From Arminella tubonensis (lineage in GTDB: Bacteria > Pseudomonadota > Alphaproteobacteria > Rhizobiales > Rhizobiaceae): DNA of 64,000 nt. How positions within the stretch are numbered: position 1 is the stretch's first letter; each line of letters begins with the position of its first letter. The position numbers and the translations under genes were made by a program. The stretch is from contig NZ_PCDP01000038.1 in the NCBI RefSeq assembly GCF_003240585.1, positions 248,001 through 312,000 of the forward strand, written 5' to 3'. Below the pieces are notes generated by a model, which was not told where the DNA came from, searched no databases, and saw nothing but the letters and a program-made list of their open reading frames with translations. Positions 1-64,000 of this stretch are shown here, piece after piece.

Positions 1-237
1 TTCGTCGACGAGGCGATCTTTCGCGCCACGGTCAAGCAGGACCGCGAAGCGCTCGATCCGGTGCATCGGGAGATGGTCGATTGCTGCGCCAGGCATGTCC
101 CCGATATCAAGGTCGTGCCCTTGCTGCCGAAGGATTTCTATGAGCGCGTCAAAACTGCGCATGCGCTGATACAGACCAGCGAGCGACGACTTTATGGGAA
201 TATCATTTTGCGGAAGGGCGTGGTTTATCCGGAGTGA
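1..237 (+). CDS. FucU/RbsD family sugar mutarotase, C-terminal part
   Basis: Only the last 78 codons are inside the window; the start lies to the left and the stop is TGA at 235-237. The tail holds an alanine-rich helix and then the motif YGNIILRKGV, typical of the end of the FucU/RbsD fold, in which small cytosolic proteins interconvert sugar anomers. In rhizobia such genes usually sit with sugar ABC transporters, which would lie off the left edge. I infer the family from this C-terminal motif alone, so the substrate (fucose, ribose or other) cannot be told. Confidence 0.65.
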   Translation, partial: FVDEAIFRATVKQDREALDPVHREMVDCCARHVPDIKVVPLLPKDFYERVKTAHALIQTSERRLYGNIILRKGVVYPE

Positions 238-240
238 TCT

Positions 241-358
241 ACCTCCCCCTTGATGGGGAGGTCGCGCGGAACGCGCGGGTGGGGGTGATCATTGGGTGTC
301 TGTGGCGGTCACCCCACCCCAGCACTGCGTGCCGAGCCTCCCCCTCAAGGGGAGGGTG
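241..358. repeat. Palindromic intergenic repeat between convergent genes
   Basis: Two GC-rich hairpins face each other. The left one is CCTCCCC-loop-GGGGAGG near 243-262 and the right one is the near-identical hairpin at 337-356. Between them GGGTGGGGGTGATCA pairs imperfectly with a later GGTCACCCCACCCC, so the unit could fold as one long cruciform. It lies exactly between the stop of the mutarotase gene and the stop of the racemase-like gene. This form recurs between genes in rhizobial chromosomes. It may act as a bidirectional terminator or mRNA stabiliser. Confidence 0.75.
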
Positions 359-371
359 TTTCCGCCACAGC

Positions 372-1421
372 CTACTTCAACCCCGCCCCGATCTCGCCCG
401 CAGATGGTCCCCAGACGTCGGTGAGGGCAAAGCCTTCCGCCATCGGGTCGAAGGGATCGAGGGAGACCTGCGAGAGGCCGAAGGTGAAGCCTCGGCCTGT
501 GATGGTGGGGATGATTGCCGGTCGGCCGGCAACTTCCGTGACGGCTGCGAGGCCGACCTCGAATTCGGAGCCGATGATCGAGCGTGATTTGAAGACGTCG
601 CCGACCTTGGCCTTGCCGCGCGCGTGCAGGGTCGCAAGATTGGCCGAATTGCCGGTGCCGCAGGGCGAACGATCGACGCGTCCGGGCCACATGGTGGTGC
701 AGGTGCGGATTGCGCCGTCGGGGTCGACGTCGCGGAACATGACATAGGCGATGCCGGAGATCGCCGGAATTTCCGGATGGACGACCGGGATGGTGCGGTT
801 GATCAGGTCCTTCAGGATCATGCCGGCCTGAACCAGCGCTGCGGCGTTCTCTTTTTCGATCGTCAGGCCGACCTGCCCGACATCGACCAAGGCATAGAAA
901 ATGCCGCCATAGCAGATATCGACCGAGATTCTGCCCCATTGCGTATCGATCGCCACATCGAGCTCGTGCACGAAGGATGGCACCATTGTCAGTTTCACCT
1001 TCTCGCATCGTCCGTCGCGGCAGGTGGCGGTTGCCTTGACGAGGCCTGCCGCCGTGTCAAGCGTCACCACCGTCTCCGGCTCCTTCATCTCGACGATGCC
1101 GGATTCAAGCAGCGCCGTGGTGATGCAGATCGAGTTCGAGCCGGAGCTGGCATGCGCCTGGTCGGGCTGGAGGATGATGAAGCCAGCATCGGCATCGGGA
1201 TGCTTTGCCGGTAGCAGCAGGTTGACCGATCCGATCGGCGCGCCGCGAGGCTCTAGCACGAGGAAACGTCGCAGTTCCTGGCCTTTCGGGTCGGTGTTCA
1301 TCCAGTGAAGCTGTTCGGCGATCGTGTTGCCCGGGATCTTCGGCACGCCGCCGATCGCGACCTTGCCAATTTCGCCTTCGCAATGAACGTCCAGGAGCTG
1401 GATCGTGCGCTTCCATCTCAT
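372..1421 (-). CDS. Proline racemase superfamily enzyme (hydroxyproline epimerase or dehydratase)
   Basis: At 349 aa this is the usual length of the proline racemase superfamily, whose members epimerise proline or 4-hydroxyproline or dehydrate trans-3-hydroxyproline. The second catalytic cysteine is present in DRSPCGTG (Cys254). The first catalytic site, normally a cysteine followed by Gly-His, reads SSGSNS here, so Ser93 replaces the first Cys and Ser95 the His. Members with a hydroxyl residue at the first position are known and include dehydratases, so simple two-cysteine racemisation is unlikely. The SDR and FAD oxidoreductase genes just upstream on the same strand fit hydroxyproline or D-amino acid catabolism. 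Family certain; exact reaction inferred. Confidence 0.85.
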   Translation of the reverse strand: MRWKRTIQLLDVHCEGEIGKVAIGGVPKIPGNTIAEQLHWMNTDPKGQELRRFLVLEPRGAPIGSVNLLLPAKHPDADAGFIILQPDQAHASSGSNSICITTALLESGIVEMKEPETVVTLDTAAGLVKATATCRDGRCEKVKLTMVPSFVHELDVAIDTQWGRISVDICYGGIFYALVDVGQVGLTIEKENAAALVQAGMILKDLINRTIPVVHPEIPAISGIAYVMFRDVDPDGAIRTCTTMWPGRVDRSPCGTGNSANLATLHARGKAKVGDVFKSRSIIGSEFEVGLAAVTEVAGRPAIIPTITGRGFTFGLSQVSLDPFDPMAEGFALTDVWGPSAGEIGAGLK

Positions 1422-1436
1422 ATCGTCTTCTCCAGA

Positions 1437-2147
1437 TCAGACGTGGCGGGTGACGCCGCCGTCGACGCGAATGTTCTGCCCGGTGATATAGCCGGCGCCG
1501 TCCGAAAGCAGGAAAGCCGCGGTCTTGGCGATCTCGCTCATCTGGCCGATGCGCTTCATCGGGATCTTGTCGGCGGTCTCGGGCTTGTGGTTCAGGCTAT
1601 CGATATAGCCGGGCAGGATGCAGTTCATCCTGATGTTGTCGGCGGCATAGCGGTCGGAATAGAGCTTGGTAAACGCGCCGGCGGCGGCGCGATAGGCGCA
1701 GGAAACCGGGAAGACCAGAGACGGTTCGTATGCCGCGAAAGTGGTGATGTTGACGAAGGCGCCCTTGCCCTGCTTCAACATGACAGGTGTCACGAGCCGC
1801 GCCATACGCACGACGCTCAGCACCATCATGTCGGAACCTAGCGTCCAGTTCTCGTCCGATATGTCGAGGAGATCGCCCTTTGGCGGGTGGCCCGTGTGGT
1901 TGACCACGGCGTCGATGCGGCCATAGGTCTTCATCGTCAGATCGAAGATCGCCTTTATGTCCTCGGCTTTCTCGGCCACGCCGCGCGAGGCGACGCCGCC
2001 GAGCTCGGCTGCCAGCTTCTCGCAACTTTCGGAGGGCGACATCAGCGCGAGGCGATAGCCGTTTGCGGCAAGCTCGCGGGCGATTGCCTCGCCCATGCCG
2101 CGGCCACCGCCGGTGATGAGGGCGACGGGCTTTTCGTTTTCGGACAT
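1437..2147 (-). CDS. SDR family oxidoreductase with atypical active site
   Basis: A 236 aa Rossmann protein of the short-chain dehydrogenase/reductase family. The cofactor loop TGGGRGMG (residues 12-19) and the C-terminal GYITGQNIRVDGG are classical. The catalytic motifs are not: the structural NNAG reads NHTG, the usual Ser is Thr136 or nearby, and Tyr152 is followed by RAAA, so the YxxxK lysine is alanine, with the nearest lysine at 161. It lies 15 nt downstream-to-upstream from the racemase-like gene and 10 nt from the FAD enzyme gene, so the three are probably one operon. Role inferred: a step in hydroxyproline or related amino acid breakdown, or a catalytically altered SDR. Confidence 0.85.
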   Translation of the reverse strand: MSENEKPVALITGGGRGMGEAIARELAANGYRLALMSPSESCEKLAAELGGVASRGVAEKAEDIKAIFDLTMKTYGRIDAVVNHTGHPPKGDLLDISDENWTLGSDMMVLSVVRMARLVTPVMLKQGKGAFVNITTFAAYEPSLVFPVSCAYRAAAGAFTKLYSDRYAADNIRMNCILPGYIDSLNHKPETADKIPMKRIGQMSEIAKTAAFLLSDGAGYITGQNIRVDGGVTRHV

Positions 2148-2157
2148 TGGTTTCCTC

Positions 2158-3414
2158 CTAGTAGCGATTGATACGGAACGGGGTCATGTCGACCGACGGG
2201 ACAATGCCGGTCATCATATCGGCCAGGAGCTTCGCTGTCGTTGCCGAAAAGGTCAGCCCGAGATGACCGTGACCGGTCGCATACCAGACGCCTGCGAGGC
2301 GCGACGACGGCGAGACGATCGGGATCGTATCCGGCAATGCCGGGCGATGCCCCATCCAATCGCTGGCGTCTTCGACCTTGAGTCCCGGCAGCGCCCGTTG
2401 GGCATGACGAACGAGCACCCGCGGACGGCGATAATCCGGCGGCGCGTCGAGGCCGGCCAGTTCGACATTGCCGCCGACGCGAATGCCGCCTGCTGTCGGC
2501 GTGACCATGAAGGCGCGATGCGGCCAGATGACCGAATATCGCATCGAAATGCCGGGCTTCATGATCTGGGTATGATAGCCGCGCTCGGTCTCGAGCGGGA
2601 TCGGTTCGCCGAGCGCCTCGGCGATGAAGCGGGTTCTGACGCCGGCCGCAAGGACGACGTGATCGGCGTCGAGCCGGCGGCCGTCGGCGAAGAGCACGGA
2701 TACCGCGCCGCCGGGCGTGCGCTCGACACTCTGCGCCTCGCCGGTGACGAAGGTCGTGCCGAGGGCTTTTGCAGCATCCACGAGTTTCAGAACCAGATGA
2801 TAGGGATCGCGGATCGATTTATTGTCGGGCAGCAGCACTGCCTTGGCGATCGTCGGCGACAGCGCGGGTTCGTAATCCTGTATCTCTGCGCCGGCCAGGA
2901 CCTTATGCTCGAACCCATAGCGTTGCATCAACGCGATATGGCCGCGGTCGGAGGCAAACTCCGCTTCGGTCTCGTAGATGGCGAGGCAACCTTCCTCGGT
3001 CATTAGCTCGGGTGCGCCGATCTCGTCGAGCATTGCCCTGAAATCGTCGAGCGCACGAGCGGACAAGGCCATGCCTGCATCTTCGATCTCTTTAAGGCGG
3101 GAGGGTCTCCCGGCGGCGATGAAGCGGAGGAACCAGGGCAATATCTTCGGGGCGTAGGCCGGGCGGAGCCACACGGGGCCTTCCGGATCGAGCAGCCATT
3201 TCGGAATTTTGCGCCAGGTGGACGGACCGGAGCTGGCGGCGAAATCGAGCGCGATGCTGGCCATGTTGCCGAAGGATGCGCCCCGCCCCGGCTCGGTTTT
3301 ATCGACGATCGTCACCTGCCGGCCGCGACGCTGCAACTCCAAACCGATCGCCGCGCCGATGATGCCGGCGCCGACGACGATTACCGTCTGTTTTCCGTCT
3401 TCCGTCATGGTCAC
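2158..3414 (-). CDS. FAD-dependent D-amino acid oxidoreductase (DadA/hydroxyproline type)
   Basis: A 418 aa DAO-family flavoprotein. The N-terminal dinucleotide-binding motif VVGAGIIGAAIG (residues 13-24) is followed by an acidic strand end (IVDK) and the conserved GRGASFGN. The C-terminus has the family's second FAD contact in GVWYATGHGHLGLT. Such enzymes oxidise D-amino acids to imino acids and feed electrons to the respiratory chain. Being first in a three-gene run with a proline racemase family enzyme, it may oxidise D-hydroxyproline made by epimerisation. Start chosen at ATG 3414; a second ATG two codons in is equally possible. Substrate is inferred from context only. Confidence 0.85.
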   Translation of the reverse strand: MTMTEDGKQTVIVVGAGIIGAAIGLELQRRGRQVTIVDKTEPGRGASFGNMASIALDFAASSGPSTWRKIPKWLLDPEGPVWLRPAYAPKILPWFLRFIAAGRPSRLKEIEDAGMALSARALDDFRAMLDEIGAPELMTEEGCLAIYETEAEFASDRGHIALMQRYGFEHKVLAGAEIQDYEPALSPTIAKAVLLPDNKSIRDPYHLVLKLVDAAKALGTTFVTGEAQSVERTPGGAVSVLFADGRRLDADHVVLAAGVRTRFIAEALGEPIPLETERGYHTQIMKPGISMRYSVIWPHRAFMVTPTAGGIRVGGNVELAGLDAPPDYRRPRVLVRHAQRALPGLKVEDASDWMGHRPALPDTIPIVSPSSRLAGVWYATGHGHLGLTFSATTAKLLADMMTGIVPSVDMTPFRINRY

Positions 3415-3492
3415 CCGAAATTCGCAGTACCGACCACAGGCGGTCCGCCCCCCAAGGTCGATATCTGTGATATATCAGATGCGAACGTCTGC

Positions 3493-4836
3493 CTACCGGT
3501 TTTTTGCGGTTGAAGTCGTCGTCTGTGATGAACGCGGCAGGGCGAGGCTGTTGTCGAAAAGCGTCGCATCGACGCTGTCGCCGACCGATCCGACGGTGTT
3601 GCCGACAGACTGGCCGAGCCGGTGGACCTGATCGCCATAGCTCCGACGCGTACGTGGATCGAAGATCGCGATTGGGGCGCTGACCGCGACGCTTGCAGCC
3701 GTTCCGACCGTTTGCGCCGCACCGACCGCGACCGCGCCCAGCGCCTCTCCCACGCCGACATCCGAATCGGTGATCGTCTGCCCCGTCACCAGCCGATCAC
3801 CGATCAGCCTTACGACTTCGGGGCTTTCGGCAAACTTGCCGTGGTTGAGCGAGTCGCCGGATTTCAGTTTGGTCAGATCGATGACGGTAATGTCGTGTTT
3901 TTCGAGCTCCGAGCGATAAGGCTCGACCGAGGGGTCGATCTGGCCCAGGCGATCGACACTGCCGGAAATACGGCGCGACAGGCCGAGGGCTCGGTCATCC
4001 TGGGAGACGAACAGCGTGAAATGCGGCCTGTCCTTGCCCAGCGCCGCAAACTGCTGGCCGAAGACGTCGACATCGAGATCCGGTGAGGCGAGGATGACAT
4101 TTCGAATCTTTGGCGCGACGTGACCGTCCCGGATCGCCATCTGGCGCAGCGCCTCGACCGCCAGCCAGGTGCCCATGGAATGGGCCATGACGGTAATGTC
4201 ACCGACATCCGGATCGTTGGCGACGCGGCGCATCAGTTCCTCAAGCGCGTCGCGGGAGTAGTTGGTGCTTTCCTTGTCGTAATTATAGTCGAAAATGCTC
4301 GCCCGCGATGGCCAGGTGAAGACGATCGGGATGACGTCGGCGTGGCTGTCGTGGACGATCTGCGCAAAGCGATAAACCGCATCCTCGTAGCGGTTGTTGA
4401 ACCCGTGGACGAAGATCAGCACACGCTTGCTCTTCGGCATGTGTGCCTTCAGCCAGGCATGGTATTCCGGCACGTCCTTCAGCGACTTGACATCGACGGT
4501 CACGAAATTCTTCAGCGGATCTCCCGGGAGACGGGTCGGCCATTGCACCTGGCCGACACTACGGTTCGCTTCGGGCGGAATGGATATTTCGACGGAGTCC
4601 ACCTTGAGACTAGCGCCCCGTTCGCCAGAAAAGAGTATCGCCGGATTATCTGCGGATTTTCGTGTCGTCGCCACCAGAAGATCGACCTTCGATGTTCCCG
4701 GCACCGTCGTCTGGGTCGGCTGCATAACGCCGATCGGTCGGCCACCGCAGGCTGCAAGCGAAAGCCCGGCAATCACGGCAAGCACCTTGAAGAATACGCT
4801 TCCGCGCCGGCCGCCATGGGCCGAACCCGTCTTCAT
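3493..4836 (-). CDS. Alpha/beta hydrolase lipoprotein (DUF900-type esterase)
   Basis: From the ATG at 4836 this is 447 aa with a lipoprotein signal ending in LSLAAC (lipid-modified Cys30), so it should sit in the envelope. The catalytic region begins with the oxyanion motif FVHGFNNRYEDA (about 143-154) and has the nucleophile elbow AHSMGTW (Ser220), as in the DUF900 family of alpha/beta hydrolases. Residues 340-447 are Ala/Val-rich and may be a membrane-associated tail. A longer reading from 4962 exists but would bury the signal peptide, so I reject it. The sRNA gene upstream is on the same strand and ends in its own terminator. Substrate unknown. Confidence 0.85.
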   Translation of the reverse strand: MKTGSAHGGRRGSVFFKVLAVIAGLSLAACGGRPIGVMQPTQTTVPGTSKVDLLVATTRKSADNPAILFSGERGASLKVDSVEISIPPEANRSVGQVQWPTRLPGDPLKNFVTVDVKSLKDVPEYHAWLKAHMPKSKRVLIFVHGFNNRYEDAVYRFAQIVHDSHADVIPIVFTWPSRASIFDYNYDKESTNYSRDALEELMRRVANDPDVGDITVMAHSMGTWLAVEALRQMAIRDGHVAPKIRNVILASPDLDVDVFGQQFAALGKDRPHFTLFVSQDDRALGLSRRISGSVDRLGQIDPSVEPYRSELEKHDITVIDLTKLKSGDSLNHGKFAESPEVVRLIGDRLVTGQTITDSDVGVGEALGAVAVGAAQTVGTAASVAVSAPIAIFDPRTRRSYGDQVHRLGQSVGNTVGSVGDSVDATLFDNSLALPRSSQTTTSTAKNR

Positions 4837-4994
4837 CAATCGAAAGCTCCTTGCCTCGGCATTCTTTTTCGCGATCGCCGCCAATATATCGACCGACGAT
4901 TGCAAGACAACAGCCTGCGTCGAGATATGCGACGGTGAAACGGGCTCGCCCAAATTGGCCAATCGCCTGAAATATTCGATGGAAAGGGCGGAAA

Positions 4995-5119
4995 CGAAAA
5001 GAGCCCGACGCGGGAGGAGGATGCGTCGGGCTCTTGATCCTGACCGGCAACTGGGAGGAGGAGGAGTGTTGCCAGTCTATGAAGGAGCGCTGGGAGGAGG
5101 AGCGCGCTTCCTTCGAGGA
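4995..5119 (-). ncRNA. Small RNA with three anti-Shine-Dalgarno hairpin loops
   Basis: Read on the minus strand, this segment folds into three consecutive hairpins (about 5111-5084, 5073-5046 and 5034-5000), each presenting CCTCCTCCC in its loop. The last has a perfect 12-bp stem (AGAGCCCGACGC) followed by TTTT, a good Rho-independent terminator. A -10 box CTATAT lies at 5131-5126. This architecture matches the anti-SD sRNAs of alphaproteobacteria (rhizobial alpha-r14/'cuckoo' RNAs, Rhodobacter CcsR RNAs), whose loops could pair with ribosome binding sites. Family assignment rests on the motif and fold that I see; the ends are estimates. Confidence 0.8.
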
Positions 5120-5125
5120 CAAGTG

Positions 5126-5131
5126 ATATAG
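5126..5131 (-). promoter_or_regulatory. -10 box of the sRNA promoter
   Basis: CTATAT on the minus strand, the alphaproteobacterial housekeeping -10 form, about 7 nt before the inferred sRNA start. The -35 side (CTTCCC near 5153-5148) matches the consensus poorly, so an activator or a different sigma factor may be involved. Confidence 0.45.
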
Positions 5132-5163
5132 ACTAGTGATTTAGTTGGGAAGCACATTCGCTG

Positions 5164-5198
5164 CATTGCAGCATTGCATATTTTGCAATGCTGCAATG
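5164..5198. repeat. 15-bp perfect inverted repeat upstream of the sRNA
   Basis: CATTGCAGCATTGCA (5164-5178) is mirrored exactly by 5184-5198 across a 5-nt spacer. Each arm itself contains two ATTGCA units. No U-run follows on either strand, so this is not a typical terminator. It lies between the aldo/keto reductase stop and the sRNA promoter, where an operator would be expected. Confidence 0.6.
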
Positions 5199-5269
5199 CC
5201 GGACGCCTGAAAAAAGCGCAAATCCGTGAATGCGGCTATTCTTTCCCTTACTGTCCGCCGAAACCCAGG

Positions 5270-6148
5270 TCAGGCCGCCTTGAAGACCTTCTTGCCCTCG
5301 TTGTCGAGCGCCTTGAACTCTTCGTCGGATAGCGTGATGTTCACTGCGGCGACGTTTTCTTCGAGGTGCTTTACCTTGGATGTGCCGGGGATCGGCAGCA
5401 TCACGGGGCTGCGCTTCAGTACCCAGTCGAGCGCGATCTGGCTCGGGGCTGCGTTGTGGCGCTTGGCGATGGTGTCGAGCAGCGAACCTGGCTTGGCAAG
5501 ATCGCCGGCGGCAAGCGGAAACCACGGGATGAAGCCGATATTGTGCTTTTCGCAATAGTCGAGCACGTCCTCGCTGGTACGGTCGACGAGGTTATAGCGG
5601 TTCTGGACGGTCGCGACCTTGAAGACCTTGGAGGCGGCCTCGATGTCGGCGACCGATACTTCGCTCAGGCCCGCATGACGAATGATCTTCGCGTCAAGCA
5701 GCGACTTGACGGCGTCGAACTGTTCCTTTGCCGGCACTTTCGGATCAATCCGGTGAAGCTGCCAGAGGTCGATCTGCTCGACACCCAGATTGCGCAGGCT
5801 CTTATGCGCCTGCTGGATGAGATATTCCGGGCGACCTAGCGGTGCCCATATGTCTGGACCTGATCGCGTCAGGCCCGCCTTGGTGGCGATGACGAGCTTG
5901 GCGTAGGGATGCAGCGCTTCCTTGATCAGGCGTTCCGAAACATCGGGGCCGTAGCTATCGGCGGTGTCGATGAAGTTTACGCCAAGCTCCGGCAAGCGCT
6001 TCAGGGTGCGAATGGTTTCCGCGTGGTCGGCTGGGTCTCCCCATATGCCGCGGCCGGTGATCCGCATGGCGCCGAAGCCCAGGCGGTTGACGGTCAGGTC
6101 GCCGCCGATCTTGAAAGTTCCGGATTTGGATGCGTTCAAATCTGACAT
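5270..6148 (-). CDS. Aldo/keto reductase
   Basis: From ATG 6148 (preceded by AAGGGAAG) the protein is 292 aa, the usual length for an NADPH-dependent aldo/keto reductase with a TIM barrel. The catalytic tetrad is visible: Asp61 and Tyr66 in DTADSYG, Lys90 in ATKAGL and His132 in WQLHRIDP. C-terminal [14 protein letters not shown] is the usual NADPH-phosphate contact. The gene follows an SDR gene on the same strand 50 nt away, and the two may be co-transcribed under the divergent LysR regulator. Substrate unknown; family secure. Confidence 0.9.
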
Positions 6149-6197
6149 GGTCTTCCCTTTCCAATGGTGATTTTCTTGCTCATTCGAAATGTTATGC

Positions 6198-7040
6198 TCA
6201 CTCAAAATCGGTCGAATTCGATACCGGTTCCCATGCGTCGAACTCCGACTTCAGAAGCCCGAGCTTTTCGCGCACGAGGTTGATTGCGTCCCGGCCTAGA
6301 AGGAGATGGGCAGGCGGGTTGTCGGATGCAATGAGCTTCAGCATCGCCGCAGCCGCTTTCTTCGGATCGCCGGCCTGCTTGCCGTTGTAGCCGAGGCGTC
6401 GTGCGCGCAGCGGTTCGAAGATCTCGTCGTAGTCCTCTATCGACCGTTCGGCCCGGACCATGGAACGGCCCGCCCAATCGGTCCTGAAACCGCCGGGTTC
6501 TACTGCCGTTACGTGGATGCCGAAGCTCTTTATTTCCTTGCCGAGGCTTTCGGAAATCCCTTCGAGGGCGAACTTGCTACCGTGGTAAAACGAGATGCCC
6601 GGCATGGTCATGATCCCACCCATGGAGGTGATGTTGAGGATGTGGCCGGAACGCCGCTTGCGCATATAGGGCAGCACCGCCTGGATGACAGCCACCGGTC
6701 CAAAGACATTGACTTCGAACTGCCGCCGCAATTCATCGATGGAGGATTCCTCAAGCAGCCCTTCGTGGCCGTAGCCGGCGTTGTTGACCAGCACGCCGAT
6801 GGGGCCGACATCCGCCTCCACCTCGGCGATGACGGGTGCAATCGCTAGGTTGTCGGTGACGTCGAGCAGCTTGCCGAAAGAGAAGCCGGGCTTCAGCGCG
6901 TCAAATTCGGCACGAGCCTGTTCGTTGCGCAGCGTTCCAGCGACCTTATGGCCTTCGGCGAGCGCTGCTTCCGCAAGCGCCCGACCGAAGCCGCTCGACA
7001 CTCCGGTGATGAAGAAAGTCCTGGTTTTTGAGTCGGACAT
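6198..7040 (-). CDS. SDR family oxidoreductase
   Basis: A 280 aa classical short-chain dehydrogenase. It has the cofactor loop TGVSSGFG (12-19), the structural NNAG (87-90), Ser139, and Tyr152/Lys156 in YHGSK, so a complete catalytic set, in contrast to the SDR at 1437-2147. The C-terminal extension (residues 195-280) resembles the subgroup with RsbU/DltE-like annotation. It is transcribed away from the LysR gene with only about 110 nt between, the usual layout for a LysR target. Substrate unknown. Confidence 0.9.
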
Positions 7041-7077
7041 GATGATGCTCCCTGTTCATGACCCAACGCTATATCCC

Positions 7078-7111
7078 TGTGATAATTTTGATAATCTCAC
7101 CAATTCTATAT
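7078..7111. promoter_or_regulatory. Divergent promoter/operator for the SDR and LysR genes
   Basis: The AT-rich gap holds the dyad GTGA-N14-TCAC (7078-7099), within which TGATAA occurs twice in direct repeat, and CTATAT at 7106-7111, a -10 box pointing toward the LysR gene. A LysR regulator binding here to control itself and the SDR would be typical. I see no convincing -35. Confidence 0.4.
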
Positions 7112-7151
7112 AGGCTTGTTAGAAAATCTGATTAGTCTGATGAGGTGGAAG

Positions 7152-8093
7152 TTGGAACACAGTGTGCAGAAGGATATGCTGGATGGCTTGATCGTCTTCC
7201 TGATCGTGGCCGAGGAGCGGAGTTTTTCGACAGCGGCGATGCGGCTCGGGGTCTCGCCGTCTGCCATCAGCCAGGCGATCGGCAAGCTCGAACAGCGGAT
7301 GCGGCTGGCGCTTTTCAACCGTACGACGCGCAGCGTCAGCCTGACGGAAGCGGGTCAGCACTATTTCGACCGCGTCGTCCCGGCGGTCAGGGAGTTGAAG
7401 GAGGCGGCGCTGGAAATGCGCGAAGCGGGCGACAGGCCCGCCGGCCTGTTGCGCATCAATGTTGCGCGCGCCGGCTACATGATCGCGCTGCAGCCGGTGC
7501 TCCGGGATTTTCTCGACGCCTATCCAGACATCGAGCTTGAGGTGCGCATCGAGCCTTCGCTCGCCGATATTGTCGAGCAGGGCTTCGATGCCGGCATCCG
7601 CTTCGGCGATCTGGTGCAGAAGGACATGGTGGCGCTGAAGGTCGGCCCGCCACTGAGTGCCCATATCATCGCGGCGCCCGACTATCTCGGCCGCTTCGGC
7701 GTACCGAAGGTTCCGAACGATCTCCTCAATCACAATTGCATCGGCTTCCGCCATGCCAGCAGCGGACAGGTCGAGCGCTGGGAATTCGAGAAAGGCGGCC
7801 AGAAGATCGAGCTTGCCACTGCCGGACGGCTGATCCTCAACGATTCCGCGGCGTTGACGCAGGCGGCACTCGACGGGATCGGCATCGCCTACATGGTCAA
7901 CGGCTATATCGACCGTTTTCTCGACGACGGCCGCCTAGTGCGCATCCTGTCCGACTGGAGTCCGGTCCTCGCCGGGCTCACGCTCTATTACGCCGATCGT
8001 CGGCGCGTGCCGGCCAAGCTCCGGGCGCTGATCGATTTCCTGCGCCGACGCCGCGAAGACGTCACGCCATCGACTGCGGGTGCGCTGACCTGA
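7152..8093 (+). CDS. LysR family transcriptional regulator
   Basis: A LysR-type regulator with an N-terminal winged helix-turn-helix (SFSTAAMRLGVSPSAISQAI, then LFNRTTRSVSLTEAG) and a periplasmic-binding-like effector domain. I chose TTG 7152, which has GAGGTGGA just upstream and gives 313 aa; ATG 7176 (305 aa) is the main alternative and lacks good spacing. The more upstream frame from 7116 would begin at or before the likely transcription start. It probably controls the divergent SDR gene and perhaps the aldo/keto reductase. Effector unknown. Confidence 0.9.
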   Translation: MEHSVQKDMLDGLIVFLIVAEERSFSTAAMRLGVSPSAISQAIGKLEQRMRLALFNRTTRSVSLTEAGQHYFDRVVPAVRELKEAALEMREAGDRPAGLLRINVARAGYMIALQPVLRDFLDAYPDIELEVRIEPSLADIVEQGFDAGIRFGDLVQKDMVALKVGPPLSAHIIAAPDYLGRFGVPKVPNDLLNHNCIGFRHASSGQVERWEFEKGGQKIELATAGRLILNDSAALTQAALDGIGIAYMVNGYIDRFLDDGRLVRILSDWSPVLAGLTLYYADRRRVPAKLRALIDFLRRRREDVTPSTAGALT

Positions 8094-8096
8094 GCG

Positions 8097-8762
8097 TTAC
8101 TCGGGTTTGGGGGCGGAGCGAGCGCCGGCTCCGAAATCGGCAAGGACGCCCCAAAGCTCCCTGAAGATATCGCGGGCAAATGTCTCCAGCGATGATGTGT
8201 CAAGCGTTTCGGGGCGTTGCTGCTCGTGCCATCTTTCGCCGCCGACGCGCATGGTGCTGACGACTACGGCCGACAGCAGCCGGATGCGCAGGCGTTCGCC
8301 CTCATCGTCCCCGGTGCGGGCGAGCAGCGCCTCGGTCAATTTCCGTTCGAGCTTGGCATATTTGAGCTGATTGCGGGCACTGAGAACCGGCGTCTCGCGA
8401 ATAAGGTCGGCAAGAGCCACGCTTTGCGGATCGAGCGCCGCGGTGATCGCCGAGGTCAGGGCTTCCTCGACGACCTTGACGATCGGTTCATCGGCCGGGC
8501 GTTCCGCGATTGCCGCGGCAAGGCCGTCGGCAAAGGAGTCCTGCCAGGCGAAGACCACGTCTTCCTTGCTGGGGAAATAGTCGAAGAAGCTCCGCTTGGA
8601 GACATCGGCCGCCTCGGTGATGTCCTCGATCGTCGTCGCGTCGAAACCACGCTCGAGGAAAAGAGCCATCGCCGCCTGCTCGATGCGCTCCCGGGTCTGG
8701 CGGCGCTTGCGCTCGCGCCGGCCTTCCCTCGGTTCAGCATCGATGTCCTTGCCTTCGATCAT
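8097..8762 (-). CDS. TetR family transcriptional regulator
   Basis: A 221 aa TetR-type repressor. The N-terminal HTH spans about residues 18-62, with AAMALFLERGFDATTIEDI and then ADVSKRSFFDYFPSKEDV, the family's canonical recognition helix region. The rest is the helical ligand/dimer domain. Its ATG directly abuts the stop of the methyltransferase gene (TAG then ATG), so the two are translationally linked. It may repress its own operon. Ligand not predictable. Confidence 0.9.
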   Translation of the reverse strand: MIEGKDIDAEPREGRRERKRRQTRERIEQAAMALFLERGFDATTIEDITEAADVSKRSFFDYFPSKEDVVFAWQDSFADGLAAAIAERPADEPIVKVVEEALTSAITAALDPQSVALADLIRETPVLSARNQLKYAKLERKLTEALLARTGDDEGERLRIRLLSAVVVSTMRVGGERWHEQQRPETLDTSSLETFARDIFRELWGVLADFGAGARSAPKPE

Positions 8763-9473
8763 CTATAATCCCGGATTCAAGCTGCCCAGATTGCTAACGT
8801 TTCTTTCTGCAGTCATTTCGGCGGCCACCAGAGAAATATCGGCGTCGATGCTCTTGCCGCCATATCTGCGGCGAGCGGACGAGATCTCCGTCGGGGCCTT
8901 CCGTGAAATGCGGTAAACGCTGGCCGGCGGGAGATTGCGCACCGTGCCGCCGATGCGCGTCGCCTGCAGGTCGAGACCCTCCATGATCGCTCGCTGCACC
9001 GGGCAGCGCGGGCCATAGGTGAACTGGTAGAATGCGCCGCCTGCCCTCAGAACGCTGAAGGCGCCTGAGAGAATGGCGGCCACCTTGGAGGGCGGCATCG
9101 AGAGCAGCGGCAGCCCGCTGACGACGGCGCCGACGGGATTTCCGTCAAAGAGCCCGGCTTCAGCAATCTCGCCTGCATCCATCTGCACCACGCGCGCCTT
9201 TGGAAAGCGACCGGACAATGCGCCGACGAATTCGGCTCCGAACTCGATCAGCGTCAGATCGCATTCGCGGACACCGCGCGCAAGCAGGGCACGCGTGAAG
9301 ACGCCAGTACCGGGACCGAGCTCAAGAACCGGCTCATCGAGCGCCTCGATCTCCCTCGTCATCAAGCGCGCGAGGCGTTCGCCGGAGGGCGCAATCGCCG
9401 AAACCTGCCGCGGATTGCTGACCCAGGAGCGGAAGAACTGAACGAAATCAGAGCACGTGGTGTTTGCAGTCAT
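8763..9473 (-). CDS. Class I SAM methyltransferase similar to phospholipid N-methyltransferase
   Basis: At 236 aa it has the start of a Rossmann methyltransferase with motif I LELGPGTGVFTRAL (about 51-64) and an acidic strand (DLTLIEFG). The N-terminus FVQFFRSWVSNPRQVSAIAPSG resembles the rhizobial and Rhodobacter PmtA family, which methylates phosphatidylethanolamine toward phosphatidylcholine; related family members can also be annotated as rRNA adenine methylase-like. It is the first gene of a unit with a TetR regulator. I infer a membrane lipid role but cannot exclude another substrate. Confidence 0.75.
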   Translation of the reverse strand: MTANTTCSDFVQFFRSWVSNPRQVSAIAPSGERLARLMTREIEALDEPVLELGPGTGVFTRALLARGVRECDLTLIEFGAEFVGALSGRFPKARVVQMDAGEIAEAGLFDGNPVGAVVSGLPLLSMPPSKVAAILSGAFSVLRAGGAFYQFTYGPRCPVQRAIMEGLDLQATRIGGTVRNLPPASVYRISRKAPTEISSARRRYGGKSIDADISLVAAEMTAERNVSNLGSLNPGL

Positions 9474-9670
9474 TCAATATGTCCAATCCGTTGAAAAGGC
9501 CGCGATATCAATGTCGCTCAGTGAGCGTGAAGCATGGCCGTTCGAAGGCGCAACGCTTCAGTCACGATCGAATCATCTTAATGCATATTCATATCTATTG
9601 CAATTTTGCACTTAATGCAATAATTATGCTGGATCGTGGATGAAACCTTCCTCGTTGTCTGGAGACTTGC

Positions 9671-10621
9671 ATGTCCAATTTTGCCATCAAAGACATTCCC
9701 TCCCAATCAGGACGCATTGCCGTCATCACCGGCGCCACCAGCGGCATTGGCTATGAAACTGCCAAGGCGCTTGCCGGTGCTGGAGCGCGCGTCATCATCG
9801 CCTCTCGCAATGGACAAAAGGGCGCGCAGGTGGTCGCCGAGATACGCGGCACCTCTCCGGGTTCCGACGTCAGCTTCGAGCCGCTCGATCTTTCCAGCCT
9901 CGCATCCGTTGCCGACTGCGCCGCCCGCATCGCCGCTTCGGTTCCGCATATCGATCTTCTGATCAACAATGCCGGCGTCATGGCCATTCCGAAACGCTAC
10001 GAAACCGCTGATGGCTTCGAGATGCAGCTCGGCGCCAATTATCTCGGCCACTTTGCATTCGACCTTCACCTGATGCCCAAGGTGCTGGCGGCCCCCTCGC
10101 CGCGCGTTGTCACGGTCAGCAGCCTGGCGCACCGTTCGGGGACGATTCACTTCGACGATCTGCAATTGAAAAATGGCTACACGCCCTGGAAAGCCTATTC
10201 GCAATCCAAACTGGCGACGCTGTTGTTCAGCCTGGAGCTCGAACGCCGGGCGCGGGCGGAGGGCTGGAACCTGATGAGCAACGCTGCCCATCCCGGCTAT
10301 TCCGTCACCGGCCTGCAGAGCACGGGTCCGCGCATGGGCCGCGAGAACAGGCCGGCCCTGCTGGAGCGGTTCGCCAAGATGCTCGAGCCTTTCATGTCCC
10401 AATCGGCCGCCGCCGGCGCGCTGCCCACGCTCTATGCTGCGACGTCTCCCGATGCCAAGGGCGGCGTCATGTATGGACCCGATGGCTTCTACGAATTGAA
10501 GGGGACGCCGACGCTTGCGAAGATCGTGCCGCGCGCCCTGGGCAAGAGCACCTGGCGGCGTCTTTGGGAGGTCTCGGAGCAAATAACCGATGCGAGGATG
10601 CCGCTACCGGTCGCGGCCTGA
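9671..10621 (+). CDS. SDR family oxidoreductase (retinol dehydrogenase-like)
   Basis: A 316 aa extended-length SDR. Motifs are complete: TGATSGIG (20-27), NNAG (99-102), Ser150/151 in VSS, and Tyr176/Lys180 in YSQSK. The long substrate region after the YxxxK, with HPGYSVTGLQ, is that of the retinol dehydrogenase/protochlorophyllide reductase-like subgroup. It stands alone, with an AT-rich 197-nt upstream region containing several TGCAAT-type words and a strong terminator 20 nt after the stop. Substrate unknown. Confidence 0.9.
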   Translation: MSNFAIKDIPSQSGRIAVITGATSGIGYETAKALAGAGARVIIASRNGQKGAQVVAEIRGTSPGSDVSFEPLDLSSLASVADCAARIAASVPHIDLLINNAGVMAIPKRYETADGFEMQLGANYLGHFAFDLHLMPKVLAAPSPRVVTVSSLAHRSGTIHFDDLQLKNGYTPWKAYSQSKLATLLFSLELERRARAEGWNLMSNAAHPGYSVTGLQSTGPRMGRENRPALLERFAKMLEPFMSQSAAAGALPTLYAATSPDAKGGVMYGPDGFYELKGTPTLAKIVPRALGKSTWRRLWEVSEQITDARMPLPVAA

Positions 10622-10640
10622 GCCCATCCGAGCGGGCATG

Positions 10641-10672
10641 AAAAAGGCGGGCCGATCAGGCCCGCCTTTTTG
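10641..10672. terminator. Bidirectional Rho-independent terminator
   Basis: AAAAAGGCGGGCC-loop-GGCCCGCCTTTTT: a GC stem with A-run and T-run on the two sides, placed between the convergent SDR and BA14K genes, so it can stop transcription both ways. Confidence 0.9.
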
Positions 10673-10688
10673 TTTGGATCAGACTTCC

Positions 10689-11213
10689 TCAGGGCGAAAT
10701 GCACTGGACGCGCGGACCGCTGTTCGGCTGGTAGGTATTGTCCGACACGCGATAGGAACGGTAGCGATTGATGCACCACTGAACATGGCCGCTGCGGGCA
10801 GGCTGCGTCGCGATGGCGCCGCCGACGATGACGCCTGCACCGAAGGCTGCGGCAGGATACCAATAGCCGTTGTAGCGGCGATAGCCCGGCCGGGCATAGG
10901 TGTAGCCGTGATAGCCGTTCCAGTAGCCGGGGCGATAGGCCGGTCGGTATCCGGGGCGGTAACCGGGTCTGTACCCCGGATGGTGATAGGGAGGACGATG
11001 ATAACCGGGGCGCCCGTGAACCGGACGCCGCACGGGACGATGCCGGTACTGCACGTCGATCACATCGGGTGATTGCGAAATCGCCGGGTTCTGGGCCATG
11101 TTCTGGATGGGAGACATGCTGGCGATCGGCGCGGCCGTCGCCGGCATGATGGAACTCAAACCCAAAAGCGCGCTAAGGGCGGTAGCGGAAATGGCGGAAA
11201 GGAATTTCTTCAC
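10689..11213 (-). CDS. BA14K family secreted protein
   Basis: A 174 aa exported protein: positive start, hydrophobic core and a cleavage site after PATA (about residue 27). The middle (about 55-110) is a basic, aromatic repeat of PGYRPGYRP units, and the C-terminus WCINRYRSY...SDNTYQP...QC is the BA14K domain first known as an immunoreactive lectin-like protein of Brucella. A hydrophobic stretch AAFGAGVIVGGAIA may span or contact the membrane. Such proteins are common in Rhizobiales, often in many copies. Function in the envelope is not known. Confidence 0.85.
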   Translation of the reverse strand: MKKFLSAISATALSALLGLSSIMPATAAPIASMSPIQNMAQNPAISQSPDVIDVQYRHRPVRRPVHGRPGYHRPPYHHPGYRPGYRPGYRPAYRPGYWNGYHGYTYARPGYRRYNGYWYPAAAFGAGVIVGGAIATQPARSGHVQWCINRYRSYRVSDNTYQPNSGPRVQCISP

Positions 11214-11425
11214 GTCAGCATCCTTTTATTGAATATCCCTCTTAAACACATAAGGCGTGTAAAGGTTCTGGCCAGAGCCGTGCCCATCGAAATCGCCTCG
11301 GCAATTGAATTTGCTCGAAAAACGTTTTTGATGGCTTTGAATGCTTTCATTGACGACTATGTTTAGACAGGCGAGCAGGTGATCGCGGAGCCAGTCCCTC
11401 CCCTGCCATTGAAACGGAGCTATGC

Positions 11426-12343
11426 ATGAGCGGCGATCCTTACGAACTTCTTGGCGTAAAGCGGGATGCGGCGCAAAAGGATATCCAGAGCGCCTATCGC
11501 AAGCTGGCAAAGAAGCTGCACCCCGATCTCAACCCCGGTGACAAGCAGGCGGAAGAGAAATTCAAGCAGATATCCGCTGCCTACGCGATCATCGGCGACG
11601 AGGAAAAGCGCGCCCGCTTCGACCGCGGCGAGATCGACGGTGCGGGAACCGAGCAGGCTCAGCGAAACTACTATCGCGACTACGCCTCGGCAGACGGTGC
11701 TACCCGCCGCTACCAGAACGCGGGGGGATTTGCGGATTTCGGCGATGCGGACGACGTTTTTTCAAGCTTCTTCTCGCGCCGCGGCGGCGGCCAAGGACAA
11801 ACCAGAATGAAGGGCCAGGATCGGCAGTATTCGATGGAGGTCGATTTCCTCGACGCCGTCAACGGCACGAAAACGCAGGTGAGCCTGCCGAGCGGACCGG
11901 CGCTCGAGGTTACCATCCCTCCGGGAACCCGTGATGGCCAGACGCTGCGCCTGCGCGGAAAAGGCGAGCCCGGGCTTGCCGGCGGCCCGGCCGGAGACGC
12001 GCTCATCGACATCCGCGTGCGGCCGCACAAGTTCTATGTCCGCGACGGCGACGACATCCGCTTCGAACTCCCCATTTCACTGCCTGAAGCGGTTCTCGGC
12101 GGCAAGATCCGGGTACCGACGCCGTCCGGCCCGGTCACCGTCACGCTTGCCCCCAACTCGAACACGGGAAAGATCCTGCGCCTCAAGGGCAAGGGCGTGC
12201 CGAAGCGCGGCGGCGAAAGCGGCGATGCCTATGTGACGCTGAAGATCGTCCTGCCGGATGGACCCAACACGGATCTTGCGACCTTTGTCGAGGATTGGGC
12301 CGCCGGGAAAACGCATGAACCGAGAACAAGCATGGGAGTTTGA
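11426..12343 (+). CDS. cbpA: DnaJ-class co-chaperone, CbpA type
   Basis: A 305 aa J-domain protein. The J domain is residues 4-70 with HPD at 32-34, the motif that stimulates DnaK ATPase. A Gly/Phe-rich linker follows (about 90-120) and then two beta-rich substrate-binding domains with IPPGTRDGQTLRLRGKG and a second VTLAPNSNTGKILRLKGKG. The zinc-finger CxxCxGxG repeats are absent, so this is the class II form. The gene is followed 3 nt later by cbpM, as in E. coli. Confidence 0.9.
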   Translation: MSGDPYELLGVKRDAAQKDIQSAYRKLAKKLHPDLNPGDKQAEEKFKQISAAYAIIGDEEKRARFDRGEIDGAGTEQAQRNYYRDYASADGATRRYQNAGGFADFGDADDVFSSFFSRRGGGQGQTRMKGQDRQYSMEVDFLDAVNGTKTQVSLPSGPALEVTIPPGTRDGQTLRLRGKGEPGLAGGPAGDALIDIRVRPHKFYVRDGDDIRFELPISLPEAVLGGKIRVPTPSGPVTVTLAPNSNTGKILRLKGKGVPKRGGESGDAYVTLKIVLPDGPNTDLATFVEDWAAGKTHEPRTSMGV

Positions 12344-12346
12344 ACC

Positions 12347-12673
12347 ATGAACGATCTTGAATTCCGCCTCTGCCTCAAAATCGATGTGACGATCCTTGAT
12401 GTCTGGGTCGAACAGGGCTGGCTGGTGCCGGACAGGACCGATCGAGGGCTAACCTTCCACGATGCCGATGTGGCGCGCGGTCGCCTCATTCTCGACCTCA
12501 TCGAGACAATGGGCGTCAACGAGGCCGGCGTCGACGTCGTCATGGATCTCGTCGACCAGGTTCACGGCCTGCGCGGCACCCTACGCGACCTGATGGAGGC
12601 CGTTCGCGTCCAGGATCATGACGTCCAGCAGCGCATCCGCTCGCAGATCGACCGGGCGGAACGGGGCGCCTGA
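12347..12673 (+). CDS. cbpM: Chaperone modulator CbpM
   Basis: A 108 aa protein with an N-terminal segment reminiscent of MerR-type winged helices (LDVWVEQGWLVPDRT) and a C-terminal helix, matching the CbpM/DafA-like modulators that bind the J domain of CbpA and restrain its action on DnaK. Its position, 3 nt after the cbpA stop, supports this. Sequence similarity in this family is modest, so context carries part of the call. Confidence 0.8.
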   Translation: MNDLEFRLCLKIDVTILDVWVEQGWLVPDRTDRGLTFHDADVARGRLILDLIETMGVNEAGVDVVMDLVDQVHGLRGTLRDLMEAVRVQDHDVQQRIRSQIDRAERGA

Positions 12674-12781
12674 ACCCGCCATAAGCCCGGGGCAAGTTCC
12701 TGGCGTTAACCGTTGCGGCAATCATGCGGTCGCGACTGTCCCTTGCGTGGACGATCATGGTCGCCAACAAGAGGTCTCTCC

Positions 12782-13480
12782 ATGGTTTCCGCGCTTGCAA
12801 ACACCCGATTGATTGCTGCCCAAATGGCTCTCCAGGTCTTGATGACAAGCCCCGATGACAGCTCATCGCAGGATGACAGTTCGTCTATGCCGGGCTCCGG
12901 CGATATTTCCAGCCTGCCGTCATCGTCGCAGGCGTCTCTCACGAGCATTCTCAACGGCATGACGGCCAGCCAGTCGGACACCACGTCGTCCTCGTCGAGC
13001 TCGAACCTCGCCAGCACCGACATCACCACCAGTTCCTTCATGGCGCTGCTGAAGCAGAACCTGACGGCCACCGCGAAGAAAAACGAGGACGGCGGCCAGG
13101 CACAGGCAATGCTGGATGCGCTCAACAACGGCACGCTGACGGTCAGCGACCCCACCAACGGCGTCTCGATCACCGCTTGGGACCCGAGCGCGACCGATAC
13201 GACGGATGCAACAACCAGCACCACGACCAAGACCGCCACGACCATCCCGACGACGGACTGGAACGACTATCTGAAGACCCACCTCCAGCGCGGCTCAAAC
13301 GGCACCTTCGCCCGCGCCAGCGACGGCAGCTTCATCGACAAGACAACCGGCAATGAAGCCTATTTCGGGCAGGTGGGGTCGCAGTTTTATTATTTGACTT
13401 GGTCTGCGCCTAAGGATGCGGCGACTGGGGCGAGCACCACGGGTACGACGGCGGGTAGCAGCACGGATACCTCAAGCTAG
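12782..13480 (+). CDS. Ser/Thr/Asp-rich hypothetical protein
   Basis: I do not recognise this 232 aa protein. Starting at ATG 12782 it begins with a short hydrophobic helix (SALANTRLIAAQMALQVL) that is not a good signal peptide, then a Ser/Asp/Met-rich tract, a helical part with LKQNLTATAKKNEDGG, a Thr-rich linker (ATDTTDATTSTTT) and a compact segment with FARASDGSFIDKTTGNEAYFG. The C-terminus is again Thr/Ser/Gly-rich. Composition suggests an extended or surface protein. It lies 100 nt after cbpM and may be read from its own promoter. Confidence 0.6.
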   Translation: MVSALANTRLIAAQMALQVLMTSPDDSSSQDDSSSMPGSGDISSLPSSSQASLTSILNGMTASQSDTTSSSSSSNLASTDITTSSFMALLKQNLTATAKKNEDGGQAQAMLDALNNGTLTVSDPTNGVSITAWDPSATDTTDATTSTTTKTATTIPTTDWNDYLKTHLQRGSNGTFARASDGSFIDKTTGNEAYFGQVGSQFYYLTWSAPKDAATGASTTGTTAGSSTDTSS

Positions 13481-13492
13481 GGGCTTACGCGC

Positions 13493-14218
13493 TCATATCG
13501 ACGCCAGAGTGACGCGTTGCTCGAGCTTTTCGGCACTCTCCTTTCGCTCGCTATAGCGGTCGGTGAGGTAGGCGGAAGCGTCGCGGGTCAGCAGCGTGAA
13601 CTTTGTCAACTCCTCGCAGACATCGACAACCCGGTCGTAGAAAGCCGACGGCTTCATCCTGCCTTCCGCGTCGAACTGTTCGAAGGCCCTTGCGACCGAC
13701 GACTGGTTCGGGATCGTTATCATCCGCATCCAGCGGCCGAGTATGCGCAACTGGTTGACGGCGTTAAAGGATTGCGACCCGCCCGACACTTCCATGACGG
13801 CAAGCGTCTTGCCCTGTGTAGGACGCACCGAGCCGATGGATAGCGGTATCCAGTCGATCTGCGCCTTCATAATTCCCGTCATCGCGCCGTGACGTTCGGG
13901 GCTGACCTAAACCTGGCCCTCAGACCACTCCGACAGTTCCCTGAGTTCCCGCACCTTCGGATGGCCCGCGGGAGCAGCGTCGGGCAGAGGTAGACCTGCC
14001 GGGTCGAAAATCCTGACCTCGCAGCCGAAGTGCTCAAGCAGACGTGCGGCTTCTCCAGCGAGAAGACGGCTATAGGAAACAGTGCGCAAAGAGCCGTAAA
14101 GGATCAGGATACGCGGCGGATGGGTCGAGAACGCGGGCCGCAGGGACTCTATATGAGGTCGATGGAGATGATCAAAGATCGCGGCTGGAAGATCAGACAA
14201 TTCGTTTGCCCTCCCCAT
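13493..14218 (-). pseudogene. arsH: arsH with a single in-frame stop
   Basis: ArsH proteins are NADPH-dependent FMN reductases that oxidise organoarsenicals or reduce quinones. The frame here is 242 codons, normal for ArsH, and contains the flavodoxin-like start [15 protein letters not shown] and the FMN-binding [20 protein letters not shown]. It is interrupted at 13909-13907 by TAG, exactly where family members carry Trp in GQVWVSPERHG, so a single G-to-A change explains it. The rest of the frame is intact. Either the gene was recently inactivated or the base is a sequencing error. Its start overlaps arsC by 26 nt. Confidence 0.8.
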
Positions 14219-14615
14219 CCAGAACCTGTTCTCCGTCTTCCTTAAAAAAAGCTCCCTTGCTCGTCGCCGGCAGGATATCGAGTACGACCTCGGAAGGGCG
14301 AGCGAGGCGCGTACCGATCGGCGTCACCACGAAGGGTCTGTTGATCAGGATGGGATGCGCCATCATCGCGTCGAGCAATTGGTCGTCGGCAAGCGATGGG
14401 TCGCCAAGCCCGAGTTCCGCAAAGGGCGTGTCTTTTTCGCGGATCGCTTGGCGAACGGTCAAGTGGGCGTCCGCGATCATCGAGGCCAACCGGTCGCGAG
14501 TGAGCGGCGTTTTCACGTATTCGACAATAGTTGGCTCTATGCCCGCGTTGCGGATCATGGCCAGCGTGTTGCGCGAGGTGCCACAAGCGGGATTATGGTA
14601 GATGGTGACGTTCAT
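14193..14615 (-). CDS. arsC: Arsenate reductase, glutaredoxin-dependent
   Basis: A 140 aa ArsC of the thioredoxin-fold family with the catalytic cysteine in [13 protein letters not shown] (Cys11) and the arginines of the anion site in INRPFV and GTRLARP. It reduces arsenate to arsenite with glutathione and glutaredoxin. It follows arsR by about 50 nt and precedes arsH, giving the common arsR-arsC-arsH order. No arsenite pump gene (arsB or acr3) is visible in the neighbourhood; export may be encoded elsewhere. Confidence 0.95.
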
Positions 14616-14666
14616 GCGTTGCCTTCTTGTGGTCGAAAGTTCGCGTGGGATCGAACGACACCGGAC

Positions 14667-15020
14667 TCATTGGCGAAGCTCGGTCGGCATGCAGCAAGAT
14701 GCAAGATCAGCGACCAAAGGCGTACACAACTCGGCACGACCACCGCAGCAGTCCTTGATCATGAACAAGGTCAACTCGCGAAAGCCGTCGAGATTGGCCC
14801 GGTAGACGATCGACCGGCTCTGTCGCTCGCCTCTGATCAGCCCAGCACGAGACAACGTCGCAAGATGGGCCGATGCCGTATTTTGAGGAACGTCCACCAG
14901 TTTTGCTATTTCTCCGGACGGAATACCGCCTGGCTCGTGTTTGACGAGGAGCCGGAAGATATCGAGGCGCGTCGACTGCGCGAGCGCGGACAGGGCTGCG
15001 ATTGCGGTAACTTTATCCAT
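14667..15020 (-). CDS. arsR: ArsR family repressor
   Basis: A 117 aa ArsR/SmtB winged-helix repressor with recognition helix region VPQNTASAHLATLSRAGLI. The metalloid-binding cysteines probably lie in the C-terminal part (DCCGG, ELC and SCC), as in the alphaproteobacterial ArsR type, rather than in the alpha-3 helix of the E. coli protein. It should release the ars operon when arsenite binds. First gene of the arsRCH unit; its promoter is almost on top of the start codon. Confidence 0.93.
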   Translation of the reverse strand: MDKVTAIAALSALAQSTRLDIFRLLVKHEPGGIPSGEIAKLVDVPQNTASAHLATLSRAGLIRGERQSRSIVYRANLDGFRELTLFMIKDCCGGRAELCTPLVADLASCCMPTELRQ

Positions 15021-15027
15021 ATATCCA

Positions 15028-15055
15028 GCATTACGGATGCGACATCGGTTGTCAA
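15028..15055 (-). promoter_or_regulatory. arsR promoter
   Basis: TTGACA (15055-15050), a 16-nt spacer and TAATGC (15033-15028) on the minus strand. The start codon of arsR begins at 15020, so the leader would be only a few nucleotides long. Confidence 0.5.
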
Positions 15056-15173
15056 TAGACGTTTCGATGAACCTGTTCGAACGCTGATTGAAATTCAGGC
15101 GGCAAGCGACAGTTGCTCGCTCGGCGCGAGATAGATATCTCGGGAAGAGTCTGGCGACAATCTGAAATGGAAA

Positions 15174-15250
15174 TGGCGCACCCGGAGCGATTCGAACGCC
15201 CGACCCCCAGATTCGTAGTCTGGTGCTCTATCCAGCTGAGCTACGGGTGC
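15174..15250 (-). tRNA. tRNA-Arg(ACG)
   Basis: The minus strand gives a full cloverleaf: acceptor GCACCCG pairing with CGGGTGC, D-arm with AGCTCAGCTGGA, anticodon loop CTACGAA (anticodon ACG), T-arm with GTTCGAATC, and an encoded 3' CCA after discriminator G. The inosine-modified ACG anticodon reads CGU, CGC and CGA. Its 3' end faces the arsenic operon, but I found no repeat of the 3' end that would mark an integration. Confidence 0.97.
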
Positions 15251-15373
15251 GTGACGAAAACGGGTGAAACCGTTTGCGTGGCGATCCTCTAAAACGTCCG
15301 CCTTTCGAAAGCAAGTGGATTTCTGAAAAAATCGCGATTTTCGTCGGGGCTTCCGGGAAAGCTCTGAAAGGCC

Positions 15374-16891
15374 TTAGCTTTCGTGGACGGTGCGGCTGCG
15401 GTAGTCGTCGAGCGATACCGGGCGGTCGGGGATTTCGATGCGGAACTGGGTGCCGGCCGCCGGCTTTTCGACAAGCGCGATGGTGCCGCCGTGGGCGAGG
15501 ACGAGCTCGCGGGCGATCGCAAGACCGAGACCGGTGCCGCCGGAGCGGGCCGAGCCGCGGAAGGCGGTGAACAGGTTTTCCCGCGCCTTTTGCGGCATGC
15601 CGGGGCCGGTGTCGTCGACAGTGATCGAGACGACGCTGCCGATGCGATGGCCGGAGACGGTGATGCGCAGCGTGCTGTCCGGATCGCTCTCGCGAAAGGC
15701 GACGAGAGCCTGGAGGGCGTTGCGGCAGAGATTGTGGATGATGCGGAAGAGCTGCTCGCTGTCGGCGTCGACCTCGAGATCGCGGCTGACCTGCTCGATG
15801 AACTCGATGCCGCTTTCGGGATCTATCGCCAGGATATCCCGCACCTCTTCCGTCAGGTCGCGCAGCCTCAGCCGGCGCCGTCTGGGCGCGGATTCGGAGG
15901 CCTGGCCGTAGGACAGGACCTCGGTCGTGTAGCCGACGGCACGGTCGATGGTGCGCAGCAGCTTGGGGGCAAAGCGCTTCACCATCGGGTCGTCGACATC
16001 GACCAGACGGTCGGACATCAGCTGCGCGGAGGCCAGGATATTGCGCATGTCGTGATTGATCTTCGAGACGGCGAGGCCGAGCGCCGCGAGGTTCTTCTGC
16101 TGCTTCAGCGTCTTTTGCAGCTGCGCCTGCATGGAGGCGAGATGGCGGCCGGCGACGGAAAGCTCGTCACGCCCACCGTCGGGGACGAGGACGCGCCTTG
16201 GATCTTCCGGATCGTCGGAATAGGCCTGCATGCTGTCGGTCAGCCGGCGTATCGGGCGGATCATGATGCGATTGATGGCGAAGAAGATCAGCGTTGCCGT
16301 GACGAAGGAGAGCAGCAGCGACATCAGGAAGACGTTGCGCGAATAGAGAAGGAGCGCGTCCCTGAGGCTCGTATCCTTCAAGACGACCTCGACGCCCATG
16401 CCGGAATCGCCGAACGGGCCGAAGACGCGGATGATGCGATCTCCGCCGAAGAGGATGGTGTCCATGGCGTCGCGGATCGACGTCAGCATCGAAACATCGC
16501 TGAGGTCATATTGATCGTCGACGGAGGATGGCATTTCGGCGGCAGCGAGCAGCCGTGAGGTTCCGTCCTTGCGCAACACTATGGCGCGGGTGCCGGTCGC
16601 CATCAGCGTTTCCCGCTGCAGAGCGCGTGGTAGTTCCACCGGCTGCAGGCCATCGATGACGATCGCAGCGGCGGCCGCAGTGTTCAGCCGGCCCTGCAGC
16701 CAGCGCAGCCGCATGTTGGCGACGGAGGGAACGAAAATCAGAACTTCGGCGAACATGACGAAGACGATCGTCAGCAGCAGCAGCTTGCCGGAAAGTCCGC
16801 CGAAGATGCCGGTAGGCCGACCGAGCCCCGACCCCGCGCGCGGTGGGGCCTTGACGCCCTCAGCGGCACTTACGTCCTGCCCATTTTCCAT
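15374..16891 (-). CDS. Membrane sensor histidine kinase
   Basis: A 505 aa kinase: TM1 about 34-54, a periplasmic sensor of about 130 residues, TM2 about 188-209, a HAMP-like linker (IRPIRRLTDSM), a dimerisation helix with the phosphorylatable His280 in KINHDMRNI, and a HATPase domain with the N box (HNLCRNALQAL), DTGPGMP and GTGLGLAIARELV. The H box with HDMRN resembles the HWE-like or PdhS-adjacent rhizobial kinases more than the EnvZ type. No response regulator gene is adjacent, so it is an orphan. Signal unknown. Confidence 0.88.
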   Translation of the reverse strand: MENGQDVSAAEGVKAPPRAGSGLGRPTGIFGGLSGKLLLLTIVFVMFAEVLIFVPSVANMRLRWLQGRLNTAAAAAIVIDGLQPVELPRALQRETLMATGTRAIVLRKDGTSRLLAAAEMPSSVDDQYDLSDVSMLTSIRDAMDTILFGGDRIIRVFGPFGDSGMGVEVVLKDTSLRDALLLYSRNVFLMSLLLSFVTATLIFFAINRIMIRPIRRLTDSMQAYSDDPEDPRRVLVPDGGRDELSVAGRHLASMQAQLQKTLKQQKNLAALGLAVSKINHDMRNILASAQLMSDRLVDVDDPMVKRFAPKLLRTIDRAVGYTTEVLSYGQASESAPRRRRLRLRDLTEEVRDILAIDPESGIEFIEQVSRDLEVDADSEQLFRIIHNLCRNALQALVAFRESDPDSTLRITVSGHRIGSVVSITVDDTGPGMPQKARENLFTAFRGSARSGGTGLGLAIARELVLAHGGTIALVEKPAAGTQFRIEIPDRPVSLDDYRSRTVHES

Positions 16892-17010
16892 ATGCCGGTA
16901 TCCCGCTTTATCAGCAAGGCGAAGTCCATCAGGACCCGATCATAGGAGATTGTTTCCGACATTCCAATCTCCATTGCTGCAATTGCGACGATGGTAGCAA
17001 TTGCCGGACG

Positions 17011-17045
17011 CAAAAGAGGCGCCGCACAGTTCCGGGCGGCGCCTC
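17011..17045 (-). terminator. Terminator of the chemoreceptor gene
   Basis: On the minus strand, GAGGCGCCGC and GCGGCGCCTC form a perfect 10-bp stem with a 10-nt loop, followed by TTTTG. It lies 28 nt after the chemoreceptor stop. Confidence 0.88.
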
Positions 17046-17072
17046 CTTATCTATTCACAAATCGTGGTTGGA

Positions 17073-19085
17073 TCAGAACTCTTCCCAATCCTGCGATACG
17101 GCCTGTTTCGCGGAGGCCGCGCTGCCGCCGGAGAAGGCAAGCGCCACGCTGCCCATCATGCGGCGGGCTGGCGACTGTGCCGGGCGGTGTGTCTTCTCGG
17201 GGCGGACGAGCGTTGGTGCGCGCGGCTTGTCCTCGATCTTGAAGCGCGAGATCAGCCGCAGCAGCCCGTCGGCCTCGCCGGAAAGCTTGTGGGTCGCGGC
17301 AGACGTCTCCTCGACCATCGCCGCATTCTGCTGGGTCACCTGGTCCATCTGGTTGACAGCCGTATTGACCTCCTGCAGCCCGGTCGCCTGCTCCCGTGCC
17401 GAGGTGGCGATCGAATGGATGTGGTCGTTGATCTTCAGGACGCGGGTCTCGATCTCCGCCAGGGCCTCGCCGGTTGCCTGGACGAGCTTGACGCCGACCT
17501 GCACTTCGCTGCCCGACTTGGTGATCAGCCCCTTGATGTCCTTGGCAGCCTTGGCCGAACGCTGGGCAAGTTCGCGGACTTCCTGGGCGACAACGGCAAA
17601 ACCCTTGCCCGCCTCGCCGGCGCGTGCTGCCTCGACACCGGCGTTCAGCGCCAGAAGGTTGGTCTGGAAGGCGATCTCGTCGATGACGTTGATGATCTGG
17701 CTGATCTCGCGCGAGGCCTGCTCGATGCGGCCCATGGCGTCGACCGCGCTACGCACCACCGTGCCGGAACGCTCGGTGTTCTCCTTGGCCTCCGTGACCA
17801 TCACGCTTGCTTCCTGGGCGCGGCCGGTCGAGTTCTGGACCACGGCCGTGATCTCGTCGAGCGCTGCCGACGTTTCCTCGAGGGCCGCTGCCTGCTGCTC
17901 GGTGCGTCGCGACAAGTCGTCGCTGCCGCTGCGCAATTCGTTGGTGTTGCCGTTGATGGATTCGGTGGTGTCGCGCACCTCGCGCATGGTGTTCTGCAGT
18001 GTCGCCAGCGTGTGGTTGACGTTCTGCTGCAGCTCTCCGAAAGCGCCCTGGAAGGAGCCCTGCATGATGGAGGTCAAGTCGCCGTCCGCCAGCGCTGCAA
18101 CGACGCGGCGGGTCTCGGTGACGCCGGTATCGACGCTCTGCAGCAGCTCGTTGATGTTACCGGCGAAGCGGTCGAGGTTTTCGTCGTCATAATGCTTGTC
18201 GATGCGGCGGCTGAAATCACCGGCGGCGGCGGCAGCCACGACTTGCGACATGCTGGACTGCAGGTCGTCGCTCTTGGCGCGCATCGCGGTTTCCTGCGCG
18301 TTCATCCTGTTGACGGCAAGGCCGTTCTGCTTGAACACCTCGACTGCCGCGGCCATGTCGCCAATCTCGTCGGCGCGGTCGGCAAAGGGAACATCCACGT
18401 CGAAATTGCCGTCGGCAACCTGCTTGATCGTCTCGGTCACCTTCTTGATCGGCCGGCTGAGATGGACCGTGCCGATGTACAGGCCCAATCCCACGCCGGC
18501 GCCAATCCCGACCGCCGTGATGCCGAGCAGCAGCCAGAACATCATCTCGCGGAAGGCATCGACCTGCTGATCAATCGCGTTGAGTTCAGCCTTGTCGGTC
18601 TGAACCACGGCGTCGATCTCGGACTGGAAAGCCTTGCGGTTTGCACGGTTGGCGTCGTTGTTGCCCTGCTTGCCGGCGGCGTCCGGGCCGTCGGTCGTCC
18701 CGAGGCGGGCCGTCTCGGTGCGGAACCCGCGGAATTCCTTCGAGCGGTCAACCAGGCTGTTGAACGCCGATTTCTGGCCGTCGGGCACGAGCGGCGCCCA
18801 CGCGGCTACAACCTTGTCGATCTCGTCGAGGTCGTTCATCAAACCGTCGGCAAAGGGTTTTGCGGTCTTGACCGTGTCAGCCGCGTAAATGCCGCGTGCC
18901 TCCATGACTACCGCCGTCACATAACGGTTCAGCCGCTCTCCCAGGTGGGCCCGCTCCGCGACCTGTTCGTAGACCTGCAGCTGCTGGTCATACTGGCGCA
19001 TGGCGTAGAGGCCGGTTGCGCCGATTACCAGCGCAGCGCCGGCCATGACGAAGACGAGCAGGTTAATCTTACCGCGGATTTTCAA
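17073..19085 (-). CDS. Methyl-accepting chemotaxis protein
   Basis: Start chosen at TTG 19085, which has AGGAGG 7 nt upstream and places the signal anchor at the N-terminus; the protein is then 670 aa. Order: TM1 (about 8-28), a four-helix-type periplasmic sensor (to about 190), TM2 (MMFWLLLGITAVG...), HAMP (SRPIKKVTETI), and the long cytoplasmic coiled coil with the signalling tip [20 protein letters not shown]. The C-terminus ends in DWEEF, of the xWxxF pentapeptide type used to dock CheR. Ligand unknown. No che genes are near. Confidence 0.92.
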   Translation of the reverse strand: MKIRGKINLLVFVMAGAALVIGATGLYAMRQYDQQLQVYEQVAERAHLGERLNRYVTAVVMEARGIYAADTVKTAKPFADGLMNDLDEIDKVVAAWAPLVPDGQKSAFNSLVDRSKEFRGFRTETARLGTTDGPDAAGKQGNNDANRANRKAFQSEIDAVVQTDKAELNAIDQQVDAFREMMFWLLLGITAVGIGAGVGLGLYIGTVHLSRPIKKVTETIKQVADGNFDVDVPFADRADEIGDMAAAVEVFKQNGLAVNRMNAQETAMRAKSDDLQSSMSQVVAAAAAGDFSRRIDKHYDDENLDRFAGNINELLQSVDTGVTETRRVVAALADGDLTSIMQGSFQGAFGELQQNVNHTLATLQNTMREVRDTTESINGNTNELRSGSDDLSRRTEQQAAALEETSAALDEITAVVQNSTGRAQEASVMVTEAKENTERSGTVVRSAVDAMGRIEQASREISQIINVIDEIAFQTNLLALNAGVEAARAGEAGKGFAVVAQEVRELAQRSAKAAKDIKGLITKSGSEVQVGVKLVQATGEALAEIETRVLKINDHIHSIATSAREQATGLQEVNTAVNQMDQVTQQNAAMVEETSAATHKLSGEADGLLRLISRFKIEDKPRAPTLVRPEKTHRPAQSPARRMMGSVALAFSGGSAASAKQAVSQDWEEF

Positions 19086-19550
19086 CGATATACCTCCTGG
19101 AGGACGAATAAACGGCTTGGAGAAATCTGGCTTCTCCGCGCATATCGATAAGCATTGACTAAAATGCTTAATTTTAGCTTGCGGCGCTTCGCGTATTAAT
19201 CGGGATAAATTTTCTATAGCTGGACAGGTTCGCTTCGATAACATCGGAGAAACCGCCAGATATTAAAATTAAACACCAAAACCTGTAACTTTTCAGCGCG
19301 AACCAGCGATAAAATTTCAACTTCAGGTGTGTTTTTAGGTACTAGTAGCGCAATACTAGATTTATTAGGTGCTGATGCAGACGACTGTGAATCCGGCTAG
19401 GGATAATTGACTTTCGCGGGCTTCATCCCTATAAGCCGCCGCACGTCCGGTCATGGAGCCTGCTATAGCGGGATCACATCCGTGCGATCAACAACGCTCC
19501 TTGCTATATGCAAACCCAAGAAGGGCCGCACTCCGCGGTGTTTAAAATAA
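19086..19550. other. 465-nt non-coding region upstream of rpmH and the chemoreceptor
   Basis: This divergent spacer is AT-rich near the chemoreceptor (19150-19380) and contains the rpmH promoter on its right side. I see no ORF with an RBS, no DnaA-box cluster and no hairpin with a U-run, so I would not call it an origin despite the neighbouring rpmH-rnpA genes. Confidence 0.6.
19407..19435 (+). promoter_or_regulatory. Strong sigma-70 promoter of rpmH-rnpA-yidC
   Basis: TTGACT (19407-19412), a 17-nt spacer, and TATAAG (19430-19435). Both hexamers are near consensus with ideal spacing. Transcription would start near 19442, giving a leader of about 110 nt before the rpmH ATG. Confidence 0.75.
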
Positions 19551-19685
19551 ATGAAGCGTACCTATCAACCATCCAAGCTTGTTCGCGCACGCCGCCACGG
19601 CTTTCGCGCACGCATGGCAACCAAGGGCGGCCGTAAGGTCATCATTGCCCGCCGCGCGCGCGGCCGCAAGCGTCTTTCGGCCTAA
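19551..19685 (+). CDS. rpmH: 50S ribosomal protein L34
   Basis: A 44-codon gene reading [18 protein letters not shown] at its start and ending [11 protein letters not shown], the canonical L34 length and sequence. L34 is a small basic protein of the large ribosomal subunit. Its place directly before rnpA is universal in bacteria. It is too short for a length-based ORF search but is unmistakable by sequence. Confidence 0.98.
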
Positions 19686-19693
19686 GGCCGGAT

Positions 19694-20107
19694 ATGCCCG
19701 ATAGCGATGGCGGGCGAATGACGAATGCACGACCAGAAAAGACTGTCGGGCGGCTGAAGAGCCGGCCGCAGTTTCTTGCCGTACGCGCAGGGGAAAAGCG
19801 CAGGGGGAATTTTTTCCTCGTTGAAGCGCTCGACCGCGCCCTGCCCGAGGCGGAACCCCGCGTTGGCTTTACCGTTACCAAGAAACATGGGAACGCGGTG
19901 GAACGAAACCGCATGCGGCGCCGGCTGAAAGAAGCGGTGCGGCTTCATGCCGGGTTTGCAATGCAGCCCGGACACGACTATGTGGTTGTCGCCCGGCGCG
20001 ACGTATTGACTGCGCCCTTCGATGCGCTGGCCAGAGAGCTCGCAACACGCGTCGAAGCGAAGCCGAAACACCGGCGGTCGCAACCAGACCGCTCCAGGAA
20101 AGAATGA
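19694..20107 (+). CDS. rnpA: Ribonuclease P protein component
   Basis: A 137 aa basic protein with the RNR motif [18 protein letters not shown] that binds the RNase P RNA; the holoenzyme removes 5' leaders from pre-tRNAs. The N-terminal [12 protein letters not shown] and the central [16 protein letters not shown] are typical. An internal start at 19718 would give 129 aa and is possible. The gene is 8 nt after rpmH and its stop overlaps the yidC start, so the three are co-transcribed. The RNA subunit gene (rnpB) is not in this window. Confidence 0.95.
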
Positions 20108-21912
20108 TGGAAAAGAACCGCAATTACTTCATCGCGATCGGCCTGTCGGTGCTCATCGTTCTCGCCTGGCAGTTTTTCTATATGAATCCGCGCATCGAAG
20201 CGCAGCGCAAGGCCGACGAGATCGCCAAGGCGCAGCAGCATCAGACGGAACAGGCAAAGACCGGCAATGCGGCACAGACGACAGCCGCAAACAGCGCTGC
20301 CAGCGGCGCGCTGCCCGCAGGCCAGGCGGCACCCACTGCCGAGACACTTGAAGAGGCGCTTGCCAAGACCCCGCGCGTCTCCATCGACACGCCGGCGCTT
20401 TCCGGCTCCATCAATCTTGCAGGCGCACGCCTCGACGACCTGAAGCTCAAGGGCTACCGCGAGACCGTCGACAAGACGAGCCCGATCATTACCCTGTTCA
20501 GCCCGGCCGAAACCAAGGACGGCTATTTCACCGAGCTCGGCTATATCGGCGGCGACACCACGGGCGCGACCCCCGGTCCAGCCACCGTTTGGACGGTTGC
20601 CAGCGGTGACAAGCTGACCGACAAGACGCCGGTGACGCTGAGCTACACCAATGACAAGGGCGTCACCTTCAACCGCACGATCTCGGTCGACGACCACTAC
20701 ATGTTCACCGTCACGGACAAGATCAGCAATGGCGGCCATCAACCGGTTTCGCTGTCGAGCTACGGCCGCGTCATCCGCTACAACAAGCCGCTGATCGCAC
20801 CGACCTACGTGCTGCATGAAGGCTTCATCGGCGTCATCGGCGACGATGGCCTGCTGGAAAGCAAGTATGCAGCCGTCGAGAAGGAAAATGTCACGCCTGC
20901 AAAGGCAACCGGCGGCTGGCTCGGCATTACCGACAAGTATTGGGCCGCAACGATCGTTCCGCCGCAGGCCACCGCCTATGATGCGCGCTTCTCTCACTTC
21001 ACCGACGGGCAGCCCCGCTTCCAGGCCGACTACAAGCAGGACGCGGTTACCGTTGCGCCCGGCCAGTCGGTCGAGCTCAAGAACCTCGTCTTTGCCGGCG
21101 CCAAGGAAGTGCCTGTCATCGACAGGTATGAAGAGAGCTATTCGATCCCGCGCTTCGACCGCCTGATCGACTGGGGCTGGTTCTACTTCCTGACCAAGCC
21201 GATGTTCAAGCTGATGGACTTCTTCTATCGCTTCTTCGGAAACTTCGGCGTCGCGATCCTCTGCACGACCATCGTGGTCAAGACCCTGTTCTTCCCGCTT
21301 GCCAGCAAGCAGTATGCCTCGATGGCGAACATGAAGCGCATGCAGCCGAAGATGGAGGAGCTGAAGGCCAAGTTCGGCGACGACAAGATGGGGCTGCAGC
21401 AGGCGACGATGCAGCTCTACAAGGAAGAGAAGATCAATCCGGTTGCCGGCTGCTGGCCGATCGCCTTGCAGATTCCGATCTTCTTCTCGCTCTACAAGGT
21501 GATCTACATCACCATCGAAATGCGGCACGCGCCGTTCTTCGGCTGGATCAAGGACCTTTCGGCACCCGATCCGACGTCGTTCATCAACCTGTTCGGCCTC
21601 CTGCCTTTCGAGGCTCCGACGATACTGCACCTCGGCGTCTGGCCGCTGATCATGGGCGTGACGATGTTCCTGCAGATGCGCATGAACCCGACGCCGCCGG
21701 ATCCGACACAGGCGATGATCTTCAACTGGATGCCGCTGATATTCATGTTCATGCTGTCGAGCTTCCCGGCTGGCCTCGTGATCTACTGGGCCTGGAACAA
21801 CACGCTCTCGGTCATCCAGCAGTCGATCATCATGAAGCGCCACGGCGTGAAGGTGGAACTGATCGACAATGTCCGGAACCTGTTCAAACGAAAACCTGCA
21901 CCGACGAAATAG
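20104..21912 (+). CDS. yidC: Membrane protein insertase YidC
   Basis: A 602 aa inner-membrane insertase: TM1 (about 7-24), a Gln/Ala-rich linker, a large periplasmic domain (about 80-340) and the conserved five-helix core with [45 protein letters not shown] and [13 protein letters not shown]. It inserts membrane proteins alone or with SecYEG. The alphaproteobacterial periplasmic domain length is normal. Two adjacent ATGs (20104, 20107) give the same protein apart from one Met. It is followed by a good terminator. Confidence 0.97.
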
Positions 21913-21972
21913 GCTTCGATCGCGGCAAATTGCCCGCGCCCAGATTGAAATGTGAAATCCAAGTTGAATGGT

Positions 21973-22010
21973 GCCGGATCGCTCACCGCATGGGCGATCC
22001 GGCTTTTTCT
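21973..22010 (+). terminator. Terminator after yidC
   Basis: GCCGGATCGC and GGCGATCCGGC form the stem (21973-22003), followed by TTTTTCTT. It ends the rpmH-rnpA-yidC transcript. Confidence 0.9.
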
Positions 22011-22083
22011 TGCCTAAAATATTTCGTGAAACATTTTGCCGAATTTTACTTTGAGACAAACATATTATGGGCGGTAAGAACCA

Positions 22084-22353
22084 TTGAAAATCTTGAGCAT
22101 CATATTCTTAATCACGCTCTTCGCGTGCGGGCTGGCTCTCACTATCCTCTATGTGTTTGCGGGATTGGCAGCGCTCTTCGAGAGTTCGGAAGCATGTCCC
22201 GGAAATCAATGTAGTGATGCGCTTCACACAGTTTGGCTTAGCGTAGCCGTGGTAGTGGTAAGTTTCAGCACCTGCCTTTTCACGATCCGTGAAATGCTTT
22301 GCTTCGTGCCGTCGTCGAATGATGATGCGAGGCAGAAAAATTCCTCGGAATAG
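22084..22353 (+). CDS. Small hypothetical membrane protein
   Basis: An 89 aa frame starting at TTG 22084 with two hydrophobic helices (about 3-29 and 47-68) separated by a Cys-containing loop (EACPGNQC). I do not recognise it. Its base composition is lower in GC than its neighbours and the ribosome binding site is weak (GGTAAG). It lies between the yidC terminator and engB. The two clean transmembrane stretches suggest it may be real, but coding status is uncertain. Confidence 0.4.
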   Translation: MKILSIIFLITLFACGLALTILYVFAGLAALFESSEACPGNQCSDALHTVWLSVAVVVVSFSTCLFTIREMLCFVPSSNDDARQKNSSE

Positions 22354-22485
22354 ATGCACCCGCTGGCGTCGCAGAAACTCAAACTCAGGACAACAGCCAC
22401 TCAAGGGCGAACATCGCCCAAAACTTGACATTCCGGGTTAAAACCGTGAAGCCATCTCGGCTTAGAGAACAGAGATCGTAAACGC

Positions 22486-23145
22486 ATGGCCGACGAAAAC
22501 GTACAGAACGAAAAGCCGATCTTCGGGCGACCGTGGATCTTCATTCGCGGCGTGCCGGCGATGAAATTCCTGCCGCCGGAGGGGCCGCTCGAGATCGCCT
22601 TCGCGGGCCGCTCCAATGTCGGGAAGTCGTCGCTGATCAATGCGCTGGTCGGACACCGCGGCCTTGCCCGTACATCCAACACGCCGGGTCGTACGCAGGA
22701 GCTCAACTATTTCGTGCCGGACGGTTTTTCCGGCGAAGGCGGAGACCTGCCGCCGATGGCTTTGGTCGACATGCCGGGCTATGGCTACGCGCAGGCGCCC
22801 AAGGAACACGTCGAGGCCTGGACGGAGCTGGTTTTCGATTATCTGCGCGGACGCTCGACGCTGAAGCGCGTCTATCTGCTGATCGACAGCCGCCATGGCA
22901 TCAAGAAGAACGACGAGGATGTGATGACGCTGCTCGACAAGGCGGCGGTCTCCTACCAGGTGGTTCTGACCAAGACCGACAAGATACATGTGTCGGGAAT
23001 GGCCAAGCTTTTGGCAGACACCAAGGAAAGAATCCGCAAGCGACCGGCTGCCTATCCCGAGATTTTGGCGACGTCGTCGGAGAAGACCGAAGGCCTCGAG
23101 GAGCTGCGCCAGGCGATACGCGACACCGTCGGCCTGACGCTTTAA
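22486..23145 (+). CDS. engB: Ribosome biogenesis GTPase EngB/YsxC
   Basis: A 219 aa small GTPase of the EngB (YihA/YsxC) family, needed for late 50S assembly. G1 is [10 protein letters not shown] (41-50), G2 lies in SNTPGRTQ, G3 is DMPGYGYA, G4 is TKTDK and G5 is ATSSEKTEG. Length is standard. It lies in the usual neighbourhood, after yidC and before argB, but here an opposed three-gene module separates it from argB. Confidence 0.95.
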
Positions 23146-23150
23146 AGACA

Positions 23151-23184
23151 TAAAAACCGCCGTCCCTGACCCCAGGGACGGCGG
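23151..23184 (-). terminator. Terminator of the fasciclin gene
   Basis: Perfect 12-bp arms CCGCCGTCCCTG and CAGGGACGGCGG with a 4-nt loop; on the minus strand the stem is followed by TTTTTA. It sits between convergent engB and the fasciclin gene and may also slow plus-strand transcription. Confidence 0.88.
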
Positions 23185-23201
23185 CCTGTTGCCAATAATG
23201 A

Positions 23202-23762
23202 TTACATCTTCGGCAACAGAACCTTGTCAACGACGTGGATCACGCCGTTCGACTGCTTGACGTCGGCGATCGTGACATGAGCTGTGCCGCCGGCCTCGTC
23301 CGTGAGCGTGATCTTGCCGCCCTTGTCCATGGCCTTCAGCACGCAACCGCCAACAGTCTTGACGTCGTATTCTCCGCCGGCACCCATCACCATCTTCTTG
23401 ATGGCCGAGGACATCTCGTCGCCGGCCACGACATGGCAGGTGAGTATCTTGACGAGCTGCGCCTTGTTCTCAGGCTTCAGGAGCGTCTGAACGGTGCCCG
23501 GAGGCAGCTTGTCGAAGGCTTCATTGGTCGGCGCGAAAACCGTGAACGGCCCCTTGCCCTCGAGCGTATCGACGAGGCCGGCGGCCTTGACCGCGGCGAC
23601 GAGCGTGGTGTGATCCTTCGAATTGACGGCGTTCTCGACGATATTCTTGCTGGCGAACATCGGTGCGCCACCGACGATCGGGTTCTTTGCCGCAAAGGCG
23701 CCATAGGTGCCGGCCGACATGACCGCTGCGACTGCCAGGATGCGAAGCGTAGTCTTGATCAT
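23202..23762 (-). CDS. Secreted fasciclin-domain protein
   Basis: From ATG 23762 this is 186 aa: signal peptide of about 24 residues ending AFA, then one complete fasciclin (FAS1) domain with the H1 motif TVFAPTNEAFDKLP and the terminal H2 GVIHVVDKVLLP. Two cysteines (LTCHV and GGCVLK) could form a disulphide. FAS1 proteins are surface or periplasmic adhesion-type proteins. The gene follows an anti-sigma and ECF sigma pair on the same strand, the same association as MPT70/MPT83 with SigK/RskA in mycobacteria, so it is probably a target of that sigma factor. Confidence 0.92.
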   Translation of the reverse strand: MIKTTLRILAVAAVMSAGTYGAFAAKNPIVGGAPMFASKNIVENAVNSKDHTTLVAAVKAAGLVDTLEGKGPFTVFAPTNEAFDKLPPGTVQTLLKPENKAQLVKILTCHVVAGDEMSSAIKKMVMGAGGEYDVKTVGGCVLKAMDKGGKITLTDEAGGTAHVTIADVKQSNGVIHVVDKVLLPKM

Positions 23763-24005
23763 TGATCCAATCCTCTTCCCTGTGTTTGAATTCACGACGG
23801 CGAATTCCACTTCCCGCGGCCGGTTGGCTTTGGCCAATCCTTTGCGCCGCCGGGCACAGAGGGAAGTACGGAGAGGTTCGAGAAAGAGTTTCACGAAAAT
23901 TCAAATTGCGGCGGGAGATTTTATGGGAACCTGTGATGCACAGACGACCGCTGCCGCGCAGGAGGGGCAGCATCGCGAAAGACGCTCAGATACGTCCTAT
24001 CGGGA

Positions 24006-24725
24006 TCAGGGGAGGTGTACCGCACCGGAGGCGACGACAGGGCCTGTGGGCTTGCCGGTCGGCGAGCCGCCGAAGGGTTCGACGCTGACGGCGAGAACGA
24101 CGCCTTCGGCGAGCTGGCCTCGAATATTCTCGGGAATGGCGATTTCGCCTTCGCCTGTCTGCGGCAGAACGCCGAGCGATTCGGCGGGATTGCTGCCGCG
24201 GATGAGCCACAGCTGCAGGGACTTTTCTTCCGGCTTGCCGGCCGCGACGGGCGTCACCTTCAGATGGCCGCTGCCGACGTCATAGGACGCGACCAGATTG
24301 ATGGCACTGTTTTCCGCGCCGAGTGCTGCCACGAGCGGCTTGCTCCTCGGCGAGAGCGCCGTGATGTTCGCGTTCGTCGCCACGACGGCGGCTGCAATCA
24401 CGATCGAAGCAATCGCCACTGATCGCCAGAGTACAATCGAATTCCAGAGGCGGCCATAGATGCCCCTCGCCGGACCGGCTTCGCCGAATATGCGGCGCTC
24501 GACCTTCGGAAAGACCGATGGAGACGGCATCAGCGCTTCATATTCGTCATTGAACGTCGAGAGATTCTGTTCCCAGCGGCTGACGATCGCCGCAAACGGC
24601 CGGTCGTTGCGCATTCGGCGCTCGACCTTCTGCCTGTCCTCCAACGAAAGGACACCGAGAACGTACTCGCCTGCGAGTACTTCGTCGCGGGAGCGGTCTC
24701 CCTTGCTTTGGTCAGGTGAACTCAT
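24006..24725 (-). CDS. Anti-sigma factor, RskA family
   Basis: Start at ATG 24725, which overlaps the sigma-factor stop as ATGA; the protein is 239 aa. The N-terminal cytoplasmic domain has AGEYVLGVLSLEDR, typical of RskA-type anti-sigma domains without the zinc HxxxCxxC motif. One TM segment (about 104-124, RSVAIASIVIAAAVVATN) leads to a periplasmic RskA domain ending VEPFGGSPTGKPTGPVVASG. It should hold the co-encoded sigma factor at the membrane and release it after signal-driven proteolysis. The trigger is unknown. Confidence 0.92.
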   Translation of the reverse strand: MSSPDQSKGDRSRDEVLAGEYVLGVLSLEDRQKVERRMRNDRPFAAIVSRWEQNLSTFNDEYEALMPSPSVFPKVERRIFGEAGPARGIYGRLWNSIVLWRSVAIASIVIAAAVVATNANITALSPRSKPLVAALGAENSAINLVASYDVGSGHLKVTPVAAGKPEEKSLQLWLIRGSNPAESLGVLPQTGEGEIAIPENIRGQLAEGVVLAVSVEPFGGSPTGKPTGPVVASGAVHLP

Positions 24726-25261
24726 CGGTCCATGCACTCTCTCAGTCGTAGCAGGCTGCGGCGCAGCCAAGTCCGCATCGTATTCAGCGGCACCGCGAAT
24801 TGATCGGCAAGTTCCTGATAGCTGAGGCCCTCGACATAAGCGCCTCGGACCGCCTTCGCGCGATCAGCTTCCAACTCTTCCATGCAGCTGTCAATCCGCC
24901 TTCCCTCGCCCTTGGTCGCAGCCTGAGTTTCGGGGTCCGGCTGGTCGTCGGCAAGATCGTACACTGCGTCTATTTCGTCGGCGACAGGCTTTCTTGCCCG
25001 GATCGCATCGATTGACTGATTGCGGGCGATCGCCGTCAACCAGGGCATGGCAGGGTTTTCCGACGCGACATATCGGTCGGCCCGCTGCCAAATTTTCACG
25101 AAGACCTCTTGGAGCACTTCCTCGGCATCAGTCCTGTCTTTCAGAATACGCAGGCAGACGCCGAAAAGTTTCGGACTTGTTTTGGTGTAAAGCTCGGAAA
25201 AGGCGCTCTGATCGCGCAATGCGACACGGCTGATAAGAACGGCAACGTCGTCACTGGCCAA
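24722..25261 (-). CDS. ECF sigma factor (SigK-like)
   Basis: A 179 aa extracytoplasmic function sigma factor: region 2 with LFGVCLRILKDRTDAEEVLQ and VFVKIWQRAD, and region 4 with EGLSYQELADQFAVPLNTMR. Between them is a Pro/Asp-rich linker. Translation of its anti-sigma partner is coupled by a 4-nt overlap. Fasciclin downstream is the likely regulon member. The gene probably regulates itself; words with TGGAAT occur upstream of both this gene and the fasciclin gene but are too short to call as promoters. Confidence 0.93.
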   Translation of the reverse strand: MASDDVAVLISRVALRDQSAFSELYTKTSPKLFGVCLRILKDRTDAEEVLQEVFVKIWQRADRYVASENPAMPWLTAIARNQSIDAIRARKPVADEIDAVYDLADDQPDPETQAATKGEGRRIDSCMEELEADRAKAVRGAYVEGLSYQELADQFAVPLNTMRTWLRRSLLRLRECMDR

Positions 25262-25450
25262 TCAAATCTCCCCGCTCCTTCAATAGGACCTCATATTAGA
25301 AGAAAACATATGGCGGGCAAGGCGAATGTCCACTGCGCTCAATTAGATAGAGATAACATGCAAGGGCGTCGCAAACTTATCGCTCCGTCGTTATTCCATC
25401 TGTCAAAAACTTGAGATAAAACGCCGCGATCAATTCCTGCGGGGTGTCCC

Positions 25451-26338
25451 ATGACCGAGTCTGAAAGCGAAACACAAGCACGTCTGCTGGCCCAGGCTCT
25501 GCCGTTCATGCAACGCTACGAAAACAAGACCATCGTGGTGAAATATGGCGGGCACGCCATGGGGGACGCCGCGCTCGGCAAGGCCTTCGCCGCGGACATC
25601 GCGTTGTTGAAGCAATCCGGCGTCAATCCCATCGTCGTCCATGGCGGCGGGCCGCAGATTGGCGCCATGCTGACCAAGATGGGCATCGAATCCAAGTTCG
25701 AGGCGGGCCTGCGGGTGACGGACCAGAAGACGGTGGAAATCGTCGAAATGGTGCTGGCGGGTTCGATCAACAAAGAGATCGTCATGCTGATCAACCAGAC
25801 CGGCGAATGGGCGATCGGCCTTTGCGGCAAGGACGGCAACATGGTCTTCGCCGAAAAGGCGAGGAAGACAGTCATCGATCCGGACAGCAATATCGAGCGC
25901 GTTCTCGATCTCGGCTTCGTCGGCGAGGTTGTCGAGGTCGACCGGACGCTGCTCGATCTTCTTGCGAAGTCCGAGATGATCCCGGTCATCGCCCCCGTTG
26001 CACCCGGCCGCGACGGCGCGACCTACAATATCAATGCCGACACGTTTGCGGGCGCCATCGCCGGCTCGCTGAAGGCGACGCGCCTGCTGTTTCTCACCGA
26101 TGTTCCCGGCGTGCTCAACAAGAGCGGCGAGCTGATCAAGGAGCTCTCCGTTGCCGAAGCCCGCGCGCTGATCAAGGATGGCACGATTTCAGGCGGGATG
26201 ATCCCCAAGGTCGAGACCTGCATCGAGGCGATCCAGGCCGGCGTCCAGGGCGTCGTCATCCTCAACGGCAAGACCGCCCATGCGGTCCTGCTCGAGATTT
26301 TCACCGAACTCGGCGCGGGAACCCTGATCGTTCCCTAA
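25451..26338 (+). CDS. argB: Acetylglutamate kinase
   Basis: A 295 aa amino acid kinase with the glycine-rich phosphate loops KYGGHAMGD and VHGGGPQIG, the catalytic lysine in [10 protein letters not shown] and the acetylglutamate-binding [16 protein letters not shown]. It phosphorylates N-acetylglutamate in arginine synthesis and, as the arginine-sensitive type, should be feedback inhibited and perhaps controlled by PII. In rhizobia it usually follows engB. Its stop overlaps that of the convergent neighbour by 4 nt. Confidence 0.97.
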
Positions 26339-27111
26339 CCTGCTGCCGGTCGATAGATCGCCGAGGCATCGGTTTTCAGCTTCTCAATCAGTGAGAGGTA
26401 CGGTCCCGGACCATGGCTGATGCGGCTGACGCCGAGGGTCGCCATGGTCGCCAGATCAGGCGTCGTCGGGCGGGTGAGGATGTTCACCGGCAGGGTGACA
26501 CGCTCGCAAAGCGTCTGGATGAGGCCTGCATCGACGATGCCGGGCGCGAAGAAGCCGCTGGCACCTGCTGCCGCGAAGGCCGCGGCTCTCAATATCGCGT
26601 CATCCATCAGGGCGGCATGCTTGCTGGTGTCTTTTTCCTTCAGGAAGAGGTCGGTTCGGGCGTTGATGAACAGCTCAACGCCGCGCTTGTCGACCATGGC
26701 CCTGATAGCGTGGATGCGAGCGGACTGGTGTTCGATGCAATGAATACCCTCGCCGCCGACGACCTGATCCTCGAAGTTGATACCGATGGCGCCGCAATCG
26801 ATGATCTCCGAGACATTCGCGGCGACTTCGGCAGGGTCGACTGCGTATCCACCCTCGAAATCGACTGTAAGCGGCAGGTCGGTCGCCTGTGAAATCAGCT
26901 TTACAATCTCCTTCAGAAGCGAGAGCGGGATGGCTTCACCGTCGCTGAATCCGTGGGCAGCAGCGATCGCCCAGCTGGCGGTAGCAATGGCCTTGGCGCC
27001 TGATTCAGCGACCGCTCGCGCGCTTCCAGCGTCCCAGATATTGTAGAGAATGAGCGGGCTGCCCTTTTTGTGCAGCTTGGCGAACTCCTGCGCCTTGTTT
27101 GCCTGTTCCAA
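26335..27111 (-). CDS. Isocitrate lyase/PEP mutase superfamily enzyme
   Basis: Start chosen at TTG 27111, which has GGGAGGGA upstream; the product is 258 aa. It is a TIM-barrel of the ICL/PEPM superfamily with the metal-site segment DFEGGYA and [10 protein letters not shown], and INARTDLFL. The KKCGH catalytic motif of true isocitrate lyase is missing, so it is more likely an oxaloacetate-type C-C lyase or a carboxy-PEP mutase relative. It lies convergent with argB. Substrate unknown. Confidence 0.85.
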
Positions 27112-27267
27112 ATCTATTCCCTCCCTTGATTTGTCGTCGCGATGCCCGGCTCTCCCCGCCGTCGCGCGTCTTGTCAATATCTAGCCCGCAAGCCCAAGCA
27201 CATCAATGACCGAGCCACGGCGATTTCCGGTTTGCGCCTTCCGTCCGCGCGTGTGATAAGAGCCGCC

Positions 27268-27972
27268 ATGGCACAGATTAAGACCGCTCCCAGCCCAACC
27301 GACTTCGCCGATGTTCGCGAATGGGTGTTCGACCTCGACAACACGCTCTATCCACACCACGTCGACCTGTTTTCGCAGATCGACCGGAATATGACTGCTT
27401 ATGTCGCGGCGCTCCTGCGGATGGACCGCGAGGCGGCGCGGGTGGTACAGAAGCGGTATTACCACGAGCACGGAACGACGCTGCAGGGGCTAATGATCCA
27501 CCACGGGATCGACGCCGACGACTTTCTCGAAAAGGCGCACGCGATCGACTACACCGGGCTAGTGCCGCAGCCGGAACTGGCGGCGGCGATCAAGGCCCTT
27601 CCCGGCCGCAAGTTCATCTTCACCAACGGCAGCGTCAAGCATGCGCAGGCGACCGCCGGGGCGCTTGGCATCCTCGACCACTTCGATGACATTTTCGACA
27701 TCGTCGCTGCCGAGTATGTTCCGAAGCCCGCCGGCAGCACCTATGACAAATTCGCCAGCCTTCACCGCGTCGACACCAAGAATGCGGCGATGTTCGAAGA
27801 CCTTCCGCGCAACCTGAACGTACCGAAGGCGCTCGGCATGCGCACGGTGCTACTGGTGCCGCAAAACCTCGAGGGAACGTTCACCGAATGGTGGGAGCGG
27901 CAGAGCGATTCCGACGATCATGTAGACTATGTGACGGACGATCTGACAACGTTTCTCAAAGCGCTGGTCTGA
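27268..27972 (+). CDS. HAD-family pyrimidine 5'-nucleotidase
   Basis: From ATG 27268 the product is 234 aa. HAD motif I is FDLDNTLYP (nucleophile Asp), motif II is FTNGS, the motif III lysine is in VPKPAGS, and motif IV is MFEDLPRNL. The Sdt1/PynN-like group dephosphorylates UMP and CMP and is widespread in Rhizobiales next to argB. It has its own upstream gap of about 150 nt, so a separate promoter is likely. Confidence 0.9.
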   Translation: MAQIKTAPSPTDFADVREWVFDLDNTLYPHHVDLFSQIDRNMTAYVAALLRMDREAARVVQKRYYHEHGTTLQGLMIHHGIDADDFLEKAHAIDYTGLVPQPELAAAIKALPGRKFIFTNGSVKHAQATAGALGILDHFDDIFDIVAAEYVPKPAGSTYDKFASLHRVDTKNAAMFEDLPRNLNVPKALGMRTVLLVPQNLEGTFTEWWERQSDSDDHVDYVTDDLTTFLKALV

Positions 27973-28085
27973 GCGGATTCGCTAGAGATTACAAAAGTTT
28001 CATCCATCTTACCGATGTTTAATTCGCTGTTTTTCCGGTTCCGCCCTACCTTATGATTGTGTCTCGGCAATCAAAGGAAAAAGCG

Positions 28086-28706
28086 ATGAACGGGAAAAAA
28101 ATTCTTCTGGCCGCAGTGTCCGCAACCCTTCTTGCCGGCGCTGCCGCGGGCGTCGGGTTTGCAGCCCCCGGCGGGCATGACTGGAAAGGTCGTCACGGCC
28201 ACGGCCGACACGGCTGGCTGCCGCCCGAGGTCATCTATGTCAGGATGCTCAAGCAGTTCGACACCAACGGCGACATGAAAATCTCAAAGGACGAAGCCAA
28301 AGCCGGCGTCGACAAGATCTTCGACGAGATCGATACCAACAAGGACGGCTCGATCACCCCCGGTGAGCTTCGCGCCTACCATGAAGCCCGGATGCAGGCC
28401 TGGAAGGCCGACAACGCCAAGATGGGCGATGACAAGACAAAGGGCCCCGATGACCAGGCCCAGAATGACGACAAGGCCAACGACGGCAAGGATGGAAAAC
28501 GTCCACATCACCGCGGCCCGCACGGCATGCGCGAAGCTGGCATGATGCGCTCGGCGCTGTTCTTCCAGCGCGTCGACACCGACGAAAACGGCCAGATCAG
28601 CAAGGCTGAGGCCGAGGCTGCGCTCGACAAACTGTTCGACCGCATGGACCGCAACCATGACGGCTTCATCTCGCTCGACGACATGCCGAATTTCCCGCTG
28701 CTCTAG
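28086..28706 (+). CDS. EF-hand calcium-binding protein, exported
   Basis: From ATG 28086 this is 206 aa with a signal peptide (about 1-24, cleaved after GFAA) and four EF-hand loops of DxDxDG type: DTNGDMKISKDE, DTNKDGSITPGE, DTDENGQISKAE and DRNHDGFISLDD. A His/Lys/Asp-rich linker separates the two pairs. It should bind Ca2+ in the periplasm or outside the cell. Similar exported EF-hand proteins are common in rhizobia. Role not known. A terminator follows. Confidence 0.9.
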   Translation: MNGKKILLAAVSATLLAGAAAGVGFAAPGGHDWKGRHGHGRHGWLPPEVIYVRMLKQFDTNGDMKISKDEAKAGVDKIFDEIDTNKDGSITPGELRAYHEARMQAWKADNAKMGDDKTKGPDDQAQNDDKANDGKDGKRPHHRGPHGMREAGMMRSALFFQRVDTDENGQISKAEAEAALDKLFDRMDRNHDGFISLDDMPNFPLL

Positions 28707-28734
28707 AAACAGCCGACTCTCTCAATGACGAACG

Positions 28735-28767
28735 AAGCCCGCCGCGCATTGCGAAGGCGGGCTTTTC
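28735..28767 (+). terminator. Terminator after the EF-hand gene
   Basis: AAGCCCGCC and GGCGGGCTT pair across an 12-nt loop and are followed by TTTTCC. It lies between the convergent EF-hand and LOG genes and may serve both. Confidence 0.85.
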
Positions 28768-28772
28768 CTTGC

Positions 28773-29633
28773 TTAGTGCTCGTAGAAATCCGTGACGATC
28801 TTCCAAGCCTGCTCGGCGGTATCGACGAAGCTGATGAGATTGACGTCATCGGGCGCGATGGTGCCGAACTCGGCGAGTGCGTCGAAATTGATGATCTTGC
28901 GCCAGAATGCCTCGCCGAACAGGATGAGCGGCAGGCGCTCCATGCGGCCGGTCTGGATCAAGGTCAGGCATTCGAAGAATTCGTCCAGCGTACCGAAGCC
29001 ACCGGGAAAGACGGCGATTGCCTTTGCCCGCACCATGAAATGCATCTTGCGGATGGCAAAGTAGTGAAAATTGAAGCTGAGCTCAGGGGTGACGTAGGCA
29101 TTCGGCGCCTGCTCATGCGGCAGCACGATGTTGAGGCCTATCGAGGGGGCGCCCTCCTCCGACGCTCCACGGTTTCCAGCTTCCATCACGCCCGGACCGC
29201 CACCCGTGACCACGACATATTCATGGAAATCGAAACCGGCGGAATAGCGCGAGCATAGCCGCGCGAATTTCCGGGCTTCGTCATAATAGACCGATGCCGC
29301 CTCCAGATTGGCGCGCTGGACGTCGTTGCGCGCGGCCCAGGCGCTCTGGCCGGGCGCAGGGATGCGGGCGCCTCCGAACATGACGACGGTCGACTTGATG
29401 CCGCGCTCGGTCAGCATCATTTCGGTCTTCAGGAGCTCCAGCTGCAGCCGGATCGGCCGGAGTTCCTCGCGGCAGAGGAAATCCTCGTCGGCGTAGGCAA
29501 GTCGATAGGAGGGCGAAAGCGACTGCGGTGTCTTCTGGACGGCTTCGGCGCGCTGTTTGTCGGCGGAGCTGGTTTTCAGCGGGTCCCATACCCCGTCCTT
29601 GCGCCGCAGCTTGCCGTTTTTGGTCTTTGCCAT
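28773..29633 (-). CDS. LOG family protein (nucleoside 5'-monophosphate phosphoribohydrolase type)
   Basis: From the ATG at 29633 the protein is 286 aa; a start two codons earlier is possible. It is a long-form member of the LOG/TIGR00730 family of Rossmann proteins with GGARIPAPG, the GGGPGVMEAGNRGA substrate motif and the diagnostic PGGFGTLDE. Family members cleave the N-glycosidic bond of nucleoside monophosphates or cytokinin precursors. In a plant-associated bacterium release of cytokinin bases is possible, but that is inference. Conserved upstream of dapD in rhizobia, divergently arranged. Confidence 0.87.
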   Translation of the reverse strand: MAKTKNGKLRRKDGVWDPLKTSSADKQRAEAVQKTPQSLSPSYRLAYADEDFLCREELRPIRLQLELLKTEMMLTERGIKSTVVMFGGARIPAPGQSAWAARNDVQRANLEAASVYYDEARKFARLCSRYSAGFDFHEYVVVTGGGPGVMEAGNRGASEEGAPSIGLNIVLPHEQAPNAYVTPELSFNFHYFAIRKMHFMVRAKAIAVFPGGFGTLDEFFECLTLIQTGRMERLPLILFGEAFWRKIINFDALAEFGTIAPDDVNLISFVDTAEQAWKIVTDFYEH

Positions 29634-29822
29634 TCCCATGCCTTTCAACAAGTCCGTACAGGCGCATATGCCGCGATAGCGCCATGAATCCAAGTGTGAT
29701 CCGAGCCGATAACATTATTCCATTTTCGGGGCTCATGCTGTAGAGCAGGACACCGGCCCGCCGATCATATCCCGGATCGCTTTCCGGCCTTCACGATATC
29801 CATTGAAGTTTAAGGAATTCTC

Positions 29823-30680
29823 ATGAGCGCCACCGACCTTGCCTCGCTTGAAAAGACCATCGAAGCCGCTTTCGACGATCGCGACAATGTGAACTTGTCG
29901 ACCCGCGGCGAGGTTCGCGATGCGGTGGAAACCGCGCTGAACCTGCTCGACGGCGGCAAGGCACGCGTTGCCGAGCGCGGCAGCGACGGCAACTGGAAGG
30001 TCAACCAGTGGCTCAAGAAGGCAGTGTTGCTTTCCTTCCGCCTGAACGACATGAAGATCATCGAGGGTGGTTCAGGCGGCTCGGTCTGGTGGGACAAGGT
30101 TCCGTCGAAGTTCGAGGGCTGGGGCGAAAATCGCTTCCGCGAAGCCGGCATCCGCGCCGTGCCGAACTGCATCGTGCGCCACTCCGCCTATATCGCTCCG
30201 AGCGCAATCCTGATGCCGTCCTTCGTCAATCTCGGCGCCTATGTCGGCGAGGGCACGATGGTCGATGCGTGGGCAACCGTCGGCTCCTGCGCGCAGATCG
30301 GCAAGCATGTGCATCTTTCGGGCGGCGTCGGTATCGGCGGTGTTCTGGAACCTATGCAGGCGGGCCCGACGATCATCGAGGACAATTGCTTCATCGGCGC
30401 CCGCTCCGAGGTGGTCGAGGGCTGCATCGTCCGCGAAGGCTCGGTCCTCGGCATGGGCGTGTTCATCGGCAAGTCGACCAAGATCGTCGATCGTGCCACC
30501 GGCGAAATCACCTATGGCGAAGTGCCGCCTTATTCCGTCGTCGTTGCCGGCTCACTGCCTGCGGCCGGTACGATGGCCAACGGCCAGCCGAAGCCCAGCC
30601 TCTACTGCGCCGTCATCGTCAAGCGCGTCGACGCGCAGACGCGCTCTAAGACCGGTATCAACGAGCTCCTTCGCGACTGA
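29823..30680 (+). CDS. dapD: Tetrahydrodipicolinate N-succinyltransferase
   Basis: A 285 aa DapD: an N-terminal helical domain and a left-handed beta-helix of hexapeptide repeats ([23 protein letters not shown] and [16 protein letters not shown]), ending with the usual C-terminal catalytic/pyridine contact region. It succinylates tetrahydrodipicolinate in the lysine and meso-diaminopimelate pathway. It is followed 107 nt later by dapE, so the two steps on either side of DapC are encoded together. Confidence 0.97.
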
Positions 30681-30787
30681 TCAGCTGATCAGCAAAGGCG
30701 CTCCGGCTCACCGGGGCGCCCGGATTTCTGAAAGCATTTTCATTTTTGCCATCGCTTTGCCATTTCCCGCCGGATAAATCGCACGTC

Positions 30788-31981
30788 ATGACCGCAACCG
30801 ATCCCGTCGCCAACCTCCAGACCCTGATCCGATGCCCTTCCGTCACGCCGGCAGAAGGCGGTGCGCTGTCCGCGCTGACGGCGATGCTGTTGCCGCTGGG
30901 CTTCGAGGTCGATCGGATGAGCGCGAGCGAGCCCGGCACACCTGACGTCGAAAACCTCTATGCCCGGCTCGGGAAAGACGGCCCTCATCTGATGTTTGCC
31001 GGCCATACGGACGTTGTTCCAGTCGGCGACGAGACGTCATGGAGCCATCCGCCGTTTGCCGCCGATATCGCCGACGGGCAATTGTTCGGCCGCGGAGCAG
31101 TGGACATGAAAGGCGGCATCGCTTGCTTTGCAGCCGCGATCGCCCGCTACATCGCCAAGCGCGGCGCACCGAACGGATCCGTATCCTTCCTGATCACCGG
31201 CGATGAGGAGGGTCCGTCGATCAACGGTACTGTCAAACTCCTGGAATGGGCCGTCGAAAAGGGGGAGCGCTGGGACGCATGCGTCGTTGGCGAACCGACC
31301 AATCCCAACCAGCTTGGAGACATGATCAAGATCGGGCGGCGTGGTTCGCTTTCCGGGACGATTACCGTCCAAGGCGTGCAGGGCCACGTCGCCTATCCGC
31401 ATCTCGCCGACAATCCGGTGCGTAGCATCGTGGCGTTGACACAGGCGCTGCTGGACCCGCCATTCGACAACGGCACAGCCAGTTTTCAGCCGTCGAACCT
31501 GGAAGTCACCACAATCGACGTCGGCAACGGCGCCGGCAACGTTATTCCGGCGAAGGCGACGGCAAGCTTCAATATCCGCTTCAATGACACATGGACTGCC
31601 GAGACGCTGAAGGCCGAGATCGTGGCCCGACTGGACAGGGCTTCATCGAGCCAGGCGTTGCGTCCCGGCCGGGCGCCTACGAAATACGACGTGGCCTGGG
31701 GAGCGCGGGTGAGCCCTGTTTTCCTGACGCGCAACAACGAGCTGATTGCATCGCTTTCATCGGCCATCGAAACCGTTACCGGACGCGCTCCCGAACTTTC
31801 CACGACGGGCGGCACCTCCGACGCACGGTTCATCAAGGATCATTGCCCGGTCGTCGAGTTCGGTCTTGTCGGCCAGACGATGCATATGATCGACGAAAGC
31901 GTCGCGCTTGCCGATCTCGAGACGTTGACCGCAATCTACGAAGCCTTCATCGAACGCTGGTTTGCGAATGCCGACGTTTAA
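30788..31981 (+). CDS. dapE: Succinyl-diaminopimelate desuccinylase
   Basis: From ATG 30788 the product is 397 aa, normal for DapE. Metal-binding and catalytic motifs are [28 protein letters not shown] and VGEPTN, all intact, and a C-terminal His in TMHMIDESV. It is a di-zinc hydrolase that forms L,L-diaminopimelate. The stop overlaps the next membrane protein gene by 14 nt, so that gene may be read with it. Longer reading from 30746 adds a sequence without an RBS. Confidence 0.96.
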
Positions 31982-32570
31982 GGAAGTCCAATACTATCTG
32001 GCCGGCCTATGGCTGCTGATCCGCATGGACCAGCGCGGGTTCCACTATCTCGACATTTCCGATCGCGGCGTCACACGTTCCTTCTGGGCGATCCTCTGGT
32101 GCGTGCCGCCGATCGGTATTTCCTGGCTCTGGTGGCAGCAGGCCTATCTGTCGGAGATGCCGCCTCAGACTTCCGTAGGCCTGGCCTTCTTCCTGCGGCT
32201 CGGGCTGGTCGAAGCTGCAAACTGGCTGGTGCCGCTAATCCTCGCCGGGCTGTTGCTGCTCGTCTTCAAGATAGGCGACAAATTTGCGCCGATCGTCGTG
32301 GCCGTAAACTGGCTGGGAATTCCACTCGCCTATATGAACGCCCTGTTAATCGCGCTCATCGCCTTCGTTCCAGGCTCTGCCGGGCTGACCGCGATACTCT
32401 GGTTCGCGCTGATGCTGGCGCTGATCTTCGCACTTGCCCGCATTCTCAGAATGATCTGCGGCGCGCATCCCCTGTTCGTCGCGGCCCTGACGCTGGTGCT
32501 GCTGGTGCCTTCGATGGTGCTGTCGGATTTCCTGCAGCGGTTTCTCGACATCTATCCGCCGGGTTCCTGA
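31968..32570 (+). CDS. Hypothetical integral membrane protein
   Basis: A 200 aa protein starting at ATG 31968, inside the end of dapE. After a conserved-looking cytoplasmic start ([20 protein letters not shown]) there are five hydrophobic segments at about 38-56, 74-94, 100-120, 124-150 and 158-180. It resembles short Yip1-type or DUF rhizobial membrane proteins, but I cannot assign a family. It overlaps the truA stop by 19 nt on the other strand. Coupled to dapE by a 14-nt overlap. Confidence 0.75.
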
Positions 32571-33370
32571 TCCGATAGACGCCTTTGCTGCTCGCTTTGC
32601 CTGATGCGCATCGCATTGGGATCATCGGGATAATCCACCTGCATGAAGTAGAGCCCTTCCGGCGGCGCGACCGGACCGCAGGCCTTGCGGTCGCGCGCGT
32701 CGAGAGCCGCACGTACGTCCTCGACCGCCCATTTGCCTTCGCCAACCATCTTCAACGTCCCAGCGAAGGAACGGATCTGATTGTGGAGGAAGCTTTGCGC
32801 CGTTGCGCGGATCTCGATCAGATTGCCGCTGCGGGTCACATCAAGACGATCGAGTGTTCTGAGCGGACTGTTGGCCTGGCAATGGATCGAGCGAAAGGTC
32901 GTGAAATCATGGTAGCCGACAAGCGTTTGGGCTGCTGCATGCATGGCTTCGTGGTCGAGCGGCTTCGACACCCACCACGCCCGATGCGCCTCCAGCGCCA
33001 ACGGCGCCTTGCGGCTGATGATGCGGTAAAGGTAATGGCGGCGATGGGCTGAGAAGCGCGCGTCGAAACGTTCGTCGACCTCCGCGGCATCGATGATCGA
33101 GACGCTTTCGCGAGCCTGCCCCAGATAGGCGTTGAGGGCATTTCGCAGCGTATTCGGCTCCCACTGCCTCGACAGGTCTGCGTGAACCACCTGCCCCATG
33201 GCGTGGACGCCGCTGTCCGTGCGGCCGGCGCCGCGGACGAGAACCGTCTCGCGCGTCAACGACAGGATCGCGGCTTCGATCGCCGCCTGGACGGAATGTC
33301 CGTTCTGCTGGCGCTGCCAGCCGACATAGGGCGTACCGTCATATTCGACCGTCATGCGGTATCGCGGCAT
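32552..33370 (-). CDS. truA: tRNA pseudouridine38-40 synthase
   Basis: A 272 aa TruA. The catalytic aspartate is in [16 protein letters not shown], and the RNA-binding [14 protein letters not shown] and [11 protein letters not shown] are present. It makes pseudouridine at positions 38-40 of the anticodon arm of many tRNAs. Its ATG overlaps the fmt stop by one base (TGATG), so it is translated with fmt. The last residues are slightly short or altered compared with the family, but no core motif is missing. Confidence 0.96.
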
Positions 33371-34305
33371 CAGGCGAGCCTCGTGCCGGTTGCGATCGGC
33401 GTACCACGCAGGAAATCAGCAGCCACCAGCGGTTTGGCGCCGGCCTTCTGCAGTTTGACCAGCCGCACCGCGCCGGTCTGGCAGGCGATGACGAGCTCGT
33501 TAGTCAACACTTCCCCCGCAATGCCCGCACCTTCGGCAAGCTCCGAACCGAGCACCTTGATGCGCTCCAGTTTCCCCGCAATCTCCATCTCGAACCAGGC
33601 GCCGGGAAACGGTGAGAGGCCGCGGATGTGATTGTGGACATCTACCGCCGGCTTGTCGAAATCGATCCGGGTCTCGCTCTTGTCGATCTTTGCCGCGTAG
33701 ACGGCGCCGTCGGCCGGCTGCGGCGTCAGCGGCAGCTCGTTCATCTCCAGTTTCACCATCGCCTCGGCCATGGCCTTGGCGCCAACATGCATCAGCCTGT
33801 CGTGCAGCTCTCCTGACGTCATCGTCTCGCCGATCTCGACTTCACGGGTGAGAGCGACGGGGCCAGTGTCCAGACCCTTGTCCATCTTCATCACCATCAT
33901 GCCGGTCTTCTTGTCACCGGCCATGATCGCCCGCTGGATCGGGGCGGCACCCCGCCAGCGCGGCAGGAGCGAGGCGTGGCCGTTGTAGCAGCCAAGCGCC
34001 GTGCCATCGAGAATTTCCTGCGGCAACAGCAAGCCATAGGCAACGACGACCGCAACGTCGGCCTTGAACTCGCGGAACCGTCGTCGATCTTCCGGATCCT
34101 TGAAATTGACCGGTGCTAGGACCGGCAGGCCCAGAAGCTCGGCCGCCTGATGGACCGGCGACTTCTGCAGGTCCAGCCCGCGACGCCCGCCCGGCCTTGG
34201 CGGCTGGGTATAGACCGCGACGATCCTGTGTCCCGCGTCGACGAGCGAGCGCAAGGTTGGCACGGAGAACTCAGGCGTTCCCATGAATATGATGCTCAGA
34301 GACAT
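33370..34305 (-). CDS. fmt: Methionyl-tRNA formyltransferase
   Basis: A 311 aa enzyme with formyl-THF-binding start [14 protein letters not shown], the catalytic region of [20 protein letters not shown] (Asn, His) and [13 protein letters not shown], then the C-terminal OB-like tRNA-binding domain. It formylates initiator Met-tRNA with 10-formyl-THF. In most bacteria it directly follows def; here a vapBC pair sits between def and fmt on the same strand, and fmt starts 21 nt after the toxin stop. It should still be read from the def promoter or from the vapBC promoter. Confidence 0.97.
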
Positions 34306-34326
34306 TCGATCGTCCGTCGGTTCTGT

Positions 34327-34749
34327 TCAACCGTCTTCAAACGGGTTTATCAGCTTGAGATCAAGCCCCTCGAAGTCTTTTGTATTCCGCGTGGCCAGAG
34401 TCGCGCCATGGCTGAGACAGATGGCGGCGATCATGGCGTCCTTGGTCTCCACTACGTGGCCCCGTTTCTCTCTCTCGGCACAAAGCGCGCCATAACGATG
34501 AGCTGCGCCAAGAGAAAACCCAAGAATACGACCTTCAAACTGGGATTCGATGCGATCGAAGGTCGAGACCAGTTGAGCGCGCCGCCTGCCCTCCGGCAAT
34601 CGTGCCAGACCATACCGAATCTCTGCGATGGCGATGGTTGTCAGAAAAAGTGCTTCGAGCTCATAGCCATCAAGCCACGTCAAAAGCTTTTCGCTATGCG
34701 TACGACCTTCCAGCTCGGATATGACGTTCGTATCGAGAACGATCATCAC
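34327..34749 (-). CDS. vapC: VapC/FitB-type PIN-domain toxin
   Basis: A 140 aa PIN-domain RNase with the acidic catalytic residues Asp6 (VLDTNVISE), Glu43 (AEIRYGL), Asp104 (KDAMIAAI) and Asp125 (RNTKDFEG) in order, as in VapC/FitB toxins that cut tRNA or rRNA. The start overlaps the antitoxin stop by 4 nt (ATGA), so antitoxin and toxin are translated in coupled form. It is inserted inside the def-fmt operon, with the toxin next to fmt. Confidence 0.93.
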   Translation of the reverse strand: MMIVLDTNVISELEGRTHSEKLLTWLDGYELEALFLTTIAIAEIRYGLARLPEGRRRAQLVSTFDRIESQFEGRILGFSLGAAHRYGALCAEREKRGHVVETKDAMIAAICLSHGATLATRNTKDFEGLDLKLINPFEDG

Positions 34750-35006
34750 TCGAACCGAGGCGGTGCGCGATCGGGCTGATGGCGAAATGCGGCGATCGCA
34801 TCGATTTCCGCATCCTCAAATCTCTCATTGCCCAGAACGGCGCGCAATCGCTTTCCCGCTGTCTCGGTAGACTCGCTTTCGTTCACCAGAGCCTTGCGCA
34901 ATTGCTCGATCGCCTCGTCGGAAAGGCTGCGGCCGTTCAGACGCGCATTTTCCTGCAATCGAGTTTTTAAGGCATCGTCGATGCCGCGGAGCAAAAGATC
35001 GCCCAT
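34746..35006 (-). CDS. vapB: FitA/VapB-type antitoxin
   Basis: Start chosen at ATG 35006, which has GGAGG 5 nt upstream; 86 aa. The N-terminus GDLLLRGIDDALKTRLQENA with GRSLSDEAIEQLR is a ribbon-helix-helix of the FitA/VapB group, while the C-terminal acidic tail (AIAAFRHQPDRAPP) should wrap the toxin. It probably binds the TGATATC inverted repeat just upstream to autoregulate. A start at 35018 is possible but lacks a better RBS. Confidence 0.9.
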   Translation of the reverse strand: MGDLLLRGIDDALKTRLQENARLNGRSLSDEAIEQLRKALVNESESTETAGKRLRAVLGNERFEDAEIDAIAAFRHQPDRAPPRFE

Positions 35007-35019
35007 GATCGCCTCCATT

Positions 35020-35036
35020 TGATATCAACGATATCA
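35020..35036. promoter_or_regulatory. vapBC operator (inverted repeat)
   Basis: TGATATC (35020-35026), AAC, GATATCA (35030-35036): a perfect 7-bp dyad 14 nt upstream of the vapB start. RHH antitoxins with toxin bind such repeats to repress their own operon. Confidence 0.7.
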
Positions 35037-35067
35037 TAAGCGCTCACGCGGCCATTTGCAATCAGTC

Positions 35068-35583
35068 CTAAAGGACCTTCGCCTTCGCCGCTTTGGTGAA
35101 CTTCTTGATCACCATCTCGCGCTTCAGCCGCGATATATGGTCGATGAAGAGGACGCCGTTGAGATGGTCTATTTCGTGCTGGAGGCAGGTTGCGAGCAGG
35201 CCCTCGGCATCGATCATCTGGTCCTTGCCATCCCGATCGATGTATTTGACCGTGACCTGCGCCGGGCGTTCCACCTCAGCGTAGTAGTCCGGAATGGACA
35301 GGCAGCCTTCTTCATAGACCGATCGATCGTCGGAGGAGGAGAGGATTTCCGGGTTGATGAAGACCAGCGGCGTCCGTTCCTCGTCCTCTCGCGAAACGTC
35401 GATCACCAGCATCCGGCGCTCGACGCCGATCTGGACTGCAGCAAGGCCGATGCCCGGCGCGTCATACATGGTGTCGAGCATATCCTGCGCGAGGCGCTTG
35501 GTCTCGGCGTCGACACGTTCGATGGGCTTGGAAACCTGCCGGAGCAGCGGATCGGGCAAAATGATGAGAGGCTTGATCGTCAT
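35068..35583 (-). CDS. def: Peptide deformylase
   Basis: A 171 aa PDF with all three motifs: [10 protein letters not shown] (44-53), EEGCLSIP (91-98, metal-ligand Cys) and QHEIDHLNG (135-143, catalytic Glu and two His). It removes the formyl group from nascent proteins. Its usual partner fmt is next but separated by vapBC. Family and role are certain; first gene of the minus-strand translation unit. Confidence 0.97.
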
Positions 35584-35724
35584 AAAGTTTCCCTTAACCC
35601 ATCTTTGTTTGGGAGGGAATTATCAACATGCGCCAAAATCACGATTTTTGGAGGCAGCATCGCGGCTTAAAATTTGTTCACGTTTTGATCTGGATATTGT
35701 TTGGCATTTTGCTATGCTCCGGCA

Positions 35725-36945
35725 ATGAACCCAATGACTCATTCCGATAGCAACCTCATTATTCTCTTTGGCCAACCGATTTCAACCATGGCTCTGCTCA
35801 TTGGTGCGGCTGTCGTCGTTGCAATGATAGCGCTGATCGTCATGCAAAATGGCAGATCGCGAGGGCGGGCCGAAGAGGAAGCGCTCAAAGCCGCCGACGC
35901 CGAGCGCAGCATGGCGGAGCTGTTGCGGGTCCAATCGGAAATGCAGGGACGGCTGGCGACGATTGCCGAAGTCTTCGGATCACGGCAATCGGAATTCAAT
36001 CAGGCGGTCAACCAGCGGCTCGACGGCATGTCGCAGCGGGTCAGCAGCACGATCCATGAGCAGGGAAAAGCCACGCACGAAAACCTCAGACGGCTGCAGG
36101 AACGGCTGGCGGTGATCGATGCGGCGCAGACGAACATCCAGTCGCTGGCCAAGGATGTCGTCGGACTTCAGGCCATTCTTTCCAACAAGCAGACGCGTGG
36201 GGCATTCGGCCAGTCGCGCATGGAGACCATCGTTGCCGACGGACTGCCGATGGGCGCCTACACCTTCCAGCAAACGCTTACCAACGGTTCACGGCCCGAT
36301 TGCACGATCAGGATGCCGAATGGCCTGCCGCCGCTTGTAATCGACGCCAAATTTCCGCTGGAGGCCTGGAATGCAATCCGCGCCGCTGGCAACCCGGAGC
36401 AAGCCAAGATCGCAGCGCAGCAGTTTCGCCGCGACATGGAAGTGCATATCAAGGACATCTCCGAGAAATATCTGATCCAGGGCGAGACGCAGGAAACCGC
36501 ATTCCTGTTCGTACCTTCGGAATCGATCTTTGCCGAGATCCACGAGAATTTCGAGGCGATCGTGCAGAGGGCTCACAGGGCTCGGATCGTCATCGTCTCG
36601 CCGTCACTGCTGATGCTGTCGATCCAGGTGATCCAGTCGGTTCTCAAGGACCAGCGGATGCGCGAACAGGCGCATCTGATCCAGGGCGAAGTGGCGCATT
36701 TGATGGATGATCTCTCACGTCTCGACGAACGGGTGCGCAAGCTGCAGGGACATTTCCTAAGCGCGCAGAAGGATGTCGACATGATCGTTACCTCCGCCGA
36801 CAAGCTTGCCCGGCGCGGGCAGAGGATCGAGGCGCTCGAATTCGAAGCTGCCGGCGACAAACCGGCTATTGCAACCGACGAGATGCCGCGAACTGTCGAG
36901 AGCCGTACCGGCCTTCTCAAGCTGAGGGTGGTTGACGAGGACTGA
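35725..36945 (+). CDS. rmuC: DNA recombination protein RmuC
   Basis: From ATG 35725 this is 406 aa: one N-terminal TM helix (about 12-34), a coiled coil (50-150) and a PD-(D/E)xK-like nuclease domain with LPMGAYTFQQTL and PLVIDAKFPLEAW, then another coiled coil. RmuC proteins limit DNA rearrangement and are conserved in rhizobia. Its upstream gap holds a TTGTTC- and TATGCT-like promoter region divergent from def. The stop is 62 nt before rbsK. Confidence 0.9.
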   Translation: MNPMTHSDSNLIILFGQPISTMALLIGAAVVVAMIALIVMQNGRSRGRAEEEALKAADAERSMAELLRVQSEMQGRLATIAEVFGSRQSEFNQAVNQRLDGMSQRVSSTIHEQGKATHENLRRLQERLAVIDAAQTNIQSLAKDVVGLQAILSNKQTRGAFGQSRMETIVADGLPMGAYTFQQTLTNGSRPDCTIRMPNGLPPLVIDAKFPLEAWNAIRAAGNPEQAKIAAQQFRRDMEVHIKDISEKYLIQGETQETAFLFVPSESIFAEIHENFEAIVQRAHRARIVIVSPSLLMLSIQVIQSVLKDQRMREQAHLIQGEVAHLMDDLSRLDERVRKLQGHFLSAQKDVDMIVTSADKLARRGQRIEALEFEAAGDKPAIATDEMPRTVESRTGLLKLRVVDED

Positions 36946-37006
36946 CTGCTTCGGGCAGTGTCGCGCCAAATCACAGTGCCTATCAAGACAGGGCGGGACC
37001 ACCTTC

Positions 37007-37906
37007 ATGATCACAGTTTTCGGCTCCATCAACATGGACCTCATCGCCACGACCGAGCGCCTGCCAAAACCCGGCGAAACAGTTGCTGGCAATGGATTTT
37101 CGACTGCTGCCGGCGGCAAGGGAGCCAATCAGGCGCTTGCAGCCCGTCGTGCCGGATCGAAGGTCCGCATGACTGGTGCCGTCGGCAATGACGGTTTTGC
37201 CGAGCCGGCGCTGGCGCTCCTCGATGCGGCCGGAACCGATCTCTCAGAGGTCAAGCGGGTGGCGGAACCGACCGGCACGGCGCTTATACTCGTCGGCGGC
37301 GACGGAGAGAACATGATCGCCGTCGTTCCCGGCGCCAACGGCACCATGACGGCCGAGGATGCAGTCGCCGCGGTCGGCGCCCTCACCCCAAGCGACATAT
37401 TGATGCTGCAGCTGGAAATCCCGGTCGAGGCCGTCGAGAAGGCGTTGAATGCGGCCAAGCTCAAGGGCATCGCGACGATCCTCAATCTCGCCCCGCTTGT
37501 TCCGGAGGCGCCGCGGCTCGGTCGTCTTGCCGATATCGTCATCGCCAACGAGACCGAATTCGAACGCCTGGCTGGCCAGGACGGGATGACGAACGAAGAT
37601 CGCGAGGCAGCTCTGAAGCGCCTGCACGCAGAGACCGGGCAGACACTGATCGTCACGCTCGGCGGCGACGGCGTCATCGCTATCAGAGACAATGTGCTTT
37701 CGCGCGCCAAGGGCCTGGTGATCGAGCCCGTCGATACCGTCGGCGCCGGCGATACGTTCTGCGGCTATTTCGCCGCCAGCCTCGATCAGGGCCTTGATTT
37801 TGAGACGGCGCTGCGCCGGGCGGCGGTCGCGGGCTCTCTGGCCTGCCTCAAGGCGGGTGCGCAGCCATCGATACCTGTTGCAAACGATGTCGCCCTGCAC
37901 ATCTAG
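37007..37906 (+). CDS. rbsK: Ribokinase
   Basis: A 299 aa PfkB-family sugar kinase, starting at ATG 37007. The N-terminal signature is GSINMDLIATTERLPKPGET with GGKGANQALAARRAG, and the C-terminal catalytic Asp is in DTVGAGDTFCGYFA. It phosphorylates ribose to ribose 5-phosphate. With a nucleoside hydrolase 4 kb away it could serve nucleoside salvage, but the ribose transporter is not in the window. An AT-rich hairpin follows. Confidence 0.94.
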   Translation: MITVFGSINMDLIATTERLPKPGETVAGNGFSTAAGGKGANQALAARRAGSKVRMTGAVGNDGFAEPALALLDAAGTDLSEVKRVAEPTGTALILVGGDGENMIAVVPGANGTMTAEDAVAAVGALTPSDILMLQLEIPVEAVEKALNAAKLKGIATILNLAPLVPEAPRLGRLADIVIANETEFERLAGQDGMTNEDREAALKRLHAETGQTLIVTLGGDGVIAIRDNVLSRAKGLVIEPVDTVGAGDTFCGYFAASLDQGLDFETALRRAAVAGSLACLKAGAQPSIPVANDVALHI

Positions 37907-37983
37907 GCGCCCAAGAGGTCGCGGTTCGAACAGAAGTTGACGCATCTGGTCGAATCGCCAAACCCCTTCGTTTCCATGGTATT

Positions 37984-38010
37984 TTAATCAATACTGATTA
38001 ATCCTTTTTT
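37984..38010 (+). terminator. Weak AT-rich hairpin terminator or operator
   Basis: TTAATCA (37984-37990), ATAC, TGATTAA (37995-38001), then TCCTTTTTTT. The U-run fits a terminator for rbsK, but the stem has only A/T-rich pairs, so it may instead be a regulatory dyad for the chemoreceptor gene. Confidence 0.45.
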
Positions 38011-38086
38011 TGCGCTTCTGGGCCACTGTTCGGGGACCTGCCGCGCTTGAATTTTCTGGCTGCGGCATTCCCCGGCGACCCCATGA

Positions 38087-40516
<2,430 letters not shown>

Positions 40517-40536
40517 GCCATCGGCGATGAATGACA

Positions 40537-40568
40537 AAAGGCCGCCGGATCGCTCCGGCGGCTTTTAT
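40537..40568. terminator. Bidirectional terminator after the chemoreceptor
   Basis: AAAAGGCCGCCGG-loop-CCGGCGGCTTTTAT: a GC-rich hairpin with A-run before and T-run after, lying between two convergent genes. Confidence 0.88.
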
Positions 40569-40620
40569 TATGACGGCGTGTCTGCCCGCATCTGCGCTGC
40601 TGACAATTGCGGGCTTTGAA

Positions 40621-41331
40621 TCAGCTCTTTGAGACCCAGACTTGGAGCGGTGCGAGCTGAAGGGCGGTAGCCTTCTCGTGCTCCAGATCATTTTCAGACG
40701 ACCAGAAGACAACCGGCAAGCCAGGATGGCGGCGACCAAGGACCTCCATTGCGGCCGTCCGAACGCTGAACTGCTCATTCAGGGAAAACCAATTGGATAG
40801 CCCTACAGATTGCCTGGAGCGAAAGGATATGAAGCCCGCCTCTATTGTATCGCCTGGGCGCATGTACCAAAATTCGATCCGCTGGTCCGACAAGAGGGCG
40901 TCGGTGAAAATGCGCTTCTCCTGATCACCGCCCCAAGCTACTTCCCAAAGCAGCAACTCATCGCGGGAGGCTACTTTTTTCCAATGATTTTCCGGAAATG
41001 CTGCCCCCTGTGCCAGAGTGCCGCCGAACCAGTGACCCTTTAGGATTGGTTCAAATCCCAAATGAGTGAGCGTCAGGTCGCAAAAGCTATCTTTGATACC
41101 CCAGCCTTTGAGAGGATTGCGCGCACGGACGCGCTCGATAAGCCCGCAGACCTCCGTCTGCGAATTGGGTACACGGGTTATTATGTTCGGGTAAAACTGT
41201 GGAGAGGAACTAAGGTTGGTCCAGGCACCGGATGAAACAATTTCATTCGACCCGTGGGCAGCGCAAACGGCGCTGCACCAGGCAATATTATCCTCTATCG
41301 CCAATTGAAGAAGCTGATCGATGCCGCTCAT
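40621..41331 (-). CDS. Hypothetical protein, distantly GNAT-like
   Basis: From ATG 41331 the product is 236 aa. I do not recognise a close family. The layout, an N-terminal helical segment, a core with LGFEPILKGHWFGG and a later region WYMRPGDTIEAGFISFRSRQSVGLSNWF, resembles two half-domains of a GNAT acetyltransferase with a weak acetyl-CoA loop. Base composition is less GC-rich than its neighbours, which hints at recent gain. It follows the nucleoside hydrolase gene by 38 nt on the same strand. A longer frame to 41529 overlaps that hydrolase and is rejected. Confidence 0.7.
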   Translation of the reverse strand: MSGIDQLLQLAIEDNIAWCSAVCAAHGSNEIVSSGAWTNLSSSPQFYPNIITRVPNSQTEVCGLIERVRARNPLKGWGIKDSFCDLTLTHLGFEPILKGHWFGGTLAQGAAFPENHWKKVASRDELLLWEVAWGGDQEKRIFTDALLSDQRIEFWYMRPGDTIEAGFISFRSRQSVGLSNWFSLNEQFSVRTAAMEVLGRRHPGLPVVFWSSENDLEHEKATALQLAPLQVWVSKS

Positions 41332-41369
41332 CGCATCCGCCTGTCCATGATGCGACCCCTTAGACAGGC

Positions 41370-42314
41370 TTAGATCCGCGCGAAACGCTCGGCCAAAAGC
41401 TCGAAGAACCCGTCGGCGTCGACGTGGCGCATCACCTTGGCATTGCGCTTGCGATCGGTCACGTGCCACCAGTCGACGACCGTCATGCCGACCGTCAGCT
41501 CCGACTGCACCTCGATCTCGACATTGCAATCGCGGCCCTGAAACAACTCCGGCTTCAGCAGGTAGGCGATAACGGTCGGGTCGTGCAGCGGTCCGCCGTC
41601 GGAGCCGTATTTGTCGACGTCGAAGCGCTCGAAGAACTCGAGCATCTCGACCATCGCCTTGGCGGGTGCCGTGCCGATCTCCGCGATACGCTTCACCCTG
41701 TCCTTGCGGGTCAAAAGCTGATGGGTGACATCGAGCGGCATCATGACGATCGGTACGCCGGCGCGGAAAATGACGTCGGCCGCCTCCGGATCGACATAGA
41801 TGTTGAACTCGGCCGCCGGCGTGATGTTGCCACCCTCGAAAAAGCCGCCGCCCATCATCACCAGCTCGCGAACGCGCGAGACGACATCAGGCGCCTTGCG
41901 GAAAGCAAGGGCGATGTTGGTGAGCGGACCGAGCGTGCAGAGCGTGACGGCACCTGCAGGCTCCCGGCGCAACGTCTCGATGATGAAGTCGACCGCGTGC
42001 GTCTCCTGCAGCGCCATCGTCGGCGCGTCCACGACAGGACCATCAAGGCCAGTTTTGCCGTGCACGTGCTCGGCGGTAACCAGCTTGCGAGAGATGGGCC
42101 TGTCGGCGCCGGCGAAAACCTTGATGTCGCGACGGTCGCAGATCTCGCAGATGATGCGGGCGTTGCGACTGGTCAGCGACAGCGGCACATTGCCGGCGAC
42201 CGTGGTGATCCCGAGCACTTCCAGTTCCGTCCTGCTGCCGAAGGCAAGCATGATTGCAGCCGCATCGTCCTGACCGGGATCGGTGTCGATAATGATTTTT
42301 CTTGGTTCGGCCAT
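41370..42314 (-). CDS. Nucleoside hydrolase (IunH-type)
   Basis: A 314 aa nucleoside hydrolase with the calcium/ribose-binding DTDPGQDDA (residues 11-19) near the N-terminus, and the later acidic motif AEFNIYVDPEAA plus GGPLHDPTVIAYL. It frees the base and ribose from purine or pyrimidine nucleosides. The ribokinase gene 4 kb away on the other strand would take the ribose onward. Substrate preference cannot be read from the sequence. Confidence 0.93.
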   Translation of the reverse strand: MAEPRKIIIDTDPGQDDAAAIMLAFGSRTELEVLGITTVAGNVPLSLTSRNARIICEICDRRDIKVFAGADRPISRKLVTAEHVHGKTGLDGPVVDAPTMALQETHAVDFIIETLRREPAGAVTLCTLGPLTNIALAFRKAPDVVSRVRELVMMGGGFFEGGNITPAAEFNIYVDPEAADVIFRAGVPIVMMPLDVTHQLLTRKDRVKRIAEIGTAPAKAMVEMLEFFERFDVDKYGSDGGPLHDPTVIAYLLKPELFQGRDCNVEIEVQSELTVGMTVVDWWHVTDRKRNAKVMRHVDADGFFELLAERFARI

Positions 42315-42559
42315 TATGCTCTTTCCGTCCGTGTTCGAAGGGCAGCCGTCAGCACCCCTGCTTAAAATTTGCTCGATGGGTAGGCGCGCTCAGGTGGGTC
42401 TCGGCGGCAAATCTGTCGATGTTGCCCTTGTGCTGATTTGATGCGGGTGGCCTTGGGCTTTGTCAAGCAGGCGCCGGGTGCACCTTTCAAAAACGCAACG
42501 TTGCTCGCCAAGGAAACGTTCCGGTCTTCGACGTTTCTGCGAGGTGAAAGCCTTCGCTT

Positions 42560-42588
42560 CTTGCGCTCCCCTTCGCCAGCACCCATAT
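42560..42588 (+). promoter_or_regulatory. RpoH-like heat-shock promoter
   Basis: CTTGCG (42560-42565), 17-nt spacer, CCATAT (42583-42588): this matches the alphaproteobacterial RpoH form (CTTGAA and CCATNT) at all but two -35 bases. Transcription would start near 42595, about 56 nt before the Hsp20 start codon. Confidence 0.6.
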
Positions 42589-42597
42589 TAGTAATAT

Positions 42598-42644
42598 CCG
42601 AATGCTGAAAATCAGGTTCGGAAGGGTCGCTTGATGCCAAGGAC
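42598..42644 (+). promoter_or_regulatory. ROSE-like RNA thermometer in the Hsp20 leader
   Basis: The short leader folds into two hairpins. The first uses CCGAA with TTCGG around CTGA-AAA-TCAG. The second covers the Shine-Dalgarno: GTC-G-CTT (42626-42632) pairs with AAG-GAC (42639-42644) across a 6-nt loop, leaving one unpaired G opposite the AAGGA ribosome binding site. A UCGCU motif with a bulged G facing the SD is the signature of ROSE elements, which melt on heat and release translation of small heat-shock genes. Confidence 0.72.
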
Positions 42645-42650
42645 TTGACC

Positions 42651-43082
42651 ATGAGCCGGATTACACCTTTTGCCAGCCCGCTTCTTCTGGGCTTCGATGC
42701 CATGGAAAAGACGCTTGAGCGAATTTCCAAGGGCAACGACGGATATCCCCCTTACAACATAGAACGCCTGCGCGCCGACCGGCTTTCCGGCGATCCCGAG
42801 CGTCTGCGCATCACGCTTGCCGTGGCTGGATTTTCCGATGAAGACCTCGACGTCACCACGGAGGAAGGCCAGTTGATCATCCGCGGCCGGCAGAGCGAAC
42901 ATGAAGAGCGTGACTATCTCTACCGCGGCATCGCGGCTCGCCAGTTCCAACGGGTATTCGTATTGGCGGATGGCATGCAGGTGCTGGGTGCATCTCTCAA
43001 GAACGGCCTCCTCTCAGTCGACCTCATTCGACCGGAGCCCGAGCGAATGGTAAAGAAAATTAACATTTCGGTCTCACAGTAA
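42651..43082 (+). CDS. Small heat-shock protein, Hsp20/IbpA family
   Basis: A 143 aa sHsp from ATG 42651 with an alpha-crystallin domain (about 35-130): ERLRITLAVAGFSDEDLDV, YLYRGIAARQFQRVFVLADG and the C-terminal IRPEPERMVKKINI, an I-x-I-type end. It holds unfolded proteins until DnaK/ClpB act. The Hsp20 genes of rhizobia often carry ROSE elements, as this one appears to. A DUF1150 gene lies 46 nt downstream and is likely co-transcribed. Confidence 0.93.
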   Translation: MSRITPFASPLLLGFDAMEKTLERISKGNDGYPPYNIERLRADRLSGDPERLRITLAVAGFSDEDLDVTTEEGQLIIRGRQSEHEERDYLYRGIAARQFQRVFVLADGMQVLGASLKNGLLSVDLIRPEPERMVKKINISVSQ

Positions 43083-43128
43083 GACAACGGCATCATTGCC
43101 GCAGGTCCCGCGTATGGGAGGAACGGAA

Positions 43129-43386
43129 ATGCTTTTAAGAGAAGTCACGTCTCACCTGACCCAAACCGAACTCGCCCACCTGGGCAGCGGTGAGGTCGCT
43201 TATATCAGGAAAATGGGCTCCGAAGAGGTCTCGCGCTGCTTCCCAGAAGCGCCGGAGATCGACCCGACTGTTGACCTCTGGGCTCTGTTTGCCGCCGACG
43301 GCACGCCGATACTTCTGACCGACAACCGATCCAGCACCTTTTACAAGGCGGCCGAAGACGAGTTGAAGACAGTAAGCCTGCACTAA
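43129..43386 (+). CDS. DUF1150 family protein
   Basis: From ATG 43129 (RBS GGGAGGA) this is 85 aa, with GEVAYIRKMGSEEVSRCFP and LWALFAADGTPILLTDNR, the marks of the DUF1150 family found in alphaproteobacteria right after small heat-shock genes. Function is unknown. A start at 43114 adds five residues. Being in the Hsp20 transcript suggests a role in stress, but that rests on position only. Confidence 0.85.
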   Translation: MLLREVTSHLTQTELAHLGSGEVAYIRKMGSEEVSRCFPEAPEIDPTVDLWALFAADGTPILLTDNRSSTFYKAAEDELKTVSLH

Positions 43387-43413
43387 GCTTTTCACGAAAA
43401 AACGCCGGCGGGA

Positions 43414-44115
43414 TCAAACCCGCCGAAAGGTGAGATAGGCCGACGACCGGCCCTCACGCTTGGCTTTTGCCTCGTAGCGCGTGCTCGGCCAGCCTGCGTA
43501 GGGTGTCAGCCAATCGGAAGCATTCCTTGCCGTCCAGGCAAAGCCGCCGTGGTCGCGGCAGTGCTGCAGCGTCCAGTTCACATAGGTGTCGATATCCGAG
43601 GCGAAGCAGAACAGCGCGCCGGGCTTCAGCACACGATGGAAGCGGTCGAGGTTTACCTTCGACACGAAACGGCGCTTCCAGTGCTTCTTCTTGGGCCATG
43701 GATCCGGATAGAGCAGGTCGATCTGGTCGAGACATCCGTCCGGCAGCCAATCCAGCAACTGCGTCGCATCGTCGTTGTAGACGCGAACGTTGCGCGCTCC
43801 GGCTTCCTCGACATGTGCCAGGAGCTTCTGCATGGAATTGACGAAGGGTTCGACGCCGATGAAGCCGGTCGTCTGGGTTTCCACGGCACGATGAATGAGA
43901 TGCTCGCCGCCGCCAAAACCTATTTCCAGGCGCAGATTTTCCGTCTGCACCGGAAAAAGGGCGTTCAACGGCTGCGGCGGTTTGCTCGCAAGATCGATGA
44001 GGAACTCCGGCAGCAGCGTTTCGAGCCTATCGGCCTGCAGGCCGCGCAGGGGTTTCCCCTTGCGTCGGCCATAGAAAGCTTCCGTCGCCCGCGTCCGGCG
44101 TTCCGTATCGATCAT
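43414..44115 (-). CDS. trmB: tRNA (guanine46-N7)-methyltransferase
   Basis: A 233 aa SAM-dependent methyltransferase: motif [16 protein letters not shown], the substrate region [16 protein letters not shown] and the C-terminal [19 protein letters not shown], all TrmB hallmarks. It forms m7G46 in the tRNA variable loop. The N-terminal 40-residue extension with [14 protein letters not shown] is usual in rhizobia. It lies 7 nt from metK, so SAM synthase and a SAM user share a transcript. Confidence 0.96.
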
Positions 44116-44122
44116 CGAAGTC

Positions 44123-45361
44123 TCAGGCCTTTATGGCTTCCTTGAGCGCCTTGACGAGATCCGTGCGCTCCCAGGAGAACGAGCCGTCGCGGCCCGCCTT
44201 GCGGCCGAAATGGCCGTAGGCTGAGGTCTTGGCATAAATCGGCTTGTTCAGGTCGAGATGTCGGCGGATGCCGGATGGGGAGAGGTCCATGCTCTTGCGG
44301 ATCGCGGCCTCGACCTGGTCTTCCGTGACCTTGCCGGTGCCGTGGAGGTCGACATAGACTGAAAGCGGCTGTGCGATGCCGATGGCATAGGCAATCTGGA
44401 TCGTGCAGCGATCGGCAAGGCCTGCTGCAACGACGTTCTTTGCGAGGTAGCGCGCGGCATAGGCTGCCGAACGGTCGACCTTGGTGGTGTCCTTGCCGGA
44501 AAAAGCGCCGCCGCCGTGCGGAGCAGAGCCGCCGTAAGTGTCGACGATGATCTTGCGGCCAGTCAGCCCCGCGTCGCCATCAGGTCCGCCGATTACGAAC
44601 TTGCCGGTCGGGTTGATGTACCAGTTGCAATCGTCGGCGATTTTGAGTTCGCCAATCGCCTCGCGGATGTAGGGTTCAACCACAGAGCGGACCTTGGCGG
44701 AATCCCAGCTGTCGTCGAGATGCTGGGTCGACAGGACGATGGAGGTCACTTCGGCCGGCTTGCCGTCGATGTAGCGCACAGTCACCTGGCTCTTCGCGTC
44801 CGGGCCGAGCTTGGCCACGTCGCCCTCGCCCTTCTTGCGGGCGGTTGCCAGCAGATGAAGGATGCGGTGTGAATAATAGATCGGTGCCGGCATCAGATCA
44901 GGGGTTTCGCGGCAGGCATAGCCGAACATGATGCCCTGGTCGCCGGCGCCTTCGTCACCCTGCTGATCGGACGCGTTGTCGACGCCCTGGGCGATATCCG
45001 CCGACTGCGAATGCAGCAGCACGTCGATGCGGGCCTTCTTCCAGTGAAAGCCGTCCTGCTCATAGCCGATGTCGCGAATGGCGCGGCGAGCGGCAGCCTT
45101 GAACTTCGAGGGGTTGATAACGTCCTTGCCGTCCTTGTCCTTTTTCATCAGGCTCGGCGGCAGGCGGACTTCGCCGGCGATGATTACGCGATTGGTCGTC
45201 GCCAGGGTTTCGCAGGCAATGCGCACTCCCCAAGGATTGACGCCGGTCTTTGCCGCTTCACGGTAGACCAGATCGACGATTTCGTCCGAGATGCGATCAC
45301 AAACCTTGTCCGGGTGGCCTTCGGCAACAGACTCGCTTGTGAACAGGTAATTCGCGCGCAT
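44123..45361 (-). CDS. metK: S-adenosylmethionine synthase
   Basis: A 412 aa MetK with the N-terminal [22 protein letters not shown], the ATP/phosphate-binding [12 protein letters not shown] and [19 protein letters not shown], all complete. It makes SAM from methionine and ATP. The upstream 178 nt contains a hairpin terminator from praR but no recognisable SAM riboswitch consensus. Gene order praR-metK-trmB on one strand is the rhizobial order. Confidence 0.98.
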
Positions 45362-45490
45362 GTGGGATTCCCCTCAAAGAATAAATCTCCGTATGTGTTA
45401 TTCAGTTCGAGGGCGGAAAACAAGTCGCAGAAGGACATAAATATATCTTTATATCCCTTCGAAGAGGGTAAAATATTGCAGAAAACACAC

Positions 45491-45523
45491 AAAAGGCGGC
45501 CGAATCGACCGCCTTTTTTTTTT
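45491..45523. terminator. Hairpin terminator between praR and metK
   Basis: GGCGGCCGA pairs with TCGACCGCC with one mismatch; ten Ts follow on the plus side and TTTTG on the minus side. On the minus strand it would end the praR transcript before metK. Confidence 0.7.
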
Positions 45524-45539
45524 GCTGCAAGTTGTTGAC

Positions 45540-45962
45540 TTATTCGGCGTCGGCTTCGGCAGCCAATGCCTTGACCAATTCCACGACCTTGCGACGGACC
45601 TTGCTGTCCGAAATCTTCACGAAGGCGCGGTTGAGCTGAAGACCTTCCGAGGAGGACAGAAAGTCGACGACATAATTCGAGCTCGAGGCTTCAGCCATAC
45701 CATTGGGAGAAGTCGAGTGTTCGCCTGGAGCATCTTCAAAGAAGAAGGAAACCGGAACGTTCAGAATTGTGGAAATGTTCTGAAGACGGCTGGCGCCAAC
45801 GCGGTTGGTGCCCTTTTCATACTTCTGAATCTGCTGGAATGTGATGCCAAGGCTCTCCCCCAGCTTTTCCTGACTCATTCCCAGCATCGTGCGTCGCAGA
45901 CGGATACGGCTGCCGACGTGTATGTCGATCGGGTTTGGCTTCTTTTTATTTTCAATCATCAT
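45540..45962 (-). CDS. praR: Xre/Cro-type transcriptional regulator, PraR-like
   Basis: A 140 aa regulator whose helix-turn-helix (about residues 15-70) reads RIRLRRTMLGMSQEKLGESL and FQQIQKYEKGTNRVG. The family includes rhizobial PraR, a repressor of attachment, adhesin and quorum-sensing genes that is sequestered by the anti-repressor CinS. Placement next to metK agrees with PraR. The C-terminal part (residues 80-140) is acidic and may mediate oligomerisation. Symbol given by context and HTH similarity, not by search. Confidence 0.78.
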   Translation of the reverse strand: MMIENKKKPNPIDIHVGSRIRLRRTMLGMSQEKLGESLGITFQQIQKYEKGTNRVGASRLQNISTILNVPVSFFFEDAPGEHSTSPNGMAEASSSNYVVDFLSSSEGLQLNRAFVKISDSKVRRKVVELVKALAAEADAE

Positions 45963-46019
45963 ATAGCCCTAACAAAAGGTTGAATTCTGGTCCTGTTGCC
46001 CGGTGCCGCGAACCATCCC

Positions 46020-46076
46020 CGTTTATAACGCCACGTTGTAGTAACGTTCGCCTGCCCTCTATCTTACGTTATCGAG
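46020..46076 (-). promoter_or_regulatory. praR promoter region with repeated ACGTT words
   Basis: The gap upstream of praR contains AACG-CCA-CGTT (46027-46037, a dyad) next to TTATAA on the minus strand, and two further ACGTT words near 46045 and 46066. Overlapping a -10-like element, the dyad is placed for autorepression. No experimental consensus is assumed. Confidence 0.4.
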
Positions 46077-46114
46077 CTCGGCTTGGACCACTATGCAATT
46101 TTAGGGGTTTTTGG

Positions 46115-47716
46115 TCAATTGACCCTCGAAATAAAACCCATGCGTGAAATCAGAGCGATCAACGCTACCCCCCCTATGATCAACCAGAAGTACATTTTTC
46201 GTACCCTGTCGTCGATATCCGACCTGGTTGCACTACTCAGAGTGGCGTCAAAATACCCTTGCGCATTTAAGTCGATTCCCGAAATCACACGTCCGTGAGC
46301 GTCAGCAATAACAGATATCCCTGAATTAGCACTACGAATCAAGGGAAGCCCATATTCGACCGCTCTTACGCGCGCCTGCTGCAGGTGCTGATAGGGACCA
46401 GGCGTATCGCCGAACCATGCATCATTCGTAACGTTCAGAATGGCGTCTGCCTTGTAGATGTCCGCAGTCATCTCGCTCGGAAAAATGATCTCGTAGCAAA
46501 TCAATGGATAAAGTCTGATGCCGCTCGGCAACGTCAGCAGCGAGCGCGTGGCCGATGCCGAAAAGCCGCCCGGCATCTCGACGACGTTCTGGATGCCGAG
46601 ATTTTTGAGAATGCCTTCGAAGGGGACATACTCGCCAAAGGGGACGAGATGCACCTTGTCGGACGCGCCGATGATCTGGCCGCGGCCATCGATGACATAT
46701 ACCGAGTTGTAATAGCGCGGCGGCGAACCTGGCCCCATGTCCTCGGACCGCACGGCACCGGCGATCAGGATCTGATCGTCATCGAGCACATCGGCGATGC
46801 GGGTCAGCGCGTCCTGGTTGTCGGTGAGGATGAAGGGGATCGAGGTTTCCGGCCAGACGATGATATCGGGCCGCTTGCCACCATCCTTCGGCGGCTGGAC
46901 GGAAAGCGCGAGATGCTTCTCGAAAATCGCCGAGCGGTCTGCGTCCGTGTCCTGTTTCGCCTCCTGATCGATCGCCGGCTGGACGACCCGGACGACTGGC
47001 GCCTTTCTATCGGGTGCAAAAGGCGGCTCCGGCTGATGTAGCGCGTAGTAGCCATAGCCAAGATGGGCGGCGAAAAGGATGACGGCAAGCCCAATGCCCG
47101 GAACGGCTCCCTGCCGGGTGCCAAGCAAGGCCGGCGCGGCGAAGACGAAAACCGCCAGCGCCGTTACACCAAGCATTCCGATCAGATGCGCCGATTGCAT
47201 CATCAGCGGGGTGGGCATCATGCCGTAGCCGATCGCATTCCAGGGAAAGCCGGTAAAGATGAATGTGCGCAACCACTCCAGGAGACCGAACCCCAACGCC
47301 AGCGCGGCGATGCGCCCCATGCCGTCGGACCAGACGAGGCGGGCAAGTGCTGCCGCCAACCCATAAAAAATCGCAAGACCAGCTGGGAGGCCCAGGATCG
47401 CCAACGGCAGGGCCCAGGCAAACTGATCAGCGTCGACAAGCAGGGCGTGCCCCACCCACCAAAGCCCGGCGACGAAATAGCCAAAGCCGAAAAGCCAGCC
47501 GGTGGCGAAGGCCGGCCACAGCCTTCCGAGCAATCCACTGTCCGGCGCGGCGGCCGCGCCGTCAATCAACCAGACAAGCAGCGTGAAGGAGATGAACATT
47601 GCTGCGAAGAAGCCGAAGGGCGGAAGGGCCAAGACACCTATCGCTCCTGCAAGAATGGCCAGCAATGCGCGCTTGAAACCCCAGACCAGGATAACCCTGC
47701 CCGCAAGCCATTCCAT
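46115..47716 (-). CDS. lnt: Apolipoprotein N-acyltransferase
   Basis: A 533 aa enzyme with an N-terminal region of six to seven TM helices (residues 10-215) and a C-terminal periplasmic nitrilase-like domain. The catalytic Glu is in PDIIVWPETSIPF, the Lys in DKVHLVPFGEYVP and the Cys in YPLICYEIIFP. It N-acylates the lipid-bearing Cys of lipoproteins, the third step of maturation. Last gene of the tsaB-to-lnt run, 97 nt after corC, where the wider gap could hold an extra promoter. Confidence 0.96.
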   Translation of the reverse strand: MEWLAGRVILVWGFKRALLAILAGAIGVLALPPFGFFAAMFISFTLLVWLIDGAAAAPDSGLLGRLWPAFATGWLFGFGYFVAGLWWVGHALLVDADQFAWALPLAILGLPAGLAIFYGLAAALARLVWSDGMGRIAALALGFGLLEWLRTFIFTGFPWNAIGYGMMPTPLMMQSAHLIGMLGVTALAVFVFAAPALLGTRQGAVPGIGLAVILFAAHLGYGYYALHQPEPPFAPDRKAPVVRVVQPAIDQEAKQDTDADRSAIFEKHLALSVQPPKDGGKRPDIIVWPETSIPFILTDNQDALTRIADVLDDDQILIAGAVRSEDMGPGSPPRYYNSVYVIDGRGQIIGASDKVHLVPFGEYVPFEGILKNLGIQNVVEMPGGFSASATRSLLTLPSGIRLYPLICYEIIFPSEMTADIYKADAILNVTNDAWFGDTPGPYQHLQQARVRAVEYGLPLIRSANSGISVIADAHGRVISGIDLNAQGYFDATLSSATRSDIDDRVRKMYFWLIIGGVALIALISRMGFISRVN

Positions 47717-47813
47717 AGGCGCACTCCTTCAAAAGACTTGCGAATCAACTGAAGCGCAGTCTTTCAAAAAAGCGGCGACTTGTCCTGCGCCAGAGCGCGG
47801 AAAGGCTCGCCAA

Positions 47814-48995
47814 TCACCCTGCTGTGTTGAGATCGACGCCGGGTTCCCTGGGGAGATTGTCGAGTGGAGGCAGATCGCGGTCCGGAACATTGCCTTCGCC
47901 GTCGCCCTTCGTAGAACGTCGACGCGCGGGATGGCGCTTGCGGGTGATACGGACGCGCTTGATACGGCGCGGATCGGCGTCGAGAATGTGAAATTCGAAG
48001 CCGGGAAGCGCTTGCACCAGCTCGCCGCGCACCGGAATCCGGCCGAGAGCCGCGAAGATCAGGCCGCCCAGCGTGTCGACCTCGTCGACCTGCTCGGCGA
48101 TATCGAAATCGGGGCCGATAGCCTCGGCGATTTCCTCCAGTTCGACGCGTGCGTCGGCAACAAACATGTCCTCCGAGACACGCTTGAACATGACCTCCTC
48201 GTCGTCATGCTCGTCGTCGATATCGCCGACCACCATCTCGACGATATCCTCGTGCGAGGCCAACCCGTCGGTGCCGCCATATTCGTCGATGACCAGTGCC
48301 ATCTGCGTGCGGTTGACCTGCATGCGCCGCAACAGGTCGGACGCCAGCATCGACGGCGGCACGAAGAGTATCTTGCGGATGATGCCGGCTTCCGCCACGG
48401 ACTTTTGCAGATCGACGCGGCTGAGATCGAAATTCGGCTTGGCCGAGCGCGGTGCCTTTTCAGCCTTTTCGGCTGTAACCGCTGCGGCCTGGAGGGAAGC
48501 AGCCGTCGGCTTGGCGCCGGCCTTTCGTTTGTTTCGGGCTTGCTTGGCTACAAATGACAGCAGATCGCGGATATGTACCATGCCGCGCGGATCATCCAGC
48601 GTGTCGCAATAGACAGGCATGCGCGAACGGCCGGATTCCTCGAAAAGGATCATCAGCTCGCCAATGGTGATGCTCTGGTCGACAGCCTCGATGTCGGCTC
48701 GCGGGACCATGACGTCGGCAACGCGAACCTCGCGGAAACGCAAGATATTGTGCAGCATCGCCCGCTCGTCCGGCGAGAATGCATCATCATCAGCCGAATT
48801 CGTCATCAAAGCGTCGGCGAGATCCTCGCGAATGCGCGAGCCCTGGGCCGGGCGCAGAATACGCGCCGCACGTGACCAGAAGGAAGACTGGGATCGTGCT
48901 CCCTGCCTGCCGTTACTACTGCCCCCGTCGTCGGACGAGGAAGCATCTGCTCCGTCTTTGGCCTCGGCGGCCGGCTTCGTTGTAAAGTCGCTCAT
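47814..48995 (-). CDS. CorC/TlyC-type CBS-domain protein
   Basis: A 393 aa cytosolic protein with an N-terminal disordered Ser/Ala-rich part, a paired CBS domain region (FREVRVADVMVPRADIEAV and ESGRSRMPVYCDTLDDP, with a second starting near MALVIDEYGGTDGL) and the C-terminal CorC_HlyC transporter-associated domain (GGLIFAALGRIPVRGE). The Ala/Lys-rich insert KAGAKPTAASLQAAAVTAEK (about 177-196) is unusual. Such proteins adjoin ybeY-lnt in many proteobacteria and act in Mg/Co efflux or membrane homeostasis. Confidence 0.9.
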   Translation of the reverse strand: MSDFTTKPAAEAKDGADASSSDDGGSSNGRQGARSQSSFWSRAARILRPAQGSRIREDLADALMTNSADDDAFSPDERAMLHNILRFREVRVADVMVPRADIEAVDQSITIGELMILFEESGRSRMPVYCDTLDDPRGMVHIRDLLSFVAKQARNKRKAGAKPTAASLQAAAVTAEKAEKAPRSAKPNFDLSRVDLQKSVAEAGIIRKILFVPPSMLASDLLRRMQVNRTQMALVIDEYGGTDGLASHEDIVEMVVGDIDDEHDDEEVMFKRVSEDMFVADARVELEEIAEAIGPDFDIAEQVDEVDTLGGLIFAALGRIPVRGELVQALPGFEFHILDADPRRIKRVRITRKRHPARRRSTKGDGEGNVPDRDLPPLDNLPREPGVDLNTAG

Positions 48996-49004
48996 GGTTC
49001 CTAA

Positions 49005-49529
49005 TCAAACCGGGTCTTGACCCGCATAGGGATCAGATAGGCCAAGGCTCGCCAAAATGCGAGTCTCAAACCCCTCCATAATTTCGGCTTCTGCAATATT
49101 CATATGGTCGTAGCCGAACAGATGCAAGAAACCATGGACCATCAGATGGGTCAGATGGTCGTCGAAGCTCTTGCCGAGGTCGACCGCTTCGCGCTCGACT
49201 GTCTCCCGGGCAATCACAATATCGCCGAGCATCGGCCCGGGCATACCACCCGGCTTCAGCGGAAACGCGGGGAAGGAGAGCACGTTGGTCGGCTTGTCCT
49301 GGTCGCGCCACTCCGCGTTGATTTCGCGGATCGAGGCGTCATCGGTGAAAACCAGCGATACTTCCGTCGGCATCTTGGGGAAAGGCTGGCCAGCCTTCAC
49401 GTGCAAGTACGAGGCGGCAGCGCCGAGAACACGCTCCGCAAATGCCTGAAGGACTTCCTCAGAGGGCCACTCGCCCTCCTCGATGCCGATCTGGATGTCC
49501 AGCTCGGCGATTTTATCCGGTTCAGGCAT
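49005..49529 (-). CDS. ybeY: rRNA maturation endoribonuclease YbeY
   Basis: A 174 aa UPF0054 protein with the metal-binding motif HGFLHLFGYDH (H3xH5xH type) near residues 135-145 and VSLVFTDDASIREINAEWR upstream. It processes 16S rRNA 3' ends and has a role in 70S quality control. Its ATG overlaps the phoH stop by one base, so it is translated with phoH. In Sinorhizobium it is linked to symbiosis. Confidence 0.95.
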   Translation of the reverse strand: MPEPDKIAELDIQIGIEEGEWPSEEVLQAFAERVLGAAASYLHVKAGQPFPKMPTEVSLVFTDDASIREINAEWRDQDKPTNVLSFPAFPLKPGGMPGPMLGDIVIARETVEREAVDLGKSFDDHLTHLMVHGFLHLFGYDHMNIAEAEIMEGFETRILASLGLSDPYAGQDPV

Positions 49530-50578
49530 CAGTTCTGACGATCGCCATCTTCGCCATTGGCATAGGTCGCGTCATAGGCCCTGACGATGCGGGCGACAAG
49601 CGGATGGCGGACGATGTCGCTATCCTTGAAGCGGATGATGGAGATGCCCTCGACGTTGTTCAAAAGCTGCAGCGCCTCCACCAGGCCGGATTTTACGCCG
49701 CGCGGCAGATCGATCTGGCTGGGGTCCCCGGTGATGATCATCCGCGAATTCTCGCCGAGACGTGTCAGGAACATCTTCATCTGCATCGACGTGGTGTTCT
49801 GCGCCTCGTCGAGAATGATAGCGGCATTGGCCAGCGTCCGGCCGCGCATGAAGGCAAGCGGCGCAATTTCGATGACGCCGGCAGTCATGGCCCGCTCGAC
49901 CTTGTCGCCGGGCATCATGTCATAGAGCGCGTCATAGAGCGGCCGGAGATAGGGGTCGACCTTTTCCTTCAGGTCGCCGGGCAGAAAGCCGAGGCGCTCG
50001 CCGGCTTCGACGGCCGGGCGCGTCAGGATGATCTTGTCGACGGCGCCGCGCTCGAGCAACTGCGCTGCGTGCGCGACTGCAAGATAGGTCTTGCCCGTGC
50101 CGGCGGGGCCGACGCCAAAGACGAGCTCGGCGCGCTCAAGGGCCCTGAGATAGGCGTCCTGCGTCGGCGTCCGGGCAATGATGGTCTTCTTGCGGGTGGA
50201 AACCTGCGCCATCGTCAATTTGGCTTTTTTCTCCATGGTGGGAAGGGTGAGCTGATCGTCGGCGGCCACCGCCATGCGGATTGCACCTTCGACGTCGGAT
50301 TGTTCCACGCTGCCGCCCTTCTGGAGTTTGTCATAGAGATAATCGAGGGTGCGGCGAGCCTGATTGGTGGCCGACACGTCGCCGGTGATGACGACGGAAT
50401 TGCCCCTGGCGCGAGCGTCGATGTTCAGCCGCTCCTCGAGAAGTTTCAGGTTCTGGTCGAACTGTCCGAATAGTTCGCTGGCGAACCTATTGTTCTCGAA
50501 CGTCAGGACGAAGTGATTGGCGTCGCTTGCGATGCGGGGCTGGCGCGATGAAGAGGAAACCAATTCTTGTCCGTTCAA
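49529..50578 (-). CDS. phoH: PhoH-like ATPase
   Basis: A 349 aa P-loop ATPase: an N-terminal KH-like segment and Walker [18 protein letters not shown] (about 155-171), Walker [11 protein letters not shown], and the C-terminal sensor [11 protein letters not shown]. It is the YbeZ type that binds YbeY and belongs to the RNA-processing unit. The start overlaps the miaB stop by ATGA. Phosphate regulation is not evident. Confidence 0.94.
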
Positions 50579-52017
50579 GCGGTCGAGCTCCTTTGCGTAT
50601 CTGAAACCTGCACCACTTCGCCGAAAAGGCTGTTCGTGCTGGTTCCGGTGATTCGTACGTTTATAATGTCACCGATTTGCGATGCTTTTGCATCAACATT
50701 CACTGATTGAAGCCAGGGAGAACGTCCGATGATCTGTCCCGGCATGCGACCGGGCTTTTCAAGCAACACATCGACGACTTTGCCGACGCATGTTTCCGCG
50801 AATTCATGCTGCTGCTTCAAGAGCAGAGCCTGCAATCGTTCCAGCCGTTGCGCTTTGATTTCTTCCGGCACCTGGTCTTTCAACTCTGCACCGGGCGTGC
50901 CCGGACGCGTTGAATATTTAAACGAGAAGGCCTGGGCGTAAGCCACATCTTCCACGAGCCTGAGTGTATCCTCAAAATCCTGGTCTGTCTCCCCCGGGAA
51001 GCCGACAATGAAGTCACCCGAAAGGGCGATATCCGGGCGAGCAGCGCGGATCTTGGCGATCAGGGCGAGGTATTCTGCCGTCGTATGGCGTCGGTTCATT
51101 GCCTTCAGAATTCGGTTCGAACCCGACTGGACCGGCAGATGCAGATAGGGCATCAGCGTTCTCAGGTCGCGATGGGCACCGATCAGCCTATCGTCCATGT
51201 CGCGCGGATGGCTGGTGGTGTAGCGCAGGCGAGCCAGTCCCGGAATTTCGGCCAGCCGATAGAGGAGGTCGCCGAGGCTCCATTCCTCACCGCGCGGACC
51301 CTTGCCGTGCCACGCGTTGACGTTCTGGCCGAGAAGCGTGATCTCCCTCACGCCTCCGTCCACTAGTTTCAGTGCCTCGTCGACAATCTGCGCGACGGAA
51401 CGCGAGACTTCGGAGCCACGCGTGTAGGGAACCACGCAGAAGGTACAGAATTTGTCGCACCCTTCCTGAACCGTCAGAAAGGCCGTGACCCCGCGCGCCT
51501 TGATCTTCGATTTCTCGGCACTCGGCAGATGCTCGAACTTGTCCTCGATGGCATATTCCGTATCGACGACACGCTGGCCCTGTTGGGCACGGCGCAGCGC
51601 CTCCGGCAGCCGGTGATAGGTCTGCGGTCCGATGACGACATCTACTGCGGGTGCCCTGCGCAGGATTTCCTCGCCCTCGGCCTGCGCCACGCAGCCGGTC
51701 ACACCGATCATCATCTCGCGCCCATCGGCAGCCTTGCGCTTCTTCATGTCGCGCAGACGCCCCAGCGCCGAATAGACCTTCTCGGCTGCCTTCTCGCGAA
51801 TGTGACAGGTGTTGAGGAGGACGAGATCTGCTTCCTCCATGTCCTCGGTCTGCTCATAGCCGTCGCCGGCAAGCGCATCGCTCATGCGGATCGAGTCATA
51901 GACGTTCATCTGGCAGCCATAGGTCTTGATGAAGACCTTGCGACTGTTGGGGCGGCTGCTTGAGCCATCGCGGAGTTTCGTCTCCGGGGCGATAGTAATT
52001 GCGCTGTCCTTTATCAT
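50575..52017 (-). CDS. miaB: tRNA 2-methylthio-N6-dimethylallyladenosine synthase
   Basis: A 480 aa radical-SAM methylthiotransferase. The N-terminal UPF0004 domain has [10 protein letters not shown] and NTCHIREKA, the radical-SAM cluster is [16 protein letters not shown], and a TRAM domain is at the C-terminus ([20 protein letters not shown]). It converts i6A37 to ms2i6A37 in tRNAs. A 30-residue N-terminal extension precedes the catalytic part. In operon with plsC upstream (50 nt) and phoH downstream (overlap). Confidence 0.96.
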
Positions 52018-52066
52018 GGCCGCTATTTAGTGGCTTTTTGCAGTAGAGAAAATCGAAATCTTTCGA

Positions 52067-52864
52067 CTATGTGACTGGGCGGCCGAGGAGCCTGTCCATG
52101 AGCATCGTGCGGATACGCCCTGCGACCTCGGCGCTGACCTGCTTGCGGTTGGTGTCGGTGCGGTATTCGACTGCCTCGCCGAAGCAGACGTCGACGTCGA
52201 TCGCCCCGACGGCGAGGATGTCCTTCAGGTGCGGCAACAGCTCGATATCTCCAGGCCAGGCGGCGAGCGGGCGATAGTAGCGTCCCATGGGGACGCCGTA
52301 GACGCCGGTATAGGCGACAGCGACCGGCTGGACATAGACGATACCGTCCGGAGCCTGAGGCAAGGCGGCGGCGGCGGCACCGAAGAGCGACGACTTGACG
52401 TCCAGAAGACGATTGCCATCCGAGGTCGTGCCCTCAGGAAACAGGACCATGATCTCGCCGCCGGCCATGCGATCGGCGATTTCGTTTACCTGATCCCCGG
52501 TCTTGCGCTTTTGCTCGCGCTCGATGAAGACGCTCTTCTGCAGCCGGGCAAATTGCCCGAAGATCGGCCAGCTCTTGACCTCGGATTTGGCGATGAAGGC
52601 GACGTCGGCAACCGCCGACAGAACCAGGATGTCCATCCATGAGGAATGGTTCGACGCGAGCATCAACGGCCGCCGATCCTCCAGCCTGCCATGGACGCGG
52701 ATGCGTATGCCGAACCAGTAGCAGACGATACGATGCCAGATGCGTGGGAGGTAGCGTCGCGGCCGCCAGTCGAAATAGAGGCAGAGGCATTGGAGAGGCA
52801 GGAGCACGAGGCTGGCGAGAGCAATGACGACGGCGGCACAGCCGAGGCGCAGCCAGGTCATCAA
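52067..52864 (-). CDS. plsC: 1-acyl-sn-glycerol-3-phosphate acyltransferase
   Basis: A 265 aa LPLAT-family protein: a TM helix at about 6-28, then the acyltransferase motif SNHSSWMD (His-x4-Asp) and FPEGTTSDG. It adds the second acyl chain to lysophosphatidic acid on the inner membrane; in rhizobia paralogues with this shape can also act on ornithine lipids (OlsA), so the exact acceptor is not certain. It lies between fur/mur and miaB in one run of minus-strand genes. Confidence 0.9.
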   Translation of the reverse strand: MMTWLRLGCAAVVIALASLVLLPLQCLCLYFDWRPRRYLPRIWHRIVCYWFGIRIRVHGRLEDRRPLMLASNHSSWMDILVLSAVADVAFIAKSEVKSWPIFGQFARLQKSVFIEREQKRKTGDQVNEIADRMAGGEIMVLFPEGTTSDGNRLLDVKSSLFGAAAAALPQAPDGIVYVQPVAVAYTGVYGVPMGRYYRPLAAWPGDIELLPHLKDILAVGAIDVDVCFGEAVEYRTDTNRKQVSAEVAGRIRTMLMDRLLGRPVT

Positions 52865-52894
52865 GTGCTTTGCTCCCGAAACGGCGCCATGATC

Positions 52895-53323
52895 TCAGCG
52901 CTCGTCTTTCTTCAGCGGCACGCCATAGAGTTCAAGGCGATGATCAACCAGCTTGAACCCGTGCTCGCGGGCGATGCGCTCCTGCAGCGCCTCGATTTCC
53001 GCCGAGCGGAACTCGATCACCGTGCCGGTCTTCAGATCGATCAGATGGTCGTGATGCTCTTCGGGCACGGTCTCGTAGCGGGAGCGGCCGTCGCGAAAAT
53101 CATGGCGGGCAATGATGCCGGCATCCTCGAAGAGCTTCACCGTCCGATAGACCGTCGAAATGGAGATCTTGCCGTCGACCTTGACGGAGCGGCGGTGAAG
53201 CTCCTCGACGTCAGGGTGATCCTCAGACTCTTCGATGATCTTCGCAATGACTCGACGCTGATCGGTCATGCGCATGCCGCGTTCAGCGCAAAGTTCCTCG
53301 AGCGATTTAGCGATATCTGTCAT
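52895..53323 (-). CDS. Fur family metalloregulator (Mur type)
   Basis: A 142 aa Fur-family protein with an N-terminal winged HTH (CAERGMRMTDQRRVIAKII, then STVYRTVKLFEDAGII) and a C-terminal domain with EHHDHLIDLKTGTVIEF. It lacks the second CxxC zinc site of many Fur proteins. In Rhizobiales the nearest Fur homologue usually works as Mur, a manganese-responsive repressor of Mn uptake, while iron control falls to RirA and Irr. I therefore prefer Mur but leave the symbol open. It lies in the rimI to plsC interval. Confidence 0.88.
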   Translation of the reverse strand: MTDIAKSLEELCAERGMRMTDQRRVIAKIIEESEDHPDVEELHRRSVKVDGKISISTVYRTVKLFEDAGIIARHDFRDGRSRYETVPEEHHDHLIDLKTGTVIEFRSAEIEALQERIAREHGFKLVDHRLELYGVPLKKDER

Positions 53324-53358
53324 GGAATGCGGTCTTCAAGCTTCGTTCCGAATAGGGA

Positions 53359-53859
53359 CTAACGAAGAACGCGGCGCATGACAAGCGCCGTCGACTTCTG
53401 GCCCTTTTCGTCGACATAGTAGGCTTGGCGTTCGCCAACCTTCTCGAAGCCGAGCTTGCGGTAGAGGCCAAGTGCCGCCTGATTGCCGCCATCGACCTCG
53501 AGAAACATGGTCTCGCCGCCGCGTGCGTGGGCTTCGCGCATCGCTGCCTGCATCAGCCGCCAGCCGAGACCGGTACGGCCGAGCTTTGGATGTACGGCGA
53601 TCGCCAGGATCTCAGCCTCTCCCGCCACATGGCGCGCCAGTACAAAGCCCGGCAGCGGCTTCCTCAGGATCGCGTTGGTCTGACGGGCAACGAAGCCGAA
53701 CACAGTCTCCTGGGACAGCAGGCTGTGAAATTCGCCCGCGCCCCAGCCCTTTGCGAACCGTTCACCGTGCAGAACCGAAACCTCGGCACAATCGCGCGAC
53801 TCCATCGCGACAATTTCGAATTCGGGCTTCAGCGACAGGTAGGCTTCCAGCATCGTCAT
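53359..53859 (-). CDS. rimI: Ribosomal protein S18 alanine N-acetyltransferase
   Basis: A 166 aa GNAT with the acetyl-CoA loop HPKLGRTGLGWRLMQAAM (Q/RxxGxG/A type) and the C-terminal EVDGGNQAALGLYRKLGFEKVGERQAY of RimI. It acetylates ribosomal protein S18, and its overlap of 4 nt with tsaB matches the usual tsaB-rimI pair. In rhizobia RimI may have wider targets; that is inference only. Confidence 0.9.
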   Translation of the reverse strand: MTMLEAYLSLKPEFEIVAMESRDCAEVSVLHGERFAKGWGAGEFHSLLSQETVFGFVARQTNAILRKPLPGFVLARHVAGEAEILAIAVHPKLGRTGLGWRLMQAAMREAHARGGETMFLEVDGGNQAALGLYRKLGFEKVGERQAYYVDEKGQKSTALVMRRVLR

Positions 53860-54512
53860 TTCAGGGCAACCGCAAATCCCGCCTGCGGCCTGACATCAGG
53901 TCCGCGTAAATAAAGTGGTTTCGGCTTTTCGCCGATGCCCGCGAGGGCGCCGAGCTTGGCAATAACGGCAATCGGGAACCGGTCGCCGGAATTCTCGGTC
54001 GATTGCCCGGTCAGCAACGAAGCGCCTGAACCGACGATATCGCCTTTAAAGCCAGAGGCAATTGCCTGTGCCTTCTCAACGGTCACGGCTACCGGTTCGC
54101 CAGCCGCATGCCCGCGCTCATCGAAACGCTGCAAATAGACTTCGCCGCGCTTGGCATCCATCGCCACGAGCAACGGTCGTCCGGGATTGGCTTGATGATG
54201 AGCCGCGGCAAGAACCTGAAGCGTCGTGACACCGACAGCCGGAATGCCGAGAGAAAGGGCGAAGCCGCGCGCGGCCGCGACGCCGACGCGAATGCCGGTG
54301 AACGATCCCGGACCGATGGATACGGCAATGCGATCGACGGATTGCAGGGCGACGCCGGCCTTTACCAGCGCGCGATCGATGATCGCCATCAGAAGCTCCG
54401 CGTGCCCACGTCCGATCGTTTCCGTGACCTCCCCAAGCACAGAATCAGTGCCGCTGTCATAGACTGCGGCAGCGCAATCCACACCAGCCGTGTCGAGCGC
54501 CAATACGATCAT
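53856..54512 (-). CDS. tsaB: tRNA threonylcarbamoyladenosine biosynthesis protein TsaB
   Basis: A 218 aa ASKHA-fold protein with the N-terminal LALDTAGVDCAAAV and SIGPGSFTGIRVGVAAARGFA, the canonical TsaB signature. It forms the TsaBDE complex with TsaD and TsaE to make t6A37 in tRNAs. It begins the long minus-strand run. The C-terminal part is shorter than in E. coli but normal for the group. Confidence 0.95.
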   Translation of the reverse strand: MIVLALDTAGVDCAAAVYDSGTDSVLGEVTETIGRGHAELLMAIIDRALVKAGVALQSVDRIAVSIGPGSFTGIRVGVAAARGFALSLGIPAVGVTTLQVLAAAHHQANPGRPLLVAMDAKRGEVYLQRFDERGHAAGEPVAVTVEKAQAIASGFKGDIVGSGASLLTGQSTENSGDRFPIAVIAKLGALAGIGEKPKPLYLRGPDVRPQAGFAVALK

Positions 54513-54536
54513 ATCATGATTCCAAGCGGGCCGAAA

Positions 54537-55100
54537 TCAGACGGCTTCGACTTCCAGCACTTCAGGAACGAAGTGGCGGAGCAGGTTCTGCACGCCATGC
54601 TTCAGCGTCGCTGTCGAGGACGGGCAACCGGCGCACGAGCCCTTCATGTTCAGGTAGACCTTGCCATCCTTGAAGCCGCGGAAGGTGATGTCACCACCGT
54701 CCTGGGCAACGGCGGGGCGAACGCGGGTCTCCAGCAGTTCCTTGATGGTCAGCACGATCGACTCATCGCCGGCATCGAAGAACTCACCGTCGATATCGGT
54801 CTCTTCGGTCGACGAAGGGCTGCTCATTACCGGCTTGCCAGACATGAAGTGCTCCATGATCGAACCGAGGATAGCAGGCTTCAGATGCTGCCATTCCTGG
54901 TCTTCCTTGGACACCGAAATGAAATCATAGCCGAAATAGACACCGCTGACGCCGGGGATATCGAAGATTCTGGATGCCAATGGGGAGATTTCCGCATCGT
55001 CCGCACTACGAAAATCCGCGGTGCCGTTCTCCATGACGACCTTGCCGGGGAGGAATTTCAGCGTCGCCGGGTTCGGCGTGGCTTCGGTCTGTATGAACAT
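54537..55100 (-). CDS. NifU-like Fe-S scaffold/carrier protein (Nfu)
   Basis: From ATG 55100 (RBS GGAG) it is 187 aa. The N-terminal Nfu domain starts FIQTEATPNPATLKF and the C-terminal NifU-like domain has the cluster-binding GSCAGCPSS (CxxC). It carries 4Fe-4S clusters to targets such as aconitase or lipoate synthase. Two upstream ATGs (55112, 55106) exist but the 55100 start has the best spacing. It stands 25 nt before tsaB on the same strand. Confidence 0.93.
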   Translation of the reverse strand: MFIQTEATPNPATLKFLPGKVVMENGTADFRSADDAEISPLASRIFDIPGVSGVYFGYDFISVSKEDQEWQHLKPAILGSIMEHFMSGKPVMSSPSSTEETDIDGEFFDAGDESIVLTIKELLETRVRPAVAQDGGDITFRGFKDGKVYLNMKGSCAGCPSSTATLKHGVQNLLRHFVPEVLEVEAV

Positions 55101-55232
55101 CGTCATCTCCATGCGGCGGGCGAAAAACGCCTCGACACCGTCTTTAGAACTCTTCAAAAGAAAATAGGCCCATTCGACGGCGCATTCAAGAGCATCGCAC
55201 TCAAGAAAACCGCCGATCGTGGCAAGATATAC

Positions 55233-55724
55233 TCAGCTCAGCGCGTCGATTTCCTCGTTGGTCAGTGAGTCGGGCAATATCGTCACGGGAATCGGAAATG
55301 CGGCGCTGCGACCGGCGACGGAGGACACGAGCGGTCCGGGGCCTTCCTTGGCAGAGCCTGCTGCCAGAACCAGAAGCGCCACGTCTCGGTCTTCCTCGAT
55401 GACGGCATTGATCTGCTCGGCGACTGCGCCTTCGCGAATCACGATTTCCGGATCGATACCGATCGTCTCGCGAACGATCTGCGCGGATTTTGCAACGACG
55501 GCCTGCGCCTCCTCCATTGCTTCGGCTCGCATGATCTCCTCGACACCGAGCCACTGCTGGAAGTCGCCGTCGGGAATGACATAGAGAAGGACGAGACCGC
55601 CATTGGAATTCTTAGCCCGCCGGCCGGCATAGTGCACGGCACGCTGGCATTCGGGTGTTCCGTCAATCACCGCCATGAATTTGCGGCGATGGCCCTCGAG
55701 CCGTGAAAGTCGCTTTGATACCAT
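55233..55724 (-). CDS. Universal stress protein family
   Basis: From ATG 55724 the product is 163 aa with the USP fold: FMAVIDGTPECQRAVHYA at the N-terminus, LLYVIPDGDF, and the nucleotide loop AAGSAKEGPGPL with VAGRSAAFPIPV. The G-x2-G-x9-G ATP signature is imperfect, so ATP binding is uncertain. The gene is followed by nfu on the same strand. The longer reading from 55928 runs through the palindromic repeat and is rejected. Confidence 0.88.
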   Translation of the reverse strand: MVSKRLSRLEGHRRKFMAVIDGTPECQRAVHYAGRRAKNSNGGLVLLYVIPDGDFQQWLGVEEIMRAEAMEEAQAVVAKSAQIVRETIGIDPEIVIREGAVAEQINAVIEEDRDVALLVLAAGSAKEGPGPLVSSVAGRSAAFPIPVTILPDSLTNEEIDALS

Positions 55725-55762
55725 AGCGCGGACTCTGACACCCGAAAAAGAGATTTTGCAAG

Positions 55763-55927
55763 CCCCCCGTTTCTCCTTCGCCCCAACGGGGGAGAAGGTG
55801 GCCCGAAGGGTCGGATGAGGGGGTGGCCCGACACGTTCTATCCCGGCTATTCGCAAGGTGTCGCTGCGCTCCTCCCCCTCATCTGTCCTTGTCGGACATC
55901 TTCTCCCCGCTGGGGAGAAGAGGGGCA
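55763..55927. repeat. Palindromic intergenic repeat between trpS and uspA
   Basis: The segment begins CCCCCCGTTTCTCC and ends CTTCTCCCCGCTGGGGAGAAG, with GGGGGAGAAGGTGGCCCGAAGGG and CCTCATCTGTCC in between. Left and right halves are inverted copies that can form long GC-rich hairpins. This is a well-known type of rhizobial intergenic mosaic/palindromic repeat (REP/RIME-like). It is distinct in sequence from the repeat at 241-358. Confidence 0.82.
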
Positions 55928-55936
55928 TTTATTGCT

Positions 55937-57001
55937 CTAGTAGACGAAGCCGATGATGTCGCGGACCTGTCTCATGGTGACTTCCGCGCGCGCTCTCGCC
56001 CGCTCGCCGCCGTCGCGCAGGATCGCGTCGATATGGCTGGTGTCGTCCATCAGCCGGCGCATTTCGCCTGTGATCGGCGACAAGACGCTGACGGCCAGAT
56101 CGACAAGCGCCGGTTTGAAGACCGAGAACTGCTGGCCGCCGAACTCGCTCAAAACCTCGGCTTTCGATTTATCGGCCAAAGCCGCATAGATGCCGACGAG
56201 GTTGTCGGCTTCCGGGCGTCCGGCGAGGCCGGCGACTTCGCTCGGCAAGCCATCCGGATCGGTCTTCGCCTTGCGAATCTTCTTCGAGATCGCCTCTTCA
56301 TCGTCCATCAGGTTGATGCGGGAGAGATCGGACGGGTCGGACTTCGACATCTTCTTGGTACCGTCCTTCAGCGACATCACGCGCGGCGCGGGGCCGTCGA
56401 TCAGCGCTTCGACCAGCGGGAAGAACGCATGGATAGGCTCTTCGCCAACCACCGTATCGATACCGTAGCCGGTGCGACGAATGTGCTCCATGTAGTCGAT
56501 GTTGAACTTCTGGGCGATGTCGCGCGCAAGCTCCAGATGCTGCTTCTGATCGTCGCCGACCGGCACATGCGTACCGCGATAGACGAGGATGTCGGCAGCC
56601 ATCAGGCTCGGATAGGCGAGCAGGCCGAGGGAAGCGTTTTCGCGATCCTTGCCCGCCTTGTCCTTGAACTGGGTCATGCGCTGCATCCAGCCGATACGGG
56701 CGACGCAGTTGAAGATCCAGGCAAGCTCAGCATGCTGCGGAACGGCGGACTGGTTGAAGACGATGTGCTTCTTGGGATCGATTCCGGAGGCGATGAAGGC
56801 TGCGGCTATCGAGCGGATCTGGCCGGGCAGGTCTTCATGCACGAGCTGCGCAGTCAACGAATGCAGGTCGACGACGCAATAGATGCAGTCGTTGTTTTCC
56901 TGCAGTGCCACGAACTTGCGGATGGCACCGAGATAATTGCCGAGGTGCAGGTTCCCGGTCGGTTGGACGCCGGAAAATACGAGTTTGTTGAATTCAGTCA
57001 T
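55937..57001 (-). CDS. trpS: Tryptophanyl-tRNA synthetase
   Basis: A 354 aa class I synthetase with the HIGH-type signature [13 protein letters not shown] (residues 15-27) and the KMSKS loop KKMSKSDPS. It charges tRNA-Trp. No T-box or other leader structure is visible. It is preceded by a VOC gene and followed by a palindromic repeat. Confidence 0.97.
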
Positions 57002-57119
57002 TTCGTCCTCAAAAGGCTGGTGGAGGGCCCCGGGTCAGGCCTCAGCCCTTCCTTGGTCGTTCGGCGGGCTTATGCACGCAGGAGGCGGCTCAATCAAGTG
57101 GCCGGCCCGACGAAGCCGC

Positions 57120-57512
57120 TCAAGAATGCTGGATCAGGTCCCATTTGTTGCCATAGGGATCGGCGAAAACTGCGACAGTGCCGTAGACCTCGCGGCGTGG
57201 CTCTTCGAGAAAGCGGACACCCTTCGCCAGCATCGCGGCATGATCGCGGGCGAAGTCGTCGGTCTTCAGGAAGAAGCCGACGCGTCCGCCGGTCTGGTTG
57301 CCGATCGCGGCTTTCTGCTGTTCCCCGAATGCCTCGGCAAGCAGCAAGGCGGCGCCCTCTCCGCCTCCGGCCTTCACCACCACCCAGCGCTTCCCTCCCG
57401 GCTGGACCTCGTCGCGCAAGCAGTCGAATCCGAGCGTGCCACAATAAAAGGATTTGGCGCGGTCGTAACTGTCGACGACGAGCGTGACGAGGAAAACGGA
57501 TTGCTGGGTCAT
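57120..57512 (-). CDS. VOC superfamily (glyoxalase/bleomycin-resistance fold) protein
   Basis: From ATG 57512 the product is 130 aa: one VOC module with FLVTLVVDSYDRAKSFYCGTLGF, GGKRWVVV and the metal-site segment GTVAVFADPYGNKWDL. A small dioxygenase, isomerase or resistance protein of unknown substrate; its length fits a single-domain homodimer. It stands between the trpS and peptidase genes, with an AT-rich gap of about 200 nt upstream. Confidence 0.88.
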   Translation of the reverse strand: MTQQSVFLVTLVVDSYDRAKSFYCGTLGFDCLRDEVQPGGKRWVVVKAGGGEGAALLLAEAFGEQQKAAIGNQTGGRVGFFLKTDDFARDHAAMLAKGVRFLEEPRREVYGTVAVFADPYGNKWDLIQHS

Positions 57513-57715
57513 CGTGTCGTCCAATCTCACCGCGAATTGCCTGTGAATTTTCTTTTGTTCGCAATTTAATTGATTTTACCAAAATATGATGAGGAGAATT
57601 AATCACATTTTAGTATAATTTTACATAAATTTGCCTTTTTTTAGAATTTGATTCCCTCTGCGAAAAAATGGCGCCGGCCCGGCCTTTTCGGATCGGCCAT
57701 ATCAAGGAGGACGCA

Positions 57716-58144
57716 ATGCACAATGCTTACTCGATCGCACTCGCCGGCCTTTTCACCCTCTCGTCCGCCGCCACAGGGCAGACACAGATGAACAAGCGGC
57801 CCCATTTCGGCTTGGCAAGACATAGTCCGTCGGGGCCCTATTCGATGCAGACCACCAAGGTCAGTACCGGCTGTTTCCCGGCAAAGCTCCAAGCCATCCT
57901 GTCTTATATCGCCAGCCAGACGCGGCACGATCCGATGGTGACATCCGGCTTCCGGCCGCACGCCAGCCGCTCGGGCTCACTGCATCGCAGATGCATGGCA
58001 GCCGATATCAGAGTGCCGGGCGTCTCCGAAAGGGCGGTCGTCAGCGCGGCACAACGCGCGCCGGGAATCGGCGGCATCGGCACCTATTGCAACGGCATTA
58101 TACACGTCGACATCGGCCCGAGCCGACGCTGGATTCATTGTTGA
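57716..58144 (+). CDS. Secreted peptidase M15-like (DUF882/YcbK-type) protein
   Basis: From ATG 57716 this is 142 aa with an N-terminal hydrophobic stretch (NAYSIALAGLFTLSSAATG) that looks like a signal peptide. The body has SGFRPHASRSGSLHRRCMAAD and GGIGTYCNGIIHVDIG, with a His-x6-Asp and a HVD site as in M15_3 metallopeptidases of the YcbK/DUF882 type. Such proteins trim peptidoglycan peptides. The GNHVD-type spacing is slightly unusual. Divergently placed from VOC and convergent with murJ. Confidence 0.75.
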   Translation: MHNAYSIALAGLFTLSSAATGQTQMNKRPHFGLARHSPSGPYSMQTTKVSTGCFPAKLQAILSYIASQTRHDPMVTSGFRPHASRSGSLHRRCMAADIRVPGVSERAVVSAAQRAPGIGGIGTYCNGIIHVDIGPSRRWIHC

Positions 58145-58165
58145 CGGGTTTACTTCGCTATCGCT

Positions 58166-59770
58166 TCAGAGATCTGGTCCGGCCGGTCCGCTGACAGGCT
58201 TCGACGCCGGTGGCTTTCGTTTGAGATTGCGGCGGATCATGCCCAGATCAACGCCGCCGATCAGGAAGGCGACGAGGAAATAGACGACCATCGAGATCAG
58301 TATCAATAGAGACAAGGTGGCGGTCTTCGTCAGCAATGACGAACCGGTGGCAAGCAGCGGCTCCCAGCGATGCAACAGGTAGACGATCATTCCGCCCATG
58401 GTAGCAGAGGAAACCAGCAACAGCCCGGTGCGGCGGGCGAGCGCCCATTCCCAAGTCAGGTGCCCGCGGCGCAGCAGCGTGACCAGAAGCAGCACCGTGT
58501 TGATCCATCCCGCGACCGCCTCGGCCAAAGCGATGCCGCGCTCGGCAAGCAGGGGAAAGAGCAGGATGGAAAGCGCCGAATTGACGAAGACGGCTATGCC
58601 GGTGAAGCGCATCGGCGACTTGGTATCCTCCCGGGCATAGAAACCGGGCTGCAGCGCCTTGATCAAAACGAAGCCCGGCAGGCCCAGGCCGAAAATGGCG
58701 AGGATCGAACCGACGAGCGCGGTATTGCTGGCGGTGAAGGCACCGCGCTCGTAAAGCACGCGGATGATGTCGTCGGACAGAAGCCACAGGGCGACGGCCG
58801 CGGGAAGCGTCAGGAACAGCACGAATTCGATCGACCGGTTCTGGATATTGCCGGCTTCACGCGCATGGCCGGACTTCAACGCCCGGGCAAGTTCCGGCAG
58901 AAGCACGACCCCGACCGCGACGCCGACGACGCCGAGCGGCAATTGGTAGATGCGGTCGGCATATTGCAGCGCGGCGATCGCGCCCTCCTTGCTCGAGGCG
59001 ATGGCCTGACCGATCACCAGATTGATCTGGGTGACACCGCCCGTTATTGCAGCGGGAACGGCAAGGACCAGGAGCCGCTTGACGTTCGGCGTGAAACGCG
59101 GAAAGCGCAGGCCGATATTGATGCCGGCATGGCGTACGCCGATATAGACAACGGCCAGCTGGAGTACGCCTGCGACCAGCACAGACCAGGACAAATACCA
59201 GGCGGTCGCGAGAGGATCGGAACCGTAGTAGATCGCGTAGAACAGCGCACCGATCATCACGATATTGAGGAAAATCGGTGCGACGGCGGCGGCAAAGAAG
59301 TGATGCAGCGAATTCAGCATGCCGCTCATCATCGCTGTCAGCGACATCGACATGAGATAGGGAAACATCACGATCGCCAACCGGACCGTGAGGTCGAACT
59401 TCTCGGGATCGTCGGCAAATCCCGGCGCGATGATCCACCTGACCAGGAGTGGCATCGCCAATTCCATGATGACGGTGATGAGGAAGAGCACGGAGAACAG
59501 GACGCCGAAGACCTCTTCGGAAAAACGCTTCGCGCCCTCGATACCGTTTGCCTCGATCTCCTTGGCAAACAACGGTACGAAGGCGGCGTTGAACGCGCCT
59601 TCGGCAAATAGGCGACGGAAGAGATTTGGAAAACGGAACGCGGCATAGAAGACGTCGGCCATGGGGCCTGTACCGAGGGCTGCAGCCATCAGCGTTTCGC
59701 GAGCGAACCCGAAGATGCGGCTGCCGAGCGTAGCTCCGCCGACCGTGGCGAATTTCTTGACGAGGCTCAT
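58166..59770 (-). CDS. murJ: Lipid II flippase MurJ (MviN)
   Basis: A 534 aa MATE-like flippase of the MurJ family with about 14 TM helices. It opens [21 protein letters not shown] and has [30 protein letters not shown], the conserved lipid II path. The start overlaps the glnD stop by 4 nt. It moves lipid II across the inner membrane in peptidoglycan synthesis. The C-terminal extension (KRKPPASKP) is cytosolic and basic. Confidence 0.96.
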
Positions 59771-62670
59771 GCGGCGGAACCGGCTTTCTTGTCAGCGTTC
59801 AACAAACGGGTATTGGAAGGCGCGATGATGCCGGACGGCATGCGCTGGCGCAGTTCGTCCTCCTCCCCTGACATCACCGCCTTCAGCCGCGCGATGATAT
59901 TGCCCCGCTTGTTGTCGTTGGTGATCTTCTGCCCGACGAGGTCGGTGACGTAGAATGTGTCAATAACCTTCTCGCCGAAGGTGGTGATGCGCGCCGACTG
60001 GATATCGAGCGACAGATCGGACAAGACCGCCGTGATCTCGGACAGCAGGCCTGTGCGGTCGAGGCATTCGACCTCGATGACGGTGAACTTGTTCGACAGC
60101 GTGTTCGACATCGTCACCGACGGCGGGATGACGAAGGCCTTGTTCTTACGGCGGTTCTTCGTCCGCGTCGCGATCACTTCCGGCAGGCGCTTGCGACCGG
60201 AGAGCACATCCTCGATCATCTTGCCGATCGTGGCGGCGCGGCGCAGCTCGTCGGCGTCATCGGCGAACTCGCGGTTGATGTGGATGGTGTCGAGCGCCCG
60301 GCCGTCCGATGTCGTGAAAATCTGCGCGTCGGCGATATTGGCGCCGGCTGCGGCACAGGCGCCGGCGATCACGGTCAACAGGCGCGGATGGTCGGGCGAC
60401 AGCACGGTAATCTCGGTGATGGCGTGGAAGCTGTCGGTCCGCACCATCGTCGACAATGCCTGCCCGGCCTTGTCGGTCTGGCGGATGAACTGGGTATGGC
60501 GGATCTGGTCTTCGAGCGGCACTGACAGGAGATACGGCTGGTAATGAAGCTTGCTGTAGGTCTTGCGGTCCTTCTGGCTCCAGTCGGAAAGTGCGTTGAA
60601 CAGCGCATCGGCCGCCGATTTCGCCCTCTCCTTGCGCGAGACCTCGGAGAAGCCGCCTGCCAGCAACAGTTCGGTCTCGTAATAGAGCGTGCGGAGAAGC
60701 TGGCCTTTCCAGCCGTTCCAGACGCCGGGACCGACGGCGCGGATATCGCAGACCGTCAGGATCAGCAGCATCTTCAGCCGGTCCAGCGACTGCACGCGGT
60801 CGGCGAAATCGGTGATCGTCTTGCGGTCGGTCAGGTCGCGCGTCTGGGCGACCATCGACATCGTCAGATGTTCCTCGATCAGCCAGACGACAATTTCGGT
60901 CTGCTTCGGCGAAAGGCCGAAGCGCGGCCCGAGCTTTCGCGCCACCTTGGCGCCGGCTATCGAGTGGTCTTCCTGACGGCCCTTGGCGACGTCGTGCAGC
61001 AGAACGGCGACATAGAGTGCGTCCCTGTCCTCGACACCCGGCATCAGCTGGTTGACGAGCGGATGCGTGTCGTTGGCATTGCCCTTGTCGATTTCCGAAA
61101 GCACGTCGACGGCGCGAATCAGATGCTCGTCGACCGTATAGTGGTGATACATGCTGAACTGCATCATCGAGACGATCTTGCCGAATTCCGGAATGAAGCG
61201 GCCAAGGACGCCTGCCTCGTTCATGCGGCGCAGGATCAGGGCAGGATCGCGCCTGGAAGTCAGGATCGCTAGGAAGAGCCGGTTCGCCTCTTCGTTTTCG
61301 CGCAGGTCATTGTCGATCAGCGACAGCGACCGCGTCACCCGTTTTAGCGCGTCGGGGTGAAATTCCAGGCCGTTGATGTCGGCGACGTGGAACAGACGGA
61401 TAAGGCTGACGGGATCGCGCTTGAAGACATCGGGATTAGCGAGCGCGATGCGGCCGCGATCCTCGACGAATTCGATCGAGCCGGCGATCTTCCGCGAGCG
61501 ATGGGCAAAGCGACTGATAACGCCGGTCAGACCCGGCGTCGCCTTCGCCTGTTGATCCTCGAGCGCTGCGCAGAGGATGCGCGTCAGGTCACCGACGTCC
61601 TTGGCGACGAGGAAATAGTGCTTCATGAAGCGTTCGACGGCCGACAGGCCTGGACGGGCGTTGTAGCCGAGCGCTTCGGCAATCTCGCGCTGGATGTCGA
61701 AGGACAGCCGCTCCTCGGCCTTGTTGGTCAGGAAATGCATGTGGCAGCGCACCGCCCACAGGAAGTCCTCGGCCTTCATGAACAGGCGGTATTCGTGGCG
61801 GGAGAGCACGCCGAGCTTCACCAGCTCGGCCGGGTCGCGCACGTGGTAGTAATATTTCGAGATCCAGAACAACGTGTGCATGTCGCGCAGGCCGCCCTTG
61901 CCCTCCTTGACGTTGGGCTCGACGAGATAGCGCGTATCGCCGGCCTTGCGATGGCGCTCGTCGCGCTCGGCAAGTTTCGCGGCGATGAATTCAGGGCCGG
62001 TGTTGGTGACGACTTCCTTGTCGAAACGCGTTTCCAGCTCATGGGCCAGCCGCTCCAGGCCGCAGATGTAGCGCATCTCGAGAATGGCCGTCCGGATGGT
62101 CATGTCCGACTTCGACAGGCGGATGCATTCCTCGACGGTGCGGGTGGCGTGGCCGACCTTGAAGCCCATGTCCCAGAGGACATAGAGGACGAATTCGACA
62201 GCCTTGTGGGTGTCGTCCTCGGGCTTCGGCAGGAAGAGGAAGAGCAGGTCGATATCCGAACCGGGCGCCAGCGTATCACGGCCATAGCCGCCGACCGCGG
62301 TGATCGCGAACTTGTCTTTCTGCCTTGGAAAAATGTGCTGGACGGCGAAGTCGTAGAGAACGGTGATCAGCTGGTCCTGCAGCCAGGAAATCCTATAGGC
62401 GCATCGAAGGCCACTTCCGTCCTCGAAGAGCAGTGCCTTGGCCTTTTCGCGACCATCCTGGCTTGCCTTCTTCAAGACAGCCAGCAACGCGTTGCGCAAC
62501 TCGTCCTTCCTGGCACCGTAGTGCTCGACGAGCGCTTCGCATTCCGCCCTGAGCGCGGCGACATCGAGGATGTCGGAGAAATCGGTATCGTTCGTCGCCA
62601 TGCGGGGCCGACTTAGGTCCTGATCGTTGCCTGTGGCCGCTTGCTGGCGCACCTGTAGTTTCGTCTGCAT
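59767..62670 (-). CDS. glnD: Bifunctional uridylyltransferase/uridylyl-removing enzyme
   Basis: A 967 aa GlnD. The nucleotidyltransferase motif is [19 protein letters not shown] (127-145), the HD hydrolase site is [19 protein letters not shown] (about 550-568), and two ACT domains occupy about 735-930. It uridylylates and deuridylylates PII proteins in response to glutamine. A shorter start (MATNDTDF, at 62601) is possible; neither has a strong RBS. The order mutS-(ORF)-glnD-murJ is the rhizobial order. Confidence 0.97.
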
Positions 62671-62823
62671 GCGCTATAGCCCTTTTGCCCTGCAATTGAC
62701 ACAGGCATAATATGAACCAGACCCTTTAAATTTGACGAAGGCGATGCCCCGATGCCCAAGGCCAACGGCCGCGATTTTGGCAATTGCCGGCGTGCCTGCC
62801 GTATCGCTATCGGCAGAAGGATG

Positions 62824-63111
62824 TCAGGCAGTGACATCCGAAAGTTTCATGTCATTTATGTGATATAGGATCTGTCGCGACTGGGCGCCGATCTTCATCA
62901 GCAGTTCGCGGTCGCATTCCCAATAACCAGCCTTCGATATCTTGGTGCTGATGTCGGAAATCTTGCCGCAGGCAATAACGATATCAAGAAGTCCGCGGGC
63001 GCTGTTCCATTCGACCACCTCGCTACCTTCGGCAGCCTTGTGCAAGGCTTCGATCGGCGAGAAGCGGTCGGAGAGGTTGCGCACCTCCATGAGAAGATTT
63101 TCGATATGCAT
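62824..63111 (-). CDS. Small hypothetical protein between mutS and glnD
   Basis: A 95 aa protein, largely helical, starting MHIENLLMEVRNLSDRF and ending LSDVTA; it has one Cys-containing core (VIACGKISDI) and no signal or TM segment. I do not recognise the family. It is on the same strand as mutS with only 24 nt between them, so it is probably read from the mutS transcript, and it has a plausible coding pattern. Confidence 0.65.
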   Translation of the reverse strand: MHIENLLMEVRNLSDRFSPIEALHKAAEGSEVVEWNSARGLLDIVIACGKISDISTKISKAGYWECDRELLMKIGAQSRQILYHINDMKLSDVTA

Positions 63112-63135
63112 CGTCGAAGTCCTGCGACGCCTGGA

Positions 63136-64000
63136 TTAACCGGCCTGATTGAGCTTTTTCTTCAGATCGTACAGCGCATCGAGTGCGGTGCGCGGTGTCA
63201 TGTCGTCGAGGTCCAGCGCCTTCAGCGCCTCCTCTACCTTCGAGGCTCCGCGCGAGCGAGTTGCCTCCTCGCGCCGGACCGCTACCTGGAAGAGCGGCAG
63301 ATCGTCGATCAGCTGGCTCGCCGGGTTCTTCCTGTCCGCATCTTCCAGCCGCGTCAGCACATCGCGAGCACGGGAGACGACCGAAGCCGGGAGACCTGCG
63401 AGCCGCGCCACCTGGATGCCGTATGACCTGTCCGCAGCACCGGGGCCGACTTCGTGCAGGAAGATGACCTCACCGTCCCATTCCTTCACCCGCATCGTGG
63501 CATTCGAAAGGCGTCTCAGCTTTTCTGATAGCACGGTCAGCTCGTGGAAATGGGTGGCGAAGAGCCCGCGGCAGCGATTGACCTCGTGGAGGTGCTCGAC
63601 GGACGCCCAGGCGATCGACAGGCCGTCGAAGGTGGCAGTGCCCCGACCGATTTCGTCGAGGATGACCAGCGACCGCTCGCTCGCCTGATTGAGGATGGCG
63701 GCTGTTTCGACCATTTCAACCATGAAGGTCGAACGACCGCGTGCCAGGTCGTCCGAGGCGCCGACCCTTGAAAACAGCCGGTCGACAATGCCGATGTGGG
63801 CGGATGACGCCGGCACGAACGAGCCCATCTGCGCCATGATGGCGATCAGCGCGTTCTGGCGGAGAAACGTCGATTTGCCGCCCATGTTCGGCCCGGTCAG
63901 GAGCCAGATGGCACCGTCCTTGCCGTCCTCGTGCGGAGACAAGTCACAATTGTTGGCGACGAAAGGCCCGGACGCCTGCCGGCGCAGCGCCTGCTCGACC
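63136..64000 (-). CDS. mutS: DNA mismatch repair protein MutS, C-terminal part
   Basis: The frame is open to the right edge. The visible 287 residues contain the ATPase: Walker [22 protein letters not shown] (Walker B/D-loop), the ABC signature-like [12 protein letters not shown] and THFHELTVL, then the helix-U-turn-helix tail with the beta-clamp region DLPLFQV. MutS recognises mismatches and recruits MutL. It ends in [11 protein letters not shown]-terminal domains lie outside the window. Confidence 0.96.

Follow-up and report, generated by a model that had tools for sequence, protein, structure and literature searches.

What is the three-hairpin array encoded on the minus strand between an aldo/keto reductase gene and a lipoprotein-like hydrolase gene, and is it a novelty or an ordinary member of a known family of small RNAs (sRNAs)? 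The original prediction, made from the sequence alone, had read it as an anti-Shine-Dalgarno (aSD) sRNA of the αr14/cuckoo or CcsR kind that is unusual both in its triple array and in its neighbours. Here, we follow up this reading in the window, i.e. the whole 64-kb stretch of DNA analysed, and in related genomes. One paper, going by its title, is said to build a cuckoo RNA family; in the literature on the αr14 and cuckoo names, nothing further on this locus was found.

In the parts of the published descriptions that are available, αr14 sRNAs have three hairpins, the aSD motif CCUCCUCCC unpaired in every loop and stems that vary, and Sinorhizobium meliloti has six copies (PMC7143759, PMC10746234). 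Similarly, an earlier survey describes the same aSD design for RFMSmelA075, with three hairpins, and RFMSmelA099, with four, which occur in multiple copies per genome and show local synteny in R. leguminosarum (PMC3927594). AbcR and MmgR are reported to be partly homologous to suhB (RF00519; PMC7143759).

Results

The array belongs to the αr14 family

The Rfam model ar14 (RF02344) matched positions 4996-5120 of the minus strand over its full length (model positions 1-123 of 123) with 101.9 bits against a cut-off of 58.8 bits (E 1.2e-17), and both the αr14 assignment and the covariance-model match proposed as a check on it were thus confirmed. By contrast, membership in CcsR was not borne out. 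The CcsR1 model (RF02791), which resembles the locus in having CCUCCUCCC in hairpin loops, aligned to hairpins 1 and 2 (E 0.0049 in a search of 701 bases); however, it scored 22.4 bits, far under its cut-off of 65.3 bits, and contains two hairpins whereas the locus has three. Neither did the suhB search that had been proposed recover the locus: RF00519 had no match at gathering score in the window, nor at E up to 1 in 4700-5400. That the array is a CcsR- or suhB-type aSD sRNA instead of an αr14 RNA can therefore practically be discounted. Along with CcsR1, the Scr3202 model and several microRNA models were rejected in 4700-5400, all being below their own cut-offs, and every one of the microRNA matches lay over an inverted repeat at 5163-5199. 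The sole other Rfam match over cut-off in the window was a tRNA gene (15177-15250, minus strand).

From position 5120 to 4996, the minus strand folds into three hairpins with an unpaired CCTCCTCCC loop in each, as had been predicted (Table 1). Within the window, CCTCCTCCC is present on the minus strand at 5100-5092, 5061-5053 and 5020-5012, and on the plus strand once, at 59859. In line with the argument that such a triple could not occur by chance, simulating the window with a first-order Markov model yielded CCTCCTCCC 0.6 times on average on both strands and triples in 0 of 100 runs, and minus-strand positions 5121-4995 had a minimum free energy (MFE) of -59.6 kcal/mol (z -7.54) that was equalled by 0 of 200 shuffles. 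The unpaired probability was 0.99 or 1.00 for all 27 loop bases. Five further outer pairs, 5120-5116 with 5041-5037, enclose hairpins 1 and 2 in the single-sequence fold and are missing from the consensus of 36 copies. The stem of hairpin 3 (4999-5011 with 5023-5035) is perfect, 13 bp long and GC-rich, and is followed by TTTT, so that this hairpin can double as a terminator; the TTTT behind the array and the CTATAT in front of it, at 5131-5126, are both where the prediction had placed such elements. The three bases (CTC) added in the loop of hairpin 2 recur in three of the 49 same-locus relatives (L067, L068 and L070).

The triple array had been thought unusual for the family. However, three aSD hairpins are what describes αr14 itself in the available parts of the published accounts (PMC7143759, PMC10746234, PMC3927594), and the triple array is therefore a hallmark of the family. 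RFMSmelA075 and RFMSmelA099 of the Rhizobiales, as far as their partly available description goes, are likewise similar to the window copy in the three-hairpin design, the CCUCCUCCC loops, the varied stems and the presence of multiple copies (PMC3927594), except that RFMSmelA099 has four hairpins whereas the window copy has three.

Table 1. Positions of the sRNA gene, its hairpins, its promoter elements and the adjacent genes in the window
Feature	Position	Strand	Description and evidence
αr14 (NfeR1-type) sRNA gene	4996..5120	minus	RF02344, 101.9 bits, full model; fold z -7.54
Hairpin 1	5081..5114	minus	aSD loop 5092-5100; MFE fold, loop unpaired probability at least 0.99
Hairpin 2	5042..5077	minus	aSD loop 5053-5061, three bases (CUC) more than the Rfam model; fold and model alignment
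Hairpin 3	4999..5035	minus	aSD loop 5012-5020; intrinsic-terminator-like stem, then TTTT; fold
-10 element CTATAT	5126..5131	minus	-11 to -6 relative to the beginning of the model; matches αr14 CTTAGAC-N17-CTATAT as given in the available part of PMC10746234
LsrB-like box TGCA-N6-GCAA	5174..5187	minus	-67 to -54; one base off TGCA-N6-GCAT
Perfect inverted repeat	5163..5199		arms of 16 bp separated by 5 bp; covers the conserved GCATTGC promoter repeats
Aldo/keto reductase gene	5270..6148	minus	upstream neighbour, same strand; Pfam PF00248
Lipoprotein-like alpha/beta hydrolase gene (DUF900)	3493..4836	minus	downstream neighbour, same strand; PF05990; Leu-Ala-Ala-Cys near the N terminus

The stems are maintained by paired changes and the family is multicopy

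We aligned 36 copies (31 distinct), i.e. the six copies of the own genome and the 30 best-ranked of 235 matches in the genus, in which paralogues and relatives are mixed. Standard pairs filled 97.4% of the cells, as opposed to 30.8-45.3% when the partner was slid by 1 to 3 columns, both sides had changed at 20 of the 29 pairs, and the covariation score was 0.477 compared to 0.211 after shuffling, with 0 of 500 shuffles as high; in these values, the derivation of the structure from the same alignment and the picking of copies by score both bias toward agreement. Hairpin 1 was the weakest, with 88.3 and 92.4% of cells paired in its two helices. We conclude that the stems are maintained by paired changes.

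All six αr14 copies of the own genome are above the cut-off (97.8-109.5 bits). Matches over the cut-off were found in all 40 genomes of the genus, own genome included, with 3 to 9 in each and 235 in total. Counting the own genome again, αr14 copies above the cut-off were present in 40 of 41 genomes of a family sample, while in a class sample 1 of 142 genomes, which is the own genome itself, was over the cut-off and six more had weaker matches, the stricter scoring filters used for these two samples being such that weak matches can be lost.

The copies differ in the number of loops. In three of those in the own genome (L001, L004 and L006), the CCTCCTCCC motif is complete in two loops only, and the remaining loop keeps TCCTCCC. 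Two others, L002 (G000:C42:4145-4268) and L003 (G000:C9:62066-62191), carry one more CCTCCTCCC hairpin, a fourth, immediately 5' of where the Rfam model begins, and this four-hairpin form resembles RFMSmelA099 as described in the available part of PMC3927594. At least three head-to-tail αr14 matches were found at each of four loci in other Rhizobiaceae genomes, i.e. L151 (G207:C45), L152 (G200:C23), L153 (G216:C1) and L154 (G203:C12), with 6 to 11 CTCCTCC loops in stretches of 651-851 bases that lack any run of five T; some of these matches are below the cut-off, those in G203 partly overlap, and L154 stops at the contig end. To judge from their sequence, these arrays could be transcribed as a single long RNA with many loops.

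The array lies in a genomic place shared with relatives

Loci were fetched via the downstream hydrolase, taking the best 80 of 245 relatives. At 49 of these 80 loci, the array is present upstream of the hydrolase gene on the same strand; because these 49 were selected by a pattern demanding CTCCTCC three times, part of the loop conservation among them follows from the selection itself. The distance between the array and the hydrolase match is 112 to 667 bp at 48 of the 49 loci and 3.6 kb at L116. Upstream of the array, the aldo/keto reductase gene is found on the same strand at 40 of the 49 loci, 38 times at 183-529 bp and at L091 and L094 at 2 kb; downstream, a FAD oxidoreductase gene is found on the same strand at 48, the exception (L118) being a record that ends early. 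Nine array loci are without the reductase gene: four end early upstream, and five (L089, L132, L133, L136 and L139) keep the sRNA and hold 2.0-3.7 kb upstream without a reductase gene.

None of the 31 loci without the array among the best 80 of 245 relatives had an ar14 match over the cut-off, and none had a match at E 1e-20 to the reductase, the dehydrogenase or the oxidoreductase; thus, they look like different loci and not like losses. The closest hydrolases among the same 80 include those of Rhizobium sp. SEMIA4064, R. leucaenae and R. rhizogenes, with 80-81% identity.

These counts contradict the idea that the place between the hydrolase and reductase genes is unusual. Moreover, no case among the best 80 of 245 relatives had lost the stems while keeping the flanks, a pattern that the original prediction had named as speaking against its reading. 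In total, the score over the gathering cut-off, the three hairpins with CCUCCUCCC unpaired in their loops, the variable but kept stems and the several copies per genome are all features of αr14 membership, and we conclude that the locus is a genuine, ordinary member of the αr14 family in a shared place.

The promoter element is conserved among relatives and altered in the window

In the part of the published description that is available, the αr14 promoter consists of CTTAGAC-N17-CTATAT and an LsrB box, TGCA-N6-GCAT, at approximately -72 to -57, and in symbionts it has, in addition, TGC-N11-GCA as an NtrC site between -116 and -100 (PMC10746234). At the window copy, CTATAT is present and is preceded, at normal spacing, by a -35 hexamer that is poor as read by eye, and the upstream element is present in an altered form. 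Its LsrB-like box lies at a distance similar to the published one (-67 to -54 here, versus the -72 to -57 given for αr14 in the partly available source, PMC10746234).

We compared 50 places, i.e. the 49 loci and the window. Because the relaxed forms of the LsrB and NtrC motifs were defined after viewing the alignment, and because the 50 sequences are related, the motif counts are descriptive: the relaxed LsrB-like form TGCR-N6-GCAW was found at 50 of 50 places (0.05 expected from shuffles) and the strict TGCA-N6-GCAT at 11, the window being without it; the relaxed NtrC form TGC-N11-GCR was found at -125 to -80 at 43 of 50, the window among them (1.2 expected from shuffles), and the strict TGC-N11-GCA in the same interval at three (0.3 expected from base shuffles), the window again being without it; and the -10 pattern was satisfied at 29 of 50 places (6.1 expected). 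The window does have a strict TGC-N11-GCA, at -58 to -42, within the inverted repeat. Strict motifs at -65 to -35 were found at two of the 50 places, i.e. the window and L080, and the αr14 promoter descriptions in the available part of PMC10746234 contain no counterpart for an NtrC motif at -58 to -42.

At 48 of the 49 other loci, the promoter element contains GCATTGCTGC(A/G)TTGC direct repeats. In the window, base changes turn this conserved direct-repeat element into a perfect inverted repeat. The repeat occurs a single time in its own genome, and it was absent from the other 147 of 148 genus genomes at up to 3 mismatches. Perfect arms were at most 8 bp long at eight other loci checked, compared to 16 bp in the window.

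Discussion

NfeR1 (Smr14C2/SmelC397) of S. meliloti, an αr14 RNA (RF02344), is the closest guide to what the window copy might do. The two are alike in having three hairpins, CCUCCUCCC in each loop, multiple copies and CTATAT as the -10 element. Compared by description, the window copy is unlike NfeR1 and αr14 in the three additional bases of loop 2, the poor -35 hexamer, GCAA in place of GCAT, and the location of the box inside a perfect inverted repeat.

The analysis directly establishes that the locus belongs to the family, as well as its structure with the covariation in the stems, the number of copies, the synteny and the conserved promoter element. We consider it highly probable that the locus is a trans-acting sRNA gene of the αr14 family with its own promoter and an end at hairpin 3, whose loops block ribosome-binding sites and which is probably activated by an LsrB-kind regulator. 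Transcription would run leftward from a sigma-70 type promoter and would be terminated by hairpin 3. The three stems would keep the three identical CCUCCUCCC loops open, and each loop could pair with a GGAGG-type ribosome-binding site, which would stop translation and favour decay of several mRNAs. The probable activator would be an LsrB-like regulator of the LysR type, acting from the conserved element at approximately -67 to -54. The expression, activator, targets and silencing that we propose for the window copy are modelled on work in S. meliloti. There, in the available part of the report, NfeR1 is expressed as an RNA of roughly 123 nt, its silencing of ntrB depended on the loops, as demonstrated with reporters and a seed-mutant control, the three motifs were redundant on two ABC transporter mRNAs, and the effect on NtrB/NtrC protein was a modest decrease evident only in the absence of chromosomal ntrC (PMC10746234). 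The presumed ntrB of the own genome, i.e. the frame preceding the best ntrC match, which is named by its place only, has the Shine-Dalgarno (SD) sequence AGGAGG with 6 bases complementary to the loop; this match is not telling because any strong SD gives one.

The loops of αr14 RNAs resemble the 3' end of 16S rRNA, and the loop of the window copy fits any GGAGG-type SD. Such loops might mainly titrate SD-bearing RNAs in bulk, as a sponge or ribosome decoy, and not act on chosen mRNAs, and the redundancy of the three loops in the S. meliloti assays is consistent with this; however, single targets (ntrB and the two transporter mRNAs) respond to NfeR1, and a seed mutation in NfeR1 abolished the ntrB response, according to the same partly available source (PMC10746234), which makes bulk titration very unlikely as the main activity. 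About as improbable is that the RNA has no promoter of its own and is derived by processing from the aldo/keto reductase mRNA, at its 3' end. On the same strand, approximately 150 bp separate the reductase stop codon from the array downstream of it, and at the 38 loci mentioned above a reductase gene likewise precedes the array at 183-529 bp. Nevertheless, a conserved promoter-like element and CTATAT lie between the reductase gene and the sRNA, five relatives keep the sRNA without a reductase gene in the upstream sequence, and at L091 and L094 the reductase gene is 2 kb away.

The remaining alternatives accept the αr14 gene and concern its use. It might be a true αr14 gene by descent that is silent or nearly silent, with the working copies elsewhere in the genome. 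The presence of six copies, the poor -35 hexamer and the altered promoter element are in line with silence, as is the report that only one of the six S. meliloti copies was reliably detected by northern blot under the conditions tested (available part of PMC7143759). However, all three CCTCCTCCC motifs and the stems are intact here, as opposed to the two full motifs in L001, L004 and L006, and the locus is common to many Rhizobium records; we regard a silent copy as unlikely. Slightly less credible still is that the promoter of this conserved copy has been rewired, in that the inverted repeat, which also contains the strict TGC-N11-GCA, might recruit a regulator different from, or binding more tightly than, the LsrB-type activator inferred for the relatives.

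Altogether, the known picture is unchanged: the locus adds one clear member to an already characterised family of sRNAs, at a place common to Rhizobium species, and the analysis provides named loci in which the comparison of structure and promoter can be repeated.
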